From Luteibacter jiangsuensis (GTDB lineage Bacteria > Pseudomonadota > Gammaproteobacteria > Xanthomonadales > Rhodanobacteraceae): a stretch of DNA of 64,000 bases. Positions 1 to 64,000 of this stretch are shown one piece after another. The DNA lies in contig NZ_JAAQQR010000002.1 in the NCBI RefSeq assembly GCF_011742555.1, positions 62,001 through 126,000 on the forward strand, given 5' to 3'. The notes below the pieces were generated by a model. That model was not told the origin of the DNA. It saw only the letters and a program-made list of their open reading frames with translations, and made no database searches. The position numbers and the translations under genes were made by a program. Every line of letters begins with the position of its first letter. Within the stretch, counting starts at the first letter, position 1.

Positions 1-630
1 CGTTCGGCCCGCGAGGCCCTCGCCGAGGAAGCCGCGCGCGCCGGTCAGCCGTTCGTCACCGCCCGCTGGCTCGGCGGCATGCTCACCAACTTCCGCACGG
101 TGAAGCAGTCGGTTGCCCGCCTGAAGGAACTCGAGGCCGCCGAAACCGACGGTTCGTTCGACCGCCTGGTGAAGCATGAAGTGCTGGCCCGTCGCCGCGA
201 GCGCGAGAAGCTGCAGAACTCGCTGGGCGGCATCAAGGACATGAACCGCCTGCCGGACGCGCTCTTCATCGTGGACATCGGCCACGAAGACATCGCCGTT
301 CAGGAAGCCCGCAAGCTCGGCATCCCGGTCGTCGCCGTCGTCGATACCAACTACGACCCGGCCCTCGTCGACTACGCCATCCCGGGTAACGACGACGCCA
401 TCCGCGCCATCCAGCTGTACGCCCGTGCCGCCGCCGACTCCATCCTGGAAGGCAAATCCGCCGCTCCGAACGCCGCCCGTGGCGACGCCAACGAGTTCGT
501 GGAGCTGGACGAGGAAGGCAACCCGGTCGCCAAGGACGAAGCCCCGCGCGGCGAGCGTCGTGGCGCCCCGGCCAAGAAGGGTGCCCCGCGTCGCGAAGGC
601 GGCCGTGACGGTGGTCGTGGCCGCGCGTAA
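1..630 (+). CDS. rpsB: 30S ribosomal protein S2 (5' end outside window)
   Basis: Small-subunit ribosomal protein S2, needed for S1 binding and translation initiation. The frame is open from the window edge. The S2 hallmark [13 protein letters not shown] lies near the start of the visible part, followed by the conserved [12 protein letters not shown] and [10 protein letters not shown] segments and the [10 protein letters not shown] helix. About 209 residues are visible; compared with the 241-residue E. coli protein, roughly the first 60-70 are missing. The C-terminal ~55 residues form a low-complexity tail, first acidic (ELDEEGNP), then rich in Arg, Gly and Lys, longer than in E. coli. The tsf gene follows at 716 in the usual rpsB-tsf order, with a strong hairpin between them. 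Confidence 0.97.
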
Positions 631-664
631 GCGCCCCACCCCGTAATCCGCTCTTCCGTTTCAC

Positions 665-694
665 CGGCGCCGCGGCACCCTCGCCGCGGCGCCC
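665..694 (+). promoter_or_regulatory. Intercistronic hairpin between rpsB and tsf
   Basis: Positions 666-675 (GGCGCCGCGG) are the exact reverse complement of 684-693, giving a 10-bp all-GC stem (11 bp if C676-G683 pairs). No U-run follows. It therefore looks like an attenuating, processing or mRNA-stabilising hairpin tuning the S2:EF-Ts ratio, not a true terminator. The function is inferred from position. Confidence 0.55.
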
Positions 695-715
695 ATCAAA
701 CTTTGAGGAATTACC

Positions 716-1594
716 ATGGCTGAGATCACCGCAAGCCTCGTCAAGGACCTGCGCGAGCGTTCCGGCGTCGGCATGATGGAGTGCAAGAAGGCACTCGTCG
801 AAAACAACGGCGACATCGAAGCGGCGATGGAATGGCTGCGTAAGAACGGCATGGCCAAGGCCGACAAGAAGGCCGACCGCGTGGCCGCCGAAGGCCTGGT
901 CGCCGTCGCCGTCGACGGCGGCAAGGGCGTCATGGTCGAGGTCAACAGCGAAACCGACTTCGCCGCCAAGAACGAGCAGTTCATCAAGTTCACCAAGGAC
1001 GTCGCCGACGTCGCCCTCGCCGCCGGCGCCACCGACATCGACGCGCTGAAGGGCGCGAAGCTCGGCAGCGGCACGGTCGAGGAAGGCGCGAAGGAACTCA
1101 CCCTGACCATCGGCGAGAAGTTCGACGTGCGTCGCATCGCGGCCATCCAGACCGACGGCGTGCTTGGCGCCTACTCGCACGGCGGCCGCATCGGCGTGCT
1201 CGTGGCACTCAAGGGCGGCTCGGAAGAGCTGGCCAAGGGCATCGCCATGCACGTGGCCGCGATGAACCCGCGGTTCGTCAGCGAGAAGGACGTCCCGGCC
1301 GATTTCCTCGAGAAGGAAAAGGAAATCGAGCTCTCGAAGATGACCGACAAGGAAAAGGCCAAGCCGGCCGACATCCTCGAGAAGATCGTTTCGGGCAAGG
1401 TCAACAAGATCCTGGCCGACGTCACGCTGGTGGGCCAGTCCTACGTCATCGACACCGACATCACGGTGGGCGAGGCCCTGAAGAAGGCCGGCGCCGAGAT
1501 CGTCGAAGTCAAGCGCCTCGCCGTGGGCGAGGGCATCGAGAAGGTGCAGGACAACTTCGCCGAAGAAGTGATGAAGCAGGCGGGCCTGGCGTAA
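716..1594 (+). CDS. tsf: Translation elongation factor Ts
   Basis: Guanine-nucleotide exchange factor that regenerates EF-Tu-GTP in the cytoplasm. The 292-residue product is the normal family length (E. coli 283). The N-terminal UBA-like module carries the signature [16 protein letters not shown] at residues 12-27. The TDF motif that contacts EF-Tu is at residues 80-82 (SETDFAAKN). The core subdomains and the C-terminal module ending in VMKQAGLA are intact. The ATG is preceded by TGAGGA, a good ribosome-binding site. It lies 85 nt after rpsB and ends just before a strong Rho-independent terminator, so rpsB-tsf is a unit separate from pyrH. Confidence 0.98.
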
Positions 1595-1619
1595 GCCTTC
1601 TCCGTAAGTTGCAAAAGAA

Positions 1620-1649
1620 AAGGCCGCGATTGCTCGCGGCCTTTTTTTT
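1620..1649 (+). terminator. Rho-independent terminator after tsf
   Basis: AAGGCCGCGA at 1620-1629 is exactly complementary to TCGCGGCCTT at 1634-1643, with a four-base loop, and eight T residues run through 1642-1649. This is a textbook intrinsic terminator closing rpsB-tsf. Confidence 0.92.
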
Positions 1650-1652
1650 GGG

Positions 1653-1780
1653 GCGTGAAGAGTAAAGCGTAAACAGTGAACCGTAAAAGAGCAAAGCGGG
1701 AGGCACGAGTTACATGTGCCCCGGTTCACTGTTCACGGTTCACGGTTCACGGTTCACGGTTCACGCTTCACTCTTCACGC
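1653..1780. repeat. Inverted arrays of a 7-bp repeat upstream of pyrH
   Basis: The right arm, 1723-1778, is eight perfectly phased 7-mers of the form GGTTCAC (variants TGTTCAC, GCTTCAC, TCTTCAC). The left arm, 1655-1689, holds five phased 7-mers in the opposite orientation (GTGAAGA, GTAAAGC, GTAAACA, GTGAACC, GTAAAAG). The outer ends, 1653-1663 and 1770-1780, are exact reverse complements over 11 bp. A transcript of the region could fold into a long imperfect hairpin. The right arm runs up to the pyrH -10 element. Similar GTGAAC repeats occur between genes in xanthomonads (recalled, not checked). Confidence 0.85.
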
Positions 1781-1786
1781 TAGAAT
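1781..1786 (+). promoter_or_regulatory. Candidate -10 element for pyrH
   Basis: TAGAAT, one mismatch from TATAAT, lies 36 nt before the pyrH ATG. No good TTGACA is present; the -35 position falls inside the GGTTCAC array. The same TAGAAT hexamer recurs before lpxD, the GTPase at 48405, sdaA and prfC. Confidence 0.55.
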
Positions 1787-1822
1787 ACGGCCGTTTTGCC
1801 TCACACAATCTGGAGACCCCCC

Positions 1823-2545
1823 ATGAGCACCCCGCTGAACCACCGCCGCATCCTGCTCAAGCTCTCCGGTGAAGCCCTCATGGGCAGCGAGGATTACGGC
1901 ATCGATCCGAAGGTGATCGGGCGCCTCGCGAAGGAAATTCTCGAAGTCCGCGAAGCGGGCGTACAGGTCGGCGTCGTGATCGGCGGCGGCAACATCTTCC
2001 GTGGCGCAGGCCTCGCGGCCGCGGGCATGGATCGCGTTACCGGCGACCACATGGGCATGCTGGCCACCGTGATGAACGCGCTGGCGATGCAGGACGCCAT
2101 CGAGAAACTCGGCGGCGAAGCGCGCACCATGAGCGCCATCAAGATCAACGAGGTGTGCGAGGACTTCATCCGCCGCCGGGCCATCCGTCACCTCGAGAAG
2201 GGCCGTGTGACGCTGTTCGCCGCCGGTATCGGCAACCCCTTCTTCACCACCGACTCCGCCGCCGCCCTGCGCGCGGTCGAAGTGGGTGCCGACCTGCTGC
2301 TGAAGGCCACCAAGGTCGACGGCGTGTATTCGGCCGACCCGAAGCGGGTGCCGGGAGCGGAGCGTTACGAACACCTCACCTACAACCAGGTGATCGAGCG
2401 CCGGCTGGAGGTGATGGATACCGCGGCCATCGCCCTGTGTCGCGAGAACAAGCTGCCGCTGCGCATCTACGACATGACCCAGCCCGGCAACCTCATGCGG
2501 ATCATGCGCGGCGAGCCCGTGGGTACCCTGGTCGACGCCGGCTGA
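1823..2545 (+). CDS. pyrH: Uridylate kinase (UMP kinase)
   Basis: Converts UMP to UDP with ATP, in pyrimidine nucleotide synthesis. The 240-residue product has the amino-acid-kinase fold of bacterial UMPK: the [11 protein letters not shown] nucleotide-binding start at residues 11-21, the glycine-rich GGGNIFRG at 54-61, the [12 protein letters not shown] segment, and the [13 protein letters not shown] motif near the C terminus. I chose the ATG at 1823, preceded by TGGAGA (1811-1816), over an upstream in-frame TTG at 1796 that would lie at the likely transcription start. It begins the classical pyrH-frr-uppS-cdsA-dxr-rseP order. Confidence 0.97.
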
Positions 2546-2603
2546 GGCAACCGCCCGGCCCCGTCCTGGCGCAGCGCGGCAAGGCCCTTGCCGGCCGCGC
2601 TGC

Positions 2604-2609
2604 TATACT
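2604..2609 (+). promoter_or_regulatory. Candidate -10 element for frr
   Basis: TATACT lies 31 nt before the frr ATG in the 95-bp pyrH-frr gap. No convincing -35 is seen, so this is tentative; frr may also be reached by read-through from pyrH. Confidence 0.35.
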
Positions 2610-2640
2610 CGCCTGCTGACCCGCTCCACCGGACAAACCC

Positions 2641-3198
2641 ATGATCAACGACATCAAGAAAGATGCTGAAACCCGCATGGGCAAGAGCATCGACTCGCTC
2701 AAGCACGACCTGAAGACCATCCGCACCGGTCGCGCCAACCCGTCGATCCTCGAGAACATCAAGGTGCCCTACTACGGCACGGACACCCCGCTCGCCCAGG
2801 TGGCCAACGTCACCACGCCCGACGCCCGCTCCCTTTCCGTGAAGCCGTTCGACAAGAGCATGGTCGGCCCCATCGAGAAGGCCATCATGGCCTCCGACCT
2901 CGGCATCACGCCGACCACCATGGGCATGGACATCCGCCTGAACTTCCCGCCCCCGACCGAGGAGCGCCGCAAGGAGCTCGCCAAGAACGTGGCGAAGGAA
3001 GGCGAGCAGGCGAAGATCGCCATCCGCAACGTGCGCCGCGATGCCATCCAGCACGTGGACAAGCTGCTGAAGGACAAGACGATCACGGAAGACGACAAGA
3101 AGCGCGCCGACGACGACATCCAGAAGCTGACCGACAAGTACGTCAAGGAAGTGGACGACGTGGTCAAGGAAAAGGAAAAGGAGCTGATGGCGCTCTGA
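2641..3198 (+). CDS. frr: Ribosome recycling factor
   Basis: Splits post-termination ribosomes together with EF-G. The product is 185 residues, the exact length typical of bacterial RRF. The conserved TIRTGRANPSIL stretch (residues 29-40), PLAQVANVTTPDARSL, the PFDKSM(V)GPIEKAI segment and the charged helix EERRKELAKNVAKEGE are all present. The long-helix domain and the C-terminal DDIQKLTDKYVKEVD segment are intact. It sits between pyrH and uppS in the usual order, 21 nt before uppS. Confidence 0.98.
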   Translation: MINDIKKDAETRMGKSIDSLKHDLKTIRTGRANPSILENIKVPYYGTDTPLAQVANVTTPDARSLSVKPFDKSMVGPIEKAIMASDLGITPTTMGMDIRLNFPPPTEERRKELAKNVAKEGEQAKIAIRNVRRDAIQHVDKLLKDKTITEDDKKRADDDIQKLTDKYVKEVDDVVKEKEKELMAL

Positions 3199-3219
3199 CG
3201 CGCCATCGGTCGGGCATTC

Positions 3220-3954
<735 letters not shown>

Positions 3955-3966
3955 CGCCGGAATCCC

Positions 3967-4785
3967 ATGCTGAAGCAACGCATCATCACCGCCGCGATCC
4001 TCATTCCGCTGGTCCTGGCGCTCATCCTGCTGCCCCCCACGGCGTTCTTCGCGTCGCTGGTCGCCATCGTCTTCGTCGGCGCCGCCTGGGAATGGAGCCT
4101 GCTGTCGGGCTGCCGCACCCAGGCGGGTCGCGGCATCGTGGCCGCGGCGGCCGTCGCCGTCTTCGCGGCACTGATCGCCGTGCGCACCCCCGGCCTGCTC
4201 CTGATGCTGACCCTGATCGGCGTCGCGTGGTGGATCGGCTGCTGTTTCTGGCTGCGCCATTTCACCTTCGCGGCGGCGCCCAACGCCGAGAACCGCATGC
4301 TCAAGCTGGGCGTGGGCGCGCTCGTGATCGTGCCTGCCCTCGCGTCGGCCATCCTGCTGCACGAAAGCCACCGCGGAAACTGGTGGACGCTGCTGGCCCT
4401 GGTCATCGTGTGGGCCGCCGACACCGGCGCCTACTTCAGCGGCCGGCACTTCGGACGGCGCAAGCTCGCGCCGCGGATCAGCCCGGGGAAGACCTGGGCG
4501 GGCGTCTATGGCGCCATCGTCGCCGGCGGCCTCATGGCCCTGCTGGGCGGTTACCTGATCGGCGTGCGTGACGGCGGCCAGCTGGTCGGCCTGTTGCTGC
4601 TCGGCGTGGTCACCGTCGGCATCGCCGTGGTGGGCGACCTCTTCGAAAGCCTCATGAAGCGCCATGCCACCGTGAAGGATTCGGGCAACCTGTTCCCAGG
4701 CCACGGCGGCCTTCTCGACCGCCTGGACAGCGTCTTCGCGGCCTTGCCGGTGTTCGCCGCCGGCAAGCTCCTGCTGGGCCTCTGA
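3967..4785 (+). CDS. cdsA: Phosphatidate cytidylyltransferase (CDP-diglyceride synthase)
   Basis: Inner-membrane enzyme making CDP-diacylglycerol from phosphatidate and CTP, the branch point of phospholipid synthesis. The 272-residue protein is highly hydrophobic with several membrane helices, starting with residues 6-22. The CDP-alcohol signature is complete near the C terminus: [20 protein letters not shown], with the Lys-Asp and Pro-Gly-His-Gly residues followed by LLDRLDS. The ATG lies 12 nt after uppS and the stop 2 nt before dxr. In many gammaproteobacteria uppS, cdsA and dxr are contiguous as here. Confidence 0.96.
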
Positions 4786-4787
4786 CC

Positions 4788-5972
4788 ATGGCCACGCGCC
4801 AGGTCGCCGTGCTCGGGGCCACCGGGTCGATCGGCGGCAGCACGCTCGACGTGATCGCCCGGCACCCGGATCGCTTCCGGGCCAGCGTGCTCGCCGCGAA
4901 TCGCGACAGCGCGGGCCTCGCGGCCCTCTGCGTGCGCTTCCGTCCCGACCTGGCCATCGTGGCCGACCCGGCGATGGAAGCGGACCTCGCCCGTCGCCTC
5001 GCCGCGGCAGGTGTGCGCTGCGAGGTCGCCAGCGGCGCCGACGCCGTGACGGCCGCGGCTTCCGGTCCGCTTTGCGACACGGTGGTAGCCGCCATCGTCG
5101 GAGCCGCCGGCCTGGATTCCACCCTGGCCGCGGCGCGGGCCGGCAAGCGCCTGCTGCTGGCGAACAAGGAATCCATCGTGATGGCCGGGGCCTTGCTGCT
5201 CCAGGCCCTCCGGGAGGGCGGCGGCGATCTCATCCCGATCGATTCCGAGCACAATGCCATCTTCCAGTGCCTGCCTGGCGGGCGCCCGGACCTGGGCCGA
5301 GCGGGCGTGCGGCGGATCATCCTCACCGCTTCCGGCGGCCCGTTCCGCGGCCGCACCCGCGCCGAACTCGGCAAGATCACCCCCGACGAAGCCTGCGCCC
5401 ATCCGAAGTGGTCGATGGGCCGGAAGATTTCGGTGGACTCGGCCACGTTGATGAACAAGGGCCTGGAGGTCATCGAGGCCCACCACCTGTTCGCGGCTCC
5501 CGTCGATGCCATCGACGTCGTGGTGCACCCGCAAAGCCTTGTGCATTCGCTGGTCGACTACGTCGACGGCTCGGTGCTGGCCCAGCTCGGCAATCCCGAC
5601 ATGCGCACGGCCATTGCCTGCGCCCTCGCCTGGCCTGAGCGGATCGAGGCCGGCGTGGCCCCGCTCGACCTCGCCGCGCACGCCCGGCTGGACTTCGAGA
5701 AGCCGGATACCGACACCTTCCGCTGCCTCGCCCTGGCCTTCGCGGCCTTGTGCGAGGGCGGCGACGCCACCGCCATCCTCAACGCCGCCAACGAGGTGGC
5801 CGTGGATGCTTTCCTGGCCGGCACCCTTCCCTTCCTCGGCATTGCCGAGATCGTCGAACGCGTACTCGCGGAACTGCCGGCCCAACCCGTGGTCGATGTC
5901 CAGACCCTCGTCGCCCGCGACGACGAGGCGCGCCGGGCCGCCAGGGGCGTGCTCAACCGCGCTTACTGCTAA
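4788..5972 (+). CDS. dxr: 1-deoxy-D-xylulose 5-phosphate reductoisomerase
   Basis: Second step of the methylerythritol phosphate pathway: rearranges and reduces DXP to MEP with NADPH, feeding isoprenoids to the neighbouring UppS. The 394-residue product has the NADPH-binding [10 protein letters not shown] (residues 10-19), NKES (126-129), the metal-binding [10 protein letters not shown] (Asp152, Glu154), the flexible-loop SGGPFRGRT, and [20 protein letters not shown] followed by [11 protein letters not shown] with the third acidic ligand. The start codon lies 2 nt after the cdsA stop. Confidence 0.97.
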
Positions 5973-6017
5973 ACTCGCTCCACCCAAACGTTTTTCCACC
6001 GAGACCCACCCTCCCCG

Positions 6018-7361
6018 ATGAGCCCCGTCCTAGGTTCCGTGTTCTGGCTGCTGGTCACGCTTGGCGTGCTGGTAACCTTCCATGAATTCGGCCATTACTG
6101 GGTCGCGCGCCGCTGTGGCGTGCGGGTACTGCGTTTTTCGGTGGGCTTCGGCCGCCCCCTCTGGCGCCGCGTGGCGAAGGACGGCACGGAGTACCAGATC
6201 GCCGCCATCCCGCTGGGCGGCTACGTGAAGATGCTCGATGCCCGCGAGGGCGACGTGCCCGCTGCGGAACGCGGGCAGGAATTCACCGGCAAGTCCGTGT
6301 GGAAGCGCATCGCCATCGTCGCCGCCGGCCCCGCGTTCAACCTCATCTTCACCATCGCCGCATTCTGGGCGATGTACATGATCGGCAAGCCCGACGTGGC
6401 CCCCATCGTCACCGCCGACCCGGGCACGGTGGCCGCCGCGGCCGGCATTCGCCCCGGCGACCGCCTTGTCGCCATGAACGGCGACCCGGTCAACAACTGG
6501 AGCGACGCCACCGAAATCCTCGCCAACGGCCTGCTCGGCAGCGAGCCGTTGCCGGTTCGGGTGCAGGGCACCGACGGCGCGCAGCGCGACGTCGTGCTGC
6601 CGCTCCAGCGCCTGGAAGGCGGCGGCGACATCGGCAAGCGCTTCACTCAGCTTGGCATGAGCCTGCAGGCGCCGCCCGTCGTGGGCGAGGTGGTCAAGGG
6701 CGATCCCGCCTCGCTCGCGGGCATCCGCGCCGGCGACCGCATCCTCAGCGTCAACGGCAAGCCTGTCTCCGATTTCGACGACTTCACCCGGCTCGTTCCG
6801 GAACAGGCCGCCATCTCGCCGAAGCTCGCGGTCGCCGTTCAGCGCGACGGCCAGACGAAAACCTTCGACGTCACCGCGCGCATGAAGTCCGAGCAGGGCC
6901 AGCCGGTCCGCTGGCTCATCGGCGTGGCCCGGCAGCCCCTGGAAGAGGCCACCCTCCGCTACGGGCCCGCGCGTGCCTTCAGCGAGTCGCTGCGGGCCAC
7001 CTGGACCGGTACGGCTTCCACCTTCAACCTCATCGGCAAGATGCTTTCCGGTGAGGCTTCCACCAAGAACCTGTCCGGCGTCATCGGCATCGCGCAGGTG
7101 GCGAACGACTCGGCCAACCGCGGCCTGGGGTGGTTCCTCAACTTCCTCGCCCTGGTGTCGCTGAGCCTGGCCATCCTGAACCTGCTGCCGATCCCGGTCT
7201 TGGACGGTGGACACCTGCTGTATTACCTTATCGAGTTGATCAAGGGCAGCCCCGTCAGCGAACGCACCATGGTCGCTGGTCAATATGTGGGCATCGTCCT
7301 GTTGTTCACCTTGATGGGGCTGGCGTTCTTCAACGACATTCAACGCATGCTTGTCTCGTGA
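6018..7361 (+). CDS. rseP: RIP metalloprotease RseP (site-2 protease)
   Basis: Intramembrane zinc protease that cuts anti-sigma-E factor RseA after DegS, releasing the envelope-stress sigma factor. The 447-residue product matches E. coli RseP (450). The zinc site HEFGH is at residues 22-26 in the first membrane helix. Two PDZ domains follow, marked by GIRPGDRLVAMNG and GIRAGDRILSVNG. The C-terminal NLLPIPVLDGG with the LDG motif (395-397) supplies the third ligand. A membrane helix lies before the terminal NDIQRML. It precedes bamA, as in E. coli. The sequence TAAACT at the dxr end could serve as a -10, but this is weak. Confidence 0.97.
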   Translation: MSPVLGSVFWLLVTLGVLVTFHEFGHYWVARRCGVRVLRFSVGFGRPLWRRVAKDGTEYQIAAIPLGGYVKMLDAREGDVPAAERGQEFTGKSVWKRIAIVAAGPAFNLIFTIAAFWAMYMIGKPDVAPIVTADPGTVAAAAGIRPGDRLVAMNGDPVNNWSDATEILANGLLGSEPLPVRVQGTDGAQRDVVLPLQRLEGGGDIGKRFTQLGMSLQAPPVVGEVVKGDPASLAGIRAGDRILSVNGKPVSDFDDFTRLVPEQAAISPKLAVAVQRDGQTKTFDVTARMKSEQGQPVRWLIGVARQPLEEATLRYGPARAFSESLRATWTGTASTFNLIGKMLSGEASTKNLSGVIGIAQVANDSANRGLGWFLNFLALVSLSLAILNLLPIPVLDGGHLLYYLIELIKGSPVSERTMVAGQYVGIVLLFTLMGLAFFNDIQRMLVS

Positions 7362-7511
7362 GCCACCAGCTCGCGACGCAACCGTATCACCCAGGCTCCT
7401 GGCGCATCCGCGCCCTGCGCCGAACGACGCAAGGCCAGAGTCTTGCGCGTGCTCCTCTTCGGTCGCCGGCCTCGTCCGCCGTCGGCTGGAATTAACCCAA
7501 CGGAATCGACG

Positions 7512-9935
7512 ATGAAGCGTATCGCCGCCCTGATCCTGCTTGCCTCCCTGTCCGCCAATGCGCTTGCCGCCTTCGAGCCGTTCGTCGTCTCCGACATCCG
7601 CATCGATGGCCTGACGCGCATCGCGCAGGGCACGGTGCTGAGCTACCTGCCGATCGAAAAGGGCGAGACCCTCAGCGACGACAAGGCGCAGGCCGCCATT
7701 CGCGCCCTGTACCAGACCAAGTTCTTCAGCGACGTGGAACTCGACCGCCAGGGCGACATCCTGGTCATCAAGGTCGTCGAGCGCCCGGCCATCGCCAAGC
7801 TCACGCTGCGTGGCAACAAGGACATCAAGGAAGACGACCTCCGCAAGGGCCTGAAGGAGATCGGCCTGGCCGAAGGCGAAACCTTCGACCGCCTCTCCCT
7901 CGACCGCGTGCAGCAAGAGCTCATCCGCCAGTACTACAACCGCGGCAAGTACAACGTCTCGGTCGATCCCCACGTGACGCGCCTCGACCGCAACCGCGTG
8001 GCCATCGACATCGAAATCCGCGAAGGCAAGGCGGCGAAGATCAAGGAGATCAACGTCATCGGCAACAAGGCCTTCAGCGACAAGGACATTCGCGACGGCT
8101 TCGAGTCGAATACCACGAACTGGCTGTCCTGGTATTCCAAGGACGACCAGTACTCGCGCGAGAAGCTCTCCGGCGACCTGGAGAAGCTCAGCAACTACTA
8201 CATGAACCGCGGCTACGCCGACTTCGGCATCGACTCCACCCAGGTGGCGATCAGCCCGGACAAGCGTTCCATGTACGTCGACGCCAGCGTCAAGGAAGGC
8301 GAGGTCTATACCGTCTCCGACGTGAAGCTGCTCGGCGAACTCATCCTGCCGGAAGACACCCTGCGCAAGCTGGTCTTCATCCATAAGGGCGACACCTTCA
8401 ACCGCGGCGCCATCGAAGCCAGCACGGACGCCATCAAGGGCATCCTCGCGAACATCGGCTACGCGTTCGCCAAGGTCACCCCGATTCCGAAGCTCGACAA
8501 GGACAAGCGCACCGCCGATCTCACGCTCTTCATCGAGCCGGGCAAGCGCGTGTACGTGCGCCGCGTGGTCTTCCAGGGCAACACCCGCACGGAAGACGAA
8601 GTGCTCCGCCGCGAAATGCGCCAGCTCGAAGGCGCGTGGTACTCGCAGGGCGCGATCGACCGTTCGAAGACGCGTCTGCAGCGCCTGGGCTACTTCAAGA
8701 CGGTGGACATCGACAAGGCGCTGGTGCCCGGCACGGTCGACCAGGTGGACCTCACCGCCAAGGTGGAAGAACAGTCCGCCGGCTCGCTGATGTTCGGCGT
8801 AGGCTACTCGCAGTACTCCGGCATCATCCTGTCGGCCTCGGTGTCGCAGAACAACTTCCTGGGCACGGGCGACCGCTTCTCCATCGCCGCGGAAACCAGC
8901 ACGTACTACAAGCGCGTGAACGCGAGCTACACCAACCCGTACCTCACCGATTCGAACATCGCCATCGGTTACAACCTCGGGTACAGCAAGCTCGACTACG
9001 GCGACACCGACCTCGCGAACTACACGTACAGCACCAAGTCGTTCGAAACCACGGTGTCGATCCCGATCACCGACTTCGACAACGTGTCGACGAGCCTCGG
9101 CGTCAGCTCGAACCTCATCAACACCTCGTTCTATACGCCGCAGGAGCTGGTGGCCTATCAGAACGCGCTCGGCAACAAGACGATCCACTCGTGGACGTCC
9201 AGCCTGGGTTACTCGCACGACACGCGCAACAGCTACTGGGCGCCCACCCGCGGCGGCCAGCTCACGGCATCCGTGTCCGGCGCGTTGCCGGGCTCCACGG
9301 TGCAGTTCTACAAGCTGTTCGGCGAAGCCAACCATTACTGGCCCATCGGCAAGGGCTTCGTGCTCTATCTCGACGGCCAGATCGGCTACGGCAAGACCTA
9401 CGGCCAGACCTACGACAACGACGGCTACCTGATCAACGCGGACGGTACCCGCGGCGCGCAGATCTACAAGAAGGGCGACAAGATCGACTTCCCCTTCTGG
9501 GAGAACTACTACGCGGGCGGCGTGCGCGACGTGCGCGGCTTCCAGGACAACACCCTGGGTCCCCGCCTCTGTGACGGCATCTCGACCACCCGCGAGCCGG
9601 ACAGCAAGGGCCGCTGCAGCGGCGGTGCGTACACCTACGGGCAGCCGGTCGGCGGCGCGTTCAAGGTGCTCGGTACCGCGCAGGTGTTCCTGCCGCTGCC
9701 GTTCCTGAAGGACGTGAACACGGCGCGTGTGTCCTGGTTCGTCGACGTCGGCAACGTGTACAAGGACTACGCCGCCTTCGACGCCAGCGAACTGCGCGCC
9801 TCCACGGGCCTGTCGCTGCAGTGGCAGGCGCCGATCGGCCCGCTGATCATCAACTTCGCCGTGCCGTTCCGTAAGAAGGACGCCGACAGCCGCTTCGTCG
9901 AGCGCATCCAGTTCACCTTCGGCAACACGTTCTAA
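7512..9935 (+). CDS. bamA: Outer membrane protein assembly factor BamA
   Basis: Essential Omp85 protein that inserts beta-barrel proteins into the outer membrane. The 807-residue product starts with a signal peptide (MKRIAALILLASLSANALAA). Five POTRA domains follow, each with a VVRRVVF or ISEIRVIG-like strand (for example AKIKEINVIGNKAF and KRVYVRRVVFQGNTRT). A 16-stranded barrel includes the family RGF motif in DVRGFQDNTLGPR and ends with a C-terminal phenylalanine (FTFGNTF). The chosen ATG gives a clean signal peptide; the frame is open 69 nt further upstream, but that segment is Arg-rich and not signal-like. Unusually, skp does not follow: a palindromic repeat and lpxD come next. Confidence 0.97.
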   Translation: MKRIAALILLASLSANALAAFEPFVVSDIRIDGLTRIAQGTVLSYLPIEKGETLSDDKAQAAIRALYQTKFFSDVELDRQGDILVIKVVERPAIAKLTLRGNKDIKEDDLRKGLKEIGLAEGETFDRLSLDRVQQELIRQYYNRGKYNVSVDPHVTRLDRNRVAIDIEIREGKAAKIKEINVIGNKAFSDKDIRDGFESNTTNWLSWYSKDDQYSREKLSGDLEKLSNYYMNRGYADFGIDSTQVAISPDKRSMYVDASVKEGEVYTVSDVKLLGELILPEDTLRKLVFIHKGDTFNRGAIEASTDAIKGILANIGYAFAKVTPIPKLDKDKRTADLTLFIEPGKRVYVRRVVFQGNTRTEDEVLRREMRQLEGAWYSQGAIDRSKTRLQRLGYFKTVDIDKALVPGTVDQVDLTAKVEEQSAGSLMFGVGYSQYSGIILSASVSQNNFLGTGDRFSIAAETSTYYKRVNASYTNPYLTDSNIAIGYNLGYSKLDYGDTDLANYTYSTKSFETTVSIPITDFDNVSTSLGVSSNLINTSFYTPQELVAYQNALGNKTIHSWTSSLGYSHDTRNSYWAPTRGGQLTASVSGALPGSTVQFYKLFGEANHYWPIGKGFVLYLDGQIGYGKTYGQTYDNDGYLINADGTRGAQIYKKGDKIDFPFWENYYAGGVRDVRGFQDNTLGPRLCDGISTTREPDSKGRCSGGAYTYGQPVGGAFKVLGTAQVFLPLPFLKDVNTARVSWFVDVGNVYKDYAAFDASELRASTGLSLQWQAPIGPLIINFAVPFRKKDADSRFVERIQFTFGNTF

Positions 9936-9953
9936 GACAACAGCGACAGACCC

Positions 9954-10036
9954 TGTGGGAGCCGGCTATGCCGGCGATCCCGCGGCAGCGGGCACGCTTG
10001 CCGCGAGCACCCATCGCCGCTGAAGCGGCTCCCACA
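9954..10036. repeat. Compound palindromic repeat, copy 1 (REP-like)
   Basis: An 83-bp element opens with TGTGGGAGCCGGC and closes with GCCGCTGAAGCGGCTCCCACA. It contains three nested dyads: GCCGGCTATGCCGGC, a central CGCGG...CCGCG, and GCCGCTGAAGCGGC. Four further copies lie at 40466-40548, 54902-54983, 57299-57380 and 61004-61086. This copy is between bamA and lpxD. Confidence 0.9.
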
Positions 10037-10047
10037 CGAAGACCCTG

Positions 10048-10087
10048 TAGAATCACAGGGGTGGCCGATCAGCCACCCCTTTCTTTT
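10048..10087 (+). promoter_or_regulatory. lpxD leader: TAGAAT element followed by a terminator-like hairpin
   Basis: TAGAAT at 10048-10053 resembles a -10. It is followed by a perfect 9-bp stem (AGGGGTGGC at 10057-10065 with GCCACCCCT at 10072-10080) and a TTTCTTTT tract. The hairpin ends only 12 nt before the lpxD GTG. It could terminate bamA transcription, or act as a 5' leader hairpin if transcription starts near 10060. Both readings are inference. Confidence 0.55.
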
Positions 10088-10098
10088 GGGAGTTTTCC

Positions 10099-11127
10099 GT
10101 GAGCGGAAATCCGCAGTACACCCTTGCCGAGCTGGCCGAGCGCTTCGGGCTCGAAGCGCACGGCGATCCCGCCACGAGCGTGGACGGCGTCGGCACGCTG
10201 GCCACCGCCACGCCGAACCAGTTCACCTTCCTTTCCAATCCGAAGTACACCTCGCAGCTGGCGGATTCGCAGGCCGGTATCGTCGTGCTCAACGCCGATG
10301 CCCTGCCCCTGCGCCGCGGCGCGGCGCTGGTTGCCAAGGACCCCTACGTCGCCTACGCAAAGATCGCCGCGCTGTTCGAGCGGCACGCGGACGCGCCGCA
10401 CGGCATCCATGTCAGCGCCGTGGTCGCTCCGTCCGCGCGTGTCCATCCCACGGCAAGTGTGGGTCCGTGTTGCGTGATCGAAGACGGCGCCGTCATCGAG
10501 GAAGGCGTTGTGCTCGGCCCGCATTGCGCCATCGGCCCGGGTTGCGTGGTGGGCGCGAATTCCCGCCTGGTGGGGCGCGTGACCCTGGTGATCCGGGTAA
10601 CGCTCGGAAAGCGCGTCCTGATCCACCCCGGGGCCGTGATCGGCGCGGACGGCTTCGGCATCGCCTTCGATCGCGACCGCTGGGTGAAGCTTCCGCAGCT
10701 TGGCGGCGTGCGCATCGGCGACGACTGCGAGATCGGCGCGAACACCACCATCGACCGTGGCGCGCTGGAAGACACGGTGCTGGAAGAGGACGTTCGCCTC
10801 GACAACCAGATCCAGATCGCCCACAACGTGCATATCGGCGCGCACACCGCCATGGCCGGCTGCTCAGCCGTCGCCGGCAGCGCGAAGATCGGCCGTTACT
10901 GCCTCATCGGCGGCAATGCGGGCATCCTGGGACACCTCGAACTGGCCGACCGGGTTACCATCACCGCGAAAAGCCTCGTGACCGCTTCGATCCGCGAGCC
11001 CGGCGAATACTCGTCGGGCTCCCCGTTGCAGGAAAACCGACTGTGGCGCCGCAACGCGGCGCGCATGAAACACCTTGACGAGTACGCGCGCCGTCTCGCG
11101 GCGCTGGAAAAGGACAAAGGGCAATGA
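10099..11127 (+). CDS. lpxD: UDP-3-O-acylglucosamine N-acyltransferase
   Basis: Third enzyme of lipid A synthesis: transfers a 3-hydroxyacyl chain from acyl-ACP to the 2-amino group of UDP-3-O-acylglucosamine. The 342-residue protein has an N-terminal uridine-binding domain (residues 1-100, with TFLSNPKY), then left-handed beta-helix hexapeptide repeats (100-290). The catalytic histidine is His242 in [13 protein letters not shown]-terminal helix ([17 protein letters not shown]) completes the family layout. It starts with GTG, with GGGA about 8 nt upstream, and overlaps fabZ by 4 nt (ATGA). Confidence 0.97.
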
Positions 11128-11597
11128 CCGAAATGAAAGCTGCCGTGACGCTCCCCGTGGACGTGGAGCAGATCCAGCGGCTCCTGCCGCACCGCTACCC
11201 GTTCCTGCTGGTGGACCGGGTGCTTTCGATCGATCCCGGCAAGACCATCACGGCGATCAAGAACGTCACCATCAACGAGCCGTTCTTCCAGGGTCACTTC
11301 CCCGGTCATCCGGTGATGCCCGGCGTACTCATCGTGGAGGCCATGGCCCAGACGGCGGGCCTGCTCACGCAGATCACCAGCCAGGTCGACGGCCAGTCCG
11401 GCAGCCCGCTGTTCTACCTCGTCAAGGTGGACAACGCGCGTTTCTCCGCCGTCGTGGCCCCGGGCGACCAACTCGTGATGGAGGTTTCGCTGAAGCGCCT
11501 GATCCGCGGCATGGGCCTGTTCGAGGCCAAGGCCTCGGTGGACGGCAAGGTAGTGGCTTGCTGCGAACTGATGTGCGCCGCCAGGAGCGACAAATGA
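11124..11597 (+). CDS. fabZ: 3-hydroxyacyl-ACP dehydratase FabZ
   Basis: Removes water from 3-hydroxyacyl-ACP in fatty acid elongation, competing with LpxD and LpxA for the same substrate pool, which may be why it is encoded between them. The 157-residue hot-dog-fold protein carries [14 protein letters not shown], the catalytic His58 in [10 protein letters not shown], Glu72 in VEAMAQTAG, and the [17 protein letters not shown] segment. The coding region overlaps lpxD at its start and lpxA at its end by ATGA tetranucleotides, implying translational coupling. Confidence 0.97.
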
Positions 11598-12367
11598 TCC
11601 ACGCCACCGCGCAGATCGATCCGTCCGCGCGCATCGCGGACAGCGTCAGCATCGGTGCCTACAGCGTCATCGGTGCCGACGTGGTCATCGGCGAAGGCAC
11701 CACGATCGGCCCGCATGTGGTGATCGAAGGGCCCACCACCATCGGTCGCGACAATCGCATCTCGCAATTCGCGTCCATCGGTGGTCCGCCGCAGGACAAA
11801 AAATTCAAGGGCGAGCGCACCGAACTGGTCATCGGCGATCGCAACCTCATCCGCGAATTCGTCACCATCAATCGGGGCACCGGCGACGGCGGCGGTATCA
11901 CCCGCATCGGCAACGACAACTGGCTGCTGGCCTACGTGCACGTGGCACACGACTGCCAGATCGGCAACAACGTGGTGTTCTCCAACTACTCGGCCCTGGC
12001 CGGCCACGCGGAAATCGGCGACTGGACGATCCTCTCGGGGTTCTCCGGCGTGCACCAGTTCTGCAAGGTGGGTGCCCACGCCTTCATCGGCATGGGCTGC
12101 CTCGTCGGTTCCGACGTGCCGCCGTTCGTGATGATGGCCAACGAGACCCGTGGCCGTCCGCGCGGCATCAACAGCGAAGGCCTGAAACGCCGTGGCTTCG
12201 ACACCGCGCGCATCGCCGCCATCAAGCGTGCCTACCGCACGCTCTACATGGCCGGGCTTCCCCTGGCCGAGGCACGCGAACAGTTGGTGGCGCAGGCCGA
12301 AGGCAGCGAGGACGTGCGGCAGATGCTCGACTTCCTCGATCGCAGCGAGCGGGCGCTCGCGAGGTGA
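11594..12367 (+). CDS. lpxA: UDP-N-acetylglucosamine O-acyltransferase
   Basis: First committed step of lipid A synthesis, adding a 3-hydroxyacyl chain to UDP-GlcNAc. The 257-residue protein is a hexapeptide-repeat trimeric helix (residues 1-180: [17 protein letters not shown] and similar). The catalytic histidine is His119 in [11 protein letters not shown], and [15 protein letters not shown] is typical. The C-terminal helical domain includes [12 protein letters not shown]. The start was set at the ATG overlapping the fabZ stop; the longer open frame upstream is only the fabZ region read out of frame. The stop overlaps the lpxB GTG. Confidence 0.97.
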
Positions 12368-13587
12368 CACCGCCCGACGCGCCGCTGATCGCCCTGATCG
12401 CCGGCGAGGACTCCGGCGACCAGTTGGGCGCCGACCTCATCGACGCCCTGCGCCAGCGCTATCCGCAGGCGCGCTTCGTGGGCATCGGCGGGCATCGCAT
12501 GCTCGAACGCGGCTTCGAGTCCTGGTACGACATTCGCGAGCTTTCGGTGATGGGCTTCGCCGAGGTGGTGAAGCACCTGCCGCGCCTGCTCCGCCTGCGC
12601 CGTGACCTGCTGGCGAAGCTGTTCGCCGCCCGTCCCGCGCTGACGGTCGGTATCGACGCCCCGGACTTCAACCTCGCCGTGGAGCGCAAGCTTCGGGAAG
12701 GCGGGCTCATGACGGCCCACTACGTCAGCCCTTCCGTGTGGGCCTGGCGCGAGAATCGCGCCGCGAAGATCGGCCGATCCGCCGCGCGCGTGCTCTGCCT
12801 GTTTCCCATGGAGCCGCCGATCTACGCACGCCATGGCGTGGACGCCCGCTTCGTGGGGCACCCTCTCGCGGATCGTTTCCCCATGGTGTCGGGACGCGAT
12901 GCGCCGCGCGCTGCGCTCGGGCTGCCGCACGACGCACCGGTACTCGCCGTGCTGCCCGGCAGCCGGCCCAGCGAGATCGAGCGCGTCGGCGCCATCTTCA
13001 TCGAGGCGGCACGGCGGGTGGCAAGCGCGATGCCGGGGCTGCGCATCGTCGTGCCGGCCGCGAACGAACGCGTTCACGCGCGCCTGACCACCTTGCTTAG
13101 GGACTTCCCCGGCGCACCGCCGCTGCTCGTGGACGGCCGCGCGCATGAGGCGATGCTGGCAGCCGATGCCGTCTTGCTGGCGTCGGGCACGGCCACGCTC
13201 GAAGCCATGCTGGCGAAGCGCCCCATGGTGGTGGGCTATCGCGTGTCGCCCACCAGCTACCGCATCGCCAAGGCCCTGCGCATGCTGAAGACCGATGTCT
13301 ACAGTCTTCCGAACATCCTTGCACGGGCCTGCGGCCTCGGCGGCGAGCGACTCGTGCCGGAGTTCATGCAGGACGACTGCACGGCGGAGAACCTTGCGCA
13401 GGCCACGCTCGACCTCCTGGCAGACAGCGAACGCCGCGGCGCCATCGTCGCCGCGTTCGAATTCCTGCACCAGGAACTGCGCGGCGGCCTCGACGGCCGT
13501 GCCGCCGACCATGCAGCCGATGCCCTGGCCGACCTTGTCGCCGCCTCCCCCGGACAGTACCCTGCCCGCCATGCCTCGCCGTCGTAA
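12364..13587 (+). CDS. lpxB: Lipid-A-disaccharide synthase
   Basis: Glycosyltransferase (GT19) that joins UDP-2,3-diacylglucosamine and lipid X into the lipid A disaccharide at the inner membrane. The 407-residue product shows [14 protein letters not shown] near the start, GIGGHRM, the [15 protein letters not shown] membrane-contact segment, [22 protein letters not shown], and [14 protein letters not shown]. The [10 protein letters not shown] donor-site motif and a C-terminal [13 protein letters not shown] region complete it. The start is GTG in a GTGA overlap with lpxA. The last 17 nt overlap rnhB. Confidence 0.96.
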
Positions 13588-14260
13588 CGTCACCTCCCAG
13601 CTCGCCCGCGACCTTGTCGTCGCCGGTGTCGACGAAGCCGGTCGGGGGCCGCTGGCCGGGCCCGTGGTCGTCGCGGCGGTGATCCTCGACCCCGCGCGCC
13701 CCATCCGCGGCCTCGACGACTCGAAACAGCTGACCGAGGCGGTGCGCGAGAAACTCTTCGGCCGGATCGTCGAGCGCGCCCTCGCCCACTGCGTGATCTT
13801 CGTGGAACGCGAAGAGATCGACCGGATCAACATCTTCCAGGCGACCATGGTCGGCATGACCCGCGCCCTCATGGGCCTGTCCCTGAAACCGCACATGGCG
13901 CTGGTGGACGGCAACCGCCTCCCGCGCACGCTTCCCTGCGAAGGCAGGGCGGTGATCGGCGGCGACGGCTCGGAACCGGCCATCAGCGCCGCGTCCATCC
14001 TGGCCAAGGTCAGTCGCGACCGGCACATGACGGCCCTGGACAGCCTCCATCCCGGCTACGGCTTCGCCCGGCACAAGGGCTATGCGGTGCCCGAGCACCT
14101 CGACGCGCTGGGGCGCCTGGGGCCGTGCGAGGCGCACCGGCGCAGCTTCGCCCCGGTGAGGCGCTGGTTCGAACCCGAGGCCGAATTCGCGCCGATGGAC
14201 GATCTTTTCGGGGCCATGGACGACGAACTCGAGGCCCTGACTGCCGGGGCCGCGGCCTGA
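13571..14260 (+). CDS. rnhB: Ribonuclease HII
   Basis: Removes ribonucleotides misincorporated into DNA and RNA in RNA-DNA hybrids. The 229-residue product has the active-site [15 protein letters not shown] (Asp21, Glu22), DDSKQLT, the third acidic residue in [23 protein letters not shown] with the fourth Asp, and the [11 protein letters not shown] motif. A C-terminal acidic extension of about 30 residues ([19 protein letters not shown]) goes beyond the RNase H fold. The ATG inside the end of lpxB was chosen because upstream sequence in this frame lacks family similarity. dnaE, which often follows rnhB in gammaproteobacteria, is not here. Confidence 0.95.
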
Positions 14261-14369
14261 CTGGCCTTTCGGCCTAGCCTAAAGTCCTCCCCGGCCCTGC
14301 CGATACGAAGGCTAACGCCCTCCCCAAACGCGGAGGCGTAGCCCTTTCCCTATCGACAGGTAACACCCC

Positions 14370-14735
14370 ATGAAGAAGCTCGTCGTCGCCATCGCGCTGT
14401 TTGCCGCCGCTCCCTTGGCCGCCCAGGCCGCCTGCGCCCCCAAGGACTTCGCCATCGACGGTTTCGCCGTGAAGCTCCAGCAGGGCTCCGGCATGCCGCG
14501 TTTCAGCATGAAGGGCAACCTGGTCAACAAGTGCGCCGAGCCCGCCGCTGCCCAGATCCGCATCGACGCGAAGGACGCCAGCGGCAAGGTCATCGCCAGC
14601 AAGCAGGGCTGGCCGGCCGGCACCTCGAACATCGAGCCGGGCAAGAGCGTGGACTTCGACCTGGGCCGCCTGTTCCGTTATTCCGCCGACATGCAGGACT
14701 ACACGGTGGTCGTGTCGGACGTGAAGGCCTGGTAA
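14370..14735 (+). CDS. Small secreted protein, function unknown (FxLYD-like beta fold)
   Basis: 121 residues with a clear signal peptide (MKKLVVAIALFAAAPLAAQA) before a mature protein of about 100 residues. The pattern of a conserved-looking GNLVNKC strand, RIDAKDASGKVIASKQGWP and GKSVDFDLGR strands resembles the FxLYD/DUF3426-type immunoglobulin-like domains of periplasmic proteins, but I do not recognise a named family with certainty. Two cysteines (in ACAP and NKCAE) could form a disulfide in the periplasm. The gene stands alone between rnhB and the convergent moeA, with no obvious operon partner. Confidence 0.75.
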   Translation: MKKLVVAIALFAAAPLAAQAACAPKDFAIDGFAVKLQQGSGMPRFSMKGNLVNKCAEPAAAQIRIDAKDASGKVIASKQGWPAGTSNIEPGKSVDFDLGRLFRYSADMQDYTVVVSDVKAW

Positions 14736-14746
14736 GACGAGGTCCG

Positions 14747-14776
14747 GCGCGGGAGCCGCCATCGCGGCTCCCGCGC
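14747..14776. terminator. Bidirectional hairpin between convergent genes
   Basis: GCGCGGGAGCCGC at 14747-14759 is the exact reverse complement of 14764-14776, a 13-bp stem with a four-base loop. It lies between the stop at 14735 and the moeA stop at 14784, so it can serve both strands. No T-run follows. The core GGGAGCCGC resembles the repeats found elsewhere in the window. Confidence 0.6.
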
Positions 14777-14783
14777 TACCCGC

Positions 14784-15974
14784 TCAGATAGGCAACCAGG
14801 GCACTTTTTCGCCACGCGCGAAGGCCACGTCCCGAGCGCGCAGCCACACCAGCGCATGCGCCGAGGCGAGGTTGCTCAGCATGTGCGACTCCTGCCGCGG
14901 CAGGAGTTCGAGCGAAGCCGCGCCATCGGTCGTGTCGACGCGCATGCGTACCAGTCTGTCGCGCTGCGCATCGGCTTCGACAGACGAAGCAAGCACGCCG
15001 CTGCGCCACGCGGGTTGCTCGCCTGTCTCGCCTTCGAGCTGCGCCAGGATGGCGCGGGCATGCACTGCAAGACAGACCAATACCGCACCCGGATTGCCCG
15101 GCATGCCGAGAAGGACCTTGCCGTCCCGCATGCCGAACCACAGAGGCTTGCCCGGTTTCTGCGCCACCTTCCAGAAGATCTGGCGCACGCCCAGACGGTC
15201 GGCCACGAGCGGGACGAAGTCGCGATCGCCCACCGATACGCCACCGCTGGTCACGATCAGGTCGGCGCTGTCGAGCGCGGCGCTCATGGCTTCCTCGAGC
15301 GCGGCCTCGTCGTCCTTCACATAGGCGATCACGGGCTCCCCGTAACCGTTCTCGACGAACCAGGCGCGTAGCAGCGGCCCGTTCGCATCGTAGACGTGGC
15401 CTGGCTCGAGGGGCTCGCCGACGCGGCGCACTTCGTCGCCCGTCACCAGCACCGCCACGCGCGGGCGGCGATAGACCTCCACCGTGTCGACGCCCGCCAT
15501 GGCAAGGGCGGCGAGCAGTCCGGCACCGATTCTCTTCCCCGGCCCCGCGAGCGCCGCTCCGGCCACCAGTTCCTCGCCTTCGTAGCGAACAGCCTCGCCC
15601 TTCCGCACGGCTTCGCGCAGCACGATGCCTTCACCGGTCCGCTCGACGATCTCCTGGCGAGCCACCGCGTCGGCGCCTGCCGGGAGCACTCCGCCCGTGA
15701 GGATGCGTACGGCCTGTCCCGCCTTCACCGCGACCTCCGCGGGCGTGCCGGCGGCGGCGGTGCCAACGAGCGTACGCGGCGACAGACCGTCGTCGGCCCG
15801 CACGGCATAGCCGTCCATGGCGCTCTGCGTGAAGCGAGGCAGCGAAATACGCGCCTTGGGCGCCTCCGCGAGCACGGACCCCAGCGCCAGTTCCAGCGGC
15901 ACGCGCTGGGTCGGAAGCGCGCGCACGCTGGAGCGGTACCGCGACAGCGCGTCCGACAGGGGAAGGAGGGGCAT
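14784..15974 (-). CDS. moeA: Molybdopterin molybdenumtransferase
   Basis: Inserts molybdate into adenylylated molybdopterin, the last step of Moco formation. The 396-residue product has the MoeA domains in order: N-terminal RISLPRFTQSAMDGYAVRA with the conserved Ser-Ala-Met-Asp-Gly-Tyr-Ala; domain II containing RILTGGVLPAGADAV; and domain III with VLVTGDEV, GHVYDANG and VTSGGVSVGDRDFV. A C-terminal beta domain includes GMPGNPGAVLV. Its start overlaps the moaCB stop (both at 15974), so it is the last gene of a five-gene Moco operon. Confidence 0.96.
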   Translation of the reverse strand: MPLLPLSDALSRYRSSVRALPTQRVPLELALGSVLAEAPKARISLPRFTQSAMDGYAVRADDGLSPRTLVGTAAAGTPAEVAVKAGQAVRILTGGVLPAGADAVARQEIVERTGEGIVLREAVRKGEAVRYEGEELVAGAALAGPGKRIGAGLLAALAMAGVDTVEVYRRPRVAVLVTGDEVRRVGEPLEPGHVYDANGPLLRAWFVENGYGEPVIAYVKDDEAALEEAMSAALDSADLIVTSGGVSVGDRDFVPLVADRLGVRQIFWKVAQKPGKPLWFGMRDGKVLLGMPGNPGAVLVCLAVHARAILAQLEGETGEQPAWRSGVLASSVEADAQRDRLVRMRVDTTDGAASLELLPRQESHMLSNLASAHALVWLRARDVAFARGEKVPWLPI

Positions 15975-16912
15975 CAGGCCGACTCCCCGTAGCCGCCCGG
16001 ATGCCTGCCTCCGGTACGGCCGGTTTCCAGCAGGTGGATCAAGCCCGGCAGGGTCGCCGCAAGGGACTCGCTCGCTCCGCCGCGGCTGCCGGGAAAAGTC
16101 ACGACGAGGGTGTCGCGCACGTAGCCGGCCACGCCGCGCGAGAGCATGGCGAACGGCATGCGCTTCTGGCCGAAGGCGCGCGCGGTTTCCATGATGCCTG
16201 GAATCTCCACATCCAGCAGGGGACGCACGGTGTCCACGGTAACATCCCGCGGGCCCAGCCCGGTGCCGCCGACGGTGATCACGAGCGATACGCCGCCATC
16301 GACCAGCGACTGCAGCAGATTGCCAAGTACCGCTGCGTCATCGGCGATCACGGCGTATTCCACCGGATCGAACCCGGCCTCCATGAGCGCGTCCCGAACA
16401 TAAGCGCCTGCGGTGTCGGTCTTCGCGCCGCTGGCGACAGTGTCCGACAGCACCACGACCGCCGCGCTGCGCACCTGTGCCAGCGTGCGCCGATAGTGCG
16501 ATTTACCGCCCGTCTTCCGCTCGAGGCGGCAGTCCTCGATGTGCAGCTCGTCCGGCTCCGCATACGGCTTCAGCATGTCATAGAGGGTGAGCGCCGCCAG
16601 GCTTGCCGCCGTCAGCGCTTCCATCTCCACGCCGGTCGGGCCGATCGTCTGCACCTCGGCGAGGACGCGAACGGAGGTTTCGCCGAGTTCGTAATGCACG
16701 TCGGCGCGGTGGATCGGCAGCGGATGGCACAGCGGAATCAGTTCGTCCGTGCGCTTCGCGGCAAGGATGCCGGCCACGCGCGCGGTCTTGAGCGGATCGC
16801 CCTTCTCCGTCTCGCCGCTGCGCAACAGCGCGATACACGCGGCGGGAGCATGGAGCGTGGCCGTGGCGCGCGCGACGCGCAGGGAATCCGGTTTCTGGCT
16901 GACGTCTTTCAT
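15974..16912 (-). CDS. moaCB: MoaC-MoaB fusion: cyclic pyranopterin monophosphate synthase / molybdopterin adenylyltransferase
   Basis: 312 residues joining two normally separate Moco enzymes. Residues ~1-155 are MoaC, which with MoaA makes cPMP: KTARVAGILAAKRTDELIPL, LCHPLPIHRADVHYEL, and VEMEALTAASLAALT with RKTGGKSH near the domain end. Residues ~160-312 are a MoaB/MogA domain that adenylylates molybdopterin: VVVLSDTVASGAKTD, ITVGGTGLGPRDVTVD, and VTFPGSRGGASES. The start ATG (16910-16912) overlaps the moaE stop; the open frame extends upstream but only as moaE shadow. Bifunctional MoaC/MoaB proteins are known in some proteobacteria. Confidence 0.94.
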   Translation of the reverse strand: MKDVSQKPDSLRVARATATLHAPAACIALLRSGETEKGDPLKTARVAGILAAKRTDELIPLCHPLPIHRADVHYELGETSVRVLAEVQTIGPTGVEMEALTAASLAALTLYDMLKPYAEPDELHIEDCRLERKTGGKSHYRRTLAQVRSAAVVVLSDTVASGAKTDTAGAYVRDALMEAGFDPVEYAVIADDAAVLGNLLQSLVDGGVSLVITVGGTGLGPRDVTVDTVRPLLDVEIPGIMETARAFGQKRMPFAMLSRGVAGYVRDTLVVTFPGSRGGASESLAATLPGLIHLLETGRTGGRHPGGYGESA

Positions 16913-17394
16913 CCGTGGCTCGCATGAGAGTGGTGACGATGCGACGCTGTGTCGGGCTCGTCCAGGTCGTCGCGGATACAACAGCCTTCCACGAAGGCGC
17001 TGCTGCCGTCCGTGTAGAACTCCTCCTTCCATATGGGCGCGCCGTGCTTCACCGCGTCCACCGCGTAGCGGCAAGCCGCGAAGGCTTCCGCGCGATGCGG
17101 TGCGCGCACCACGCAGACGATGGCGATATCGCCGATGGCGAGGTCGCCCAGACGATGCACGATGCGCACGTACGGTACGCCGTAGCGCTCACGCGTGCTG
17201 TGCTCCACCTCGCGGATCACCTTCGCGGCCAGGGGTTCGTGCGCCGTGTACTTGAGGTGGCGCACGGAACGCCCCTCGTGGTGGTCGCGCACCGTACCGA
17301 CGAACAACGCAAGGCCGCCGCATTCCGGATGCGTGTCCAGCTCGAGCAGAGGCTCGACGGCCACCGGTTCGTGGGAAAGAGCGATGCGGTTCAT
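16909..17394 (-). CDS. moaE: Molybdopterin synthase catalytic subunit
   Basis: Large subunit of molybdopterin synthase, transferring sulfur from MoaD to cPMP. The 161-residue protein shows GGLALFVGTVRDHHEG, LKYTAHEPLA, RIVHRLGDLAIGDIAI, RAPHRAEAFAACRYAVDAVK and PIWKEEFYTDG. The catalytic lysines correspond to Lys116 and Lys123. It ends in an unusual His-rich tail (residues 152-161, HRHHSHASHG) beyond the family core. The start 2 nt after moaD and a 4-nt overlap with moaCB support co-translation. Confidence 0.96.
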   Translation of the reverse strand: MNRIALSHEPVAVEPLLELDTHPECGGLALFVGTVRDHHEGRSVRHLKYTAHEPLAAKVIREVEHSTRERYGVPYVRIVHRLGDLAIGDIAIVCVVRAPHRAEAFAACRYAVDAVKHGAPIWKEEFYTDGSSAFVEGCCIRDDLDEPDTASHRHHSHASHG

Positions 17395-17396
17395 GC

Positions 17397-17648
17397 TCAG
17401 CCTCCGGCGACAGGTGGCAACAGCGCGATCCGGCCGTCGGCCGGCACGGGGTCGGCGCGGCGGACAATGGTATCGCCCGAGACGCAGGCACACCGTTCGA
17501 GGGAACCCGCGAGTTCGGGGTGCCCTTGCGCCAGCAGTGCGAGCGCATCGCCGATGGTGGCGACGCCGCCGTCGACGTCGATACGGCATTCCTTCGTGCC
17601 GGCCAGCCGTTCGAGGTTGGCGAAGAGTTCGAAAACGATCGGTTTCAT
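17397..17648 (-). CDS. moaD: Molybdopterin synthase sulfur-carrier subunit
   Basis: Ubiquitin-like sulfur carrier whose C-terminal glycine is converted to a thiocarboxylate. The product is 83 residues (E. coli MoaD 81), begins IVFELFANLERLAG and ends in the required Gly-Gly (PPVAGG). The upstream in-frame ATG at 17687 would add 13 residues overlapping the moaA region; the ATG at 17648 fits the family better. It lies 22 nt after moaA and 2 nt before moaE. Confidence 0.94.
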   Translation of the reverse strand: MKPIVFELFANLERLAGTKECRIDVDGGVATIGDALALLAQGHPELAGSLERCACVSGDTIVRRADPVPADGRIALLPPVAGG

Positions 17649-17670
17649 GGGCATCCTGGCAATGGGCGGA

Positions 17671-18645
17671 TCAGCCGCCCATGGCATGCATGGTCAACGG
17701 GCGGTCCACCGGCCCGGGCCGTGAAGCATAGCCGGCGTCCTTCAGCCATACGGCCTTGGCGACCTGCGCCGCCAGCGCCGCATCGTCGGCCCCCTCGCGC
17801 AGGCGCGCTCCCAGCGGCATGCCCAGCGGGGAGAACAGGCAGGTGAAGAGTTCGCCCGTCGCGGTGAGGCGCAGCCGGTCGCAGGTGGAACAGAACGGGT
17901 TGGAAACGGTGGAAATGACACCGAGCGGATAGTGGCCGTCGACGAGGTAAGGCGTGGACGGGTCGTTGCCCCGCGGCTGCGCTTCCACCGTGTGCGAGCG
18001 GCCGATGGCGGCGAGTATCTCGGCCTCCGGCACCACGGCGTCGCGTTTCCAGTGCCCCGGCGCGTCGAGCGGCATGTATTCGATGTAGCGCAGCGGCAAA
18101 CCGCGCGCCATCGCCCATTCGAGCAGCGGCACGATGTCCTCATCGTTGTCGCCGCGGATCACCACCGCATTCAGTTTCACCTTGGCCCCCGCATCCGCGA
18201 GGGCGTCGATGCCGTCGAGCACCGGGGCGATTTCGCGCAGGGTCAGCCGGCGAAACGTGCCGGCATCGATGGCGTCAAGGCTGACGTTGAAGTCGTCGAT
18301 ACCCGCCGCGACCAGTTCGCGCGCCTTCGGCGCGATGCGCGAGGCATTGGTGGTCATGGACAGGCGCGACAGCCCACGCTCGCGAAGGGCGTCGATGGCA
18401 CGCACGCAATCGAGCAGGTCGGGCCGGAGCAGCGGCTCGCCACCGGTAAGGCGGATCTGCTCGATGCCGTGGTCGACGAAGATCCCGGCCAGGCGCACGA
18501 TCTCGTCGCGCTTCAACAGACTGGCTCGCGGAAGCCAGTCCGGGTGTTCCGGCATGCAATAGGTGCAACGGAAGTTGCAGCGGTCGGTGAGCGATATCCG
18601 CAGCTTGCGCTTGGTACGTCCGTGGCGGTCGATGAGTCGGGACAT
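17671..18645 (-). CDS. moaA: GTP 3',8-cyclase (radical SAM MoaA)
   Basis: First Moco enzyme: converts GTP to 3',8-cyclo-GTP using two [4Fe-4S] clusters. The 324-residue product has the radical SAM motif CNFRCTYC (Cys23, Cys27, Cys30), the SAM-binding IRLTGGEPLLRPDL, and the C-terminal cluster cysteines Cys252, Cys255 and Cys269 in FCSTCDRLRLTATGELFTC. The obligatory Gly-Gly C terminus is present (AMGG). An AAGG lies about 6 nt before the ATG. It is the first gene of the minus-strand moaA-moaD-moaE-moaCB-moeA operon, divergent from an xdhC-like gene 87 nt away. Confidence 0.97.
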   Translation of the reverse strand: MSRLIDRHGRTKRKLRISLTDRCNFRCTYCMPEHPDWLPRASLLKRDEIVRLAGIFVDHGIEQIRLTGGEPLLRPDLLDCVRAIDALRERGLSRLSMTTNASRIAPKARELVAAGIDDFNVSLDAIDAGTFRRLTLREIAPVLDGIDALADAGAKVKLNAVVIRGDNDEDIVPLLEWAMARGLPLRYIEYMPLDAPGHWKRDAVVPEAEILAAIGRSHTVEAQPRGNDPSTPYLVDGHYPLGVISTVSNPFCSTCDRLRLTATGELFTCLFSPLGMPLGARLREGADDAALAAQVAKAVWLKDAGYASRPGPVDRPLTMHAMGG

Positions 18646-18732
18646 GGTCGCCTTAGGAGAGCACGGAGGGCGTGAGACGGGTGTTTCGACCGCGTCATGC
18701 CCCTTCTGCCGCAATCGTGCCAGACTTCGGGC

Positions 18733-19710
18733 ATGAGCGCCTTGGACACATCCACCGTTCCCGCCTGGCCCGCGTGGCCAGAGTACGCCCTCGTCGAAGA
18801 CCTGCTGGCATCGCTGCGCGAGTTTGCCCACCGGGGCCGCGTGGCGCTGGCCACCCTGGTCAGCGTGCAAGGGCCGTCGCCGCGACCGCTGGGTAGCGAG
18901 ATGGTCATTGCCGCCGATGGCTCCGTGGCCGGTTACGTCTCGGGGGGATGCGTGGAAGCCGCCGTCGCCGCCGAGGCGGCCATGGCGCTTGCGGAGCGTC
19001 GCCCGCGCCTGCTCGATTACGGGGTGGGCAGCGATGTGCTCGATATCCAACTCAGCTGCGGCGGTCGCATCGGGATCTTCGTGCGCGAACTTCGCGAAGC
19101 GGCCGCTTACGTGCACGATCTCGGCGTCGCCCGGCGGGAGCGGCGTACCGTCACGGCGCTCTCCGATGCCTCGACAGGCGAATGGTCCATCCGCGACGGC
19201 GCTGTCCCCGCGGAAACCGGCACCTATGCGGTGGTCCATCGTCCACCGTTGCGGGTGGTCGTGGTCGGGGGCGATCCGGTGACGTTGGCCGTGGCGCATC
19301 TCGCACCGCTCGTCGGCGTGGAAGTCGTGCTGCTCCGGCCACACGGGCCAGCGTCGCCGCCGTCGGGAGCGACGCTGGCGGGATACGACTCGCGCTCGCT
19401 TCCCGCGGCACTGGCCCAACTTGCCATCGACGACCGTACGGCCGTCTATTCGCTCAGCCACGACGCGGAAACGGATCACGCCGTGGCGTCGCATGGCCTG
19501 GCGTCGCCGGCTTTCGCCGTGGGGGTGCTCGGTAGCCGGCACAAGATCCAGGCGCGCATGCAGCGCCTGCGCGACGAGGGTATCGGGGAAGACGCCCTCG
19601 AGCGGCTCCGCCTGCCCGCGGGCTTGCCGATCGGGGCACAGACGCCGCACGGCATTGCCCTGTCGATCCTTGCCGAAGTGTGCCAGCGCGACCGCGCGCG
19701 CGTGGAATGA
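18733..19710 (+). CDS. XdhC/CoxI-family molybdoenzyme maturation protein
   Basis: XdhC-type chaperones bind Moco and help sulfurate and insert it into xanthine-dehydrogenase-family enzymes. The 325-residue product has the N-terminal XdhC_CoxI domain (ALATLVSVQGPSPRPLGSEM, SGGCVEAAV) and a C-terminal Rossmann-type domain (VVVVGGDPVTLAVAHLAP; VGVLGSRHKIQARMQRL; LPIGAQTPHGIALSILAE). An in-frame ATG at 18697 would add 12 residues; neither site has a strong Shine-Dalgarno, so the start is uncertain. The stop overlaps the next gene by ATGA. No XDH-family subunit lies in the window, so its client is elsewhere or different. Confidence 0.85.
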   Translation: MSALDTSTVPAWPAWPEYALVEDLLASLREFAHRGRVALATLVSVQGPSPRPLGSEMVIAADGSVAGYVSGGCVEAAVAAEAAMALAERRPRLLDYGVGSDVLDIQLSCGGRIGIFVRELREAAAYVHDLGVARRERRTVTALSDASTGEWSIRDGAVPAETGTYAVVHRPPLRVVVVGGDPVTLAVAHLAPLVGVEVVLLRPHGPASPPSGATLAGYDSRSLPAALAQLAIDDRTAVYSLSHDAETDHAVASHGLASPAFAVGVLGSRHKIQARMQRLRDEGIGEDALERLRLPAGLPIGAQTPHGIALSILAEVCQRDRARVE

Positions 19711-20315
19711 ATACGGGTCACGACGCGGTGATCCTCGCCGCCGGCGGCAGCCGCCGCCTCGGCCGGCCGAAGCAGTTGCTTACCCGCCACGGCGAGGCGT
19801 TGGTCGCGCGGGTGGCCCGGCTCGTGCTCGCGACGAAACCGGAGCGGACGATCGTGGTGGTAGGGGCGCACGACAACGACGTGACGGCGGCGCTGGGCGA
19901 TCTCGACGTGCAGGTGCTGGTCAACGAACTCTGGTCCACGGGTATGGCGTCTAGCCTGCGCCTCGCGGCGGGGGAACTGGCCGGGCGCGAGCGCCCGACG
20001 CTGGTCACCGTGGTGGATCAGCCGGCACTGGAGGTCCGCCATCTCCTCGCGTTGCTGGCAGTGCACGGCGACGATCGCGACACGGTAAGCCGCTACGGCG
20101 ATGCGCGAGGCGTGCCGGTGGTTCTGCGCGCGTCGACGCTCTCGCGGGGGATGGAACTCGAAGGCGACGCGGGGTTCCGCGATCTGTGGCACGACCTGGC
20201 GCCACGCAGCGTACGCGCCGACGAACTCGGCGACGATCTGGACGACGAGACCGACCTTCGGCGTGCCGTTGCAGCCGGATGGCTGGACGATCCGGCCGAG
20301 ACCGGCGGCCTGTAA
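19707..20315 (+). CDS. MocA/MobA-like molybdenum cofactor nucleotidyltransferase
   Basis: 202-residue nucleotidyltransferase of the MobA/MocA/GlmU fold. The NTP-binding loop reads ILAAGGSRRLGRPKQLL (residues 9-25, with the conserved Lys22), and the metal-binding region includes TVVDQPAL. MocA attaches CMP to molybdopterin to make the dinucleotide used by XDH-family enzymes; MobA attaches GMP. The overlap with the XdhC-like gene favours the MocA role, because XdhC and MocA serve the same enzyme family. The exact nucleotide cannot be read from sequence alone. Confidence 0.8.
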   Translation: MNTGHDAVILAAGGSRRLGRPKQLLTRHGEALVARVARLVLATKPERTIVVVGAHDNDVTAALGDLDVQVLVNELWSTGMASSLRLAAGELAGRERPTLVTVVDQPALEVRHLLALLAVHGDDRDTVSRYGDARGVPVVLRASTLSRGMELEGDAGFRDLWHDLAPRSVRADELGDDLDDETDLRRAVAAGWLDDPAETGGL

Positions 20316-20368
20316 GAAAATATCCGTCCGTAGGGTCATACTTCAGGTAGCCTGCCGCGGAGCATCCC

Positions 20369-21193
20369 ATGCCCAACACACGCCTCGTCTATCGGCACCG
20401 CTGGCCCGTGCGCGTGATGCACTGGATCAACGTGGTGTGCCTGTTCGTGCTGCTCGGCAGCGGCTTGCAGATCTTCAACGCGCACCCCTCGCTGTACTGG
20501 GGCCAGCGATCCGACCCCGGCAAGGCGGTGTTTTCGCTGCAAGGGGGTGTCGATGCACAGGGCGCGCCGCGCGGCACCACACGTATCGGCAGCCATGCCT
20601 TCGACACCACCGGCGTCCTCGGCGCCTCCAAGGTGAACGGGCAGTGGCGGTCGCGCGGCTTTCCCGCCTGGGCCACGATACCGGGGCCGGGCTGGCTCGC
20701 GATGGGCCGTCGCTGGCACTTCTTCTTTGCCTGGCTCTTCGTCGTCAACGGCATCGCGTACGTGGGCTGGTCCCTTTTCAGCCGGCACCTCGCCAGGGAC
20801 CTCGTGCCCACGCGGAGCGACTGGCGCGGCTTCGGCCGCTCGGTCGTCGATCACCTGCGCTTCCGTCATCCGGAGGGCGCGGAAGCGGCCCGTTACAACA
20901 TCCTGCAGCGCCTCGCCTACCTCGTCGCCATCTTCGTGTTCGGCGGCGGCATCGTGCTCATGGGCATCGCCATGTCGCCCCGCATGGATGCGGTGCTGCA
21001 CTGGCTCGTCGACCTCGTCGGGGGCCGCCAGTCGGCCAGGACCATCCATTTCATCATCGCCGTCGCCTTCGTGGCCTTCGTGCTGGTGCACGTCTTCGAA
21101 GTGCTGGTAAGCGGCCCCCTCAACCAGCTGCGCGGCATGGTGACTGGCTGGTACCGGATTCGCGACGAGAGGGAGGTAACCCGCCATGACTGA
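20369..21193 (+). CDS. Membrane cytochrome b (electron partner of the adjacent molybdoenzyme)
   Basis: 274-residue integral membrane protein of the prokaryotic cytochrome b561/FdhC-type family. Four hydrophobic segments can be seen, near residues 17-36, 112-132, 186-206 and 229-252, with candidate haem histidines in VMHWINV, RRWHFFF, AVLHWLV and VLVHVFE. A long loop (residues ~40-100) between the first two helices probably faces the periplasm. The gene overlaps the following sulfite-oxidase-like gene by 8 nt, so the two are almost certainly a membrane anchor/electron conduit and its periplasmic dehydrogenase. Confidence 0.85.
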   Translation: MPNTRLVYRHRWPVRVMHWINVVCLFVLLGSGLQIFNAHPSLYWGQRSDPGKAVFSLQGGVDAQGAPRGTTRIGSHAFDTTGVLGASKVNGQWRSRGFPAWATIPGPGWLAMGRRWHFFFAWLFVVNGIAYVGWSLFSRHLARDLVPTRSDWRGFGRSVVDHLRFRHPEGAEAARYNILQRLAYLVAIFVFGGGIVLMGIAMSPRMDAVLHWLVDLVGGRQSARTIHFIIAVAFVAFVLVHVFEVLVSGPLNQLRGMVTGWYRIRDEREVTRHD

Positions 21194-21941
21194 CCGCCGC
21201 CATTTCCTGCGCAATACGCTCCTCGCCCTCGGCGGCGCGACGCTGGCGGGCTGCGACCGCATCTCCGAGAGCGACACTGGCGCACGCGTGCTCGAATCCG
21301 CGGAAGCGGTGACGCGACGTGTCCAGCGCTTCCTCTCGCCCTCGCGAGCTCTCGCGAAGGAATACGCGGAATCCGACATCTCCCCCGTGTTCAAACCCAA
21401 CGGCACCACCATGCCGGACACGCCGCTCTACCAGTCGCTGCTGCGCGGAGGATTTTCCGATTACCGCCTGGAAGTGGACGGCCTCGTGGCACGGCCGGCG
21501 CGGCTGTCGCTGGAAGAATTGAAGGCGTTGGGCAGCCGCACGCAGATCACCCGCCACGACTGCGTGGAAGGCTGGAGCGCCATCGGCAAATGGACGGGCA
21601 CGCCGCTCGCCGCCGTCCTGGACCATGTCGGTCCGACGGATGCCGCGCGCTACGTCGTCTTCCATTGCTTCGACACTTACGACGAGGACACCCCGTATTA
21701 CGAAAGCATCGACCTCGACGAAGCGCGGCATCCGCAGACCCTGCTCGCCCATGCCCTCAACAGCAAGCCCTTGCCCGTCGCCAACGGTGCCCCGCTTAGG
21801 CTGCGGGTGGAACGCCAGCTGGGTTACAAGCACGCGAAGTACCTTCGCCGGATCGAGGTCGTTGCCAGTTTCGCGGACATCGGCGAGGGCAACGGCGGGT
21901 ACTGGGAAGACAACGGTTACGAGTGGTACGCGGGCATCTGA
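21186..21941 (+). CDS. Molybdopterin-dependent oxidoreductase, sulfite-oxidase fold (Tat-exported lipoprotein)
   Basis: 251-residue protein with an N-terminal Tat-like signal (TDRRHFLRN, Arg4-Arg5) and a lipobox-like LAGC (Cys23), so probably anchored to a membrane facing the periplasm. The SUOX-type domain starts near residue 95. The molybdenum ligand is Cys126 in TRHDCVEGW, matching the family's xxHxCxExW pattern. Substrate-site residues follow in KWTGTPLA and FHCFDTYDEDTPYYESID, then GYKHAKYLRRIEV. It lacks a haem domain, so electrons probably go to the cytochrome b encoded just upstream. It resembles MsrP-like and related enzymes; the substrate is unknown. Confidence 0.87.
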   Translation: MTDRRHFLRNTLLALGGATLAGCDRISESDTGARVLESAEAVTRRVQRFLSPSRALAKEYAESDISPVFKPNGTTMPDTPLYQSLLRGGFSDYRLEVDGLVARPARLSLEELKALGSRTQITRHDCVEGWSAIGKWTGTPLAAVLDHVGPTDAARYVVFHCFDTYDEDTPYYESIDLDEARHPQTLLAHALNSKPLPVANGAPLRLRVERQLGYKHAKYLRRIEVVASFADIGEGNGGYWEDNGYEWYAGI

Positions 21942-22040
21942 GCCGCTTTTTCTGCATTGCGTCACGGGGACCCTGAAAAAAAGGGCTCACAAATGCGAAA
22001 AAACTTCGCGGACCCTATTTTCAGCGGACGAAAGCAACGT

Positions 22041-22046
22041 TAGAGT
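22041..22046 (+). promoter_or_regulatory. Candidate -10 element for the HU-like gene
   Basis: TAGAGT at 22041-22046, with TTTCAG 17 bp upstream at 22018-22023, in the 168-bp gap before the HU-like gene. Both hexamers are weak matches. A small CCCT/AGGG hairpin with an A-rich loop near 21971-21984 may end the molybdoenzyme transcript. Confidence 0.35.
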
Positions 22047-22109
22047 GAGTCGCCCGCTGGGCACCGGCCGGTAAGGCCGCCTCATTCGATCAAAGTGACA
22101 AGGATAACC

Positions 22110-22502
22110 ATGGCCAAGACCACCAAATCGGCGGCGAAGAAGGCTGCCAAGGCTCCCGCCAAGGCAACGAAGGCGCCGGCCGCCCTCAAGCCCATCAAGG
22201 ATCCGCTGTCGAAGTCCTCGCTCGTCTCGCACATCGTCGAGCAGAGCGGTGTGGACAGCAAGAGCGTGAAGGCCGTTCTGGCCTCGCTCGAAGGCGCGAT
22301 CTCCGCGTCGGTTCACAAGAAGGGCGCCGGCACGTTCACGCTGCCCGGCCTGCTCAAGATCACCTCGGTCGCCGTTCCGGCCAAGCCGAAGCGCAAGGGC
22401 AAGGACCCGTTCACGGGCGAAGAGCGCTGGTTCGCCGCCAAGCCCGCTTCGGTCAAGGTCAAGGTCCGTCCGCTGAAGAAGCTGAAGGACGCCGCCGCCT
22501 GA
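22110..22502 (+). CDS. HU-family DNA-binding protein with Lys/Ala/Pro-rich N-terminal tail
   Basis: 130 residues. The first ~38 are a histone-H1-like tail of Lys, Ala and Pro (TTKSAAKKAAKAPAKATKAP). The rest is an HU/IHF-like domain: LSKSSLVSHIVEQSGVDSKSVKAVLASLE, then GTFTLPGLLKI and a modified beta-arm region ending DPFTGEERWFAAKPASVKVKV. Nucleoid protein by family; the tail should add non-specific DNA binding. The ATG at 22110 follows ACAAGGA with good spacing; an in-frame codon 15 nt upstream lacks a ribosome site. It is monocistronic and closed by a strong terminator. Similar HU variants are common in Lysobacterales (recalled). Confidence 0.9.
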   Translation: MAKTTKSAAKKAAKAPAKATKAPAALKPIKDPLSKSSLVSHIVEQSGVDSKSVKAVLASLEGAISASVHKKGAGTFTLPGLLKITSVAVPAKPKRKGKDPFTGEERWFAAKPASVKVKVRPLKKLKDAAA

Positions 22503-22506
22503 TCCA

Positions 22507-22574
22507 TCGCGGTGGAACATCCACCGCGACCAGGAAGCGAAGAGACCCCCGCTCGAAAGGCGGGGGTTTTTCTT
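22507..22574 (+). terminator. Tandem hairpins / Rho-independent terminator after the HU-like gene
   Basis: A 9-bp stem (TCGCGGTGG 22507-22515 with CCACCGCGA 22521-22529) is followed by a second stem (ACCCCCGC 22545-22552 with GCGGGGGT 22560-22567) and TTTTTCTTT. The second is a typical intrinsic terminator. Confidence 0.9.
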
Positions 22575-22587
22575 TGCGGGGCCGCAC

Positions 22588-22635
22588 TTGACTACACCTG
22601 TCGTCAGGCGCATGCTGCCTACACCTGTAGTCAGG
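22588..22635 (+). promoter_or_regulatory. Paired BlaI-type operators over the blaI promoter
   Basis: Two 17-bp direct repeats CTACACCTGTNGTCAGG lie at 22592-22608 and 22619-22635, 27 bp apart. Each core is a dyad CTACA-CC-TGTAG (perfect in the second), the TACA/TGTA pattern recognised by BlaI/MecI repressors. A TTGACT -35-like hexamer at 22588-22593 overlaps the first. The second runs up to the AGGAAGG ribosome site. Autorepression is inferred. Confidence 0.75.
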
Positions 22636-22644
22636 AAGGCCAGC

Positions 22645-23031
22645 ATGAGCAAGAAGACGATCGGCGACCAGGAACTCGCGCTCCTGCAATACATCGAGGA
22701 GGCGCCGAAGAGTTCGGTGGCGGAGGTGTGCGCGGGCTATGGCGAAGCGCGCGGCCTCGCGCGGTCCACCGTGCTCACCATGATGGAGCGGCTCCGCGCG
22801 AAGGGTTACCTCACCCGCCGCAGGATCGATGGCAGCTTCCGCTACAGCGCCACCAATGGCGCCGCCGAGGTCATGACCGGCGCGGTGGCCCGCTTCGTGG
22901 AAAAGACACTGCAAGGCTCGGTGTCGCCCTTCGTCGCCTGGATGTCCGAACGCGGACAGGTCAGCGACGCCGAGCTGGCCGAACTCGAGGCACTGGTCGG
23001 CACGCTGCAATCGCGGCGCAAGGGGCGCTGA
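22645..23031 (+). CDS. BlaI/MecI/CopY-family transcriptional repressor
   Basis: 128-residue winged-helix repressor. The family's N-terminal layout is clear: IGDQELALLQYIEEAPKSSVAEV, the recognition-helix region GLARSTVLTMMERLRAKGYLTRR, and a wing (GSFRYSATNG). The C-terminal ~50 residues form the dimerisation and cleavage region. The ATG at 22645 is preceded by AGGAAGG at proper spacing; a frame-open start at 22588 lies inside the operator and was rejected. One nucleotide separates it from the BlaR1-like gene, the usual repressor/sensor-protease arrangement. No beta-lactamase gene is nearby. Confidence 0.93.
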   Translation: MSKKTIGDQELALLQYIEEAPKSSVAEVCAGYGEARGLARSTVLTMMERLRAKGYLTRRRIDGSFRYSATNGAAEVMTGAVARFVEKTLQGSVSPFVAWMSERGQVSDAELAELEALVGTLQSRRKGR

Positions 23032-23032
23032 C

Positions 23033-24781
23033 ATGGACGCCTTCCTCGACACGCTGCTTTCCCGGCTTGCCTACGCGTCGGTGCAAGCGATCCTCCTGGC
23101 CGCGCTCGTCTACGCCGTCTGCCGCCTGATGCCGTCGTTGTCGGCCGCCGCACGCACCGCGTTGTGGTGGCTGCTCGGCGCCCAACTGGTACTGGGGCTT
23201 GCCTGGCCCACGCCGGTTGCCCTTCCGTTGCTGCCGGCGCCAGCCATGCAGACGGCCGTATCCACCGGCACATTCGACGCCACGCCGGTGCAGACGACAA
23301 CGATCGCACCGCAACCCGGGTTCACGATGTCGTGGACGATGGTGCTGCTCGCCGTCTGGGCCGTGGCGATCCTGATCCAGCTGGCCGTGGCGGGTGTGCG
23401 GGCGTACCGCCTTTCCGGCGTGGTTCGCCGTGCGATGCCGCACGACGACGTACGAGTGGACACGCTGTGCGCGCGGAGGGCGCGCGAACTCGGGCTGCGC
23501 CGGTCGCCGCGTCTCGCGGTATCGGCCGAAGTGGATTCGCCGCAGGTGGTCGGCCTGTGGTGTCCCACCATCCTCCTGCCGCTGGAAGACAGGCTCGACG
23601 ACGAGGAACTGGACATGGCGCTGATGCATGAGCTCGCCCATGTGCGCCGCGGCGACCTCGTGCTCGGCTGGGTGCCGGTGCTCGCGCGCACGCTGTTCTT
23701 CTTCCACCCCCTCGTCCACCTGGCCATGCGCGAGTACGCCCTGTGCCGCGAGGCCGCCTGCGACGCCCTGGTGGTGTCGCGCGGGCGCCAGGCCCCACGG
23801 ACGTATGGACGTCTGTTGCTGCGCCTCGGTGTGGCGCCCCATCCGCACCACGCGCTCCCCGGGGCGTCGCCCACCTTCCGCACATTGAAAAGGAGAATCG
23901 ACATGCTCGGTCAGGCCACCGACGCGCCACCGCGCGTGCTCACACTCTGCCTCGTTACGATGATCGCGGCGGTCGGCGTCACGCCGTGGCGGGTCGTTGC
24001 CGCCGATGGTGCGGATGCGATGCCAGCGCAGGCCTCCCCTACTGTAGCGGCGACGCCCGTCACGCCCGTTACACCCACGACGCCCGTGACCGCGACGACG
24101 CCAACGACACCTGTGGCCGCCTCGCGCCTGTCTCCCGCACCGTTGCCGCCGATGCCGCCCGTGCCTTCGGCACCGGCCGCGCCCCGGGCGCCCCCCGCAC
24201 CGCCGTCGCCGGCCTACGGCCCTTCGGATCAGACGTTCATCTTCTTCAGCGGCCAGATTACGCGCATCTCGAACGGCAGCGATGAAGACATCCAGCGTGC
24301 GCGGGCTGAACGTCAGGGCCCGGGCGACTACGCCTGGTATCGCAACGGTGCGCAGGCATGGGTGTTGCGCGATCCGGCTTACGTGAAACGTATCCGCGAG
24401 GCCTATGAACGCGCCCGGGTGCCGGCCGAGGATGCCATGCGCAGCGCGGAGAAGCAGGCCGAGATCGACCGCAGGCAAGCCGTGCTGAACGACCAGTTGG
24501 GGAGGCTGTCGATGAAGCGCGCGCAACTGGCAACACAGCAGGCCAGCCCGAATGGACCGCGCGATCCCTCCGCCTATGCCGCAGGGAACGCCGCCATCGA
24601 ACGCGAGCAAGCGGACGTCGCAAGGGAAGTCGCCGATCTCGACAAGCGCCGCGCCGCCATCGGCCAGGAACACGTGGCGCAGTCCCGGCGCGAGGCAGAC
24701 GCCGATCGCAGGGCGAACGACGAAGTGCGCGCGATCATGGACCAGGCCATGCACGACCACGTGGCGGAACGCTCGCGCTGA
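23033..24781 (+). CDS. BlaR1/M56-family membrane metalloprotease with an atypical sensory region
   Basis: 582 residues. Membrane helices lie near 14-33, 42-60, 100-121 and 302-319. The zinc site HELAH is at 199-203 in the cytoplasmic M56 domain, with the third ligand probably Glu240 (ALCREAACD). In BlaR1 the sensor after the last helix is a penicillin-binding domain. Here it is different: a Thr/Pro-rich stalk (~335-395), a short beta region (FIFFSGQITRISNG, WYRNGAQAWVLRDP) and a charged coiled-coil-like tail (~450-582). No SxxK/SxN/KTG serine-active-site set is evident. It probably cleaves the adjacent BlaI-like repressor in response to an unknown envelope signal. Confidence 0.9.
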   Translation: MDAFLDTLLSRLAYASVQAILLAALVYAVCRLMPSLSAAARTALWWLLGAQLVLGLAWPTPVALPLLPAPAMQTAVSTGTFDATPVQTTTIAPQPGFTMSWTMVLLAVWAVAILIQLAVAGVRAYRLSGVVRRAMPHDDVRVDTLCARRARELGLRRSPRLAVSAEVDSPQVVGLWCPTILLPLEDRLDDEELDMALMHELAHVRRGDLVLGWVPVLARTLFFFHPLVHLAMREYALCREAACDALVVSRGRQAPRTYGRLLLRLGVAPHPHHALPGASPTFRTLKRRIDMLGQATDAPPRVLTLCLVTMIAAVGVTPWRVVAADGADAMPAQASPTVAATPVTPVTPTTPVTATTPTTPVAASRLSPAPLPPMPPVPSAPAAPRAPPAPPSPAYGPSDQTFIFFSGQITRISNGSDEDIQRARAERQGPGDYAWYRNGAQAWVLRDPAYVKRIREAYERARVPAEDAMRSAEKQAEIDRRQAVLNDQLGRLSMKRAQLATQQASPNGPRDPSAYAAGNAAIEREQADVAREVADLDKRRAAIGQEHVAQSRREADADRRANDEVRAIMDQAMHDHVAERSR

Positions 24782-24867
24782 CGGCAAGGCCATTACATAT
24801 CGCCGGCAACCCGGTATCGTGGAGGGCTTCGCGCGTGCGCGGCGCTCTTCACGATACCGGAGGCATC

Positions 24868-25533
24868 ATGCGACTCGAACCGGGCCAGCTCATCGAAGCC
24901 GGGGCCCTGCTTTTCGACATGGACGGCACGCTGGTCGATTCCCGCGTCGTCGTGGAAAAGATCTGGAAACGCTGGTGCGACGAGCACGGCGTCGATTGGC
25001 ACTACGTGCTTCCCCGCCTGCACGGCGTCCGCATGCTCGACTCGGTGAAGATGTTCGCCAAGCCGGGCATGGACATCCAGGCCGAATACGACCGCCTGTA
25101 TCGCGAGGAACTCGAAGACGTGGACGGCATCGTGCCGATCCCCGGCGCGGTCGAGCTGCTTGCCTCGCTGCCCGCCCACACGTGGACCATCGTGACCTCC
25201 GCCGACACGCCACTGGCCGAAGCGCGCCTCCGCGCGGCGGGGATCGAACCGCCGCCGCGCATGGTGGCAGGCGAGATGGTGCGAAACGGCAAACCGGACC
25301 CGGAGGGCTACCTGCTGGGCGCGCAGCGCATGAATGCCGCTGCCGCCGAGTGCGTTGTCTTCGAGGATGCAAAGGCTGGCATCGAGGCCGGGCTCGCCGC
25401 AGGTGCCCGCGTGCTCGCCATCGCGGGCGACCATCCGGACGAGGTGCCGGCCCAGGTGGCGTGGATGCACGACCTGACGGCACTGCGCTTCGACGGCTTC
25501 GCCGACGGCAAGCTGCGCCTGGGCGTCGCGTGA
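24868..25533 (+). CDS. HAD-superfamily sugar-phosphate phosphatase (beta-PGM/YfbT-like)
   Basis: 221 residues of HAD subfamily IA. Motif I is LLFDMDGTLVDS (nucleophile Asp17, acid/base Asp19). A four-helix cap follows. Motif II is the Thr/Ser in IVTSADTPLAEARL, motif III the Lys in RNGKPDPEGYL, and motif IV the acidic pair in VVFEDAKAGIEAGLAAG. It resembles YfbT and glycerol-3-phosphatase-type enzymes acting on small sugar phosphates. The ATG at 24868 follows GGAGG at good spacing, better than an upstream GTG at 24835. It converges with the reductase gene, 16 bp away. Confidence 0.88.
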   Translation: MRLEPGQLIEAGALLFDMDGTLVDSRVVVEKIWKRWCDEHGVDWHYVLPRLHGVRMLDSVKMFAKPGMDIQAEYDRLYREELEDVDGIVPIPGAVELLASLPAHTWTIVTSADTPLAEARLRAAGIEPPPRMVAGEMVRNGKPDPEGYLLGAQRMNAAAAECVVFEDAKAGIEAGLAAGARVLAIAGDHPDEVPAQVAWMHDLTALRFDGFADGKLRLGVA

Positions 25534-25549
25534 CGCGCGCGGAGCACGC

Positions 25550-26896
25550 TCAGTACACGTCGCGGCGATAACGCCCGGTCACGGCGAGATCGTTTACCGC
25601 GACGTCCCCCAGCGCCTCGCGAAGGGCGGCATCCACGCCGGGCGCCATACCCGCCAGGCTGCCGCAGACATACACGCCGGCTCCCTGTTCCACGAATCGG
25701 CGAACCTCGTCGCGGGCGGCGCGCAGCCGGTCCTGCACGTAGCGTGCGCCGCGGCTCTCGCGCGACCAGACGAGATCCAGCCGCTCGACGGTGCCTTCCG
25801 CGTGCCAGCGTTCCAGTTCGTCGACATGGAGGCGGTCGATGGCAGCGTGCCGCTCGCCGAACACCAGCCAGTTCCGATGATGGCCGCGCGCGATGCGTGC
25901 CTTCAGCAGGGCGCGCAGCCCCGCGATGCCCGTGCCGTTGCCCACCAGAAGCAGTGGCCGCGCATCCTCGGGCACATGGAATCCGGCGTTGCGGCGCACG
26001 CGCAGATCCACGACGTCCCCCAGCGCTGCGCGTTCGGTCAGCCAACCCGAACCGATGCCCATCTCGCCGTCCGTGCCACGCATCTGCCGTACGACGAGAT
26101 GCAGCGCGCCGTCGTCGGGCAGCGACGCGATCGAATATTCGCGGTGGGGCAGCGTCGCGGCATCGCCCCTGGCACGGCGCGGCCCCACCTCGGCGATGTC
26201 TCCGGCTTCCCAGGCAAGGTGCGTCGGATCGTCCGGCACCAGCGCCAGGTGATAGCAGGGACCACCGGCGCTGCCGGGATTCAGCAGGCGCCGTTCGACG
26301 AGCCGCCAGGCCTGGTAGGCCGGCCGCGCCCAGTCGCTCATGCCGGGAAGGCCGGCGAGATGCGCGACATGGTGCTGCCAATGGCGAAGACTGCCTTCGT
26401 CGCCGTTGTCCACGTCGACACGATCGAACAGGGGCGCGGCTCCGCTTGCGCGTAGCCACCCGTCCAGACGGCGGCCGAAAGCGCAGAAGTCGTCGTAGTC
26501 GCGGTCGCCCAGGGCCAGCACGCCGTAAGCGAGGCCGTGCAGTGCCGCGGGTGTCTTCATGAGGTTCCCGTCGAACGCCGTCGCGGCGTCGGGGGCATCA
26601 CCCTCCCCGGTCGTGCTGGCGACAAACAGCGCGCGCGGCGTGGCCTCCAGCACGTCGGGCGTGAGTTCGTCCATGCCGCGGACGTCCACGGTCAGGCCAC
26701 CCGCGCGCAACGCCTCCGCCGTCCGGTCGGCAAGCTCCGTGGCGAAGCCCGTTTGCGACGCGTGCACGACGAGGACGCCCCCGGTCGCGCCGGTGTCCTT
26801 GCGGATGCCGCGACGAGCGCACGCGACGGTGAAGGCCGTCCAGGCAAGAACGAGGCCGCCCGCGAGCGCGAAGCGCGTCAGTTCGCCAGCGATCAC
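25550..26896 (-). CDS. Flavodoxin / NADPH-cytochrome P450 reductase-type flavoprotein with N-terminal membrane anchor
   Basis: 448 residues. An N-terminal hydrophobic segment (residues ~7-26) suggests membrane attachment. Residues ~40-180 are a flavodoxin-like FMN domain (VVHASQTGFATELADRTAEAL, VASTTGEGDAP, LALGDRDYDDFCAFG). Residues ~205-448 form a ferredoxin-NADP reductase-like FAD/NADPH module (HREYSIASLP, LLLVGNGTGIAGLRALL, GAGVYVCGSLAGM). It resembles the flavoprotein of sulfite reductase, but no hemoprotein partner is nearby. As the last gene of the PepSY/DUF2271/DUF4198/ApbE operon (4-nt overlap with apbE), it probably feeds NADPH electrons to the PepSY membrane protein. Confidence 0.88.
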   Translation of the reverse strand: MIAGELTRFALAGGLVLAWTAFTVACARRGIRKDTGATGGVLVVHASQTGFATELADRTAEALRAGGLTVDVRGMDELTPDVLEATPRALFVASTTGEGDAPDAATAFDGNLMKTPAALHGLAYGVLALGDRDYDDFCAFGRRLDGWLRASGAAPLFDRVDVDNGDEGSLRHWQHHVAHLAGLPGMSDWARPAYQAWRLVERRLLNPGSAGGPCYHLALVPDDPTHLAWEAGDIAEVGPRRARGDAATLPHREYSIASLPDDGALHLVVRQMRGTDGEMGIGSGWLTERAALGDVVDLRVRRNAGFHVPEDARPLLLVGNGTGIAGLRALLKARIARGHHRNWLVFGERHAAIDRLHVDELERWHAEGTVERLDLVWSRESRGARYVQDRLRAARDEVRRFVEQGAGVYVCGSLAGMAPGVDAALREALGDVAVNDLAVTGRYRRDVY

Positions 26897-28041
26897 GGCT
26901 TGACCAGGGCGGCGAACGCCGGCGACATGCGCTCCACGACATGGCCGTCGCCATCGTGGAGGATGAACAGCGCCGCGATGCCGTGCCGTTTCGCGAAGGC
27001 CATGCCCTCGTCCGGGCCCAGCACTGTCAGCGTGGTGCCCAACGGATCGGCGTGCATGCAGTCGTTCGCGACCACGCTGACCGACGCCACCCGGTGCGCC
27101 ACCGGATAACCCGTGCGTGGGTCGATGTGGTGCGAGAAGAACCGTCCGCCACTTTCGAAGAAGTGGCGGTAGTCGCCCGATGTGGCGATGGCCTTGTCGT
27201 CGAGGGAAAGCACGCGCCCCACTTCGTCGGGATCGTCGACGGCACCGGCCGCCGCGCCGGGACGCTCGATGCCCACGCGCCAGGGCGAGCCGTCAGGCTT
27301 GCGGCCGTGGCCGCGGAGTTCGCCCCCCACTTCGACGAGATACGCATCGACACCGGAACGATCGAGGAAGCGTGCCACCTGATCGACGCCGAACCCCTTC
27401 GCGACCGCGGAGAGATCGACATAGACGCCGCCGGGCTGGAACGCCCGCCGATGTGCCTCGTCCAGACGGATCTTCGCCCAGCCCACGCGCTTCCTTGCCT
27501 CGGCGATGGCCGCCGCATCGGGCGGCGCATACGGATGGACCGGATCGTGCGACGACGGCTTGCCTGCCGAAGCCTTGCCGGGACCGAAGCCCCACAGGTT
27601 CACGAGCGGACCCACGGTCGGGTCGTAAGCGCCCCCGGATGCCTTCCCCAGTTGCAGCGCGTAACGCAGCACGGTGAACAATTCCGGGGGCAGCGCCTGC
27701 CACGTACCCGCTGGTGCGCGATTGAAGCGGCTGAGGTCGGACGTATCGTCGTAGGTGCTCATCTGCGTCACGACACGATCGACCTCGGCCTGGATGCCCT
27801 GCTCGATGGCGTGTTCATCCGCGCCGTCGGGAAGCACGGCGTTCACCGACCACGTCGTTCCCATCGTCTCGCCTTCGAAGCGATGTATGTCGCTGGCGAA
27901 GGCGGGAGCGCAGACCAGGGCGAGCAGGCAGACGACGCTATGGCAGATGCGTGCCAGCGACCCTGGCGCATTTCGCGAAGAGCCGTCGCGCGCAGGGCGC
28001 GCTCCTACGGCGTTCGGCGCACGGTGGGTCTCGGCACGCAT
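26893..28041 (-). CDS. apbE: FAD:protein FMN transferase ApbE
   Basis: Attaches FMN from FAD to Thr or Ser of target proteins in the periplasm. The 382-residue product shows FEGETMGTTWSVN, DDTSDLSRFNRAPAG, GGAYDPTVGPLVNLWGFG, VDLSAVAKGFGVDQVARFL, VEVGGELRGHG, ATSGDYRHFF, HHIDPRTGYPV and the metal-site DPLGTTLTVLG, all family hallmarks. The start is uncertain. The ATG at 28041 has a poor ribosome site, and the first ~35 residues before the signal peptide (VVCLLALVCAPAFA) look unnatural: they are partly encoded by a palindromic repeat (27986-28008). No ATG, GTG or TTG lies nearer the signal. It sits downstream of a DUF2271 protein carrying a flavinylation motif. Confidence 0.92.
   Translation of the reverse strand: MRAETHRAPNAVGARPARDGSSRNAPGSLARICHSVVCLLALVCAPAFASDIHRFEGETMGTTWSVNAVLPDGADEHAIEQGIQAEVDRVVTQMSTYDDTSDLSRFNRAPAGTWQALPPELFTVLRYALQLGKASGGAYDPTVGPLVNLWGFGPGKASAGKPSSHDPVHPYAPPDAAAIAEARKRVGWAKIRLDEAHRRAFQPGGVYVDLSAVAKGFGVDQVARFLDRSGVDAYLVEVGGELRGHGRKPDGSPWRVGIERPGAAAGAVDDPDEVGRVLSLDDKAIATSGDYRHFFESGGRFFSHHIDPRTGYPVAHRVASVSVVANDCMHADPLGTTLTVLGPDEGMAFAKRHGIAALFILHDGDGHVVERMSPAFAALVKP
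27986..28008. repeat. Short palindromic repeat (GTAGGAGCGCGC type) inside the apbE 5' region
   Basis: On the minus strand the sequence reads GTAGGAGCGCGCCCTGCGCG followed by CGA, a GCGCGC/GCGCGC hairpin of a type scattered through many gammaproteobacterial genomes. It is translated as part of the predicted apbE N terminus. Confidence 0.6.
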
Positions 28042-28049
28042 GGCGGGCT

Positions 28050-28859
28050 TTATTGCGGGAGCACTTCGAGCGTCGCCGTATAGGCGAGCCGGCGGTTCTT
28101 CGCTTCCTTCACCGAGGTGCGATCGTCCTCGGTCGAGGCGTTGACCCAATACATGCCGGCCGCGGGCCAGGTGAAGCTGAACTTTCCGTCGCTATCGGTG
28201 GTGGTGTCCATCTCGTCCTGCGCGTTGCGATAACGCGTGGCGCCGTTGATGGCCACGACCTTGAGGTTCGCCGCGGGCTTGCCGTCGAGCAGGAGGCGGA
28301 AGGTGGCTTTCTCGCCCGCCATGAGGTCGTTCGGCTGACTGACCGGTACCAGTTCCAGACCCTTGCCGACAGGCTTCAGCGCGCCGTCGCTCGGCGAGCC
28401 CTGGGTGACGAAGGTCTCCACCCGCGACGCCATCTCGCTCACCGCCACGTTCTTAGCGCCAGCGGGGATAGCCCCCTTGAATTCCGCAGGGGTGCCACGC
28501 CAGCGCTTCTTCTGGCCGTCCAGCTCGTAATTGGCGAACAGGCCCTGGTTCACGAGCGCGAGGCGATACGTACCCTTCTGCGGTACCGGCACGTCGAACG
28601 TGCTGCGGTACTTGCCGGTCGCGGCGTTTTCCGGTTTCACCGTCGAGCCGTCCGGCGCGGTGATGACCAGGGTGTCGAGCCTGGCCGGGAAGTGATCCGG
28701 ATAGTAGAGATCGTTGGAAACGGCGGCGTCGACGGTCACCCAGGCGTCGTCGCCGGAGATCACCGTGGCGCTGGGCACCATCCACATCTTGTGAGCCTGT
28801 GCCGCGAGCGGCAGGACGAGGGCGGCGCAGAAGGCGGCGCGGGCAAGCGTGTGCTTCAT
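28050..28859 (-). CDS. DUF4198 periplasmic protein
   Basis: 269 residues with a signal peptide (MKHTLARAAFCAALVLPLAAQA). The mature protein should begin with histidine (HKMWMVP), as in many DUF4198 members, which are linked to metal handling in the periplasm. It is mostly beta, including a C-terminal Ig-like or carboxypeptidase-regulatory-like domain (LLDGKPAANLKVVAINGATRY, TDSDGKFSFTWPAAGMYWVN). The ATG at 28859 was chosen for the signal peptide; the long open frame upstream is the DUF2271 gene read out of frame. It lies 14 nt after DUF2271 and 8 nt before apbE. Exact function unknown. Confidence 0.85.
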   Translation of the reverse strand: MKHTLARAAFCAALVLPLAAQAHKMWMVPSATVISGDDAWVTVDAAVSNDLYYPDHFPARLDTLVITAPDGSTVKPENAATGKYRSTFDVPVPQKGTYRLALVNQGLFANYELDGQKKRWRGTPAEFKGAIPAGAKNVAVSEMASRVETFVTQGSPSDGALKPVGKGLELVPVSQPNDLMAGEKATFRLLLDGKPAANLKVVAINGATRYRNAQDEMDTTTDSDGKFSFTWPAAGMYWVNASTEDDRTSVKEAKNRRLAYTATLEVLPQ

Positions 28860-28873
28860 CGGTACGGCTCCGT

Positions 28874-29386
28874 TCAAGGGTTGAGGTCGAGGTCGATCTG
28901 TCCGAGTTCTTCGCTGCCCTTGGCGGACAGGTGCACGGGCGCCTTGGCCGGCCAATCGAAGGGAATGCGCTGGGCTTCTCGCCCGCCGACTTCGCGTGCC
29001 GCCTCCACCACCAGTTCGTAGTGTCCCGGCGCGAGCGTGCCCAGCGGGGGCTTGCCGTCGACGAAGCGCAGGCGATGCTGGCCGGCCGGGCGCGTGGCGC
29101 CGGACACGCCGTCGATCGGCATGGTCTGCTCGCGACCGCTGCGGCGCCACCACTGGCGCATGTCCTTCAGCCACTTCGTGCCTTCGCCGTCGCCCTTCTT
29201 CATTTCGTACCAGACCGCGAGGTTGGCCGCGACGCTGTGGTCTTCGCGCTCGATCCACACCGCGACATACGGCCGGTGGTACTCGGCCACCTTCAGCGTT
29301 GGGATTTCCACGGTGATGTTCATGTCGGCCGCGATCGCGGGCGCGGCGCAACAGGCGCAGATGGCGAGTGTCAGGAGGCGACGCAT
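28874..29386 (-). CDS. DUF2271 periplasmic protein, predicted ApbE flavinylation target
   Basis: 170 residues with a signal peptide (MRRLLTLAICACCAAPAIAA). The DUF2271 features are visible: ITVEIPTLKVAEYHRPYVAVWIE, TKWLKDMRQWWRRS, and a C-terminal beta segment with GHYELVVEAAREVGG. Residues 92-98 read DGVSGAT, which matches the Asp-x-x-Ser-Gly-Ala-Thr motif on which ApbE esterifies FMN in NqrC and RnfG; Thr98 would be the acceptor. With apbE in the same operon, this is probably a covalently flavinylated periplasmic electron carrier. The motif is seen; the modification is inferred. Confidence 0.87.
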   Translation of the reverse strand: MRRLLTLAICACCAAPAIAADMNITVEIPTLKVAEYHRPYVAVWIEREDHSVAANLAVWYEMKKGDGEGTKWLKDMRQWWRRSGREQTMPIDGVSGATRPAGQHRLRFVDGKPPLGTLAPGHYELVVEAAREVGGREAQRIPFDWPAKAPVHLSAKGSEELGQIDLDLNP

Positions 29387-29396
29387 GGCGATTCCT

Positions 29397-30020
29397 TCAA
29401 TGGATGAACACGAGGGCGATGACGACGGGCAGCACGAAGCCCAGGGCGACCATGGGCCAGGTCATGCCGCGCTGCGCGGCGTGCATCTTGAGCAGCACGA
29501 GACCCGTCACGGCGAACACGAGGCAGGCCAGCGCGAACACGTCGATGAACGCGCTCCAGACAGCCCCGGTGTTGCGTCCCTTGTGCAGGTCGTTGAGCCA
29601 GGCCAGCCAGCCCCGGTCGGTGACTTCGTACTGCACGTCGCCGTTCTCCCGGTCGATAGCGACCCACGCATCGCCGCCCGGCCTGGGCAGCGAGACGTAC
29701 ACCTCGTCGTCGCTCCAGTCGCCCGCGCGTGCTTCGATACGTGCGCCGGTTTCGCTCCGCACGAACTCGGCGACCGCTGGCGGAACCGGCGCGGACTTCG
29801 CGCCCGGATCGGTCAATTGGCGCAGCAGCGGCGCGGGCAAGGTCGCGGCGAAGCGCGACACCGCAGGCGAGGCCTCGATGCGCGCGGCGTGGTTGAGCGT
29901 GAAGCCCGTGACGGAGAACAGCAGGAGCGCGACGAGCGAAACCGCCGAACTGATCCAGTGCCAGCGGTGCAGGTGCTTGAGCCAGAAGGCACGGCGTTGC
30001 CGATCGACGGTGTCGCGCAT
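29397..30020 (-). CDS. PepSY-associated transmembrane protein
   Basis: 207 residues. An N-terminal helix (LHRWHWISSAVSLVALLLFSVTG) is followed by a periplasmic PepSY-like domain (~residues 40-135) and two C-terminal helices (VFALACLVFAVTGLVLL; MVALGFVLPVVIALVFIH). Conserved histidines (HLHRWHW, NDLHKG) could bind haem, as in PepSY_TM proteins of ferric-reductase-like systems. The ATG at 30020 was chosen because upstream in-frame ATGs at 30065, 30074 and 30092 lie in or beside the Fur-box-like site, where the promoter must be. It is the first gene of the five-gene electron-transfer operon. Confidence 0.85.
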   Translation of the reverse strand: MRDTVDRQRRAFWLKHLHRWHWISSAVSLVALLLFSVTGFTLNHAARIEASPAVSRFAATLPAPLLRQLTDPGAKSAPVPPAVAEFVRSETGARIEARAGDWSDDEVYVSLPRPGGDAWVAIDRENGDVQYEVTDRGWLAWLNDLHKGRNTGAVWSAFIDVFALACLVFAVTGLVLLKMHAAQRGMTWPMVALGFVLPVVIALVFIH

Positions 30021-30074
30021 GTTTTCCGTAAAGCCCCTGGGATGGTGGTGATCGCAGCGGGCCATGTTAACCAT

Positions 30075-30094
30075 AATGCGAATCGTTCGCAATT
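30075..30094 (-). promoter_or_regulatory. Fur-box-like palindrome upstream of the PepSY operon
   Basis: AATGCGAATCGTTCGCAATT is a near-perfect dyad and keeps the GCGAAT-CGTTCGC pattern close to gammaproteobacterial Fur boxes (AATGAGAATCATTCTCATT type). It lies 55 nt before the PepSY start and 76 nt before the divergent response regulator, so it could affect both. Iron repression is inferred. Confidence 0.65.
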
Positions 30095-30169
30095 ACGCCC
30101 GGAAAGCGGCTTGAAAGCCTGTCGCGACAGGATGCGCGAACACCTATCCGGAGCGTATCCTTGGCCCTC

Positions 30170-30844
30170 ATGCGCATCCTTTTGGCCGAAGACGACGCCG
30201 CTATCGGCGCGGCAGTACGAGCCTCGCTCGAACAAGGCGGACACGCCGTCGACCATGTCACCGACGGCGCCAGCGCCGACAACGCCCTGCGCGACCACGA
30301 CTACGACCTGCTCGTGCTCGACCTGGGCCTGCCTCTGCTCGACGGCAGCGAGGTGCTGTCGCGGGCGCGCAAGCGCGGCTCCGGCTTGCCGGTGCTCGTG
30401 GTGACCGCGCGCGAAGGGTTGAAGGAACGCGTGCGTGTGCTCGATCTCGGCGCCGACGACTACCTCGTGAAGCCGTTCGCCCTCGCCGAATTCGACGCCC
30501 GTGTACGCGCCCTGCTCCGCCGGCGAACGAGCCAGGGCACCCCGGAATTCCGTATCGGACGCCTCCGCCTGGATATCCCGGGACACCGCGCCTGGATCGG
30601 CGACACCGCGCTGGACCTCACCGCCCGCGAGTTCGGCCTGGTGGAAGCGCTTGCCCTCCGGGCCGACAAGGTCACCAGCCGCACCCAGCTCGTCGAGGCA
30701 CTGTGCAACTGGGACGAAGACCTGACCGACAACGGCCTGGACATCGCCCTGCACCGCCTGCGCAAGAAGCTGCAGGGTTCGGGAACCAGCGTCCGCACCA
30801 TCCGCGGCCTGGGTTATCTCCTCGAAGAAAGCGCGGATGCCTGA
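30170..30844 (+). CDS. OmpR-family response regulator (QseB/TctD-like)
   Basis: 224 residues. The receiver domain (1-115) has acidic Asp8/Asp9, phospho-acceptor Asp51 (LVLDLGLPLLDG), Thr79 and Lys101 (DYLVKPF). The OmpR/PhoB winged-helix domain (~125-220) shows LDLTAREFGLVEALAL, RTQLVEAL, NGLDIALHRLRKKL and the terminal TIRGLGYLLE. A TTG at 30161 in the same frame has better Shine-Dalgarno spacing (GGAG at 30150) and would add three residues; the ATG fits family alignments. The next gene overlaps by 8 nt. The pair is divergent to the Fur-box operon, which it may also control. Confidence 0.94.
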   Translation: MRILLAEDDAAIGAAVRASLEQGGHAVDHVTDGASADNALRDHDYDLLVLDLGLPLLDGSEVLSRARKRGSGLPVLVVTAREGLKERVRVLDLGADDYLVKPFALAEFDARVRALLRRRTSQGTPEFRIGRLRLDIPGHRAWIGDTALDLTAREFGLVEALALRADKVTSRTQLVEALCNWDEDLTDNGLDIALHRLRKKLQGSGTSVRTIRGLGYLLEESADA

Positions 30845-32261
30845 TCGCCGCCACTCGGCGGCACGGCGACCGCCACGCCCCAGCCTGCGGCGGCGGCTGC
30901 TCACCTTTCTGCTCGTGCCGGTGCTCGGCGTGCTTCTCCTGGATGCGGTGATCGGCTATTTCGTCGCCTTGGCGTATTCCAACCGGGTGCACGACGCCAC
31001 GCTTTCGGACAACGCGCTTACGCTCTCGGAAATGATCGGCAGCGATGCGCTGCGCGGCGAACTGACCGAACAGGCGCGGTTCCTTCTCGAATACGATCCC
31101 AACGGCCGCAATTACTACACCGTGACCAGCGACCGGCACGGGCGGGTCATCAGCAACGCGATCCTGCAGGCACCCTCCGTCGCCGTGGACGCGCCACCGC
31201 GGCTCTTCGACACCGAACTGGGCCATCGCCCGCTGCGGGCGGCGACCATGCGCGTGCCCAGCCGTCACGATCCGGACGACGTGCTCACGATCACCGTGGC
31301 GGAGAACCTGCGCGACCGGCACGCCCGCGCACGCGAGATCCTCCTGCTCACGCTGCCGATGCAGGCCCTGCTCATCGTGGCCGTCCTCTTCCTTGTGTGG
31401 CTTGGCGTGAGCCACGGCCTGCGCGTGCTGGAACCGTTGACCTCGCGCCTGGCCCGGCGCGAACACGACCTCAGCCCCATCGGCGAGGAAGACGTGCCGG
31501 TGGAGATCCTTCCGCTCACCCGCACCATCGACGACCTGTTCGCCCGCATGCGCAACATGCTGGGCTTGCAGGAGCGCTTCATCGCCGACGCCGCGCATCA
31601 GTTGCGCACGCCGCTCGCCGGCATCCGGTTGCACGTGGAGAGGCTGACCGAGACCACCGACCCGGCCCAGCGCGCCGACGCGATGAACCACGTGCAACGC
31701 CTTGCCGCGCGCGCCGCACGCACGTCGGCGCAGCTGCTCGCGCTGACGCGCACGCAGTCGCCGGACCTGCCGGATCGCGACGGCATGGCCGAGATCGATC
31801 TGGCAACCGTGGTTCCGGAAGCCGTGGCGATGCGCGTGCACCAGGCCCTCGCCGCGGGTGTCGATCTCGGCTACGAAGGCACGGACGATCCCTGCATCAT
31901 TCGAGGCGATGCATTGCAGGTGCAGGAAGTGATCGACAATCTCGTGGACAACGCCTTCCACTACGCGGGCCGCGGCCACGTGGTGACGGTGTCGGTGGCC
32001 CGCGGCGAGAACGAGGTACTGCTGGCCGTGGAGGACGACGGTCCCGGCGTCGACGATGCGTTCCTCGGACAACTCGGCGAGCGCTTCTTTCGCGTACCCG
32101 GCGTCGACGAAGACGGCACCGGCCTGGGCCTCGCCATCGTCGAGAGCATCGCCGAGCGCCACGACGCGCGCGTGAATTTCCTGCACGCCAAGGCCGGTGG
32201 CCTGCGCGTGGAACTTCACTTCCCCGCAGCCGCTCCGCTCAAGGACCACTCGCTGCACTGA
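30837..32261 (+). CDS. Two-component sensor histidine kinase (TctE/QseC-like)
   Basis: 474 residues. Membrane helix 1 is at ~22-46, an extracytoplasmic 2CSK_N-type sensor at ~47-165 (LTLSEMIGSDALRGEL, EYDPNGRNYYTV), and helix 2 at ~168-190. The HisKA H-box is FIADAAHQLRTPLAG with His254. The HATPase region has an N-box (EVIDNLVDNAFHYA), VEDDGPGV and GTGLGLAIVE. It phosphorylates the overlapping upstream regulator. TctE-type kinases often sense carboxylates, QseC-type often metals or catechols; the ligand here cannot be told. Confidence 0.94.
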   Translation: MPDRRHSAARRPPRPSLRRRLLTFLLVPVLGVLLLDAVIGYFVALAYSNRVHDATLSDNALTLSEMIGSDALRGELTEQARFLLEYDPNGRNYYTVTSDRHGRVISNAILQAPSVAVDAPPRLFDTELGHRPLRAATMRVPSRHDPDDVLTITVAENLRDRHARAREILLLTLPMQALLIVAVLFLVWLGVSHGLRVLEPLTSRLARREHDLSPIGEEDVPVEILPLTRTIDDLFARMRNMLGLQERFIADAAHQLRTPLAGIRLHVERLTETTDPAQRADAMNHVQRLAARAARTSAQLLALTRTQSPDLPDRDGMAEIDLATVVPEAVAMRVHQALAAGVDLGYEGTDDPCIIRGDALQVQEVIDNLVDNAFHYAGRGHVVTVSVARGENEVLLAVEDDGPGVDDAFLGQLGERFFRVPGVDEDGTGLGLAIVESIAERHDARVNFLHAKAGGLRVELHFPAAAPLKDHSLH

Positions 32262-32397
32262 GGCTGGCAACGCCGCATCTTCGCCAGAACTTGCGACACG
32301 TTTCGCAAGCTGTCGCACCCCGTGGGAAAGCCAGCTGAAACGGCCGCCGGGCACCATGGCCTGCATGGTGCGGACGATGACGAAGGGCCACGTGAAC

Positions 32398-33228
32398 ATG
32401 CCGCCGGCGTTCCGGTTCGAAGGTGGGGCCGAAGGGGTCCTGCTGGTGCATGGGCTCGGCCGCACTCCCGAGGAGATGCGTCTTCTCGGCAAAGGACTGA
32501 ATCGCGCCGGCTTCACCGTGCAGGGCGTGGCCCTGGCGGGACACGGCGGAAGCGAGGAAGAACTGCTCGCCTCCGACTGGAGGGCGTGGTACGCGAGCGT
32601 GGAAGTCGCCGCTGTCGAGCTGCGCGGACGCGTGGACCGCATGTTCGTGGCCGGTTCGTCGATGGGCGCACTGCTCGCCTTGCGCCTAGCCGCGGTGCAT
32701 CCGGACTGGGTCGCAGGCGTGGGTGTGTTCGGCGCGACGTTCCGCTACGACGGATGGTCCACGGGCTGGGCGGCGCGCATGTCGTTCCTGTTGCCGCTGT
32801 TCAAGCGTCTCGGCATCGGGCGCCATCGCCGCCTGTTGCAATGGCCGCCGCATGGAATCCACGAACAGCGACTACGGGAACACTTCGGCAGGAACATGCC
32901 AGGCGGCCCCGATGGAGCTACACAGCGCGAGGGCGATCCGTGGCACGCCCTGGCGGAAACGGTGGAGCTTGCACGCGACGTGCGCCGCCGCCTTCCGTCC
33001 GTGCTTGCGCCCTGTTTCATCGCGCACGCGCTGGACGACGAAGTGGCCAGCGCCGCGAACGCGGACCTCGTGGCGCGACACGTGCGCGGCCCGGTGGAAA
33101 TGCTGCTCCTGGCCGACAGCTACCACATGATCACCATCGACCGGGAACGCCGCATGCTGATCGAACGCAGCGCCGATTTCTTCGACCGCGTGGCGCGCGA
33201 GGCGCGCTCCGCGCGCGTTGCTGCGTAA
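32398..33228 (+). CDS. Alpha/beta hydrolase (carboxylesterase / monoglyceride lipase-like)
   Basis: 276 residues of the alpha/beta-hydrolase fold. It starts FEGGAEGVLLVHGLGRTPEEM with the oxyanion HGL. The nucleophile elbow is GSSMG with Ser88. The acid is probably Asp in AHALDDEVASAAN, and the catalytic His lies in ADSYHMITID close to the C terminus. This pattern matches Est30-type carboxylesterases that cleave medium-chain esters. Several in-frame ATGs lie upstream (32356, 32365, 32377); 32398 was chosen because AAGGG precedes it by 10 nt and it matches family N termini. It is 136 nt after the sensor kinase and convergent with tsaB. Confidence 0.85.
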   Translation: MPPAFRFEGGAEGVLLVHGLGRTPEEMRLLGKGLNRAGFTVQGVALAGHGGSEEELLASDWRAWYASVEVAAVELRGRVDRMFVAGSSMGALLALRLAAVHPDWVAGVGVFGATFRYDGWSTGWAARMSFLLPLFKRLGIGRHRRLLQWPPHGIHEQRLREHFGRNMPGGPDGATQREGDPWHALAETVELARDVRRRLPSVLAPCFIAHALDDEVASAANADLVARHVRGPVEMLLLADSYHMITIDRERRMLIERSADFFDRVAREARSARVAA

Positions 33229-33293
33229 ATCGCCGCATATCACCGCCAGTCGCCTTATGCGACTCACGGCAGAAGCGGGTTGGACATTTTCCG

Positions 33294-33983
33294 CTACGCC
33301 TTGCCCTGCTCCACCAGCGTAAGCGCCACCTTGTCGCGCAGATACACCGGCAGTGCCAGTTCGGGCGCCACGGCCTCGCCGTCGCGGAACCGACGCGCGG
33401 CCACTTCCGCGACGTGCCGGGCCTGCGGATAACGCGCGCCTTCCGCGGAACGGATCGGCGCGGGGATGCGCTCGCGCAGGATCGCCTCGTACGTGGCCCA
33501 GCCCGTGCCCACCACGTGCCATGCCGCCGCCTCGGGCAGGACCAGTGCCGCCGCCGTGTCCACGCGCTCGCGGTCCAGCAGGGTCACGCCGCCGTCGGCG
33601 TCGCGGCGCCATGCCGCCACGTAGATCTCGCCCATGCGCGCATCGATCACGGACAGGATGGCGGCATCGTCTTCCGGTGCCTCCAGCGCCAACGCCTGCA
33701 ACGACGACACGGTGACGACGGGAACGTCGAGTGCCATGGCCATGCCTTGCGCCAGCGAGACACCCAGGCGCACGCCGGTGAACGCGCCGGGGCCGCGGCC
33801 CACCGCGATACCGTCGAGGGCGTGCCGCTGCAGCCCCGCTTCCGCGAGCAGTTCGTCCGCCATCGGGAGCACCAGCTCGGCGTGACGGCGTGGCGCCACC
33901 TCGCTGCGCTCGATCACCTCGTCGCCGTGGACAAGGGCGACCGAGCAGGCTTCCGTGGAGGTTTCGATGGCAAGGAAGTTCAT
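33294..33983 (-). CDS. tsaB: tRNA threonylcarbamoyladenosine biosynthesis protein TsaB
   Basis: Scaffold subunit of the TsaB-TsaD-TsaE complex that makes t6A37 in ANN-reading tRNAs. The 229-residue ASKHA-fold protein begins MNFLAIETSTEACSVAL and shows RHAELVLPMADELLAEAG, DGIAVGRGPGAFTGVRLGVSLAQGMAMA and SVIDARMGEIYVAA, all typical. The length agrees with E. coli TsaB (231). The start overlaps the creD stop by 4 nt (ATGA). In E. coli tsaB is next to yoaA; here creD sits between them. Confidence 0.96.
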   Translation of the reverse strand: MNFLAIETSTEACSVALVHGDEVIERSEVAPRRHAELVLPMADELLAEAGLQRHALDGIAVGRGPGAFTGVRLGVSLAQGMAMALDVPVVTVSSLQALALEAPEDDAAILSVIDARMGEIYVAAWRRDADGGVTLLDRERVDTAAALVLPEAAAWHVVGTGWATYEAILRERIPAPIRSAEGARYPQARHVAEVAARRFRDGEAVAPELALPVYLRDKVALTLVEQGKA

Positions 33984-35314
33984 GGCGAATCCGGCATGGG
34001 AGATGGCGTGGTCTGCGCGTACCAGTCGATGCGGCGCGTCAGGAACATTAGCAGCGCGATCACTGCCACGAGCACCACCGATCCGATCAACAGTGCGTAC
34101 TCTTCGGCGCCGATCAGGCCGTACAGTATGGCGTAAACCAGGGCCAGTACGCCGCCCAGGGCCAGCCCTGCCCTGCGCGCGTGCAGGGCGGCCATGGCAT
34201 AACCGCCCACGATCAGCACCACGGTGGCGGCGGCCACGGCATAGGCGGGGCCGAATCCGAACTGTTCCGACAGCGCCAGGAGCAGCACGTAGAAGCTTGT
34301 CATGGCGGCGCCCACCAGCAGGTATTGCACCGGATGCAGGCGTAGCCCCTTCAGCACTTCGAAAAGAAAGAACGCGACGAACGTGAGCGCGATGAACAAC
34401 AGCCCGTATTTCCCCGCCCGGTCGTTCTGCTGGTACACCCCGCCCGGCTGGTAGAGCTTCACACCGAAGGCCGACGCCGCGAGCCGCGCCGTCACGTCCG
34501 CATCGGCCGAGTTCCAGTGCTGCCCGTAATCGCGGTTGAGGTCGAGCACCTGCCACGACGCATCGAATCCACGGGTGTCGATCTGGCGCTTCCCCGGGAG
34601 CAGCGCGCCGGTGAAACTCGGATCGGGCCAGGGCGCACGCACCCGCACGGCGTTCGTTCGCGCCAGCGGCAGCACCGAGAACGACTCGGTGCCCGCCATG
34701 CGAAGGGTGACCGAGAAATCCAATGGCGTGCGGCGATCCGGATCGATCGCCACCGGCGTGGCGAGCACCGTGTACGGCCCCATGCGCGCGGCGGAGGAAG
34801 ACAGCTTCGCCGTGTGCCCGTCCACGGTCAGCGAGGTGATCGCCTGCAGGCCGCGCGTATCGGCGACGAGCAGCCGCAGTTCCGCCTTTCCTGGAAACCA
34901 GGTGGCGCCGCTGTCGGCGGCGAAGTCGCGCAGATCGTCCGGCTGGATGCGTCCGCGCAATGTCACCTCGCCCGTGTACACGGGCACGTCGTACATGCCC
35001 GCATGACGGCGCTCCACCGACAGGTCGGCAACGGTCTCGATGTCGTCGGCCAGCACGATCTCGGTGCCGTCGCGCACGCTCAGCACCTTGTCGTCGCTGG
35101 CGCGCACTTCGTATCGGGTGGGCACGGCAAGCACGAAGCCGCCAAGCGTCTGCGGGCCGCCCCAACCCTCCGCCACCCGCCTGGATGCGGCGTCGCGCAT
35201 GGCCTGGCGCTCGCGGACGAGGCCGTCCGCCTGGGAGAGGGGAATGAGCATGATCAGGGCAAGCATGCCGATGCCCAGCACTTTGGCGGTTATGGATTGC
35301 ATCCAACGAAACAT
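33980..35314 (-). CDS. creD: CreD-family inner membrane protein
   Basis: 444 residues. One N-terminal helix (VLGIGMLALIMLIPLSQ) is followed by a large periplasmic beta-rich domain (~residues 35-290, with DDIETVADLSVERRHAGMYDVPVY and WPDPSFTGALLPGKRQI). A C-terminal group of about six helices begins with KYGLLFIALTFVAFFLFEVLKGLRLHP. The YGLLFI...FEVLK...HPVQYLLVGAA block is the CreD signature. CreD is induced by CreBC in E. coli and linked to envelope integrity and colicin/beta-lactam tolerance; no creBC genes are nearby. The ATG at 35314 gives the family N terminus; 39 upstream in-frame codons do not look like signal sequence. Confidence 0.93.
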   Translation of the reverse strand: MFRWMQSITAKVLGIGMLALIMLIPLSQADGLVRERQAMRDAASRRVAEGWGGPQTLGGFVLAVPTRYEVRASDDKVLSVRDGTEIVLADDIETVADLSVERRHAGMYDVPVYTGEVTLRGRIQPDDLRDFAADSGATWFPGKAELRLLVADTRGLQAITSLTVDGHTAKLSSSAARMGPYTVLATPVAIDPDRRTPLDFSVTLRMAGTESFSVLPLARTNAVRVRAPWPDPSFTGALLPGKRQIDTRGFDASWQVLDLNRDYGQHWNSADADVTARLAASAFGVKLYQPGGVYQQNDRAGKYGLLFIALTFVAFFLFEVLKGLRLHPVQYLLVGAAMTSFYVLLLALSEQFGFGPAYAVAAATVVLIVGGYAMAALHARRAGLALGGVLALVYAILYGLIGAEEYALLIGSVVLVAVIALLMFLTRRIDWYAQTTPSPMPDSP

Positions 35315-35726
35315 GGTCTTGCCCGCGATTTCCTGTGGTGGGGGAATCGTCCCTGGCGAAAGGGCGTCGCACGTGGTTCGTTTCTGGCGATGCACAGGCA
35401 AGCACTGGCAAAAAGCGGCGCCATCGCTCACAGCGAAAGTGAGAGTGTTCTCATGACGCGCCGATTCGTTCCGTGGAGGATGACCCCATCACCCCACCCG
35501 AGGACAGCATGATGCTTCCCGTCCAGCTAACGATGCCGCTGGCCCTGATGGTCGGCGCGGCCATCGCCGCCACGACCGAGTCCCCCTGCGCCGAATTGGC
35601 GCGAAGCGAAACGCCGCAAGCCCGCGCAGACCGTGCGCGGGAAGGCCTCCTCGATCAAGGGCAGCATGGCACCCATCTGCGTCGGCACGAATGGCGGCAT
35701 CGCCAGCATTCGCATCCACAACAACC
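35315..35726. other. 412-bp gap between creD and the YoaA-type helicase
   Basis: Holds the creD promoter region, a small hairpin (CTCAC/GTGAG near 35427-35443) and one doubtful small reading frame on the plus strand (35509-35730). No terminator with a T-run, repeat or RNA gene is seen. Confidence 0.5.
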
Positions 35727-35730
35727 CTAG
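35509..35730 (+). CDS. Doubtful small ORF with signal-like N terminus
   Basis: 73 codons. GAGGA lies 4 nt before the ATG, and the first residues (MMLPVQLTMPLALMVGAAIAA) resemble a signal peptide. The rest ([36 protein letters not shown]) has no recognisable domain and unusual Arg/His content. It overlaps the helicase 3' end by 4 nt. It may be chance; kept because it fills an otherwise empty gap. Confidence 0.25.
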   Translation: MMLPVQLTMPLALMVGAAIAATTESPCAELARSETPQARADRAREGLLDQGQHGTHLRRHEWRHRQHSHPQQP

Positions 35731-37634
35731 GAAAAGAAACGCACCACGTCGGCCAGCTCGCGCGTACGCGGCATGGGCGGCAGGCTGGCGAGGAACAGGC
35801 GGCCGTAGCCTTTGGTGCTGAGGCGCGGATCGCACAGCACGAGCACACCGCGGTCGTGCACGTCGCGAATCAGGCGCCCGGCGCCCTGTTTCAGGGCGAT
35901 CACGGCGGTGGGCACCTGCCATCCCATGAAAGGATTGATGCCCGCCTCTTCCAGCGCTTCCAGACGGGCCTGCAGCACCGGATCGTCGGGCATCGCGAAG
36001 GGCAGCTTGTCGATGACCACCACGCTCAGGGCGTCGCCCGATACGTCCACGCCTTCCCAGAAGCTCGCCGCACCCAGCAGCACACCGGTGCCGCTGGCGC
36101 GGAATGCCTCAAGCAGACGATGTCGCGGAGCCGTGCCCTGCACGAACAGCGGCCAGGGCACACGGCCTTCCAGCAGTTCGGCAGCTCGCCGCAAGGCACG
36201 ATGCGACGTGAAGAGCAGGAAGGCACGGCCGCCGGATGCGTCGAGCACCGGACGGATGGCGGCGATCACGCGATCGGTGTAATCCCGTGCCGCCGGGTCC
36301 GGCAGATCCTTCGGCAAGTAGGCAAGCGCCTGACGCTCATAGTCGAATGGGCTTTCCACGTGCAGCGTGCGCGGGTCTTCCAGACCTAGCTGACGCGAGA
36401 AGTGACCGAAATCCCCGGCGATCGAAAGCGTGGCGGAGGTGTGTATCCATGCCGCGTCGGTGGACATGCGCATGGCGCGCAGCGGCGAGGCGAGATCCAG
36501 CGGCGTCGCATGCAGAGCGAAGCCACGCGGCCAGGTTTCGTACCAGCGCACGTCGCTCGCGGAATGTTCCTCCGCAATGCGGTCGAGCCGCAGGCTGAGC
36601 ATCTGCGCCCGCTCGTACACGTTCGCAAGTCCGCGCGAACGCTCGCCGAGGGCGGCCAGCAGATCGGCCAGGGCGGCCATCACGTCTCGCAACTCGCCCA
36701 AAAGGTCGCGTATGCCGGGCTCTCTGTCGAGAGCGCCGAAGGGCCCGCGCGAGGGCAGCGGGTCCATGGCGAGGCGTAGCCGCTTGACCAGGTCGTGGAT
36801 GGCCTCCACCGGCTCGAGCAGCTGGCTCATGGCGCCCGTGACGCCCTGCGCCTCGGCCAGCGCGTCCTGCCCAAGATCCGTCAGTTGCCGCGAACTCGCG
36901 CTCTGCGAGAAAAACTGCCCCGCCAACTCGGGAATCTGATGCGCCTCGTCGAGGATGAATGCGTCGGCGCCGGGCAGGATCTCGCCGAAACCCTCCTGCT
37001 TCAGCGCAAGGTCGGCCATGAGAAGGTGGTGGTTCACCACCACGAGGTCGGCCTCCATGGCTTCCCGCCGCGCCTTCACCACGTGGCAGTCCTCGAAAAA
37101 GGGGCATTCCGAACCGAGGCAGTTTTCCGGCGTGGAAGTCACCCGCGGCCAGACCGGGGAATCCTCGGGGATGTCGGCCATTTCCATCCGGTCGCCGCGG
37201 CGGGTGCGGGCGGACCACGCCCGGATCGCGGACAGCTGCGAGACGAGCTGGCGGTCGGGATTGCCTTCGCGTACGGCCTGGTCCAGGCGGTACAGGCAGA
37301 GGTAGTTAGCGCGGCCCTTGAGCAGGCTCAGCCTTGCGCGGCTGCCCAGGACCGAATGCACCCGAGGCAGGTCGCGAAAGAAAAGCTGGTCCTGCAGGGC
37401 TTTCGTCCCGGTGGAAACGATGACCTTGCGCCCCGACAGCAGGGCCGGCACGAGGTAGGCAAAGGTCTTGCCGGTACCCGTGCCCGCCTCCGCCACCAGC
37501 AGGTCGCGGTCCGCGATGGCGGACGCCACGGCCGAAGCCATGCGCTGCTGGGCCTCGCGCGGCGCGAAACCCGGCACTTCGCGGGCGAAAGGGCCTTCCG
37601 CGCCGAGGATCGCGGCCACTTCGTGTTCAGTCAT
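35727..37634 (-). CDS. yoaA: YoaA/DinG-family ATP-dependent DNA helicase (XPD-like)
   Basis: 635-residue superfamily 2 helicase, 5'-3' by family. Walker A is EAGTGTGKT (residues 49-57, Lys56) and the DEAH box ILDEAH (229-232). Four cysteines that ligate the [4Fe-4S] cluster are Cys113 (NYLCLY), Cys172, Cys177 and Cys183 ([17 protein letters not shown]). Helicase motifs continue to [14 protein letters not shown] and [11 protein letters not shown]. The length and lack of an exonuclease domain match YoaA more than 716-residue DinG, and proximity to tsaB matches E. coli yoaA-tsaB. YoaA works with HolC in replication repair, and holC is 3 kb away here. Divergent from valS by 48 bp. Confidence 0.92.
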
Positions 37635-37649
37635 CCGCCAAGTATCGCC

Positions 37650-37655
37650 TACAAT
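37650..37655 (+). promoter_or_regulatory. Candidate -10 element for valS
   Basis: TACAAT, one base from consensus, lies 27 nt before the valS ATG in the 48-bp gap shared with the divergent helicase gene. The -35 position (near 37626-37631, TTCAGT) falls inside the helicase coding start, so the two promoters must overlap or interfere. Confidence 0.5.
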
Positions 37656-37682
37656 GGCGGTCTTTACGCCCTGAGCCCACGC

Positions 37683-40439
37683 ATGGACAAGAGTTTCGAG
37701 CCCAGTCAGATCGAGTCGAAGTGGTACGCCCACTGGGAGTCCAACGGCTATTTCAAGCCGTCGGGCAAGGGCACGCCCTACACGATCATGCTGCCGCCGC
37801 CGAATGTCACGGGCACGCTGCACATGGGGCATGGCTTCCAGCACACCATCATGGATACGCTGGTGCGCTACCACCGCATGCGCGGCTTCGACACGCTTTG
37901 GCAGCTCGGCACCGACCACGCCGGCATCGCCACCGAGATGGTCGTCACCCGCCAGCTGAATGCCGAGGGCAAGCAGCGCGCCGACCTCGACCGCGACGCG
38001 TTCATCGCCCGCGTGTGGGAATGGAAGAAGGAGTCGGGCGGCACCATCGGTCGCCAGATGCGCCGTCTGGGCGTGTCGGGCGACTGGAGCCGCGAGGTCT
38101 TCACCATGGACGAGGGCCCGTCGAAGGCCGTGGTCGAGACCTTCGTACGACTGCATGAGGAAGGCCTGATCTATCGCGGCCAGAAGCTGGTCAACTGGGA
38201 CCCGGTGCTGAAGACGGCCATTTCCGACCTGGAAGTGGTCAGCGAGGAGGAAGACGGCTCCCTCTGGTCGATCCGCTACCCGCTTGCCGACGGCTCCGGC
38301 GAACTCGTGGTCGCCACCACGCGCCCGGAAACCATGCTGGGCGATGTGGCCGTGGCCGTGCATCCGGAAGACGAGCGCTACGCGCACCTCGTCGGGCGCA
38401 TGCTGAAGCTGCCGCTGTCGGAACGCGAGATCCCGATCATCGCCGACGAGTATGTCGAGAAGGACTTCGGCACCGGTTGCGTGAAGATCACTCCGGCGCA
38501 CGACTTCAACGACTACGCCATCGGCCAGCGGCACAGCCTGCCGCTGATCAACATCCTCACCGACGACGCGAAGATCAACGACGCCGCGCCGGAGAAATAC
38601 CGCGGCATGGACCGCTACGTCGCGCGCAAGGCGGTGCTCGCCGATCTGGAGGCCGCAGGCCTGCTGGTCGAGACGAAGAAGCACAAGCTGCAGGTGCCGC
38701 GCGGCGACCGCACCGGTCAGGTGATCGAGCCCTACCTCACCTGGCAGTGGTTCGTGAAGATGGACACCCTCGCCGCGCGCGGCATGGAACTGGTCGAGCA
38801 CGGCCACGTGAAGTTCGTGCCCGAGAACTGGATCAACACCTACCGTCACTGGCTCGGCAACATCCAGGACTGGTGCATCAGCCGACAGCTCACCTGGGGC
38901 CACCAGATTCCGGCGTGGTACACCGACGGGGGCTCGGTGATCGTCGCTCGCGACGAGGCCGAGGCGAAGGCAAAGGCGGCCGCCCAGGGCTGTACGGGCA
39001 CGCTGCGCCGCGACGCCGACGTGCTGGAAACCTGGTTCTCGTCGTCCCTGTGGAGCCATTCCACGCTGGGCTGGCCCGATCCGCAGGCACAGGCGGAACG
39101 CGGTTTCGACCGCTACCTGCCGACGAACGTGCTGGTCACCGGCTTCGACATCATCTTCTTCTGGGTGGCCCGGATGATCATGATGACCGACCACTTCACC
39201 GGCGAAGTGCCGTTCAAGGATGTCTACGTCACGGGGCTCATCCGCGACAAGGACGGGCAGAAGATGTCCAAGTCCAAGGGCAACGTGCTCGACCCGCTCG
39301 ACATCGTGGACGGCATCGGCCTCGACGAACTCCTCGACAAGCGCACGCGCGGCCTCATGCAGCCCAAGATGGCCGAGAAGATCGAAAAGGCCACGCGGAA
39401 GGAATTCCCCGAAGGCATTCCGGCCTTCGGCGCGGACGCCTTGCGCTTTACTTTCGCATCGCTCGCCACGCACGGCCGCGACATCAAGTTCGACCTGGAG
39501 CGCTGCGCGGGCTACAAGGCGTTCGTCAACAAGCTGTGGAACGCGTCGCGCTTCGTGCTGATGAACCTGGGCGAAGGCCCGGTCGCGCGCGCAAAGCCGT
39601 CCACGGAAGCGGAGCGCTGGATCCTCACCCGCCTGGGCCAGACTCTCGCCACGGTGAAGGAACAGCTTGCCCTGTATCGTTTCGACCTGGCTTCGCAGGC
39701 GCTGTACGAATTCACCTGGAACGAGTTCTGCGACTGGTTCCTCGAATTGTCGAAGCCCGCGCTCAACGGCGGCGACACGGCCGCCGTGGCATCGACGCGC
39801 TACACCCTCGTGCACGTGCTGGAAACGCTGCTGCGCGCGCTGCACCCGCTGATCCCCTTCGTCACCGAAGAGATCTGGCAGCACGTTCGCCCGCTGCTGG
39901 ACATCGAAGGCGACACCATCATGCTGCGCCCCTACCCCGAAGCCACCGACATCGCGGCAGACAATGCCGCCTCGGCGGAGATCGAATGGGTGAAGGACGT
40001 GCTCACGGGCGTGCGCCGCATTCGCGCCGAGATGAACATCGCGCCGGGCAAGGTCATTCCGCTGCTGTTCGCGGACGGCGACGCTGCCGATCGCTCCCGT
40101 GCGGAGAAATTCGCCGCGCAGATCGCCTTCCTCGGCCGCGTGGAATCGCCCACGTGGGTATCGGGCGAGGAGCCCGCCGCAGCGGTCGCCGTGGTCGGCG
40201 GCATGCGCGTGCTCATCCCGCTGGAAGGCCTGATCGACGTGGGCGCCGAGAAGGCACGCCTGGCGAAGGAGATCGCGCGGGTGGAAGGCGAGATCCGCAA
40301 GTGCGAGGCCAAGCTCGGCAACGCGAACTTCGTGGCGAACGCACCGGCCGAAGTGGTGGCGCAGGAACGCCAGCGTATCGCCGACTGGACCCGCCAGGCT
40401 GACGCGATGCGCGAGCAGGCGCGCAAGCTGGGCGGCTGA
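37683..40439 (+). CDS. valS: Valyl-tRNA synthetase
   Basis: Charges tRNA-Val and edits misacylated threonine. The 918-residue class I enzyme has the HIGH motif [13 protein letters not shown] (HMGH at 47-50) and the KMSKS loop (527-531, QKMSKSKGN). The editing CP1 domain contains [17 protein letters not shown] and [19 protein letters not shown]. An anticodon-binding domain follows ([16 protein letters not shown]). The C-terminal valine-specific coiled coil ([25 protein letters not shown]) is complete. The ATG at 37683 begins [14 protein letters not shown] as in other ValRS. Confidence 0.98.
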
Positions 40440-40465
40440 CGGCCGCCCGCGGCAGACCAGCTTTG

Positions 40466-40548
40466 TGTGGGAGCCGCTTCAGCGGCGATGGATGCTCGCG
40501 GCAAGGTTGCCCGCTGCCGCGGGATCGCCGGCAAAGCCGGCTCCCACA
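40466..40548. repeat. Compound palindromic repeat, copy 2 (REP-like)
   Basis: 83 bp between convergent valS and holC, in the inverse orientation to copy 1: TGTGGGAGCCGCTTCAGCGG at the left and GCCGGCAAAGCCGGCTCCCACA at the right. Its position between stop codons suggests it acts as a two-way terminator or mRNA 3' stabiliser. Confidence 0.9.
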
Positions 40549-40557
40549 TGGCACGAT

Positions 40558-40980
40558 TTACATATCGTGCTTCGTGACCTCGAAGCCCGCCTGCTTGTAC
40601 TGCGTCCAGCGGGAACGCGAGCCTTCGCGCTCCGCCGGATCGGCGGCTACCACTTCCAGCACGCGATCGAACTGGCCGGGCGCGCACGTATCGCGCAGGT
40701 TGATGACCAGCGGGCGGTCGGGCGTTTCCACGCCCGGCGGCACGATCAGCACCGCCGTGTTGGCGTCTTCCTCGTCGCCGGCGAGCTGGTGCGGAATGTA
40801 GGTGTCCTCGTCGAACGCCCACAGGTACTCGTCGATCGCTTCGGCCTGTTCGAAATCGCGCGTGAGGATGAGCGTGGGCTGCTGCGCGCCGAATGCGCGC
40901 TTCGCGAGTTCGCACACCAGCAGCAGCGGATCCTCGCGAAAACGCGGCTTGTCGATCAGGTAGAAATCGGCGCGCGGCAT
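40558..40980 (-). CDS. holC: DNA polymerase III chi subunit
   Basis: 140-residue clamp-loader accessory subunit that links the replisome to SSB and, in E. coli, also binds the YoaA helicase. It starts MPRADFYLIDKPRF and shows LVCELAKRAFGAQQPTLILT, DEYLWAFDEDTYIPHQLAGD and LVINLRD, the chi pattern. Length matches E. coli HolC (147). It is downstream of pepA with a 10-nt gap, as in the conserved pepA-holC-valS order, but valS is inverted here. Confidence 0.93.
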   Translation of the reverse strand: MPRADFYLIDKPRFREDPLLLVCELAKRAFGAQQPTLILTRDFEQAEAIDEYLWAFDEDTYIPHQLAGDEEDANTAVLIVPPGVETPDRPLVINLRDTCAPGQFDRVLEVVAADPAEREGSRSRWTQYKQAGFEVTKHDM

Positions 40981-40990
40981 CGGTGAGGGA

Positions 40991-42484
40991 TCAGCCGGCC
41001 GAGGCGACGCGGTCGAGCAGCCACTGGGTCAGCAACGGCACCGGGCGGCCCGTGGCCAGGCCCTTCCGCCCTTCGTCCCATGCGGTGCCGGCGATGTCCA
41101 GATGCGCCCAGCGGCGGCCTTCCGTGAACCGGGCGAGGAAGCAGCCCGCGGTGATCGCACCGGCGTACTTGCCGCCGATGTTCGCCACGTCGGCGAAGCC
41201 CGAGTCGAGCTGGCTCTGGTAGTCGTCCCACAGCGGCAGGCGCCATGCGCGGTCGAGCGTGGCCTCGCCGGCTGCCAGAAGTTCCGCGGACAGCGTTTCG
41301 TCCTTGGTCATGAGGCCGCTGGCGTGCTTGCCGAGGGCCACCACGCAGGCGCCCGTGAGCGTCGCGGCGTCGATGATGGTGTGCGGGTCGAAACGCTTGC
41401 CCGTGTAGGTGAGCGCATCGCAGAGGATCAACCGGCCTTCCGCGTCGGTGTTGAGCACTTCGATGGTGATGCCCGACAGGCTGGTGAGCACATCGCCGGG
41501 ACGGTACGCCGCACCGTCCGGCATGTTCTCGACCGCGGGCACCACGCAGACCAGGTTCACCGGCAGGCGCAGCTTCACGGCCGCCACGAAGGCGCCGAGC
41601 ACGCCCGCCGCGCCGCACATGTCGAACTTCATTTCTTCCATGCCCGGGCCGGGCTTGAGGCTGACGCCGCCGGTGTCGAAGGTGATGCCCTTGCCCACGA
41701 AGGCATAGGGACGCTCGCCCTCCTTGCCGCCGTTCCACTGCAGGATCACCAGGCGCGGCGCGTTGGCCGAGCCCCGGGCGACGGCGAGCAGCGAGCCGAA
41801 GCCCTCGCGCTCCATGTCGGCACGGTCGAGGCTCTCGAAGGCGACGCCCTCGTGAGCTTCTGCGAACGCGCGGGCCTGGTCGGCGATGTAGTCGGGGTTG
41901 CAGATGTTCGGCGGCAGGTTGCCGAGCTCGCGGGCGTAGCGGACGCCCTCGGCGATGGCCCTTGCCTCGGCGATACCGGCCTCGCCATCGGCGGGCCCCA
42001 CCAGCGTGACGGAGGCAAGCTCCGGCTGCGCCTTGTCGCGGGGCTTCACCGTGGCGGTATAGCGATAGGCCACGTGATCGGTGACCAGGGCGGCCACGCG
42101 CAGGCGCCATGCGGCGTCGCGGCCCGGCACGTCGACCTCGGGCAGCCAGCTGGTGGCCTCGGCGACCGGCAGGCGTCCGATGGCGCGGGCGGCCTCCGTG
42201 GTGACGCGCTGGTAGCGCGCGGAGTCGAAGGTCTTCTGCGCGCCCAGGCCCACGATGAGGACGCGGGCGGCGGCCACGCCGGCCGGGTGCAGCAGGGTGA
42301 CCACGTTGCCGACCTTGCCGGTGATGTCGCCCGCTTCCACGAGACGCTTGATGACGCCGTCCGCGGCGGTGTCTATACGCGCCGCGGCGCTGGTCAGGAC
42401 GCCGTTCTCGTAGACGCCTACCACGGCTACCGGGGTGGCGGTCGATTCGGGAGCATGGGAACCGAGGCTGAACTGAACCGTCAT
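40991..42484 (-). CDS. pepA: Leucyl aminopeptidase (M17)
   Basis: 497-residue di-manganese/zinc aminopeptidase, also a DNA-binding accessory factor in E. coli. Metal and catalytic residues are visible: Lys265 and Asp270 (VGKGITFDTGG), Lys277, Asp288 (FDMCGAA), and the family signature NTDAEGRL (345-352) with Asp347, Glu349 and Arg351. The N-terminal domain (1-165) is normal. AGGACAG precedes the ATG at 42484. An in-frame start at 42562 overlaps the divergent lptF promoter region and was rejected. Confidence 0.97.
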   Translation of the reverse strand: MTVQFSLGSHAPESTATPVAVVGVYENGVLTSAAARIDTAADGVIKRLVEAGDITGKVGNVVTLLHPAGVAAARVLIVGLGAQKTFDSARYQRVTTEAARAIGRLPVAEATSWLPEVDVPGRDAAWRLRVAALVTDHVAYRYTATVKPRDKAQPELASVTLVGPADGEAGIAEARAIAEGVRYARELGNLPPNICNPDYIADQARAFAEAHEGVAFESLDRADMEREGFGSLLAVARGSANAPRLVILQWNGGKEGERPYAFVGKGITFDTGGVSLKPGPGMEEMKFDMCGAAGVLGAFVAAVKLRLPVNLVCVVPAVENMPDGAAYRPGDVLTSLSGITIEVLNTDAEGRLILCDALTYTGKRFDPHTIIDAATLTGACVVALGKHASGLMTKDETLSAELLAAGEATLDRAWRLPLWDDYQSQLDSGFADVANIGGKYAGAITAGCFLARFTEGRRWAHLDIAGTAWDEGRKGLATGRPVPLLTQWLLDRVASAG

Positions 42485-42581
42485 AGCTAACTGTCCTGCG
42501 AAAGCCCGCCGGGGCCCGGACAGGCTAGACTTATGGTTTGCCGGCAGGGACTGACGCGGCACGAACCGCCAATTCTATCAA

Positions 42582-43685
42582 ATGCTCAGCATCCTCGACC
42601 GTTATTTCCTGCGCGAGCTGGCCTACGGGGTCCTCGCGACGGCCATCGTGCTGCTGGTGATCTTCGCCGGCGGCGCGTTCGCGACCGTGCTGCAGAAGGT
42701 CGCCAACGGCAGCATCCAGCCCAGCGTCATGTTCGAGGTGCTGGGTCTGCAGATGGTGGATCTGCTCTCCACCCTCCTGCCCATGTCGGCCTTCCTCGGC
42801 ACCCTCATCGCCCTGGGCCGCATGTACCGGGAAAGCGAAATGCACGTCCTGGCCTCCTCCGGCATGGGCCCCCGCGGCATGCTGCGGCCGGTCACCCTGC
42901 TGGCCGTGGCCGCCACCATCGTGGTGGGTCTGGTGTCCCTCTGGCTGGGCCCGCTCTCCGCCCGCACCGCCGACCAGGTCATCGCCGCCGCCAACAAGTC
43001 CGTGATCGCCGCCGGCCTCGACGCAGGCCGCTTCACGGAATTGCCGGGCAAGGGCGGCATCATCTTCGTCGACACGCTGAGCCGCGACGGCACCGTGCTG
43101 GGCAAGACCTTCCTCGCCACGGACCGCACCGACAGCGACGGCAAGCCGCAGGTTCGCGTGGTGAACGCCAAGAATGGCCGCATGTACCAGGAAAGCGACG
43201 GCCAGAACCGCTTCCTCGCCCTGTTCGACGGCTGGCAGTTCGAGATCCCGTTGGGTGCCGACAACTGGCGCCGCATGAAATACGAACGCAACGACATCTC
43301 GCTGTCCAACATCACGGACGACGACGAAGACACCGACCCGGCGCACGAGGCGTCCACCACCGATCTGTTCAAGTCGCTGACACCCGACAACCTGGGTGAA
43401 CTGGTGTCGCGTTTCGCGGCGCCCGTGAGCACCCTCGTGCTGATGATGATGGTGCTGCCGATGTCGCGGCAGGCGCCTCGCGACGCCCGCTACGGCCGTC
43501 TGCTCATCGCCGTGCTGGCCTATTTCCTCTACGTGGTGTGGCAGCTGATCGCGCGCGCGCAGATCATCAAAGGCCATCTGCATACCTCCGCACCCATCTG
43601 GCTGCTGCATGCCATCGTCTTCGGCGTAGCCGCCTGGTACTTCTGGCGGCAGAACGCCCCCCGGCGCGTGAAGGGAGCCCAGTGA
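42582..43685 (+). CDS. lptF: LPS export ABC transporter permease LptF
   Basis: Inner-membrane permease of LptB2FGC, which extracts LPS and passes it to LptC. The 367-residue YjgP/YjgQ-family protein has three N-terminal helices (residues ~12-120, starting YFLRELAYGVLATAIVLLVI), a periplasmic beta-jellyroll (~130-265, GKGGIIFVDTLSRDGTVLG) and three C-terminal helices (APVSTLVLMMMVLPMS; LLIAVLAYFLYVVWQLI). It is divergent from pepA, as in E. coli, and shares a base with lptG (TGATG). A weak -10-like TAGACT lies at 42526-42531. Confidence 0.96.
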   Translation: MLSILDRYFLRELAYGVLATAIVLLVIFAGGAFATVLQKVANGSIQPSVMFEVLGLQMVDLLSTLLPMSAFLGTLIALGRMYRESEMHVLASSGMGPRGMLRPVTLLAVAATIVVGLVSLWLGPLSARTADQVIAAANKSVIAAGLDAGRFTELPGKGGIIFVDTLSRDGTVLGKTFLATDRTDSDGKPQVRVVNAKNGRMYQESDGQNRFLALFDGWQFEIPLGADNWRRMKYERNDISLSNITDDDEDTDPAHEASTTDLFKSLTPDNLGELVSRFAAPVSTLVLMMMVLPMSRQAPRDARYGRLLIAVLAYFLYVVWQLIARAQIIKGHLHTSAPIWLLHAIVFGVAAWYFWRQNAPRRVKGAQ

Positions 43686-44782
43686 TGGCCACGCTCACCG
43701 TCAAGCGTGCCGACCGTCTGATCGGCTTCAGCGTGCTCGGCACCCTGCTGCTCGTCTGGCTGGTGCTCACCGGCTTCGACGCCCTCACACAGTTCGTGCG
43801 CCAGCTCGGCAACATCGGCAAGAACGGCTTCACCCTCTACGACGCCATTGCCTACATCATGCTCACGGTGCCTCGGCGCCTGTATCAGATGTTCAGCAAC
43901 GCGGCCCTCATCGGCGGGTTGCTTGGCCTGGGTGGCCTGGCCGCCACCGGCGAACTCACCGCGCTGCGTGCCGCGGGCATGTCCAAGCTGCGCATCGCCA
44001 TGTCGGCAGCGGGCGTGGTCGCCGTGCTCACCCTTGCCGTGGTCGTCATGGGCGAGACGGTGGCGCCGTACGGCGACCAGCACGCACAGGCCATCCAGGT
44101 GCGCATGCGCTCCAGTAACTTAGGTTCCACCAGCAGCGGCCTGTGGGCTCGCGACGGCGGCAAGATCATCAACGCCAAGTCCGCCATCGCCACGCAGGAC
44201 GGCGACCGCCCCACGGTGAAGCTGGTGGACGTTCGCGTCTACGACTTCACCCCCGACGGCCAGGTGAAGACGTTCTCGCACGGCGACAGCGCCATCCACG
44301 ACGGCAACCACTGGGTCATGAGCAATGTGCGCACCACGTCGCTCGACGCGGCCGGCACACATTCCACGCACGAAGACACCCAGACCTGGGCCTCCAAGCT
44401 CAACCCGCACGTGCTCGAACAGTCGGTGATCCACCCCGAATACCTGTCGATGAGCGACCTGCGCCGCAACATGCGCTACCTGGAAGCCAACGGGCAGAAT
44501 CCGGGCGCCTACGCGGTGGCCTTCTGGGGCCGCGCGCTGTTCGCGGTGAACACGCTGGTGCTGGTCCTCTGCGCCATGCCCTTCGCCTTCGGCTCGCTGC
44601 GCTCCGGCGGCCTCGGCAAGCGTCTCTTCATCGGCATCATCCTCGCCATCGGCTGGTACTTCCTCCAGGGCGCGATGGTGAACTTCGGCACCGTGTACGG
44701 CTTGCCACCGTTACTGGCGAACCTGTTGCCCACGTCGCTGTTGATCGTGGGGGCGTTGGCCTACTTCAGGCGGTTTGGCTAG
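43685..44782 (+). CDS. lptG: LPS export ABC transporter permease LptG
   Basis: Second permease of the LPS extractor. 365 residues with the same layout as LptF: helices at ~14-32, 58-75 and 98-118 (including LRAAGMSKLRIAMS, the coupling segment), a periplasmic jellyroll (~130-270; GLWARDGGKIINAKSA), and three C-terminal helices (AVNTLVLVLCAMPFAFGSLR; RLFIGIILAIGWYFLQGAMV). Its start overlaps the lptF stop. It ends 2 bp from the stop of the convergent hybrid kinase, leaving no room for a separate terminator. Confidence 0.96.
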   Translation: MATLTVKRADRLIGFSVLGTLLLVWLVLTGFDALTQFVRQLGNIGKNGFTLYDAIAYIMLTVPRRLYQMFSNAALIGGLLGLGGLAATGELTALRAAGMSKLRIAMSAAGVVAVLTLAVVVMGETVAPYGDQHAQAIQVRMRSSNLGSTSSGLWARDGGKIINAKSAIATQDGDRPTVKLVDVRVYDFTPDGQVKTFSHGDSAIHDGNHWVMSNVRTTSLDAAGTHSTHEDTQTWASKLNPHVLEQSVIHPEYLSMSDLRRNMRYLEANGQNPGAYAVAFWGRALFAVNTLVLVLCAMPFAFGSLRSGGLGKRLFIGIILAIGWYFLQGAMVNFGTVYGLPPLLANLLPTSLLIVGALAYFRRFG

Positions 44783-44784
44783 GT

Positions 44785-47700
44785 TCAGTGCTCGAGCGCC
44801 GTGCAAACGCTCTCGAGCACGCTGTCCAGATCGCCCCCCGTCATCGGCTTGCGCACGAGCGCATCCATGCCGGCATCCTTGATGGCGACGAGTTCGTCGC
44901 CCGTGGAACGGGCCGTCACGGCGACAATGGGGATGTCGGCCGCGCCGTCCATGCGTCGCACCATGCGCGCCACCTGAAAGCCGTCGACCATGGGCAGGTC
45001 GAGATCGAGCAGCATCGCGTCGAACGTGTGGCGCGAGAGTTCGGTCATGGCGGCGAGACCGTCGCCCACGGCTGTGACGACGTGGCCGCGTTCCCGCAGC
45101 AGGCCGACGATCACGTCGCTGACAACCGGATCGTCTTCCACCAGTAGCAGGCGCTTGCATGTCATGCCAGGCGATGCCGGTGGCGTGTGCGTGCCGGATT
45201 GACCGCAGCGGCACGGCGCCAGGGGAAGGCTCACCACGAAGGCGGTGCCCTGCCCCACCTGGCTGCGTACGCGGATGTCGCCACCCATGAGCGTGCACAG
45301 TTCGTGGCAGATCGCGAGGCCCAGCCCGGAACCCTGCGCGCGCTGCGGCGATCCGCCCTGTTCGAAACGCGAGAACACCCGGGCGCAGAGTTCGGGCGAC
45401 ATGCCCGGTCCGGTGTCGGTTACCGTCATCACGAGCGACGAGCCCTCGTATCCCACGTGCAGGGACACGCCGCCCGCCTCGGTGAACTTCACCGCGTTGT
45501 TCACGAGGTTCTGCAGGATCTGCCGCAAGCGGATGGCGTCGCCGCGGATGCATTCGGGAACGTTCGCATTCGACGACGACGACAGGTTGAGACCCTTCTC
45601 CCTCGCATTGCATGCGGCCAGCGCGATCACCTCGCCGGTAAGCGCGCACAGCGGCACGCATTCGGATTCGAGCACGAGACGCCTGGCCTCGATGCGGGTG
45701 AGATCGAGCGCATCGTTCACCAGCCGCAGCAAGGTGGTGCCCGATCGCCGCACCGCTTCCACATAAGCGCGCTGCGTTTCATCCAGCGGTGTACTCGCCA
45801 TCAGTTCCGCCATGCCGAGTACACCGGTCATCGGCGTGCGGATCTCGTGGCCCAGCGTGGCCATGAAATCGGTTTTCGCGGCATTGGCTTCCTCGGCCAG
45901 GCGCCGCTGCTGCTCGGCCAGCTTGAGGCGCATGGCCTGGCGCACGCGCCGGCGCATGCCCAGCACGAGCGCGGCGACCGTCGCGACGAAGAGGAGCATA
46001 TAGCTCAGCCACGCCCACCAGCGAAGCCACGGCGGCGCATCGACGACGATCGTCAGAGGATGGGGCAACGTGCCACTGACCCCGTCGCGCCCCGCGCCGG
46101 AGATGCTGAGGGTGTAGGCGCCCGGAGCGAGGGGAGCGAAGGCCCGCTGGCCGTCCTTGCCCGTGCGCATCTTCGTGGTCTCGCCGTCGTGTTCCAGGGA
46201 GAACACCAGATGATTGCGGTCGGGATTCACGTACGAGAGCGCACGCGCGTTGACAATCAATTCGCGGTCGTTCCACGCAAGGCGCAGCGTGTCCTTGTCG
46301 ATGGGCAGGGGCGTGCGCATTCCGCCGCGCAGCACGGACGCGCCGAGCACTACGATGGACGGCTTCCGCGTATGGTCGCGCTGGCGGTCGGGTCGGAAAC
46401 CGACCAGGCCGCCGAGCGTGGCGCCGTACATCGTGCCGTCGTCGAGTTGCACCGTGGTGGCGTTGGTGAATTCGCCGTTCGCCAGTCCGTCGGCGAGGCC
46501 GAAGGGCCGGAACTTGTCCGTGCCCGGGTCGAAGCGCCAGACCCCGGTTTCGCCATAAAGCCACAGGCGTCCGGCGACGTCGCGGCGCACATTGAGGATG
46601 TCCGCCGAGGGAAAGCCGTGCACGCCCTTGACGCAGCGGTCGCGCTGGGCGTGCCGTCCGTCCCAGCGGTAATGCTCCAGGCCGTCCGGACGCACCACCC
46701 AGAATCCGTCCTCGTCCGGCTCGAATGCGTTGATGCGGCCGGGCGCCACGCCGGGAATGAAACGCATGTCGCCCGAGGCGCGGTCCAGGCGGGCGAGGCC
46801 CGCCACGCTTGCCTGCCAGAGGTCGTCGCCGACCACTTCGATCTGCCGCGTGTCGGTCATGCCGCGGCGCGACGCAGCGAAGGGAATCGGACGCGCACGA
46901 CCCAGGTTGGCGTCCAGCCTGAACAGTCCCTGCCCCAGCGCGGCGACGTACACCGTGTCGTCGGGACCGCGGACAAGCATGGTCACGGGGTGGTCGATGA
47001 TTGCCCGCAAGAGCGGCCGCGTCTTGCCGTCCTGCCCCAGCGAAAGACCGTCCACCGTACCGATGAGCAGGCCGCGCGGCGTCTCCAGGAGCGTTTGCAC
47101 GCGCATCGCCTCGATATCGAAACCTTCCGATGTTTTCCCGGTGGCGGGATCGAATCCGCGGATCCAGCCATAGAGGCCCCCCACCCATAGCTTCGTGCTT
47201 CCCTGAGCCGCGACCGCCTTCACCGTGCGTCCCGGGAAGCTGGAAGGGTCCGTGGCCACATGGGCGAAACGGGTGAAGTCGTCCCAGGCGGGGCCCAGAT
47301 AGGCAAGCCCCCCGTCACTCAACGCGAACCATAGGCCGTGCTCGCGGTCCTCCAGCATGCCGCGCACGTTGCGTCCCGGGAGGCCGCCCTGGGCGGTCCA
47401 GGCACTGCGCACGGCGTGCAGGCGGCCGTAGCGATCGAGCATGCGAAGCCCGTCGGGGCCCGAGACCCACAGGATGCCGTGGCTATCGGCAAGCGAGGCA
47501 TATAAGGGCGACGCCGCCAGGCGCCGGTCGCGATGCAGAAGCCCGTCGGGGGCAAGGCGATACAGGCCGTGTTCGGTGGCGAAGCGCAGCTCGGCGGCGT
47601 GCCCGTCGATGCGCAGCACGTGCGGGTGGCTGCCGTCCTCGAACGGCACCGAGGTCATCGCGCCCGCGGCATCCACCACCGCCACGCCGGCGTCCGTGCC

Positions 47701-48282
47701 GATCCACACGCGGCCGTCGTCCGATGCATGAAGCGCGCGAATGGAGGTGGCCAAGGGGCCGTCGGAGCCAGCGACCCGCTCCTGCAGACCGCTGCCATCG
47801 GGCTGCATGTGCATCAGTCCGGTGCCCGTGCCGATCCAGATGGAACCGTCGCGCGCTTGCGCGATGGCGCGCACGTCGGCGTCCAGCAGTTCGTCGCGCC
47901 ATTGGGCGAACGTGCCATGGGCAGGATCGTACCTTCCGAGGCCCAGGTCGGCGCCGCCGATCCAGATGCGATCGTCCTTGTCGACCAGCAGGGCCGACAC
48001 TCCACCCGCGGGCAGCGACAGCCCCTTCTCGGGACCCGTACCCGGGCTGACGAACTGCACGCCATCGAAGCGGGACAGGCCCACCGAGGTGCCCACCCAG
48101 ATGAAGCCCTGACTATCCTGGGCCACGGCACGGACCTTGCTGCTGGGCAGGCCTTCATGCAGGCCGTAGCTGCGGAACTGGGGGGTGGGCACCGGCGGCA
48201 TGGTGGCCGCGAAAGCGGGGCATGCCACGATCCAGCCGATCGCAGCCGCGAGGATCCATCCCGGGATGAGCGTGTCATGCAT
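44785..48282 (-). CDS. Hybrid sensor histidine kinase with two-component-regulator propeller
   Basis: 1165 residues. A signal or anchor segment (residues ~6-27) is followed by a periplasmic double propeller (~35-680) of repeated units such as VWVGTDAGVAVVD, IWVGTSVGLSRFDG and LWVGGLYGWIRGFD, then a Y_Y_Y domain (~690-770; LVFSLEHDGETTKMRTGKDG) and a membrane helix (LSYMLLFVATVAALVLGM). Cytoplasmic HisKA has FMATLGHEIRTPMTG with His812, the HATPase has RQILQNLVNNAVKFTE, and the C-terminal receiver has Asp1093 (MLLDLDLPMVDG). Unlike Bacteroides HTCS it ends without an AraC domain, so a separate partner is needed and none is adjacent. The ATG at 48282 gives the signal segment. Confidence 0.92.
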   Translation of the reverse strand: MHDTLIPGWILAAAIGWIVACPAFAATMPPVPTPQFRSYGLHEGLPSSKVRAVAQDSQGFIWVGTSVGLSRFDGVQFVSPGTGPEKGLSLPAGGVSALLVDKDDRIWIGGADLGLGRYDPAHGTFAQWRDELLDADVRAIAQARDGSIWIGTGTGLMHMQPDGSGLQERVAGSDGPLATSIRALHASDDGRVWIGTDAGVAVVDAAGAMTSVPFEDGSHPHVLRIDGHAAELRFATEHGLYRLAPDGLLHRDRRLAASPLYASLADSHGILWVSGPDGLRMLDRYGRLHAVRSAWTAQGGLPGRNVRGMLEDREHGLWFALSDGGLAYLGPAWDDFTRFAHVATDPSSFPGRTVKAVAAQGSTKLWVGGLYGWIRGFDPATGKTSEGFDIEAMRVQTLLETPRGLLIGTVDGLSLGQDGKTRPLLRAIIDHPVTMLVRGPDDTVYVAALGQGLFRLDANLGRARPIPFAASRRGMTDTRQIEVVGDDLWQASVAGLARLDRASGDMRFIPGVAPGRINAFEPDEDGFWVVRPDGLEHYRWDGRHAQRDRCVKGVHGFPSADILNVRRDVAGRLWLYGETGVWRFDPGTDKFRPFGLADGLANGEFTNATTVQLDDGTMYGATLGGLVGFRPDRQRDHTRKPSIVVLGASVLRGGMRTPLPIDKDTLRLAWNDRELIVNARALSYVNPDRNHLVFSLEHDGETTKMRTGKDGQRAFAPLAPGAYTLSISGAGRDGVSGTLPHPLTIVVDAPPWLRWWAWLSYMLLFVATVAALVLGMRRRVRQAMRLKLAEQQRRLAEEANAAKTDFMATLGHEIRTPMTGVLGMAELMASTPLDETQRAYVEAVRRSGTTLLRLVNDALDLTRIEARRLVLESECVPLCALTGEVIALAACNAREKGLNLSSSSNANVPECIRGDAIRLRQILQNLVNNAVKFTEAGGVSLHVGYEGSSLVMTVTDTGPGMSPELCARVFSRFEQGGSPQRAQGSGLGLAICHELCTLMGGDIRVRSQVGQGTAFVVSLPLAPCRCGQSGTHTPPASPGMTCKRLLLVEDDPVVSDVIVGLLRERGHVVTAVGDGLAAMTELSRHTFDAMLLDLDLPMVDGFQVARMVRRMDGAADIPIVAVTARSTGDELVAIKDAGMDALVRKPMTGGDLDSVLESVCTALEH

Positions 48283-48393
48283 ACGCGAATTCCTGTTGCG
48301 CTCCGGATGATGCCATGCAGGCCGACGAGGGCAATCGGCAGATCGCTTAGCGGGCGTAGTCCTGCACCCACATGGCACCCGGGTCGTGGCACT

Positions 48394-48399
48394 AGAATG
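48394..48399 (+). promoter_or_regulatory. -10-like element implying a leaderless GTPase mRNA
   Basis: TAGAAT ends only 5 nt before the ATG at 48405, so transcription would start at or within a base or two of the start codon. No Shine-Dalgarno is present between them. Confidence 0.45.
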
Positions 48400-48404
48400 T
48401 CGAC

Positions 48405-49856
48405 ATGTCCTCCCGGCTTCGCCTCCTCCTGGCCGCTGTCGGCCTGCTTGCCTTCGTGTGGCTACTGCTGGCGGCGCTCGATCGCGCGCTGGCCCTGGCC
48501 CAGCGTTTCATGGGCCTGCCGGCAGGCATGCGCTGGCTGCTCGGCCTCGTCCTGCTCCTGCTCGCGCTCGCCGGCGTCGCTTTCGGGGTGTGGTGGTTAC
48601 GCCCGCGCAAGCCTCGTGCCCCCGTCACGGCACCCGACCGCGCATCGCTCGAAGCACGGATCGAAAAGCTGCGCGAGGCCGAAACGGATGTTGAGGAACT
48701 TCGCAATGAACTTGGCGAACTGGACCGCCGCCGCGCGAGCGCGCGCATGTACCTCGCGGTGTTCGGAGAGATATCCACCGGCAAGTCCACCCTGATCGCC
48801 GCTCTGGTACCGGGCGCCACGCCGGCACGCGACGCTCGCGGAGGCACGACACGCGAGGTCGCCACGTACGACACGACCGTCGACGGCCAGGACTGGACCG
48901 TCGCGGACGTGCCCGGTTCGTCCGAAGCCGATGGCGAGGCCCGCGAGCGCATGGCGCGCGAGGAAGCATTGCGCGCGCACGCCGTGGTTTACGTCTGCGC
49001 GGGCGATCTCACGCGCACGCAGGGTGAGGAACTGCGCTGGCTGGGCGACTTCGGCAAGCCGCTGGTACTGGCGGTGAACAAGGCCGACCAATGGCATGCC
49101 GACGAGCTCGACCGCATTCTGGACCACGTGCGCGAACAGGCCGGCGGCATTCCCGATGCGGTGGTCGCGATCAGCGCGGGCGGCGAGGAACGCTTCACGC
49201 GGCACCTCGCGGACGGCAGCACGGAAGACGTGACACGGCGCAGGGCCGCGAATGTGCGGCCGCTTCGCGATGCGCTCGACCGCTTGCTGGCGCCCGGCGC
49301 AGCCGCGCTGGAGACGCAGCGCGAAAACGCAGTGCTCGCCGGCCTGCACGAGCGAACCGGAGAACGCGAGCGGGCCTACCGCGACGAGGAAGCCCAGCGC
49401 ATCGTGCGTCGTTACGCGCGCCGCGCGATCGTCGGCGCCATGGCGGCCGTGGCACCCGGCAGCGACCTCGTCATCCAGGGGGCGCTCGCCACGGGCATGG
49501 TGCGTGCCCTGGCGTCGCTGCACGACGTGCGCGTCACCGACGTCGAAATCGACAGCCTCTTGCGCCAGGTTCGCATGACCTTGCGCACCGGCACATCCGT
49601 GGTGCTCGCGATCGCGGGCAATGCGTTGAAGGCGTTCCCGGGCCTGGGCACGCTCGGTGGCGGTGTCTTGCACGCTTTTGCCTATGCGTTGATCTTCGAC
49701 AGCTTCGGCCGGGCACTGGCTGCCACCCTGGCCGAGCGGCATGCGCTCGACCAGGACGACGCCAGCGCCCGCATGCGCGAACTGCTGGGCGATGCTGGCA
49801 CCGCGCGCCTTCGCCAGCTGGCCGAATTGACCGGCGAGGCGCTTCGGAATCGCTGA
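48405..49856 (+). CDS. Membrane-anchored TRAFAC GTPase with C-terminal DUF697-like region
   Basis: 483 residues. Two N-terminal hydrophobic segments (~6-26 and 43-66) anchor it; a helical linker (80-112) follows. G1 is GEISTGKS (121-128), G3 DVPGSS (Asp168, Gly171), and G4 NKAD (225-228). The C-terminal ~150 residues hold hydrophobic stretches (VVLAIAGNALKAFPGLGTLGGGVLHAFAY region) like the DUF697 or Era-like membrane GTPases. I do not know its partner. It heads a same-strand block of GTPase, YceI, cytochrome b561, YceI, GTPase. The second GTPase is related but lacks the N-terminal helices. Confidence 0.83.
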   Translation: MSSRLRLLLAAVGLLAFVWLLLAALDRALALAQRFMGLPAGMRWLLGLVLLLLALAGVAFGVWWLRPRKPRAPVTAPDRASLEARIEKLREAETDVEELRNELGELDRRRASARMYLAVFGEISTGKSTLIAALVPGATPARDARGGTTREVATYDTTVDGQDWTVADVPGSSEADGEARERMAREEALRAHAVVYVCAGDLTRTQGEELRWLGDFGKPLVLAVNKADQWHADELDRILDHVREQAGGIPDAVVAISAGGEERFTRHLADGSTEDVTRRRAANVRPLRDALDRLLAPGAAALETQRENAVLAGLHERTGERERAYRDEEAQRIVRRYARRAIVGAMAAVAPGSDLVIQGALATGMVRALASLHDVRVTDVEIDSLLRQVRMTLRTGTSVVLAIAGNALKAFPGLGTLGGGVLHAFAYALIFDSFGRALAATLAERHALDQDDASARMRELLGDAGTARLRQLAELTGEALRNR

Positions 49857-49960
49857 CAGAACGATGCGTTCACGGCCGGCGGGCTGACAAGGCGGCCTGA
49901 CTCGCGCCACACTCCTCTCCATCGGCCGGATACCGGCCTTCGTGCGACAGGCCACCACGC

Positions 49961-50587
49961 ATGCGTCACGCCCGCCACCTTCTTCCCGCCCTCCTCGCGC
50001 TCGCACCGCTGACGGCGCTGGCCACGCCGGTCACCTACAGCATCGATCCCGTGCACAGCCAGGTGGTGTTCAACGTCGATCACAACGGTTTCTCCCGGTC
50101 CTTCGGCCGCCTGCGCATCACGGAAGGCACCATCGTGTTCGACCGCGACGACTGGTCGAAGTCGTCGGTGCAGGCCACCATCGACCTCGCGTCGGTGGAC
50201 ATGGGCGACGCCGGGTGGGACAAAGCGGTGCGCGGGTCGAACCTCCTCGACAGCGACCGGGCCCGCACGGCACGCTACGTCAGCGACTCGGTGGAGAAGC
50301 GCAGCGACGACGAAGGCGTGGTGCATGGCAAACTCACCTTGCGCGGCACGACGCTCCCCGTGGACCTGCCGTTTCGCGTGAACCGCGTGGGCAAGACCAT
50401 CTACGGCCTGCACACCGTGGCGGGCTTTTCTTCGCAGGTCACGCTCGATCGCACGGCCTACGGCATGACGGCCAACCGTGGCTCGATCGGCACCGACGTC
50501 TCGGTCTGGCTGGAGATCGAAGCCATCCGGGGCGGCGAAACCCAACATTCCAACGACAAGGAAACCTCCGATGCCCCTGCGCAGTGA
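49961..50587 (+). CDS. YceI-family periplasmic protein
   Basis: 208 residues. Signal peptide MRHARHLLPALLALAPLTALA, then a YceI lipocalin-like barrel: VTYSIDPVHSQVVFNVDHNGFS, FDRDDWSKSSVQATIDLASV, DGEGVVHGKLTLRGTTLPV-like strands and GFSSQVTLDRTAYGM. YceI proteins bind isoprenoid lipids such as long-chain polyprenyl compounds and are often encoded beside cytochrome b561, as here. The C-terminal ~20 residues are polar and extend past the domain. It overlaps the cytochrome gene by 17 nt. Confidence 0.9.
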   Translation: MRHARHLLPALLALAPLTALATPVTYSIDPVHSQVVFNVDHNGFSRSFGRLRITEGTIVFDRDDWSKSSVQATIDLASVDMGDAGWDKAVRGSNLLDSDRARTARYVSDSVEKRSDDEGVVHGKLTLRGTTLPVDLPFRVNRVGKTIYGLHTVAGFSSQVTLDRTAYGMTANRGSIGTDVSVWLEIEAIRGGETQHSNDKETSDAPAQ

Positions 50588-51155
50588 TCACACCCGCTGG
50601 AGCACCGTCGTCAAGACGTTCCACTGGACGATGGCGCTGCTCATCCTGGGCAACGGTGCCTTCGCCTACTGGATGGACGACCTCAAGCCATCGCTGCACA
50701 AGATCAACATGTTCGCCTTGCACAAGTCGATCGGCCTCACGGTGCTCGCACTGTTCTTCCTGCGTCTGCTGTGGCGGGCGATCGATCGCCGTCCGCCGGA
50801 CGAGCCAGCACCGGGCTGGCAGCGGGTGGCCGCGCATGTCGTGCATGGCTTCCTTTACCTGCTGATCGTGGCCATTCCGCTCAGCGGCTGGGCCTTCAAT
50901 TCGGCGCACGGCTACCCGCTGCAGTACTTCAAGCTGTTCAACCTGCCCGCGCTGGTCGAGAAGAACGAAGCCTGGTCGGAAATCCTGGAAAACGTGCACG
51001 TTTATCTGTTCTGGTTCCTGCTCCTCGTGCTCGTCGCGCACATCGGCGGGGCCTTGAAGCACCATGTCGTCGACCGCGACGACACCCTCCGCCGCATGCT
51101 GCCTTTCGGCCGCGCGAAGCGGAGCACATCCGCCCCTCCCGGAGAAACCCCATGA
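50571..51155 (+). CDS. Cytochrome b561
   Basis: 194-residue di-haem membrane cytochrome that moves electrons between the quinone pool and a periplasmic acceptor. Four helices are visible: TVVKTFHWTMALLILGNGAFAYW, FALHKSIGLTVLALFFLRLLW, VAAHVVHGFLYLLIVAIPLSGW and VHVYLFWFLLLVLVAHIGGALK. Haem histidines lie in FHW, LHKS, VVHG and AHIGG/KHHV. The ATG at 50571 is inside the end of the preceding yceI, after AAGGAAAC. Its stop overlaps the second yceI (ATGA), so the three are co-translated. Confidence 0.92.
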   Translation: MPLRSDHTRWSTVVKTFHWTMALLILGNGAFAYWMDDLKPSLHKINMFALHKSIGLTVLALFFLRLLWRAIDRRPPDEPAPGWQRVAAHVVHGFLYLLIVAIPLSGWAFNSAHGYPLQYFKLFNLPALVEKNEAWSEILENVHVYLFWFLLLVLVAHIGGALKHHVVDRDDTLRRMLPFGRAKRSTSAPPGETP

Positions 51156-51712
51156 ACCCGACGATCCGCCGTCTGTCCGTGCTCGGCCTTGCACTGGCCC
51201 TGCCCCTCGCCGCCACCGCGGCGGACTACCAGGTGGGGCCGGGCAGCACGCTCGGTTTCAGCGGCAAGTTCCAGGGCCAGCAGTTCGATGGCATCTTCGG
51301 CAAGTTCGACGCGGCCATCAGCTACGACCCGGCCAATCTTTCCACGTCGAAATTCGACGTGACGGTGGACCTCGCCACCGCGAAAACCGGCGACAGCGAC
51401 CGCGACAAGGCCCTGCCCACGTCCGATTTCTTCGACACGTCGAAGTTTCCCAAGGCGCACTACGTCACCACCGGCTTCAGCAAGGATGCGAAGGGCGACG
51501 TCGTCGCGAACGGCAACCTCACGCTGCACGGGGTCACGAAACCGCTTGCATTGAAGGTGGTATTCAATCCGAATGCGGGCGGCGCCCGCCTGTCGGTCAC
51601 CGGCACCCTCAAGCGCCTCGATTACGGCGTCGGTAGCGGCGATTACAAGGACACGTCCACCATCGCCGACGAAGTCCTCGTCAACGGCACGTTGAACCTG
51701 CTGCCCAAGTAA
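51152..51712 (+). CDS. YceI-family periplasmic protein (second copy)
   Basis: 186 residues with a signal peptide (SVLGLALALPLAATA). The mature YceI barrel reads DYQVGPGSTLGFSGKFQGQ, KFDAAISYDPANLSTSKFDV, TSDFFDTSKFPKAHYVTTGF, GNLTLHGVTKPLALKV and GTLKRLDYGVGSGDYKDT. It is diverged from the YceI encoded 580 bp upstream, being shorter and starting with a GSTLGFSGK pattern, so it is an old paralogue, not a recent duplicate. GGAGA (51141-51145) precedes the ATG. Confidence 0.92.
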   Translation: MNPTIRRLSVLGLALALPLAATAADYQVGPGSTLGFSGKFQGQQFDGIFGKFDAAISYDPANLSTSKFDVTVDLATAKTGDSDRDKALPTSDFFDTSKFPKAHYVTTGFSKDAKGDVVANGNLTLHGVTKPLALKVVFNPNAGGARLSVTGTLKRLDYGVGSGDYKDTSTIADEVLVNGTLNLLPK

Positions 51713-51722
51713 GCGGCGCACG

Positions 51723-53084
51723 GTGGACTGGCGCGAACGCCTGCGTGGCATCGCCTCGCGCTTCCGGCGCGGTGGCGATGCCGTGCCCGCGTCCGACGAG
51801 CGGGGCGGCGCGGTGGCAGCCAGCCTGCGCGATCTGCTTGCCGATCCCTCGATCCCCGCCGACGTTCGCGAGGCGATGGCGACGGATTTCCAGCGCGTCG
51901 AACGCATGCTCGACCGGCTGGAGAACGAGGAACTGCACGTGGCTGTGTTCGGCCGCGTATCCGCCGGCAAATCCGCCCTGGGCAACGCGCTCCTCGGACG
52001 CGACGCCTTTGCCGTTGGCGTGCTGCATGGCACCACCACAGACGCCGATGCGGCGCGGCTGGACGAAGCCGCCGCCGCGGGGCTGACGCTGATCGACACG
52101 CCCGGCATCAACGAACTCGGCGGCGAGGCGCGCGAAAAACTGGCCTTCGAGGTCGCCGAAGTCTGCGACCTCGTCGTGTTCGTCGCCGACGGCGATCTCA
52201 CCCGCGAAGAACGCGACGCGCTGCGCGCGCTGTCGACAACGAAGCGACCGCTCCTGCTCGTGCTCAACAAGTCCGACCGTTACGGCGAAGACGAGCGGGA
52301 GGGCTTGCTGTCGCGCCTGCGCGAGCACGCCGCCGGGCTGATCGCGCCCGAGGACGTGATGGCCGTGGCGGCGCGACCCGCGCCGCGCGACGTCGTCGAG
52401 GTGGACGCCGAAGGACACGAGCGGCGAAGCAGCATGCCCCGGCCTCCCGACGTCGCGGCCCTGAAGGACCGCCTGCTTGCCATCGCGAAACGCGAGGGCA
52501 AGGCGCTGTCCGCGATCAACGCCGGGCTTTTCGCGGGACGGCTCACGGATCAGGTGAGCGAGCGCATCGCCGCCGCGCGGCGCGACGTGGCCAGCCGCGT
52601 CATCCGCCAGTACTGCATCGCCAAGGCGATGGCCGTCGCGCTCAATCCCGTCCCCGTCGCGGACCTGCTCCTGGCGGGCGGATTGGACGCCGCGATGGTG
52701 GTCCAGCTCGGCCGTGTTTATGGCCTGCCCCTCACCCGCAGCGAATCGGGCCGCCTCGTAGCCGTCATCACCACGCAGCTGGCTGCGCTGATGGGCGCGG
52801 TATGGGGCGTGCAACTCGTGGCCTCGGCCCTGAAGGGCCTAAGCGGCGGCTTGTCCGTCGTGGTCACCGCCGCGGCCCAGGGTGCGCTGGGATGGTATGC
52901 CACCGTCCTGATCGGCCGCGCCGCGGAGCATTACCTGATATCGGGCAAGTCCTGGGGCGAACACGGTGCGAAGCGCGCCGTGGCGGGCGTCGTGGCGGCC
53001 CTCGATCGCGATTCGATCCTCCGCGAGGCGCGCGAGGAGATCCTGCGGCGGCTGAAAACGGGCGATCGTCGCAGCCCGCCGTAG
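51723..53084 (+). CDS. DUF697-type GTPase
   Basis: 453 residues, GTG start. G1 is GRVSAGKS (77-84), G3 DTPG (125-128) and G4 NKSD (182-185); a switch-like HGTTTDAD lies at 102-109. After the G domain a helical region leads to a hydrophobic C-terminal half (VADLLLAGGLDAAMVVQLGRVYGLPL; LAALMGAVWGVQLVASAL; LSVVVTAAAQGALGWYATVLIG) typical of DUF697/YcjF-like proteins that associate with the membrane. The start lies 10 nt after the second yceI. Its TAG stop is the TAG of an inverted repeat arm. Function unknown. Confidence 0.83.
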   Translation: MDWRERLRGIASRFRRGGDAVPASDERGGAVAASLRDLLADPSIPADVREAMATDFQRVERMLDRLENEELHVAVFGRVSAGKSALGNALLGRDAFAVGVLHGTTTDADAARLDEAAAAGLTLIDTPGINELGGEAREKLAFEVAEVCDLVVFVADGDLTREERDALRALSTTKRPLLLVLNKSDRYGEDEREGLLSRLREHAAGLIAPEDVMAVAARPAPRDVVEVDAEGHERRSSMPRPPDVAALKDRLLAIAKREGKALSAINAGLFAGRLTDQVSERIAAARRDVASRVIRQYCIAKAMAVALNPVPVADLLLAGGLDAAMVVQLGRVYGLPLTRSESGRLVAVITTQLAALMGAVWGVQLVASALKGLSGGLSVVVTAAAQGALGWYATVLIGRAAEHYLISGKSWGEHGAKRAVAGVVAALDRDSILREAREEILRRLKTGDRRSPP

Positions 53085-53196
53085 GAGCCGCCATGGCGGC
53101 GAGGGGGTCACCTCATGGCTACACCGCTTCGTTGGCTTCTCGCCGCTATGGCGGCGCCCACAGCCGGTTGATCCTCGCCGCCATGGCGGCTCCTAC
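53081..53196. repeat. 23-bp perfect inverted repeat supplying both stop codons of convergent genes
   Basis: Arm 1 (53081-53103) and arm 2 (53174-53196) are exact reverse complements (GTAGGAGCCGCCATGGCGGCGAG). Each arm is itself a small palindrome, and a partial third unit (CGCCGCTATGGCGGCG) lies between. The TAG in arm 1 ends the GTPase; the TAG in arm 2, on the other strand, ends the glutaredoxin-like gene. Probably a two-way terminator. Confidence 0.85.
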
Positions 53197-53432
53197 AAGG
53201 GCTCGCCACCGCTCGCGAAACCGCGAAGCGCCGCCACGTCGAACGGCCAATCCAGTTCCGCGCCGTCGTTTCGCCGGAGCACCGGCACGCGTGTACCGTA
53301 ACGCGCCTCCAGCGCCTCGTCGTCGTCGATCCAGGCCGAATCGAAATCGGGAAAACCGGCTTCCGCCAGCAGGGCCAGGGCCTGATCGCAAAGATGGCAG
53401 TCGTCGCGCTGGAAAAGGACGAAACGGGACAT
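53193..53432 (-). CDS. Glutaredoxin-like (thioredoxin-fold) small protein
   Basis: 79 residues of the DUF836/YbbN-like short thioredoxin fold. It starts FVLFQRDDCHLCDQAL with a redox pair Cys12-His-Leu-Cys15. The cis-Pro region is TRVPVLRRNDGAELDWPFD, as in C-terminal glutaredoxin folds. It may reduce or deliver electrons to small targets in the cytoplasm. It is monocistronic, 78 bp from the divergent sdaA. The C-terminal residues and stop lie in the inverted repeat. Confidence 0.88.
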   Translation of the reverse strand: MSRFVLFQRDDCHLCDQALALLAEAGFPDFDSAWIDDDEALEARYGTRVPVLRRNDGAELDWPFDVAALRGFASGGEPL

Positions 53433-53464
53433 TCGCGTGTGTATGGGGTCGCGGGACGCGGGGG

Positions 53465-53470
53465 CGTAGA
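53465..53470 (+). promoter_or_regulatory. Candidate -10 element for sdaA
   Basis: TAGAAT, 40 nt before the sdaA ATG, in the 78-bp gap shared with the divergent glutaredoxin-like gene. No clear -35 is seen. Confidence 0.45.
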
Positions 53471-53510
53471 ATAACCGGTCACCTCCCACAGCCAACGTCT
53501 CCCCAAGCCC

Positions 53511-54893
53511 ATGGCAGTCAGCGTTTTCGACCTCTTCAAGATCGGCATCGGCCCGTCCTCGTCCCATACCGTGGGCCCGATGCGTGCCGGCGCGCGCTTC
53601 GCAGAACACTGGCTGGAGGAAAAAGGCGTGCTCGAACGCGTGGCGCGCGTGCGCTGCGAACTTTTCGGCTCGCTCGCCATGACCGGCCGCGGCCACGGCA
53701 CAGACAAGGCCGTTCTGCTCGGTTTCGAGGGCGAATGGCCCGACCGCGTCGACCCGGACACGATTCCCGCCACGCTCGAACGCATTCGCTCGAGCAAGCG
53801 CATCCGCATCCTGGGACGCCACGAGATCCCGTTCGACGAGAAGGGCGACCTGGTCTTCAACAAGCGCCAGAAGCTTCCGTTCCACACGAACGGCATGCGC
53901 TTTTCCGCCTATGACGCGGAAGGCAACGAGCTGGCTACCCGCGACTACTATTCGGTGGGCGGTGGTTTCGTGGTCAATCCCGACGAGGCGGCGGAAGACC
54001 GCATCGTGGCCGATACGAGCGAACAGCCCTACCCGTTCTCCACCGGCGACGAGCTCATGTCGCTGTGCAGGGAGCACGGCCTCACCATCGCGCAGCTGAT
54101 GATGCGCAACGAGAGCATCTGGCGCCCGGAAGCCGACACCCGCGCCGGCCTCCTCAGGATATGGAAGGCCATGCAGGACTGCGTGGCACGCGGCCTGCGC
54201 TCTCCCGGCGTCCTGCCCGGGGGTCTGAAGGTGAACCGCCGCGCGCCCGCCATGGCCGCGGAGCTGCGCGCCCAGCCGGAAGCGTCGCTGCGCGATCCGC
54301 TCACCATCCTGGACTGGGTGAACCTCTACGCGCTCGCCGTGAACGAGGAAAACGCCGCCGGCGGCAGTGTCGTCACGGCGCCGACCAACGGCGCCGCCGG
54401 CATCGTGCCCGCGGTACTCCACTACTACCGGCACTTCTGCCCGAGTGCCTCGGAACAGGGCGTGGTCGAGTTCCTGCTCACGGCCGGTGCCATCGGCATC
54501 CTCTACAAGGAAAACGCCTCGATTTCCGGCGCCGAGGTCGGCTGCCAGGGCGAGGTGGGCGTGGCATGTTCGATGGCTGCGGGCGGTCTTGCGGCGGCCT
54601 TGGGCGGTTCCGTCACCCAGGTGGAGAACGCCGCGGAGATCGGCATGGAACACAACCTCGGCCTCACCTGCGACCCTATCGGCGGCCTGGTGCAGATTCC
54701 GTGCATCGAACGCAATGCCATGGGCGCGGTGAAGGCGATCAACGCAAGCCGCATGGCACTCAAGAGCGACGGCAAACACCACGTCTCGCTCGACAAGGTC
54801 ATCGCCACCATGCGCGACACCGGCCGCGACATGAAGGACAAGTACAAGGAAACCTCGCGCGGCGGCCTGGCGGTGAATGTGATCGAGTGCTGA
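53511..54893 (+). CDS. sdaA: L-serine dehydratase (iron-sulfur, single chain)
   Basis: Deaminates L-serine to pyruvate and ammonia with an oxygen-sensitive [4Fe-4S] cluster. The 460-residue protein matches E. coli SdaA/SdaB (454-455). It begins [25 protein letters not shown], the beta-domain signature. The alpha domain carries the cluster cysteines in [20 protein letters not shown] and [14 protein letters not shown], and [18 protein letters not shown] as in the family. All three conserved cysteine sites are intact. A repeat element follows directly. Confidence 0.96.
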
Positions 54894-54901
54894 GTGCTTT
54901 G

Positions 54902-54983
54902 TGTGGGAGCCGCTTCAGCGGCGATGGCTGCTTGCGGCAAGCTTGCCCGCTGTCGCGGGATCGCCGCTGAAGCGGCTCCCACA
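54902..54983. repeat. Compound palindromic repeat, copy 3 (REP-like)
   Basis: 82 bp beginning 9 nt after sdaA, between convergent genes. Both ends are of the GCCGCT..AGCGGC type (TGTGGGAGCCGCTTCAGCGG and GCCGCTGAAGCGGCTCCCACA), so this copy is nearly symmetrical. Confidence 0.9.
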
Positions 54984-55006
54984 GAAGTCCCCGGCTGAAG
55001 TCCACG

Positions 55007-55387
55007 CTAGCGCGCCGGGCAGAGCCTCGGCAGCCGATCCACGGTCTCCACCCGCACCGGTTCGTCCTCGCCCCACCAATTGGCGACGGCCGTGTAGCAC
55101 ACCCGCAACTTCCCGCGGCGGGTTTCGAAACGCTGCTTGCTCGTATAGGCGAAGCACGACACCGATGCCAGGTGGCCCATTTCCCGCATGGCTATGGCGC
55201 ACCGCCGCACGGCTTCCACGGGGTCCTCGCCGGGGTACAGCGTGAAGTAGAAACCCTTGGCGGTACGGTCGTATGACTCCGAATCGATCAGACGGCCTTT
55301 ATCGCTCCATTGCTCCGCGGCTGCGGCGGCGCCGCATACCGCCGAGGCAACAAGCAACGTGCCAATGGCCATCCACCTCGAATGCAT
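55007..55387 (-). CDS. Small secreted protein, function unknown
   Basis: 126 residues. Signal peptide IGTLLVASAVCGAAAAA, followed by a mature protein of about 103 residues with three cysteines (RRCAIA, VSCFAY, LRVCYT) plus one near the C terminus (PRLCPAR), enough for two disulfides. Aromatic-rich segments (GFYFTLYPGED; YTAVANWWGEDEP) suggest a compact beta protein. I recognise no family. The ATG at 55387 gives a good signal sequence; open frame upstream is not signal-like. Divergent from the APC permease, 160 bp away. Confidence 0.7.
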   Translation of the reverse strand: MHSRWMAIGTLLVASAVCGAAAAAEQWSDKGRLIDSESYDRTAKGFYFTLYPGEDPVEAVRRCAIAMREMGHLASVSCFAYTSKQRFETRRGKLRVCYTAVANWWGEDEPVRVETVDRLPRLCPAR

Positions 55388-55547
55388 CCGAACCCCTTCG
55401 TCCCTACCGCGTCGGTCAGTGTATATCGACGCGACGACGGTTGGGGACGGCAGCCGCCGGCTGACATGGCGGGCCAGGGCTGTCATCATCCGGCTCTTGT
55501 GCCGCCCTGGGCCGGGCTTCCGCCCTGCCCGTTCGACCGGAGTCACC

Positions 55548-57218
55548 ATGTCTCATAGCGCTATCCGCCGCGACGTCGGCGCCTTTGCCCTCATGCTTAC
55601 CGGCCTGGGCTCGATCATCGGCTCAGGCTGGCTGTTCGGTGCCTGGCACGCCGCCCAGCTCGCCGGCCCCGGCGCCATCTATGCCTGGATCATCGGCGCC
55701 GTCATCATCCTCTTCATCGCCCTCACGTATGCGGAATTGGGCGCGATGTTCCCCGAGTCGGGCGGCATGGTGCGCTATGGACACTATTCCCATGGCTCCC
55801 TCGTCGGCTTTATCGCCGGCTGGGCGAACTGGATCGCCATCGTCTCGGTGATCCCCGTCGAGGCGGAGGCCTCGGTCCAGTACATGGCCTCCTGGCCGTG
55901 GGAATGGGCCGCCTGGACTAAAGACCTCTACGTGGTGACCAACGGCCACGGCGAACTCACACCGCCCGGCCTGGCCATCGCCGTGGTGCTGGTGTTCGTC
56001 TACTTCTTCCTGAACTTCTGGAGCGTGAAACTGTTCGCCAAGAGCAACACGGCGATTACCGTCTTCAAGCTCGTCGTCCCCGCCGCCACCGGCATCGCGC
56101 TGATCGCCACCAGCTACAACCCGGGCAACTTCCACATCGGCGCACACGGTGGCTCGCACGCGATCGACATCTCGTCGATCCTCACCGCCGTTGCCATTTC
56201 GGGCATCGTCTTCAGCTTCAACGGCTTCCAGAGCCCGGTGAACCTCGCGGGCGAAGCGCGCAACCCGGGCCGCAGCGTGCCGCTCGCGGTCATCGGCTCG
56301 ATCCTGCTTGCCACGGTGGTCTACGTGCTGCTGCAGGTCGCGTTCATCGGCGCCGTGCCGCCGGATCAGCTCGGCAACGGCTGGGCCGGCCTCGAATACG
56401 CGTCGCCCTTCGCGCAGCTCGCCACGGCGCTGATGATCAACTGGATGGCCATCCTGCTCTACGCGGATGCGTTCGTGAGCCCGAGCGGAACCGGCGCCAC
56501 CTACACGGCGACCACCGCGCGCATGATCTATGCGATGGAACGCAACGGCCACCTGCCGAAGATCTTCGGCCACATCCATCCGCGTTTCGGTATCCCGCGC
56601 CCGGCGATGTGGCTGAACCTCGTGGTCAGCTTCATCTTCCTGTTCTTCTTCCGCGGCTGGGGCACGCTGGCGGCGGTGATCTCGGTGTCGACCATCATCT
56701 CGTACCTCACCGGCCCCGTGAGCGTCATGACGCTTCGCCGCACCGCGCCGGAACTGAAGCGCCCGCTGCGCATTCCGGGGCTGCCGGTGCTCGCCGCGCT
56801 GGCCTTCATCTTCGCCACCGAACTGCTTTATTGGGCGAAGTGGCCGCTGACCGGCGAGATCATCCTGCTGATGGTCGTGGCGCTGCCGCTGTACTTCTAT
56901 TACACCGCCAAGAGCGGCTGGGAAGAGTTCGGTAAACACATGAAGGGCGCCTGGTGGCTCATCGTCTACCTGCCCGTCATCGCGTTCGTGTCGTGGGCCG
57001 GCAGCAAGACGTTCGGCGGCCGCGACTACATTCCCTATGGCTACGACCTCGCGTTGGTTGCCGTGATTGGCGCCATCTTCTACTTCTGGGGCATCGCCAC
57101 CGGCTGGCGCACGCCGATGGTGGAGGCCGCGCGCTTCCACCACGACGAGCTGGAGCCCGGCGAACCGGACCTTCCGCCCAGCGCGGACGAAGCCGAGAAG
57201 ATCACCGGCCACCGTTAA
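55548..57218 (+). CDS. APC-superfamily amino acid permease
   Basis: 556 residues with about 12-14 membrane helices. The first contains the APC substrate-backbone-binding loop GLGSIIGSGWLFG. YAELGAMFPESGGMVRY marks helix 3, and FNGFQSPVNLAGEARNPGRSVP is the conserved segment after helix 6. The C terminus is cytoplasmic and acidic (ELEPGEPDLPPSADEAEK). It resembles YveA/aspartate-proton symporter-type permeases; the substrate is not determined. The ATG at 55548 follows CCGGAG. A strong intrinsic terminator follows. Confidence 0.92.
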   Translation: MSHSAIRRDVGAFALMLTGLGSIIGSGWLFGAWHAAQLAGPGAIYAWIIGAVIILFIALTYAELGAMFPESGGMVRYGHYSHGSLVGFIAGWANWIAIVSVIPVEAEASVQYMASWPWEWAAWTKDLYVVTNGHGELTPPGLAIAVVLVFVYFFLNFWSVKLFAKSNTAITVFKLVVPAATGIALIATSYNPGNFHIGAHGGSHAIDISSILTAVAISGIVFSFNGFQSPVNLAGEARNPGRSVPLAVIGSILLATVVYVLLQVAFIGAVPPDQLGNGWAGLEYASPFAQLATALMINWMAILLYADAFVSPSGTGATYTATTARMIYAMERNGHLPKIFGHIHPRFGIPRPAMWLNLVVSFIFLFFFRGWGTLAAVISVSTIISYLTGPVSVMTLRRTAPELKRPLRIPGLPVLAALAFIFATELLYWAKWPLTGEIILLMVVALPLYFYYTAKSGWEEFGKHMKGAWWLIVYLPVIAFVSWAGSKTFGGRDYIPYGYDLALVAVIGAIFYFWGIATGWRTPMVEAARFHHDELEPGEPDLPPSADEAEKITGHR

Positions 57219-57221
57219 AAA

Positions 57222-57249
57222 GAAACCGCCCTTCGGGGCGGTTTTTTTT
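57222..57249 (+). terminator. Rho-independent terminator after the APC permease
   Basis: AAACCGCCC (57223-57231) pairs with GGGGCGGTTT (57235-57244), followed by T residues to 57249, only 4 nt after the stop codon. Confidence 0.92.
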
Positions 57250-57298
57250 GTGCGATGCCTACCGACGGCAGCGCACCGCATGGAGGCTGGGTTGCCTG

Positions 57299-57380
57299 TG
57301 TGGGAGCCGGCTATGCCGGCGATCCCGCGGCAGCGGGCCGGCTTGCCGCGAGCACCATCGCCGCTGAAGCGGCTCCCACA
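57299..57380. repeat. Compound palindromic repeat, copy 4 (REP-like)
   Basis: 82 bp, same orientation as copy 1 (TGTGGGAGCCGGCTATGCCGG left, GCCGCTGAAGCGGCTCCCACA right), between the permease and the convergent homoserine dehydrogenase. Confidence 0.9.
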
Positions 57381-57419
57381 CAAAGCCGACAGTTCGCCAC
57401 GGCAGCGCCAGCACGTCGG

Positions 57420-58484
57420 TCACAGGGCGAGCACGTCGCCCAACAGGGCCTGCGCCGTGATTTCCGGACCCGCGCCCGGCCCCTGGATGACCAGCGGCGT
57501 GGCGTGGTAACGCGTGGTGGTGAGGGCGAACTGGTTGTCCGTGCCGCTGAGCCGCGCCGCCGGGTGATCGGGGGCGACTTCCACCAATCCCACGCGTGCG
57601 CGCCCACGCTGATTGAGGCGGGCGAGATAGCGGAGCACCTTGCCATTGGCCTTCGCCTCGGCGTGCCGGACGCGCAGGGGTTCATCCAGTTCGTCGAGCC
57701 GGTCGAGGAATTCGCCGGTGCCCACATCGCGCAGCGCGGCGGGTACCAGGCTTTCCACTTCCACTTCGTCGCTGCCCAGTGCGAAGCCCGCGTTGCGCGC
57801 GATGATCAACAACTTCCGCGCCACGTCTTCCCCGGAAAGATCCGAGCGAGGATCGGGCTCGGTGAAACCGAGGCGCCGCGCGTCGCGCAGGAGCTCGGAG
57901 AATGGACGGCTGCCGTCGTACTGGTTGAACAGCCAGGACAAGGAACCGGAGAAAACGCCTTCGAGAGTGAGCAGGCTGTCGCCGCAGCTGCGCAGACGCC
58001 GCAGCGTGGAGAGCACCGGCAGGCCGGCCCCCACGGTGGCGGCATCGCCGTAGACCATGCCATCTGCGGCCGCCTTTTGCAGTGCGCGCCAGCCGGGCAA
58101 GGGGCCACCGGCCAGCGCCTTGTTCGCCGTGACGACGTGATAACCGGCCGCCAGCCATTCGGGATGCCGGCTGGCCTCGACCGAGCAGGCGGTGGCGTCG
58201 ATGACCACCTTGCGAGCGGCGCCGGCCGCATCCAGGGCCGCCAGCAACGGCGCGTCGTCGCGCTCTTCCCGACCGCGCGCCAGCCTTTCCGAGACTTCCG
58301 TGGGCGAAACGCCCTCGGCGAGCACATGCTGGCGTTTCGAGTTGGCCGCCCCTACCAGGCGCAGGGAGCGCGCCGCCGGTGTGCCCAGCAACGTGAGCAA
58401 TGCGCGGCCCACGACGCCGGTGCCGAGCAATACCACGGCCGTACAGGGAGCCTCCGTGGCGGGAGCGATGGCGACCGCGCTCAT
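57420..58484 (-). CDS. Homoserine dehydrogenase (monofunctional)
   Basis: 354 residues. Reduces aspartate semialdehyde to homoserine, the branch point to methionine and threonine. The NAD(P)-binding start is VVLLGTGVVGRALLTLL. VIDATACSVEA, HVVTANKALAGGPL, YGDAATVGAGLPVLSTLRRL and LEGVFSGSLSWLFNQYDG follow, then RSDLSGEDVARKLLIIARNAG with the catalytic Asp/Lys. It resembles the C-terminal half of E. coli ThrA/MetL without the aspartokinase part. The C-terminal ~60 residues contain no ACT domain. It is the last gene of the met operon and overlaps metB by 4 nt. Confidence 0.93.
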   Translation of the reverse strand: MSAVAIAPATEAPCTAVVLLGTGVVGRALLTLLGTPAARSLRLVGAANSKRQHVLAEGVSPTEVSERLARGREERDDAPLLAALDAAGAARKVVIDATACSVEASRHPEWLAAGYHVVTANKALAGGPLPGWRALQKAAADGMVYGDAATVGAGLPVLSTLRRLRSCGDSLLTLEGVFSGSLSWLFNQYDGSRPFSELLRDARRLGFTEPDPRSDLSGEDVARKLLIIARNAGFALGSDEVEVESLVPAALRDVGTGEFLDRLDELDEPLRVRHAEAKANGKVLRYLARLNQRGRARVGLVEVAPDHPAARLSGTDNQFALTTTRYHATPLVIQGPGAGPEITAQALLGDVLAL

Positions 58485-59677
58485 GCGCCGACCTTGCGTT
58501 TCGAGACCGCCGAGGCGACCGCGGCCGCGCGCGCGAGCCCTGCCTCGATGTCTTCGATGAGGTCGTCGCCGTCCTCGATGCCGACCGACAGGCGCAACAG
58601 GTTGTCGGCAATGCCGGCCACCCGGCGCGCCTCCGGCGCCATGGCCGCGTGCGTCATCGTGGCCGGATGCGCCACGAGGCTTTCCACCCCGCCCAGCGAT
58701 TCCGCGAGCGAGAAGTAGCGCAGGCCATCGACGAACGCTTCGATGGCATCGGTGCCGCCGGCAACCTCGAAGCTCAGCATCGCACCGAACCCATACTGCT
58801 GGCGCTGGGCCAGCGTGTGGCCGGGATGCGAGGCGAGACCGGGGTAGTAGACCCGCTCGACGGCATCGTGGCCGTCCAGCACGCTGGCGATGCGGCGCGC
58901 GTTCTCTTCGTGTGCCCGCAGGCGCACGGACAGCGTGCGCACGCCTCGCAGTGTGAGGTAGCTGTCGAACGGCGAGCCGGTAACGCCATTGCAGTTGCCC
59001 CACCACTTCAGCTGTTCGGCCACCGCCGGATCGGCGGCGACGACGGCGCCGCCCACCACATCACTGTGGCCGTTGATGTACTTCGTCGTGGAATGCACGA
59101 CGACGTCGGCACCCAGCTTCAAGGGCTGCTGCAATGCCGGCGAAAGGAAGGTGTTGTCCACCACGGTCAGCGCGCCGGCGGCACGCGCGGCCTGCGCGAC
59201 ATGGCGCACGTCGGTGATACGCAACAGCGGATTCGAGGGCGTTTCAATCCAGACCAGCGCGGGCCGCGCGGACAGGCCCTCGGCAAGCGCCGCAGGATCC
59301 GTGAAGTCGACGAAGCGCACCTGGAAGCGCCCCTTGCGCGCCCACGCGTCGAGCAGGCGCCAGGTGCCGCCGTAGCAATCATGGGCGGCGAGCACGAGGG
59401 CGCCGGCCGGCACGAGTTCCAGCGCCAGCGCCACCGCCGACATGCCGGTGCCGGTGACGACCGCACCCGCCCCCTCTTCGAGCTCGGAAAGCGCTTCGGC
59501 GAGAAGATCGCGCGTGGGGTTGCCGCTGCGCGAATAGTCGTAGGCGCGCTTGCGGCCGAAGCCTTCGAACGTGTAATTCGTGGACAGGTGCAGTGGCGGC
59601 ACAACCGCGCCATGCTGCGTATCGCATTCGATGCCGGCGCGCACGGCGCGGGTCGAGGGACGACGGGAATCGGTCAT
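58481..59677 (-). CDS. metB: Cystathionine gamma-synthase
   Basis: PLP enzyme joining an O-acylhomoserine with cysteine (or sulfide). 398 residues of the Cys/Met metabolism family. PLP lysine lies in HSTTKYINGHSDVVGG. TRAVRAGIECDTQHGAV, YDYSRSGNPTRDLL, GTGMSAVALALEL and SLGGVESLVAHPATMTHAAM are family hallmarks. I favour cystathionine gamma-synthase over O-acylhomoserine sulfhydrylase because of the length and operon context, but the two are hard to separate by eye. It starts 3 nt after metX and overlaps the homoserine dehydrogenase gene. Confidence 0.9.
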   Translation of the reverse strand: MTDSRRPSTRAVRAGIECDTQHGAVVPPLHLSTNYTFEGFGRKRAYDYSRSGNPTRDLLAEALSELEEGAGAVVTGTGMSAVALALELVPAGALVLAAHDCYGGTWRLLDAWARKGRFQVRFVDFTDPAALAEGLSARPALVWIETPSNPLLRITDVRHVAQAARAAGALTVVDNTFLSPALQQPLKLGADVVVHSTTKYINGHSDVVGGAVVAADPAVAEQLKWWGNCNGVTGSPFDSYLTLRGVRTLSVRLRAHEENARRIASVLDGHDAVERVYYPGLASHPGHTLAQRQQYGFGAMLSFEVAGGTDAIEAFVDGLRYFSLAESLGGVESLVAHPATMTHAAMAPEARRVAGIADNLLRLSVGIEDGDDLIEDIEAGLARAAAVASAVSKRKVGA

Positions 59678-59680
59678 GGC

Positions 59681-60718
59681 TCAGTGGTCTCCGCAACAGT
59701 CGTTGAGTGCCTGACGCAGCACGGGCGCGAGCTGCACGGTTTCTTTGAGGAAGGCGTCGTGCCCGAAGGGCGAATCCAGCACTTCGAGGGTGGCGGTGCC
59801 CCCGAGACGACGCTGCAGTTCGCACAGATCGGCCAGCGGCACGAGCCGGTCGGACGGGAACCCGACCAGCGTGGCGGGCGCCGTGACCTGCTCCGGTGCG
59901 ACATCGTGCAGATCGATCGATTCGGACAGCGCGAGAAAGCGCTCGGGGTCGAACCTCTCGACGAAACGGCGACCGGCGTGTTCGAGATAGTCCTCCACGG
60001 GAAAGTGGAAACGGCCGTCGCGAAGCTCGGGGCCGGCGGCGAAACGGCGCGAGAATTCCTCGCTGCCGCGGTAGGTGGTCATGGCGAGTTGGCGCGCGAG
60101 CGCGAGGGCCTCGCCGGTGCGGCCCGAGGCGAGTCCGAGCCGTACGATGCCGCGCTGCACCGAGCGCTGCGCCGTGGCGAGCGGGTGAGGGCGATGCGCT
60201 CCTGCCAGGAGAACCAGGGATTTGACCTTGCCGGGATACAGGGCACCGAAGGCGAGGCCCACCATGGCGCCATAGGAGGATCCGACGAAGGCTTGCACGC
60301 GGCCCAGGCCCAGCTCGTCCACCAGCGCGGCGAGCGCGGCCGCCTGGTCTTCGCTCGACACCGACGCCACGCCGCCGATGTCGGCAGGCACCAACCAGTC
60401 GATGGAAAGGACGCGGCAGGCGGCCAGGTCGATGGCGGCACCCTCCGCCACCATAGCGTCCCACCAGCCCGTGGCGCGCTCGCGGCCGGCGCATACGTCG
60501 CGATCGGCGGAGATGCCGCCCTGCACGATGACCGTAGGGGCGTCCGGCGCACCGCACCACAGGTAGCGCACGTCCACCCCGACAGGATCGCTGCCGTACT
60601 TCGGGGAAATGACGACGCGCCGGGTCCCGCGCTGCTCGGTAAGGTCGGAGGCACGACGCGATGTGGCGGGTGCGGCCACGGGGGAGAGGGAGATCACGGT
60701 GGCGGGCTCTGCTGGCAT
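59681..60718 (-). CDS. metX: Homoserine O-acyltransferase, MetX type
   Basis: Activates homoserine with an acyl-CoA for methionine synthesis. 345 residues of the alpha/beta-hydrolase fold, not the MetA fold. VQGGISADRDVCAG is the oxyanion region, the nucleophile is Ser148 in VGSSYGAMVG, and the acid/base pair lies in GFPSDRLVPL and SPFGHDAFLKE. Xanthomonad MetX-fold enzymes often use succinyl-CoA (recalled), so acetyl versus succinyl is open. The ATG at 60718 follows AGGAA; an upstream in-frame codon at 60811 lies within the riboswitch. First gene of metX-metB-hom, controlled by the riboswitch below. Confidence 0.92.
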   Translation of the reverse strand: MPAEPATVISLSPVAAPATSRRASDLTEQRGTRRVVISPKYGSDPVGVDVRYLWCGAPDAPTVIVQGGISADRDVCAGRERATGWWDAMVAEGAAIDLAACRVLSIDWLVPADIGGVASVSSEDQAAALAALVDELGLGRVQAFVGSSYGAMVGLAFGALYPGKVKSLVLLAGAHRPHPLATAQRSVQRGIVRLGLASGRTGEALALARQLAMTTYRGSEEFSRRFAAGPELRDGRFHFPVEDYLEHAGRRFVERFDPERFLALSESIDLHDVAPEQVTAPATLVGFPSDRLVPLADLCELQRRLGGTATLEVLDSPFGHDAFLKETVQLAPVLRQALNDCCGDH

Positions 60719-60720
60719 GT

Positions 60721-60756
60721 CCGGTTCCTGTCGGGATCGAGCCCCTGCGGAACCGG
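60721..60756 (-). promoter_or_regulatory. Hairpin covering the metX ribosome-binding site
   Basis: On the minus strand CCGGTTCC (60756-60749) is fully complementary to GGAACCGG (60728-60721), the latter including the GGAA of the metX Shine-Dalgarno two bases before the ATG. An inner GGG/CCC can pair too. It probably is the translation-off state of the riboswitch expression platform. Confidence 0.55.
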
Positions 60757-60806
60757 TAGGTCTGCCTGCGCCACGGGTACGCGAACGCGTGCCCCGAACG
60801 GACATT

Positions 60807-60915
60807 CCCATCTATCGGCTGGCGTGACACACGCCCCGCAGGAGTTGGCACCGTCGCGGAAATCCGCAGGTTGCCCCGGCTTCAAAGGGCCTGTCCCTCA
60901 GCCGGTCTCGATGAG
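60807..60915 (-). promoter_or_regulatory. SAM-I (S-box) riboswitch ahead of metX
   Basis: Reading the minus strand: CTCATCGAGA (kink-turn side), CTGAGGGACAGGCCC, TTTGAAGCC, GGGGCAACC, GGTGCCAACTCC match the conserved S-box sequence blocks in order. P1 can form between 60915-60910 (CTCATC) and 60812-60807 (GATGGG, one G-U pair). A P4-like stem GGCGTG/CACGCC lies at 60821-60835. When SAM binds, the met operon should be shut off. Confidence 0.88.
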
Positions 60916-60923
60916 TGGAACCG

Positions 60924-60952
60924 ACGATACGCACGGATGCCCGCCATGTCAA
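60924..60952 (-). promoter_or_regulatory. Promoter of the metX operon
   Basis: On the minus strand a perfect TTGACA (60952-60947), 17-bp spacer and TATCGT (60929-60924) form a good sigma-70 promoter. The start would fall about 7 nt downstream, just before the riboswitch. Confidence 0.75.
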
Positions 60953-60953
60953 C

Positions 60954-60977
60954 AGACGTTTAGACGTCCAGATGTCC
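60954..60977. promoter_or_regulatory. Three tandem MetJ-like 8-mers next to the met -35
   Basis: AGACGTTT (60954-60961), AGACGTCC (60962-60969) and AGATGTCC (60970-60977) are contiguous, with 1, 1 and 2 mismatches to the MetJ box AGACGTCT. They abut the TTGACA on its upstream side. Whether this lineage has MetJ is not known to me; a different methionine regulator is possible. Confidence 0.55.
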
Positions 60978-61003
60978 AATCACTATCCACAAGGGCCGTA
61001 CCC

Positions 61004-61086
61004 TGTGGGAGCCGGCTCTGCCGGCGATCCCGCGACAGCGGGCACGCTTGCCGCGAGCACCCATCGCCGCTGAAGCGGCTCCCACA
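61004..61086. repeat. Compound palindromic repeat, copy 5 (REP-like)
   Basis: 83 bp, same orientation as copy 1, in the 476-bp gap between the divergent metX and prfC. Unlike the other copies it lies upstream of genes on both sides. Confidence 0.9.
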
Positions 61087-61155
61087 CAGAGCGTTCGTAT
61101 CGTGGCGGTCTGCAATCCTCGTTGTACGCGACCCGTCCTGCCCGCAAATTCCTGC

Positions 61156-61161
61156 TAGAAT
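61156..61161 (+). promoter_or_regulatory. Candidate -10 element for prfC
   Basis: TAGAAT, 33 nt before the prfC ATG. No convincing -35 is visible at normal spacing. Confidence 0.45.
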
Positions 61162-61194
61162 AGGGGGTTAGCCAGAATCAGCGACCCCAGACCG

Positions 61195-62796
61195 ATGTCC
61201 GCACACCTCACCGAAACCCGCCGTCGGCGCAGCTTCGCCATCGTCAGCCACCCCGACGCGGGCAAGACCACCCTGACCGAGAAGCTCCTCCTGTTCGGGG
61301 GCGCGATCCAGATGGCCGGCTCGGTGAAGAGCCGCAAGGCGGCACGGCATGCCACCTCGGACTGGATGGCCCTGGAAAAGGAGCGCGGCATTTCGGTCAC
61401 GTCCTCGGTCATGCAGTTCCCGTACAACCAGGCCATCGTGAACCTGCTCGACACCCCGGGTCACGCGGACTTCTCGGAAGACACCTATCGCGTGCTCACG
61501 GCGGTCGACTCGGCGCTCATGGTCATCGACTGCGCCAAGGGCGTGGAGGAACGCACCATCAAGCTCATGGAGGTCTGCCGCCTGCGCGACACGCCGATCA
61601 TGACCTTCATCAACAAGCTCGACCGCGAGGGCCGCTCGCCGATCGAACTGCTCGACGAAGTGGAGTCGGTGCTCGGTATCGCCTGTGCCCCGGTGACGTG
61701 GCCCATCGGCATGGGTTCCCGCCTGAAGGGCGTGTACCACGTTCTGCTGGACGAAGTGCACGTCTTCGAGCCCGGCAAGAACTTCACCCGCCAGGACTCC
61801 ACCATCTTCAAGGGTCTGGACCATCCGGACCTCGCCGCGAAGATCGGCCAGGCGGCCCTCGACGAACTGCGCGAGGAACTGGAACTCGTGCTCGGCGCCT
61901 CGAACCCATTCGACGTGGAGGCGTACCTGGCCGGCAAGCAGACTCCGGTGTTCTTCGGCTCCGCCGTGAACAACTTCGGCGTGCAGCTGCTTCTCGATTT
62001 CTTCGTGGAGCACGCGCCCTCGCCTCGCCCGCGCGACACTCTCACGCGCGAGGTGAAGCCGGAGGAGGAAAAACTGACCGGCTTCGTCTTCAAGATCCAG
62101 GCGAACATGGACCCCGCCCACCGCGACCGCGTGGCCTTCATGCGCGTGTGCTCTGGCACCTACACCGCCGGCATGAAAATGCTGCAGACGCGCACCGGCA
62201 AGGAAGTGCGCATCGCCAACGCGCTCACCTTCATGGCCTCCGACCGCGAGATCGTCGAGCGTGCCTATCCGGGCGACGTCATCGGCCTGCACAACCATGG
62301 CACCATCACCATCGGCGACACGTTCACCGAGGGCGAAGCGCTTTCCTTCACCGGCATTCCCAACTTCGCACCCGAGCTCTTCCGGCGTGCGCGCCTGCGC
62401 GACCCCATGAAGATGAAGGCCCTGCAGAAGGGCCTGGCACAGTTGTCGGAGGAAGGCGCCACGCAATTCTTCCGGCCGCTGATGTCGAACGACCTGATCC
62501 TCGGCGCGGTCGGCGTGCTGCAGTTCGACGTGGTGGCCTACCGTCTCAAGGACGAATACAACGTGGACGCCACGTTCGAGCAGGTGGGCGTGGCCACGGC
62601 ACGCTGGATCCACTGCGACGACGCAAAGAAGCTGGAAGAGTTCCGCGAGAAGAACGCCGGCAACCTCGCCATCGATGCCGCCGGCGAACTGGTCTACCTG
62701 GCACCCACCCGCGTCAACCTGCAGCTCGCGCAGGAACGCTGGCCGACGGTGCGCTTCTCGGCCACGCGCGAACACGCAGCCTCGGTCGAGGTCTGA
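61195..62796 (+). CDS. prfC: Peptide chain release factor 3
   Basis: GTPase that removes RF1/RF2 from the ribosome after termination. The 533-residue product matches E. coli RF3 (529). G1 SHPDAGKTT (18-26), G2 [12 protein letters not shown]3 [11 protein letters not shown], and G4 NKLDREG are intact. Domain II and III features follow: [61 protein letters not shown] and [10 protein letters not shown]. These separate it from EF-G. It ends 6 nt before the convergent flavoprotein stop. Confidence 0.97.
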
Positions 62797-62802
62797 GGCC
62801 GG

Positions 62803-64000
62803 CTACATCGGCGATGGATTGAGGAAGCGGTGGATGGCCTGCACCACCACCGATCCCTCCCCCACACTGGATGCCACGCGCTTGATCGAACCCGAGCGCA
62901 CGTCGCCCACGGCGAACACGCCACGGAGCGTGGTGGCAAAGGGTGAGGGCGTGGCGTAGCCGTCCGCGTCCCGCCCGGTCAACACGAACCCTTTCCGGTC
63001 GAGGTCGAGGCAGCCGTCCAGCCAGGCGGTGTTGGGTTCGGCGCCGATCATGACGAACAAGCTACCCGCCTTGATCCGCTTCTGCGCGCCGTCCGCGCAT
63101 CGCCAACCCACCTCGCGCAAGTACGCATCGCCGTCCAGATGATCCACCTGACAGCGGGTATGCAGCGTGATTCGCGGCGATTGCGCGATCCGCTGCACCA
63201 GATAATCGGACATCGTAGAGGCCAACCCATCGCTGCGCACCAGGATGTGCACGTGCGCGGCGGTACGGGCGAGGAACACCGCCGCCTGCCCGGCACTGTT
63301 GCCGCCGCCGACCACCACCACTTCCTCGCCGGCGCACAGCGTGGCTTCCATCGCAGTGGCGGCGTAGTGGATACCCTGGCCTTCGAAACGCTCGTAATCG
63401 ACGTGATCCAGCTTGCGATAACGCGCCCCGGTGGCGACCACCACCGCGCGGGCACTGACCGATGTGCCGTCGTCGAGCAGGAGACGATAGGGATGTTTCG
63501 CGCAATCCATGCCCTGCACCGAGCGGGCGATGGCCATGTGCGCACCGAACTTCATCGCCTGCACCTGCGCACGCCCAGCGAGTGCCTGGCCCGAGATGCC
63601 GGTGGGAAAGCCGAGGTAGTTCTCGATCTTCGAACTCGTACCCGCCTGCCCACCCGGCGCCAGGGCCTCGAGCACCAGCGTGTCCAGGCCTTCGGAGGCG
63701 GCGTACACGGCGGCAGCCAACCCCGCCGGGCCCGCGCCGATCACGGCCAGGTCGTGCACGTGATCGCTGTCGAGCAGGATGGTGATGCCTAGTTCGTCCG
63801 CCAGCTGCGACGTGCTGGGACAACGAAGCACGCGCCGATCCGGCATGACCACCACGGGACACTCCGGCGGGCGGACACCCAGGCAGTCCAGCATATGCAC
63901 GGCGTCCTCGTCGACGTCGACATCGAGCAGCCGGTACGGGTAACCGTTGCGGATGAGGAAGCTGCGCAGGCGTATCGTGTCGGCGGCGTGCGAGGAACCG
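62803..64000 (-). CDS. Thioredoxin-reductase-like FAD/NAD(P)H flavoprotein, 5' end outside window
   Basis: About 399 codons are visible and the frame runs past the window edge, where RSFLIRNGYPYRLLDVD and PPECPVVVMPDRRVLRCP form a glutaredoxin/thioredoxin-like linker typical of TrxR-like enzymes with an extra N-terminal domain (often cNMP-binding). The FAD site is AVIGAGPAGLAAAVYAASEGL, and NAD(P)H binding is VVVGGGNSAGQAAVFLA; GVFAVGDVRSG closes the FAD domain. In classical TrxR the active CxxC precedes VVGGG; here that stretch is ATAMEATLCAGEE, with one Cys only. It is therefore unlikely to reduce thioredoxin in the normal way. Substrate unknown. Confidence 0.85.
   Translation of the reverse strand, partial: GSSHAADTIRLRSFLIRNGYPYRLLDVDVDEDAVHMLDCLGVRPPECPVVVMPDRRVLRCPSTSQLADELGITILLDSDHVHDLAVIGAGPAGLAAAVYAASEGLDTLVLEALAPGGQAGTSSKIENYLGFPTGISGQALAGRAQVQAMKFGAHMAIARSVQGMDCAKHPYRLLLDDGTSVSARAVVVATGARYRKLDHVDYERFEGQGIHYAATAMEATLCAGEEVVVVGGGNSAGQAAVFLARTAAHVHILVRSDGLASTMSDYLVQRIAQSPRITLHTRCQVDHLDGDAYLREVGWRCADGAQKRIKAGSLFVMIGAEPNTAWLDGCLDLDRKGFVLTGRDADGYATPSPFATTLRGVFAVGDVRSGSIKRVASSVGEGSVVVQAIHRFLNPSPM

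Follow-up and report, generated by a model that had tools for sequence, protein, structure and literature searches.

In the window, by which we mean the whole 64 kb stretch of DNA that was analysed, from a soil bacterium related to Luteibacter, the features relevant here are the following, as called from open reading frames and Pfam matches:

29397-30020, minus strand: PepSY_TM_like_2 membrane protein, 207 aa (PF16357, E 6e-79, 265 bits; PF03929, 46 bits)
28874-29386, minus strand: DUF2271 periplasmic protein, probable ApbE substrate (PF10029, E 7e-52; motif tables)
28050-28859, minus strand: DUF4198 secreted protein (PF10670, E 2e-59)
26893-28041, minus strand: ApbE, FAD:protein FMN transferase (PF02424, E 2e-88)
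25550-26896, minus strand: anchored flavodoxin/FNR reductase (Flavodoxin_1, E 1e-22; NAD_binding_1, E 7e-8)
30075-30093, no strand assigned: Fur-box-like dyad AATGCGAATCGTTCGCAAT, separated by 54 nt from the PepSY start downstream of it
30161-32261, plus strand: two-component system, a response regulator and then a histidine kinase with 2CSK_N (Pfam)

The five minus-strand genes at 25550-30020 are separated, from PepSY towards the reductase, by 10, 14 and 8 nt and then overlap by 4 nt, so that the close same-strand arrangement seen by the first-pass annotation is borne out by the coordinates and by Pfam matches for all five. The PepSY start was set from Luteibacter homologues, and the longest reading frame, to 30092, was the form used in searches. 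Relatives were compared in two partly overlapping sets of loci, the second of which holds the best 80 of 513 relatives and is for that reason skewed to close ones; several of its contigs stop inside the operon. The whole five-gene set is present in 69 of these best 80 of 513, and PepSY, DUF2271 and ApbE occur together in 74.

The motif DGVSGAT at residues 92-98 of the DUF2271 protein, pointed out in the first-pass annotation, was confirmed in the translation and in the motif tables, and Thr98 is the predicted FMN acceptor. That ApbE flavinylates this protein gains support from the DUF2271 protein of Amantichitinum ursilacus, which according to the passages concerned is flavinylated by its cognate ApbE and no longer so after a Thr-to-Ala change (PMC8238504), and from the single-copy pairing here; by analogy, the protein would carry covalent FMN. 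The whole genome has one ApbE match and one DUF2271 protein, the sole recognised ApbE substrate there, and a search of it returned 0 matches to FMN_bind, NQR2/RnfD and DUF3570. In the order sample, 43 of 121 genomes have neither FMN_bind nor NQR2/RnfD, and among these 21 carry ApbE and DUF2271, 6 ApbE alone, none DUF2271 alone and 16 neither (Fisher p 3.6e-7, uncorrected for relatedness); 6 of the 27 ApbE genomes in this subset thus have no recognised substrate. The sole genome of the whole sample with DUF2271 but no ApbE match, G118, has a fragmented assembly. The expectation that the motif tracks with a neighbouring apbE stood in one direction. All 48 DUF2271 copies with a separate same-strand apbE nearby keep both S/T positions (27 [ST]GA[ST], 17 [ST]GP[ST], 4 other), in a tally of 78 of the 81 fetched loci that consists of 71 loci and seven with a second DUF2271 class, all TGAS, with L080-L082 omitted as matches below the Pfam cut-off. 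Strict tracking with adjacency is ruled out: no adjacent apbE was detected for 26 copies, and 17 of them show [ST]GA[ST] all the same. For two of these 17 (L057 and L059) the contig ends beside the operon. The 26 copies come from 24 genomes, of which 23 have apbE somewhere, G118 being the exception. ApbE-DUF2271 fusions have lost the motif in three cases out of four. Among the best 80 of 513 relatives the motif reads SGAT in 62, TGAT in 6, TQPT in 4, TSPT in 3, TGPT in 2 and SSAT in 1, with 2 unmatched.

The AF2 model of the PepSY protein (pLDDT 90.8) has three long helices, at 2-43, 152-181 and 187-206. His21 and His146 are found in 135 of 135 sequences, and His44, His180 and the C-terminal His207 in 122, 121 and 124 of them. 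From this pattern we consider the protein a probable two-haem electron conduit that would use these five histidines. Foldseek against the PDB returned no match at E 0.001 or better and none to FoxB, which is larger than the protein here. The reductase, which is N-terminally anchored, aligns with the sulfite reductase flavoprotein 6efv over both domains (E 8e-43), including wsr..yvqd and the C-terminal rdvy, and is about 100 residues shorter than CysJ between the flavodoxin and FNR domains. The cysJ equivalog has a cut-off of 668 bits, of which the protein, at 215 bits, falls short; it is therefore CysJ-like and not CysJ, and is the probable NADPH donor.

The dyad searches used the pattern AATGMGAATCRTTCKCATT as the Fur consensus. 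The site AATGCGAATCGTTCGCAAT, which the first-pass annotation had recognised as Fur-box-like and placed at 30075-30094, is the sole place in the 64 kb with at most three mismatches to this pattern (shuffles gave a mean of 0.02), and it ranks best of 11 places in the genome (16 rows, both strands), where the reversed-pattern control gave 0. In 45 of 56 and in 65 of 79 loci the 220 nt ahead of PepSY contain a dyad scoring at least 14/19, the remaining 11 and 14 scoring below 14, as against 2.3% of 3,400 control windows. Given the shuffles and this recurrence across relatives, we reject chance as the source of the dyad. Dyads that fit this pattern also precede three TonB receptors in this genome and feoA of feoAB, the last of these dyads lying also 88 nt from an opposite-strand enoyl-CoA-hydratase-like gene; at 5 of the 11 places no iron gene was recognised nearby, the neighbours of three of these five having been searched in Pfam. 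A sigma-70-type promoter was sought at 29900-30300 and none was found. The operon is probably iron-controlled through Fur, and the link to Fur, already made in the first-pass annotation, is backed both by the wide spread of the dyad and by the published data on a Caulobacter locus discussed below. The divergent two-component system, which has its intergenic region in common with the operon, may be a second regulatory input. Strong homologues of it stand in the same place in 17 of the best 80 of 513 relatives (5 Luteibacter, 8 Dyella and 4 MAGs of Dokdonella/Lysobacterales); one locus, L201, was omitted from this tally and from that of the PepSY histidines.

Clusters of PepSY, DUF2271, DUF4198 and ApbE have been catalogued by the thousand (PMC8238504). 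The passages of Meheust 2021 on PepSY-like flavinylated clusters describe the components that we find here, a PF16357/PF03929 PepSY protein, DUF2271 with [S/T]GA[S/T], ApbE and DUF4198, propose iron reduction, report Fur control for some members, and mention DUF4198 a single time, calling it secreted without assigning it a role there (PMC8238504). The operon likewise has a PF03929/PF16357 protein beside ApbE and DUF2271 and an [S/T]GA[S/T] substrate motif; it differs in its separate anchored CysJ-like reductase. A described counterpart is CC_3059-3063 of Caulobacter crescentus (CCNA_03155-03159), where, as far as the accounts go, consecutive genes are annotated as a transporter, DUF2271, DUF4198, ApbE and a sulfite-reductase-like flavoprotein, the same gene set as here, and where a PepSY protein is named (PMC11870441). 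That locus is described as iron- and Fur-regulated and as mattering for fitness under EDTA (PMC3751524, PMC11870441, PMC12004947). The organism is however a different one, and the present operon has its promoter region in common with a divergent two-component system. The siderophore reductases FoxB and HiuB are also PepSY proteins with conserved histidines, proposed or shown to be haem ligands, and HiuB is linked to Fur, whereas the hiuABC operon as described there is without DUF2271 or ApbE (PMC12424826, PMC11334425).

The DUF4198 protein reads AQA/H at its cleavage region, the signal peptidase site being read from the AxA pattern, which suggests that the mature protein begins with a histidine. 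All 145 DUF4198 proteins found beside DUF2271 carry sequence for such a residue, in a set where the mature start was placed at the AH match and His1 is thus given by construction; some of them (L060, L062, L067, L069, L078) sit near ApbE-DUF2271 fusions or in other arrangements. In an independent check 62 of 65 proteins aligned AH, and the other three, N-terminally cut in the alignment, read AHRAW; a second check by pattern found it in 77 of the best 80 of 513, the other three again reading AHRAW. The N-terminal AH is also present in copies away from the operon (L241, L247, L249, L250, L258) and is therefore not peculiar to the operon branch. In the class sample, DUF4198 matches occur in 19 of 143 genomes.

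An N-terminal histidine is a metal ligand in the nickel-binding DUF4198 protein NikK of Ideonella sakaiensis, in which His18 is the second ligand (PDB 9GCB, PMC12537917). Searches with the sequence or profile of our DUF4198 protein missed 9GCB, which was reached by fold search alone, and a profile comparison with the nickel-type protein aligned the C-terminal half only, the N-terminal stretch falling outside. The AF2 model has a beta fold (pLDDT 91.5), with Foldseek matches to 9mhm (E 2e-15) and 9gcb (E 1e-8). Among solved structures the fold is closest to that of Zcp (PDB 9mhi-9mho), at a TM of about 0.7; Zcp structures with Zn, Cu and Co have been determined. A zcp transcript of Neisseria gonorrhoeae is zinc- and Zur-regulated, the tie to the Zcp of the PDB being by name. 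Within the aligned stretch, the histidine that differs between wild-type and triple-mutant Zcp chains, probably His142, aligns with Gln131 of our protein. NikK and our protein are alike in PF10670, in the mature N-terminal His followed by HxxW and in the predicted fold (TM 0.56/0.63), but His18 has no evident counterpart here, with 0 His at mature positions 18-26 in 145 sequences (register set by eye and hairpin geometry), and NikK is reported to have NikR and TonB neighbours in place of the Fur-like dyad and the flavin/PepSY chain. Of the 145 sequences, 141 have Asp22 and 124 have His34; mature His153 was considered as a universal ligand and rejected, being found in 119 of 145 but replaced by Gln in the window protein. 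The DUF4198 protein might carry nickel, cobalt or zinc like NikK or Zcp, in an operon that is a general metal-uptake unit. The common Pfam family, the fold of the Ni-bound and Zn/Cu/Co-bound relatives and the conserved N-terminal His all fit such a carrier, which we nevertheless regard as unlikely, given the missing second nickel ligand and an upstream dyad that is Fur-like, in a scan that used the Fur pattern. We instead propose, from the sequence features, that it represents a branch of a metal-carrier family that deals with iron.

The most rational explanation of the locus, and one that we hold with good confidence, is that it is a Fur-repressed operon for flavin-based iron reduction in the periplasm. 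The membrane-anchored, CysJ-like diflavin reductase would draw electrons from NADPH and the PepSY protein would take them across the inner membrane, probably via two bis-His haems. The operon's ApbE would flavinylate DUF2271 at Thr98, and the periplasmic DUF2271-FMN could then accept the electrons and reduce ferric or siderophore iron. Fe(II) would enter through FeoAB, whose gene pair has a similar Fur-like dyad, while the secreted DUF4198 protein, with His1 at its mature N-terminus, would bind metal and most likely hold or present iron. The electron route of the first-pass annotation is thereby supported overall and is already in print as a proposal; we infer its path and iron as its acceptor. 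To DUF4198 the first-pass annotation had assigned no role.

The PepSY protein could also be the reductase by itself, with the flavinylated DUF2271 and DUF4198 as accessories. VciB is described as a PepSY-like iron reductase without associated flavinylation components (PMC8238504), and FoxB as a siderophore reductase with HiuB as its likely counterpart (PMC12424826, PMC11334425), but 74 of the best 80 of 513 loci retain all three of PepSY, DUF2271 and ApbE, and we give this explanation little chance. Least probable, and in our opinion rather far-fetched, is that the same chain exports electrons to an acceptor other than iron (e.g. a quinone, a sulfoxide or another metal), with Fur answering a general redox need at low iron, since the respiratory and other roles described for some flavinylated systems (PMC8238504) and the Ni, Zn, Cu or Co bound by DUF4198 relatives stand against a dyad pattern common to feoAB and TonB receptors and against the EDTA fitness and iron regulation published for the corresponding Caulobacter locus.

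To the iron-reduction operon as proposed in print, the present analysis adds a genome with a single ApbE and a single recognised substrate, the recurrence of the dyad, the dyads at TonB receptors and feoAB, and the N-terminal His of DUF4198 without a His18 counterpart. We hypothesize, quite tentatively and with the odds rather against it, that DUF4198-type proteins are periplasmic carriers with an N-terminal-His metal site, whose metal follows the regulator (nickel with NikR, zinc with Zur, iron with Fur), and that the Fur branch has lost the second brace His and presents ferric iron to the flavinylated DUF2271 reductase. Searching the main text of the 2025 paper on N-terminal-His DUF4198 proteins (PMC12537917) for the words iron, PepSY, flavin and ApbE gave no hits, Fe being named in a passage on other proteins, and in the portions concerned of two flavinylation papers DUF4198 is named once in one and is absent from the main text of the other.

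Iron uptake through reduction by a covalently bound flavin is widespread but has seen few experimental tests, and this genome lends itself well to a clean one: it has a single ApbE with a single recognised substrate, and feoAB has a Fur-like dyad. One protein of the operon, DUF4198, looks like an overlooked metal carrier, and linking the literature on N-terminal-His DUF4198 proteins with that on flavinylation gives it a testable role.

The locus comprises five genes on one strand, as the first-pass annotation had it:

29397-30020, minus strand: PepSY gene, its start at 30020 set by Luteibacter homologues
28874-29386, minus strand: DUF2271, second gene of the operon
28050-28859, minus strand: DUF4198, third gene
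26893-28041, minus strand: ApbE, fourth gene
25550-26896, minus strand: flavodoxin/FNR protein, fifth gene

The spacers are 10, 14 and 8 nt and the last pair overlaps by 4 nt. The genome that holds the window, G000, is 4.33 Mb. Among the best 80 of 513 relatives, of which the nearest named ones by DUF2271 are Luteibacter (top identity 97%), the whole set is found in the same order in 69 of the 80 loci. Five loci are without the reductase in the fetched stretch, three without ApbE, two without both and one, at a contig end, without PepSY; part of these absences are due to contig ends. A response regulator and a 2CSK_N histidine kinase (30161-32261, plus strand) diverge from the operon and share with it an intergenic region bearing a Fur-box-like dyad. 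Strong homologues of both, equally divergent, are found in 17 of these best 80 loci (5 Luteibacter, 8 Dyella, 4 Dokdonella/Lysobacterales MAGs).

Read most simply, the operon would be a module for reductive iron uptake under Fur control. NADPH would reduce the reductase, which would pass electrons to PepSY haems, from there to FMN on DUF2271 and further to ferric iron, and the reduced iron would enter through FeoB; the likeliest task of DUF4198 is to handle this metal. The first-pass interpretation, with ApbE flavinylating DUF2271, is sound and largely in print already. A survey counts 3,220 flavinylation clusters of the PepSY-like type, of which 2,833 contain DUF2271 and 1,500 DUF4198, and iron reduction with Fur control was proposed for them (PMC8238504). 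Caulobacter CC_3059-3063, with gene kinds and order identical to our five, is tabulated among iron-responsive, Fur-regulated genes (PMC3751524); that locus is termed a direct Fur target, and its fitness under EDTA falls on transposon insertion (PMC11870441, PMC12004947).

The dyad noticed earlier upstream of the operon is present in the sequence at 30075-30093. It is the sole place in the window with at most three mismatches to what we take to be the Fur-box consensus, which lies behind both the window and the genome scans (shuffle mean 0.02). The genome scan gave 11 places, among which it ranks first, and 0 for the reversed-pattern control. Three Fur-like places are upstream of TonB receptors (L148, L149, L150). 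Another dyad lies immediately 5' of feoA and feoB (L152 2780-3053, contig C11 of G000), with an enoyl-CoA-hydratase-like gene starting 88 nt away on its other flank, and at L153 a ferritin-like gene is 327 nt away. No iron gene was recognised at five Fur-like places (L151, L155, and L147, L154 and L156, the last three covered by a Pfam neighbour search). In two partly overlapping collections of related loci, a site scoring at least 14/19 is found upstream of PepSY in 45 of 56 loci (set 1) and 65 of 79 (set 2, the best 80 of 513); in 3,400 windows drawn at random from these loci the rate is 2.3%. FeoB and Nramp matches occur in 5/5 genomes searched of the genus, and Fe(II) import is therefore available; FeoAB downstream of a PepSY reductase has already been proposed (PMC12424826).

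The PepSY model shows three long helices (pLDDT 90.8). His21 and His146 are found in 135/135 homologues, His44 in 122 and His180 in 121. FoxB and other PepSY-like proteins carry two haems ligated by conserved histidines (PMC11334425, PMC12424826); we infer the haems here, since Foldseek with PepSY gave no match among solved structures. The last residue, His207, is present in 124 of the 135 aligned homologues (10 gaps); a protein with three membrane helices would have this end on the periplasmic side, where the residue might bind haem or a metal. The reductase aligns with the sulfite reductase flavoprotein 6efv across both domains and through the C-terminal RDVY, with an interdomain stretch about 100 residues shorter, and by this homology NADPH would be the electron donor. 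Reading its sequence by eye, a single hydrophobic segment at the N-terminal end, with basic residues after it, suggests that the protein is anchored in the inner membrane.

DUF2271 does read DGVSGAT at residues 92-98. As G000 has one ApbE match, one DUF2271 and no match to FMN_bind, NQR2/RnfD or DUF3570, DUF2271 is the sole recognised substrate of the sole ApbE. In an order sample of 121 genomes (counts uncorrected for relatedness), 43 are without FMN_bind or NQR2/RnfD; of these 21 have ApbE and DUF2271, 6 have ApbE but no DUF2271, none has DUF2271 without ApbE and 16 lack both, and among the remaining 78 DUF2271 is without an ApbE match in one, the fragmented assembly G118. The DUF2271 of another species is flavinylated by its own ApbE, which a Thr-to-Ala change abolishes (PMC8238504). 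The tie between the motif and a neighbouring apbE is not strict. Over 78 of 81 fetched relatives, both S/T positions are kept in 48/48 with a separate apbE nearby (27 [ST]GA[ST], 17 [ST]GP[ST], 4 other), but [ST]GA[ST] also occurs in 17 of the 26 in which no adjacent apbE was detected (8 with the S/T positions only, 1 off-motif), two of which, L057 and L059, sit at contig ends. ApbE-DUF2271 fusions have lost the motif in 3/4. Thr is retained in the degenerate versions of L060 (8705-10222, HGIARET), L062 (6917-8950, QGIARPT) and L065 (7368-8867, EGYARAT); the fourth, L069, keeps SGPT. The best 80 of 513 relatives have SGAT in 62, TGAT in 6, variants in 10 (TQPT 4, TSPT 3, TGPT 2, SSAT 1) and 2 unmatched by the pattern. 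A second DUF2271 class carries TGAS or SGAS in 12 loci (L061, L063, L064, L070-L077, L079), in which DUF4198 was undetected; in L061 this DUF2271 lies at 8686-9171, adjoining a 747-aa PepSY-flavodoxin-FNR fusion (6382-8622).

In DUF4198 beside DUF2271, a His directly follows the putative AxA cleavage site in 62 of 65 proteins by unforced alignment and in the other three by inspection, and a second set, the best 80 of 513, has it in 80/80 (77 by pattern, three by inspection). The N-terminal His and His18 are the Ni ligands of the nickel-type DUF4198 described in 2025, and the former is found in 79% across the family (PMC12537917); iron, PepSY, flavin and ApbE each gave zero hits when its main text was searched for these words. 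The window protein is modelled with high confidence (pLDDT 91.5). In a fold search with this predicted model the nearest solved fold is Zcp (PDB 9mhi-9mho; E 2e-15, TM about 0.7), which was solved with Zn, Cu or Co. The Ni-bound NikK of Ideonella sakaiensis, 9GCB, also matches (E 1e-8, TM 0.56/0.63) and was unreached by sequence searches alone.

Counting from the mature His, 9GCB (HDAWVEPGAAGPRLLLGH) and the DUF2271-linked branch share an HxxW start (W in 133/145), whereas His at positions 18-26 is found in 0/145 of the branch, unlike His18 in 9GCB. Asp22 is present in 141/145 and His34 in 124/145. By simple hairpin geometry (strands 2-7/18-26) Ala24 would sit opposite His1, at the site of His18 in 9GCB; a profile alignment with the nickel-type protein gave no coverage of the His1/18-26 region. 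Within the part of Zcp that aligns, wild-type and triple-mutant chains differ at a His, probably His142, whose counterpart in the window protein is Gln131. Residue 175 (mature 153) is His in 119/145 homologues and Gln in the window protein; some copies from its own genus (L089, L095, L102) have Gln or Ser there, and L097, L099 and L100, from a neighbouring genus, have Ser, Pro or Ala.

It is conceivable, though we consider it rather doubtful, that the DUF4198 branches track NikR, Zur and Fur, with the DUF2271-linked one as the iron branch, which would fit the Fur-like dyads; this reading leans on the putative identity of the PDB Zcp with a Zur-regulated gonococcal gene. DUF4198 is the overlooked component of the locus, and the one worth bench work.
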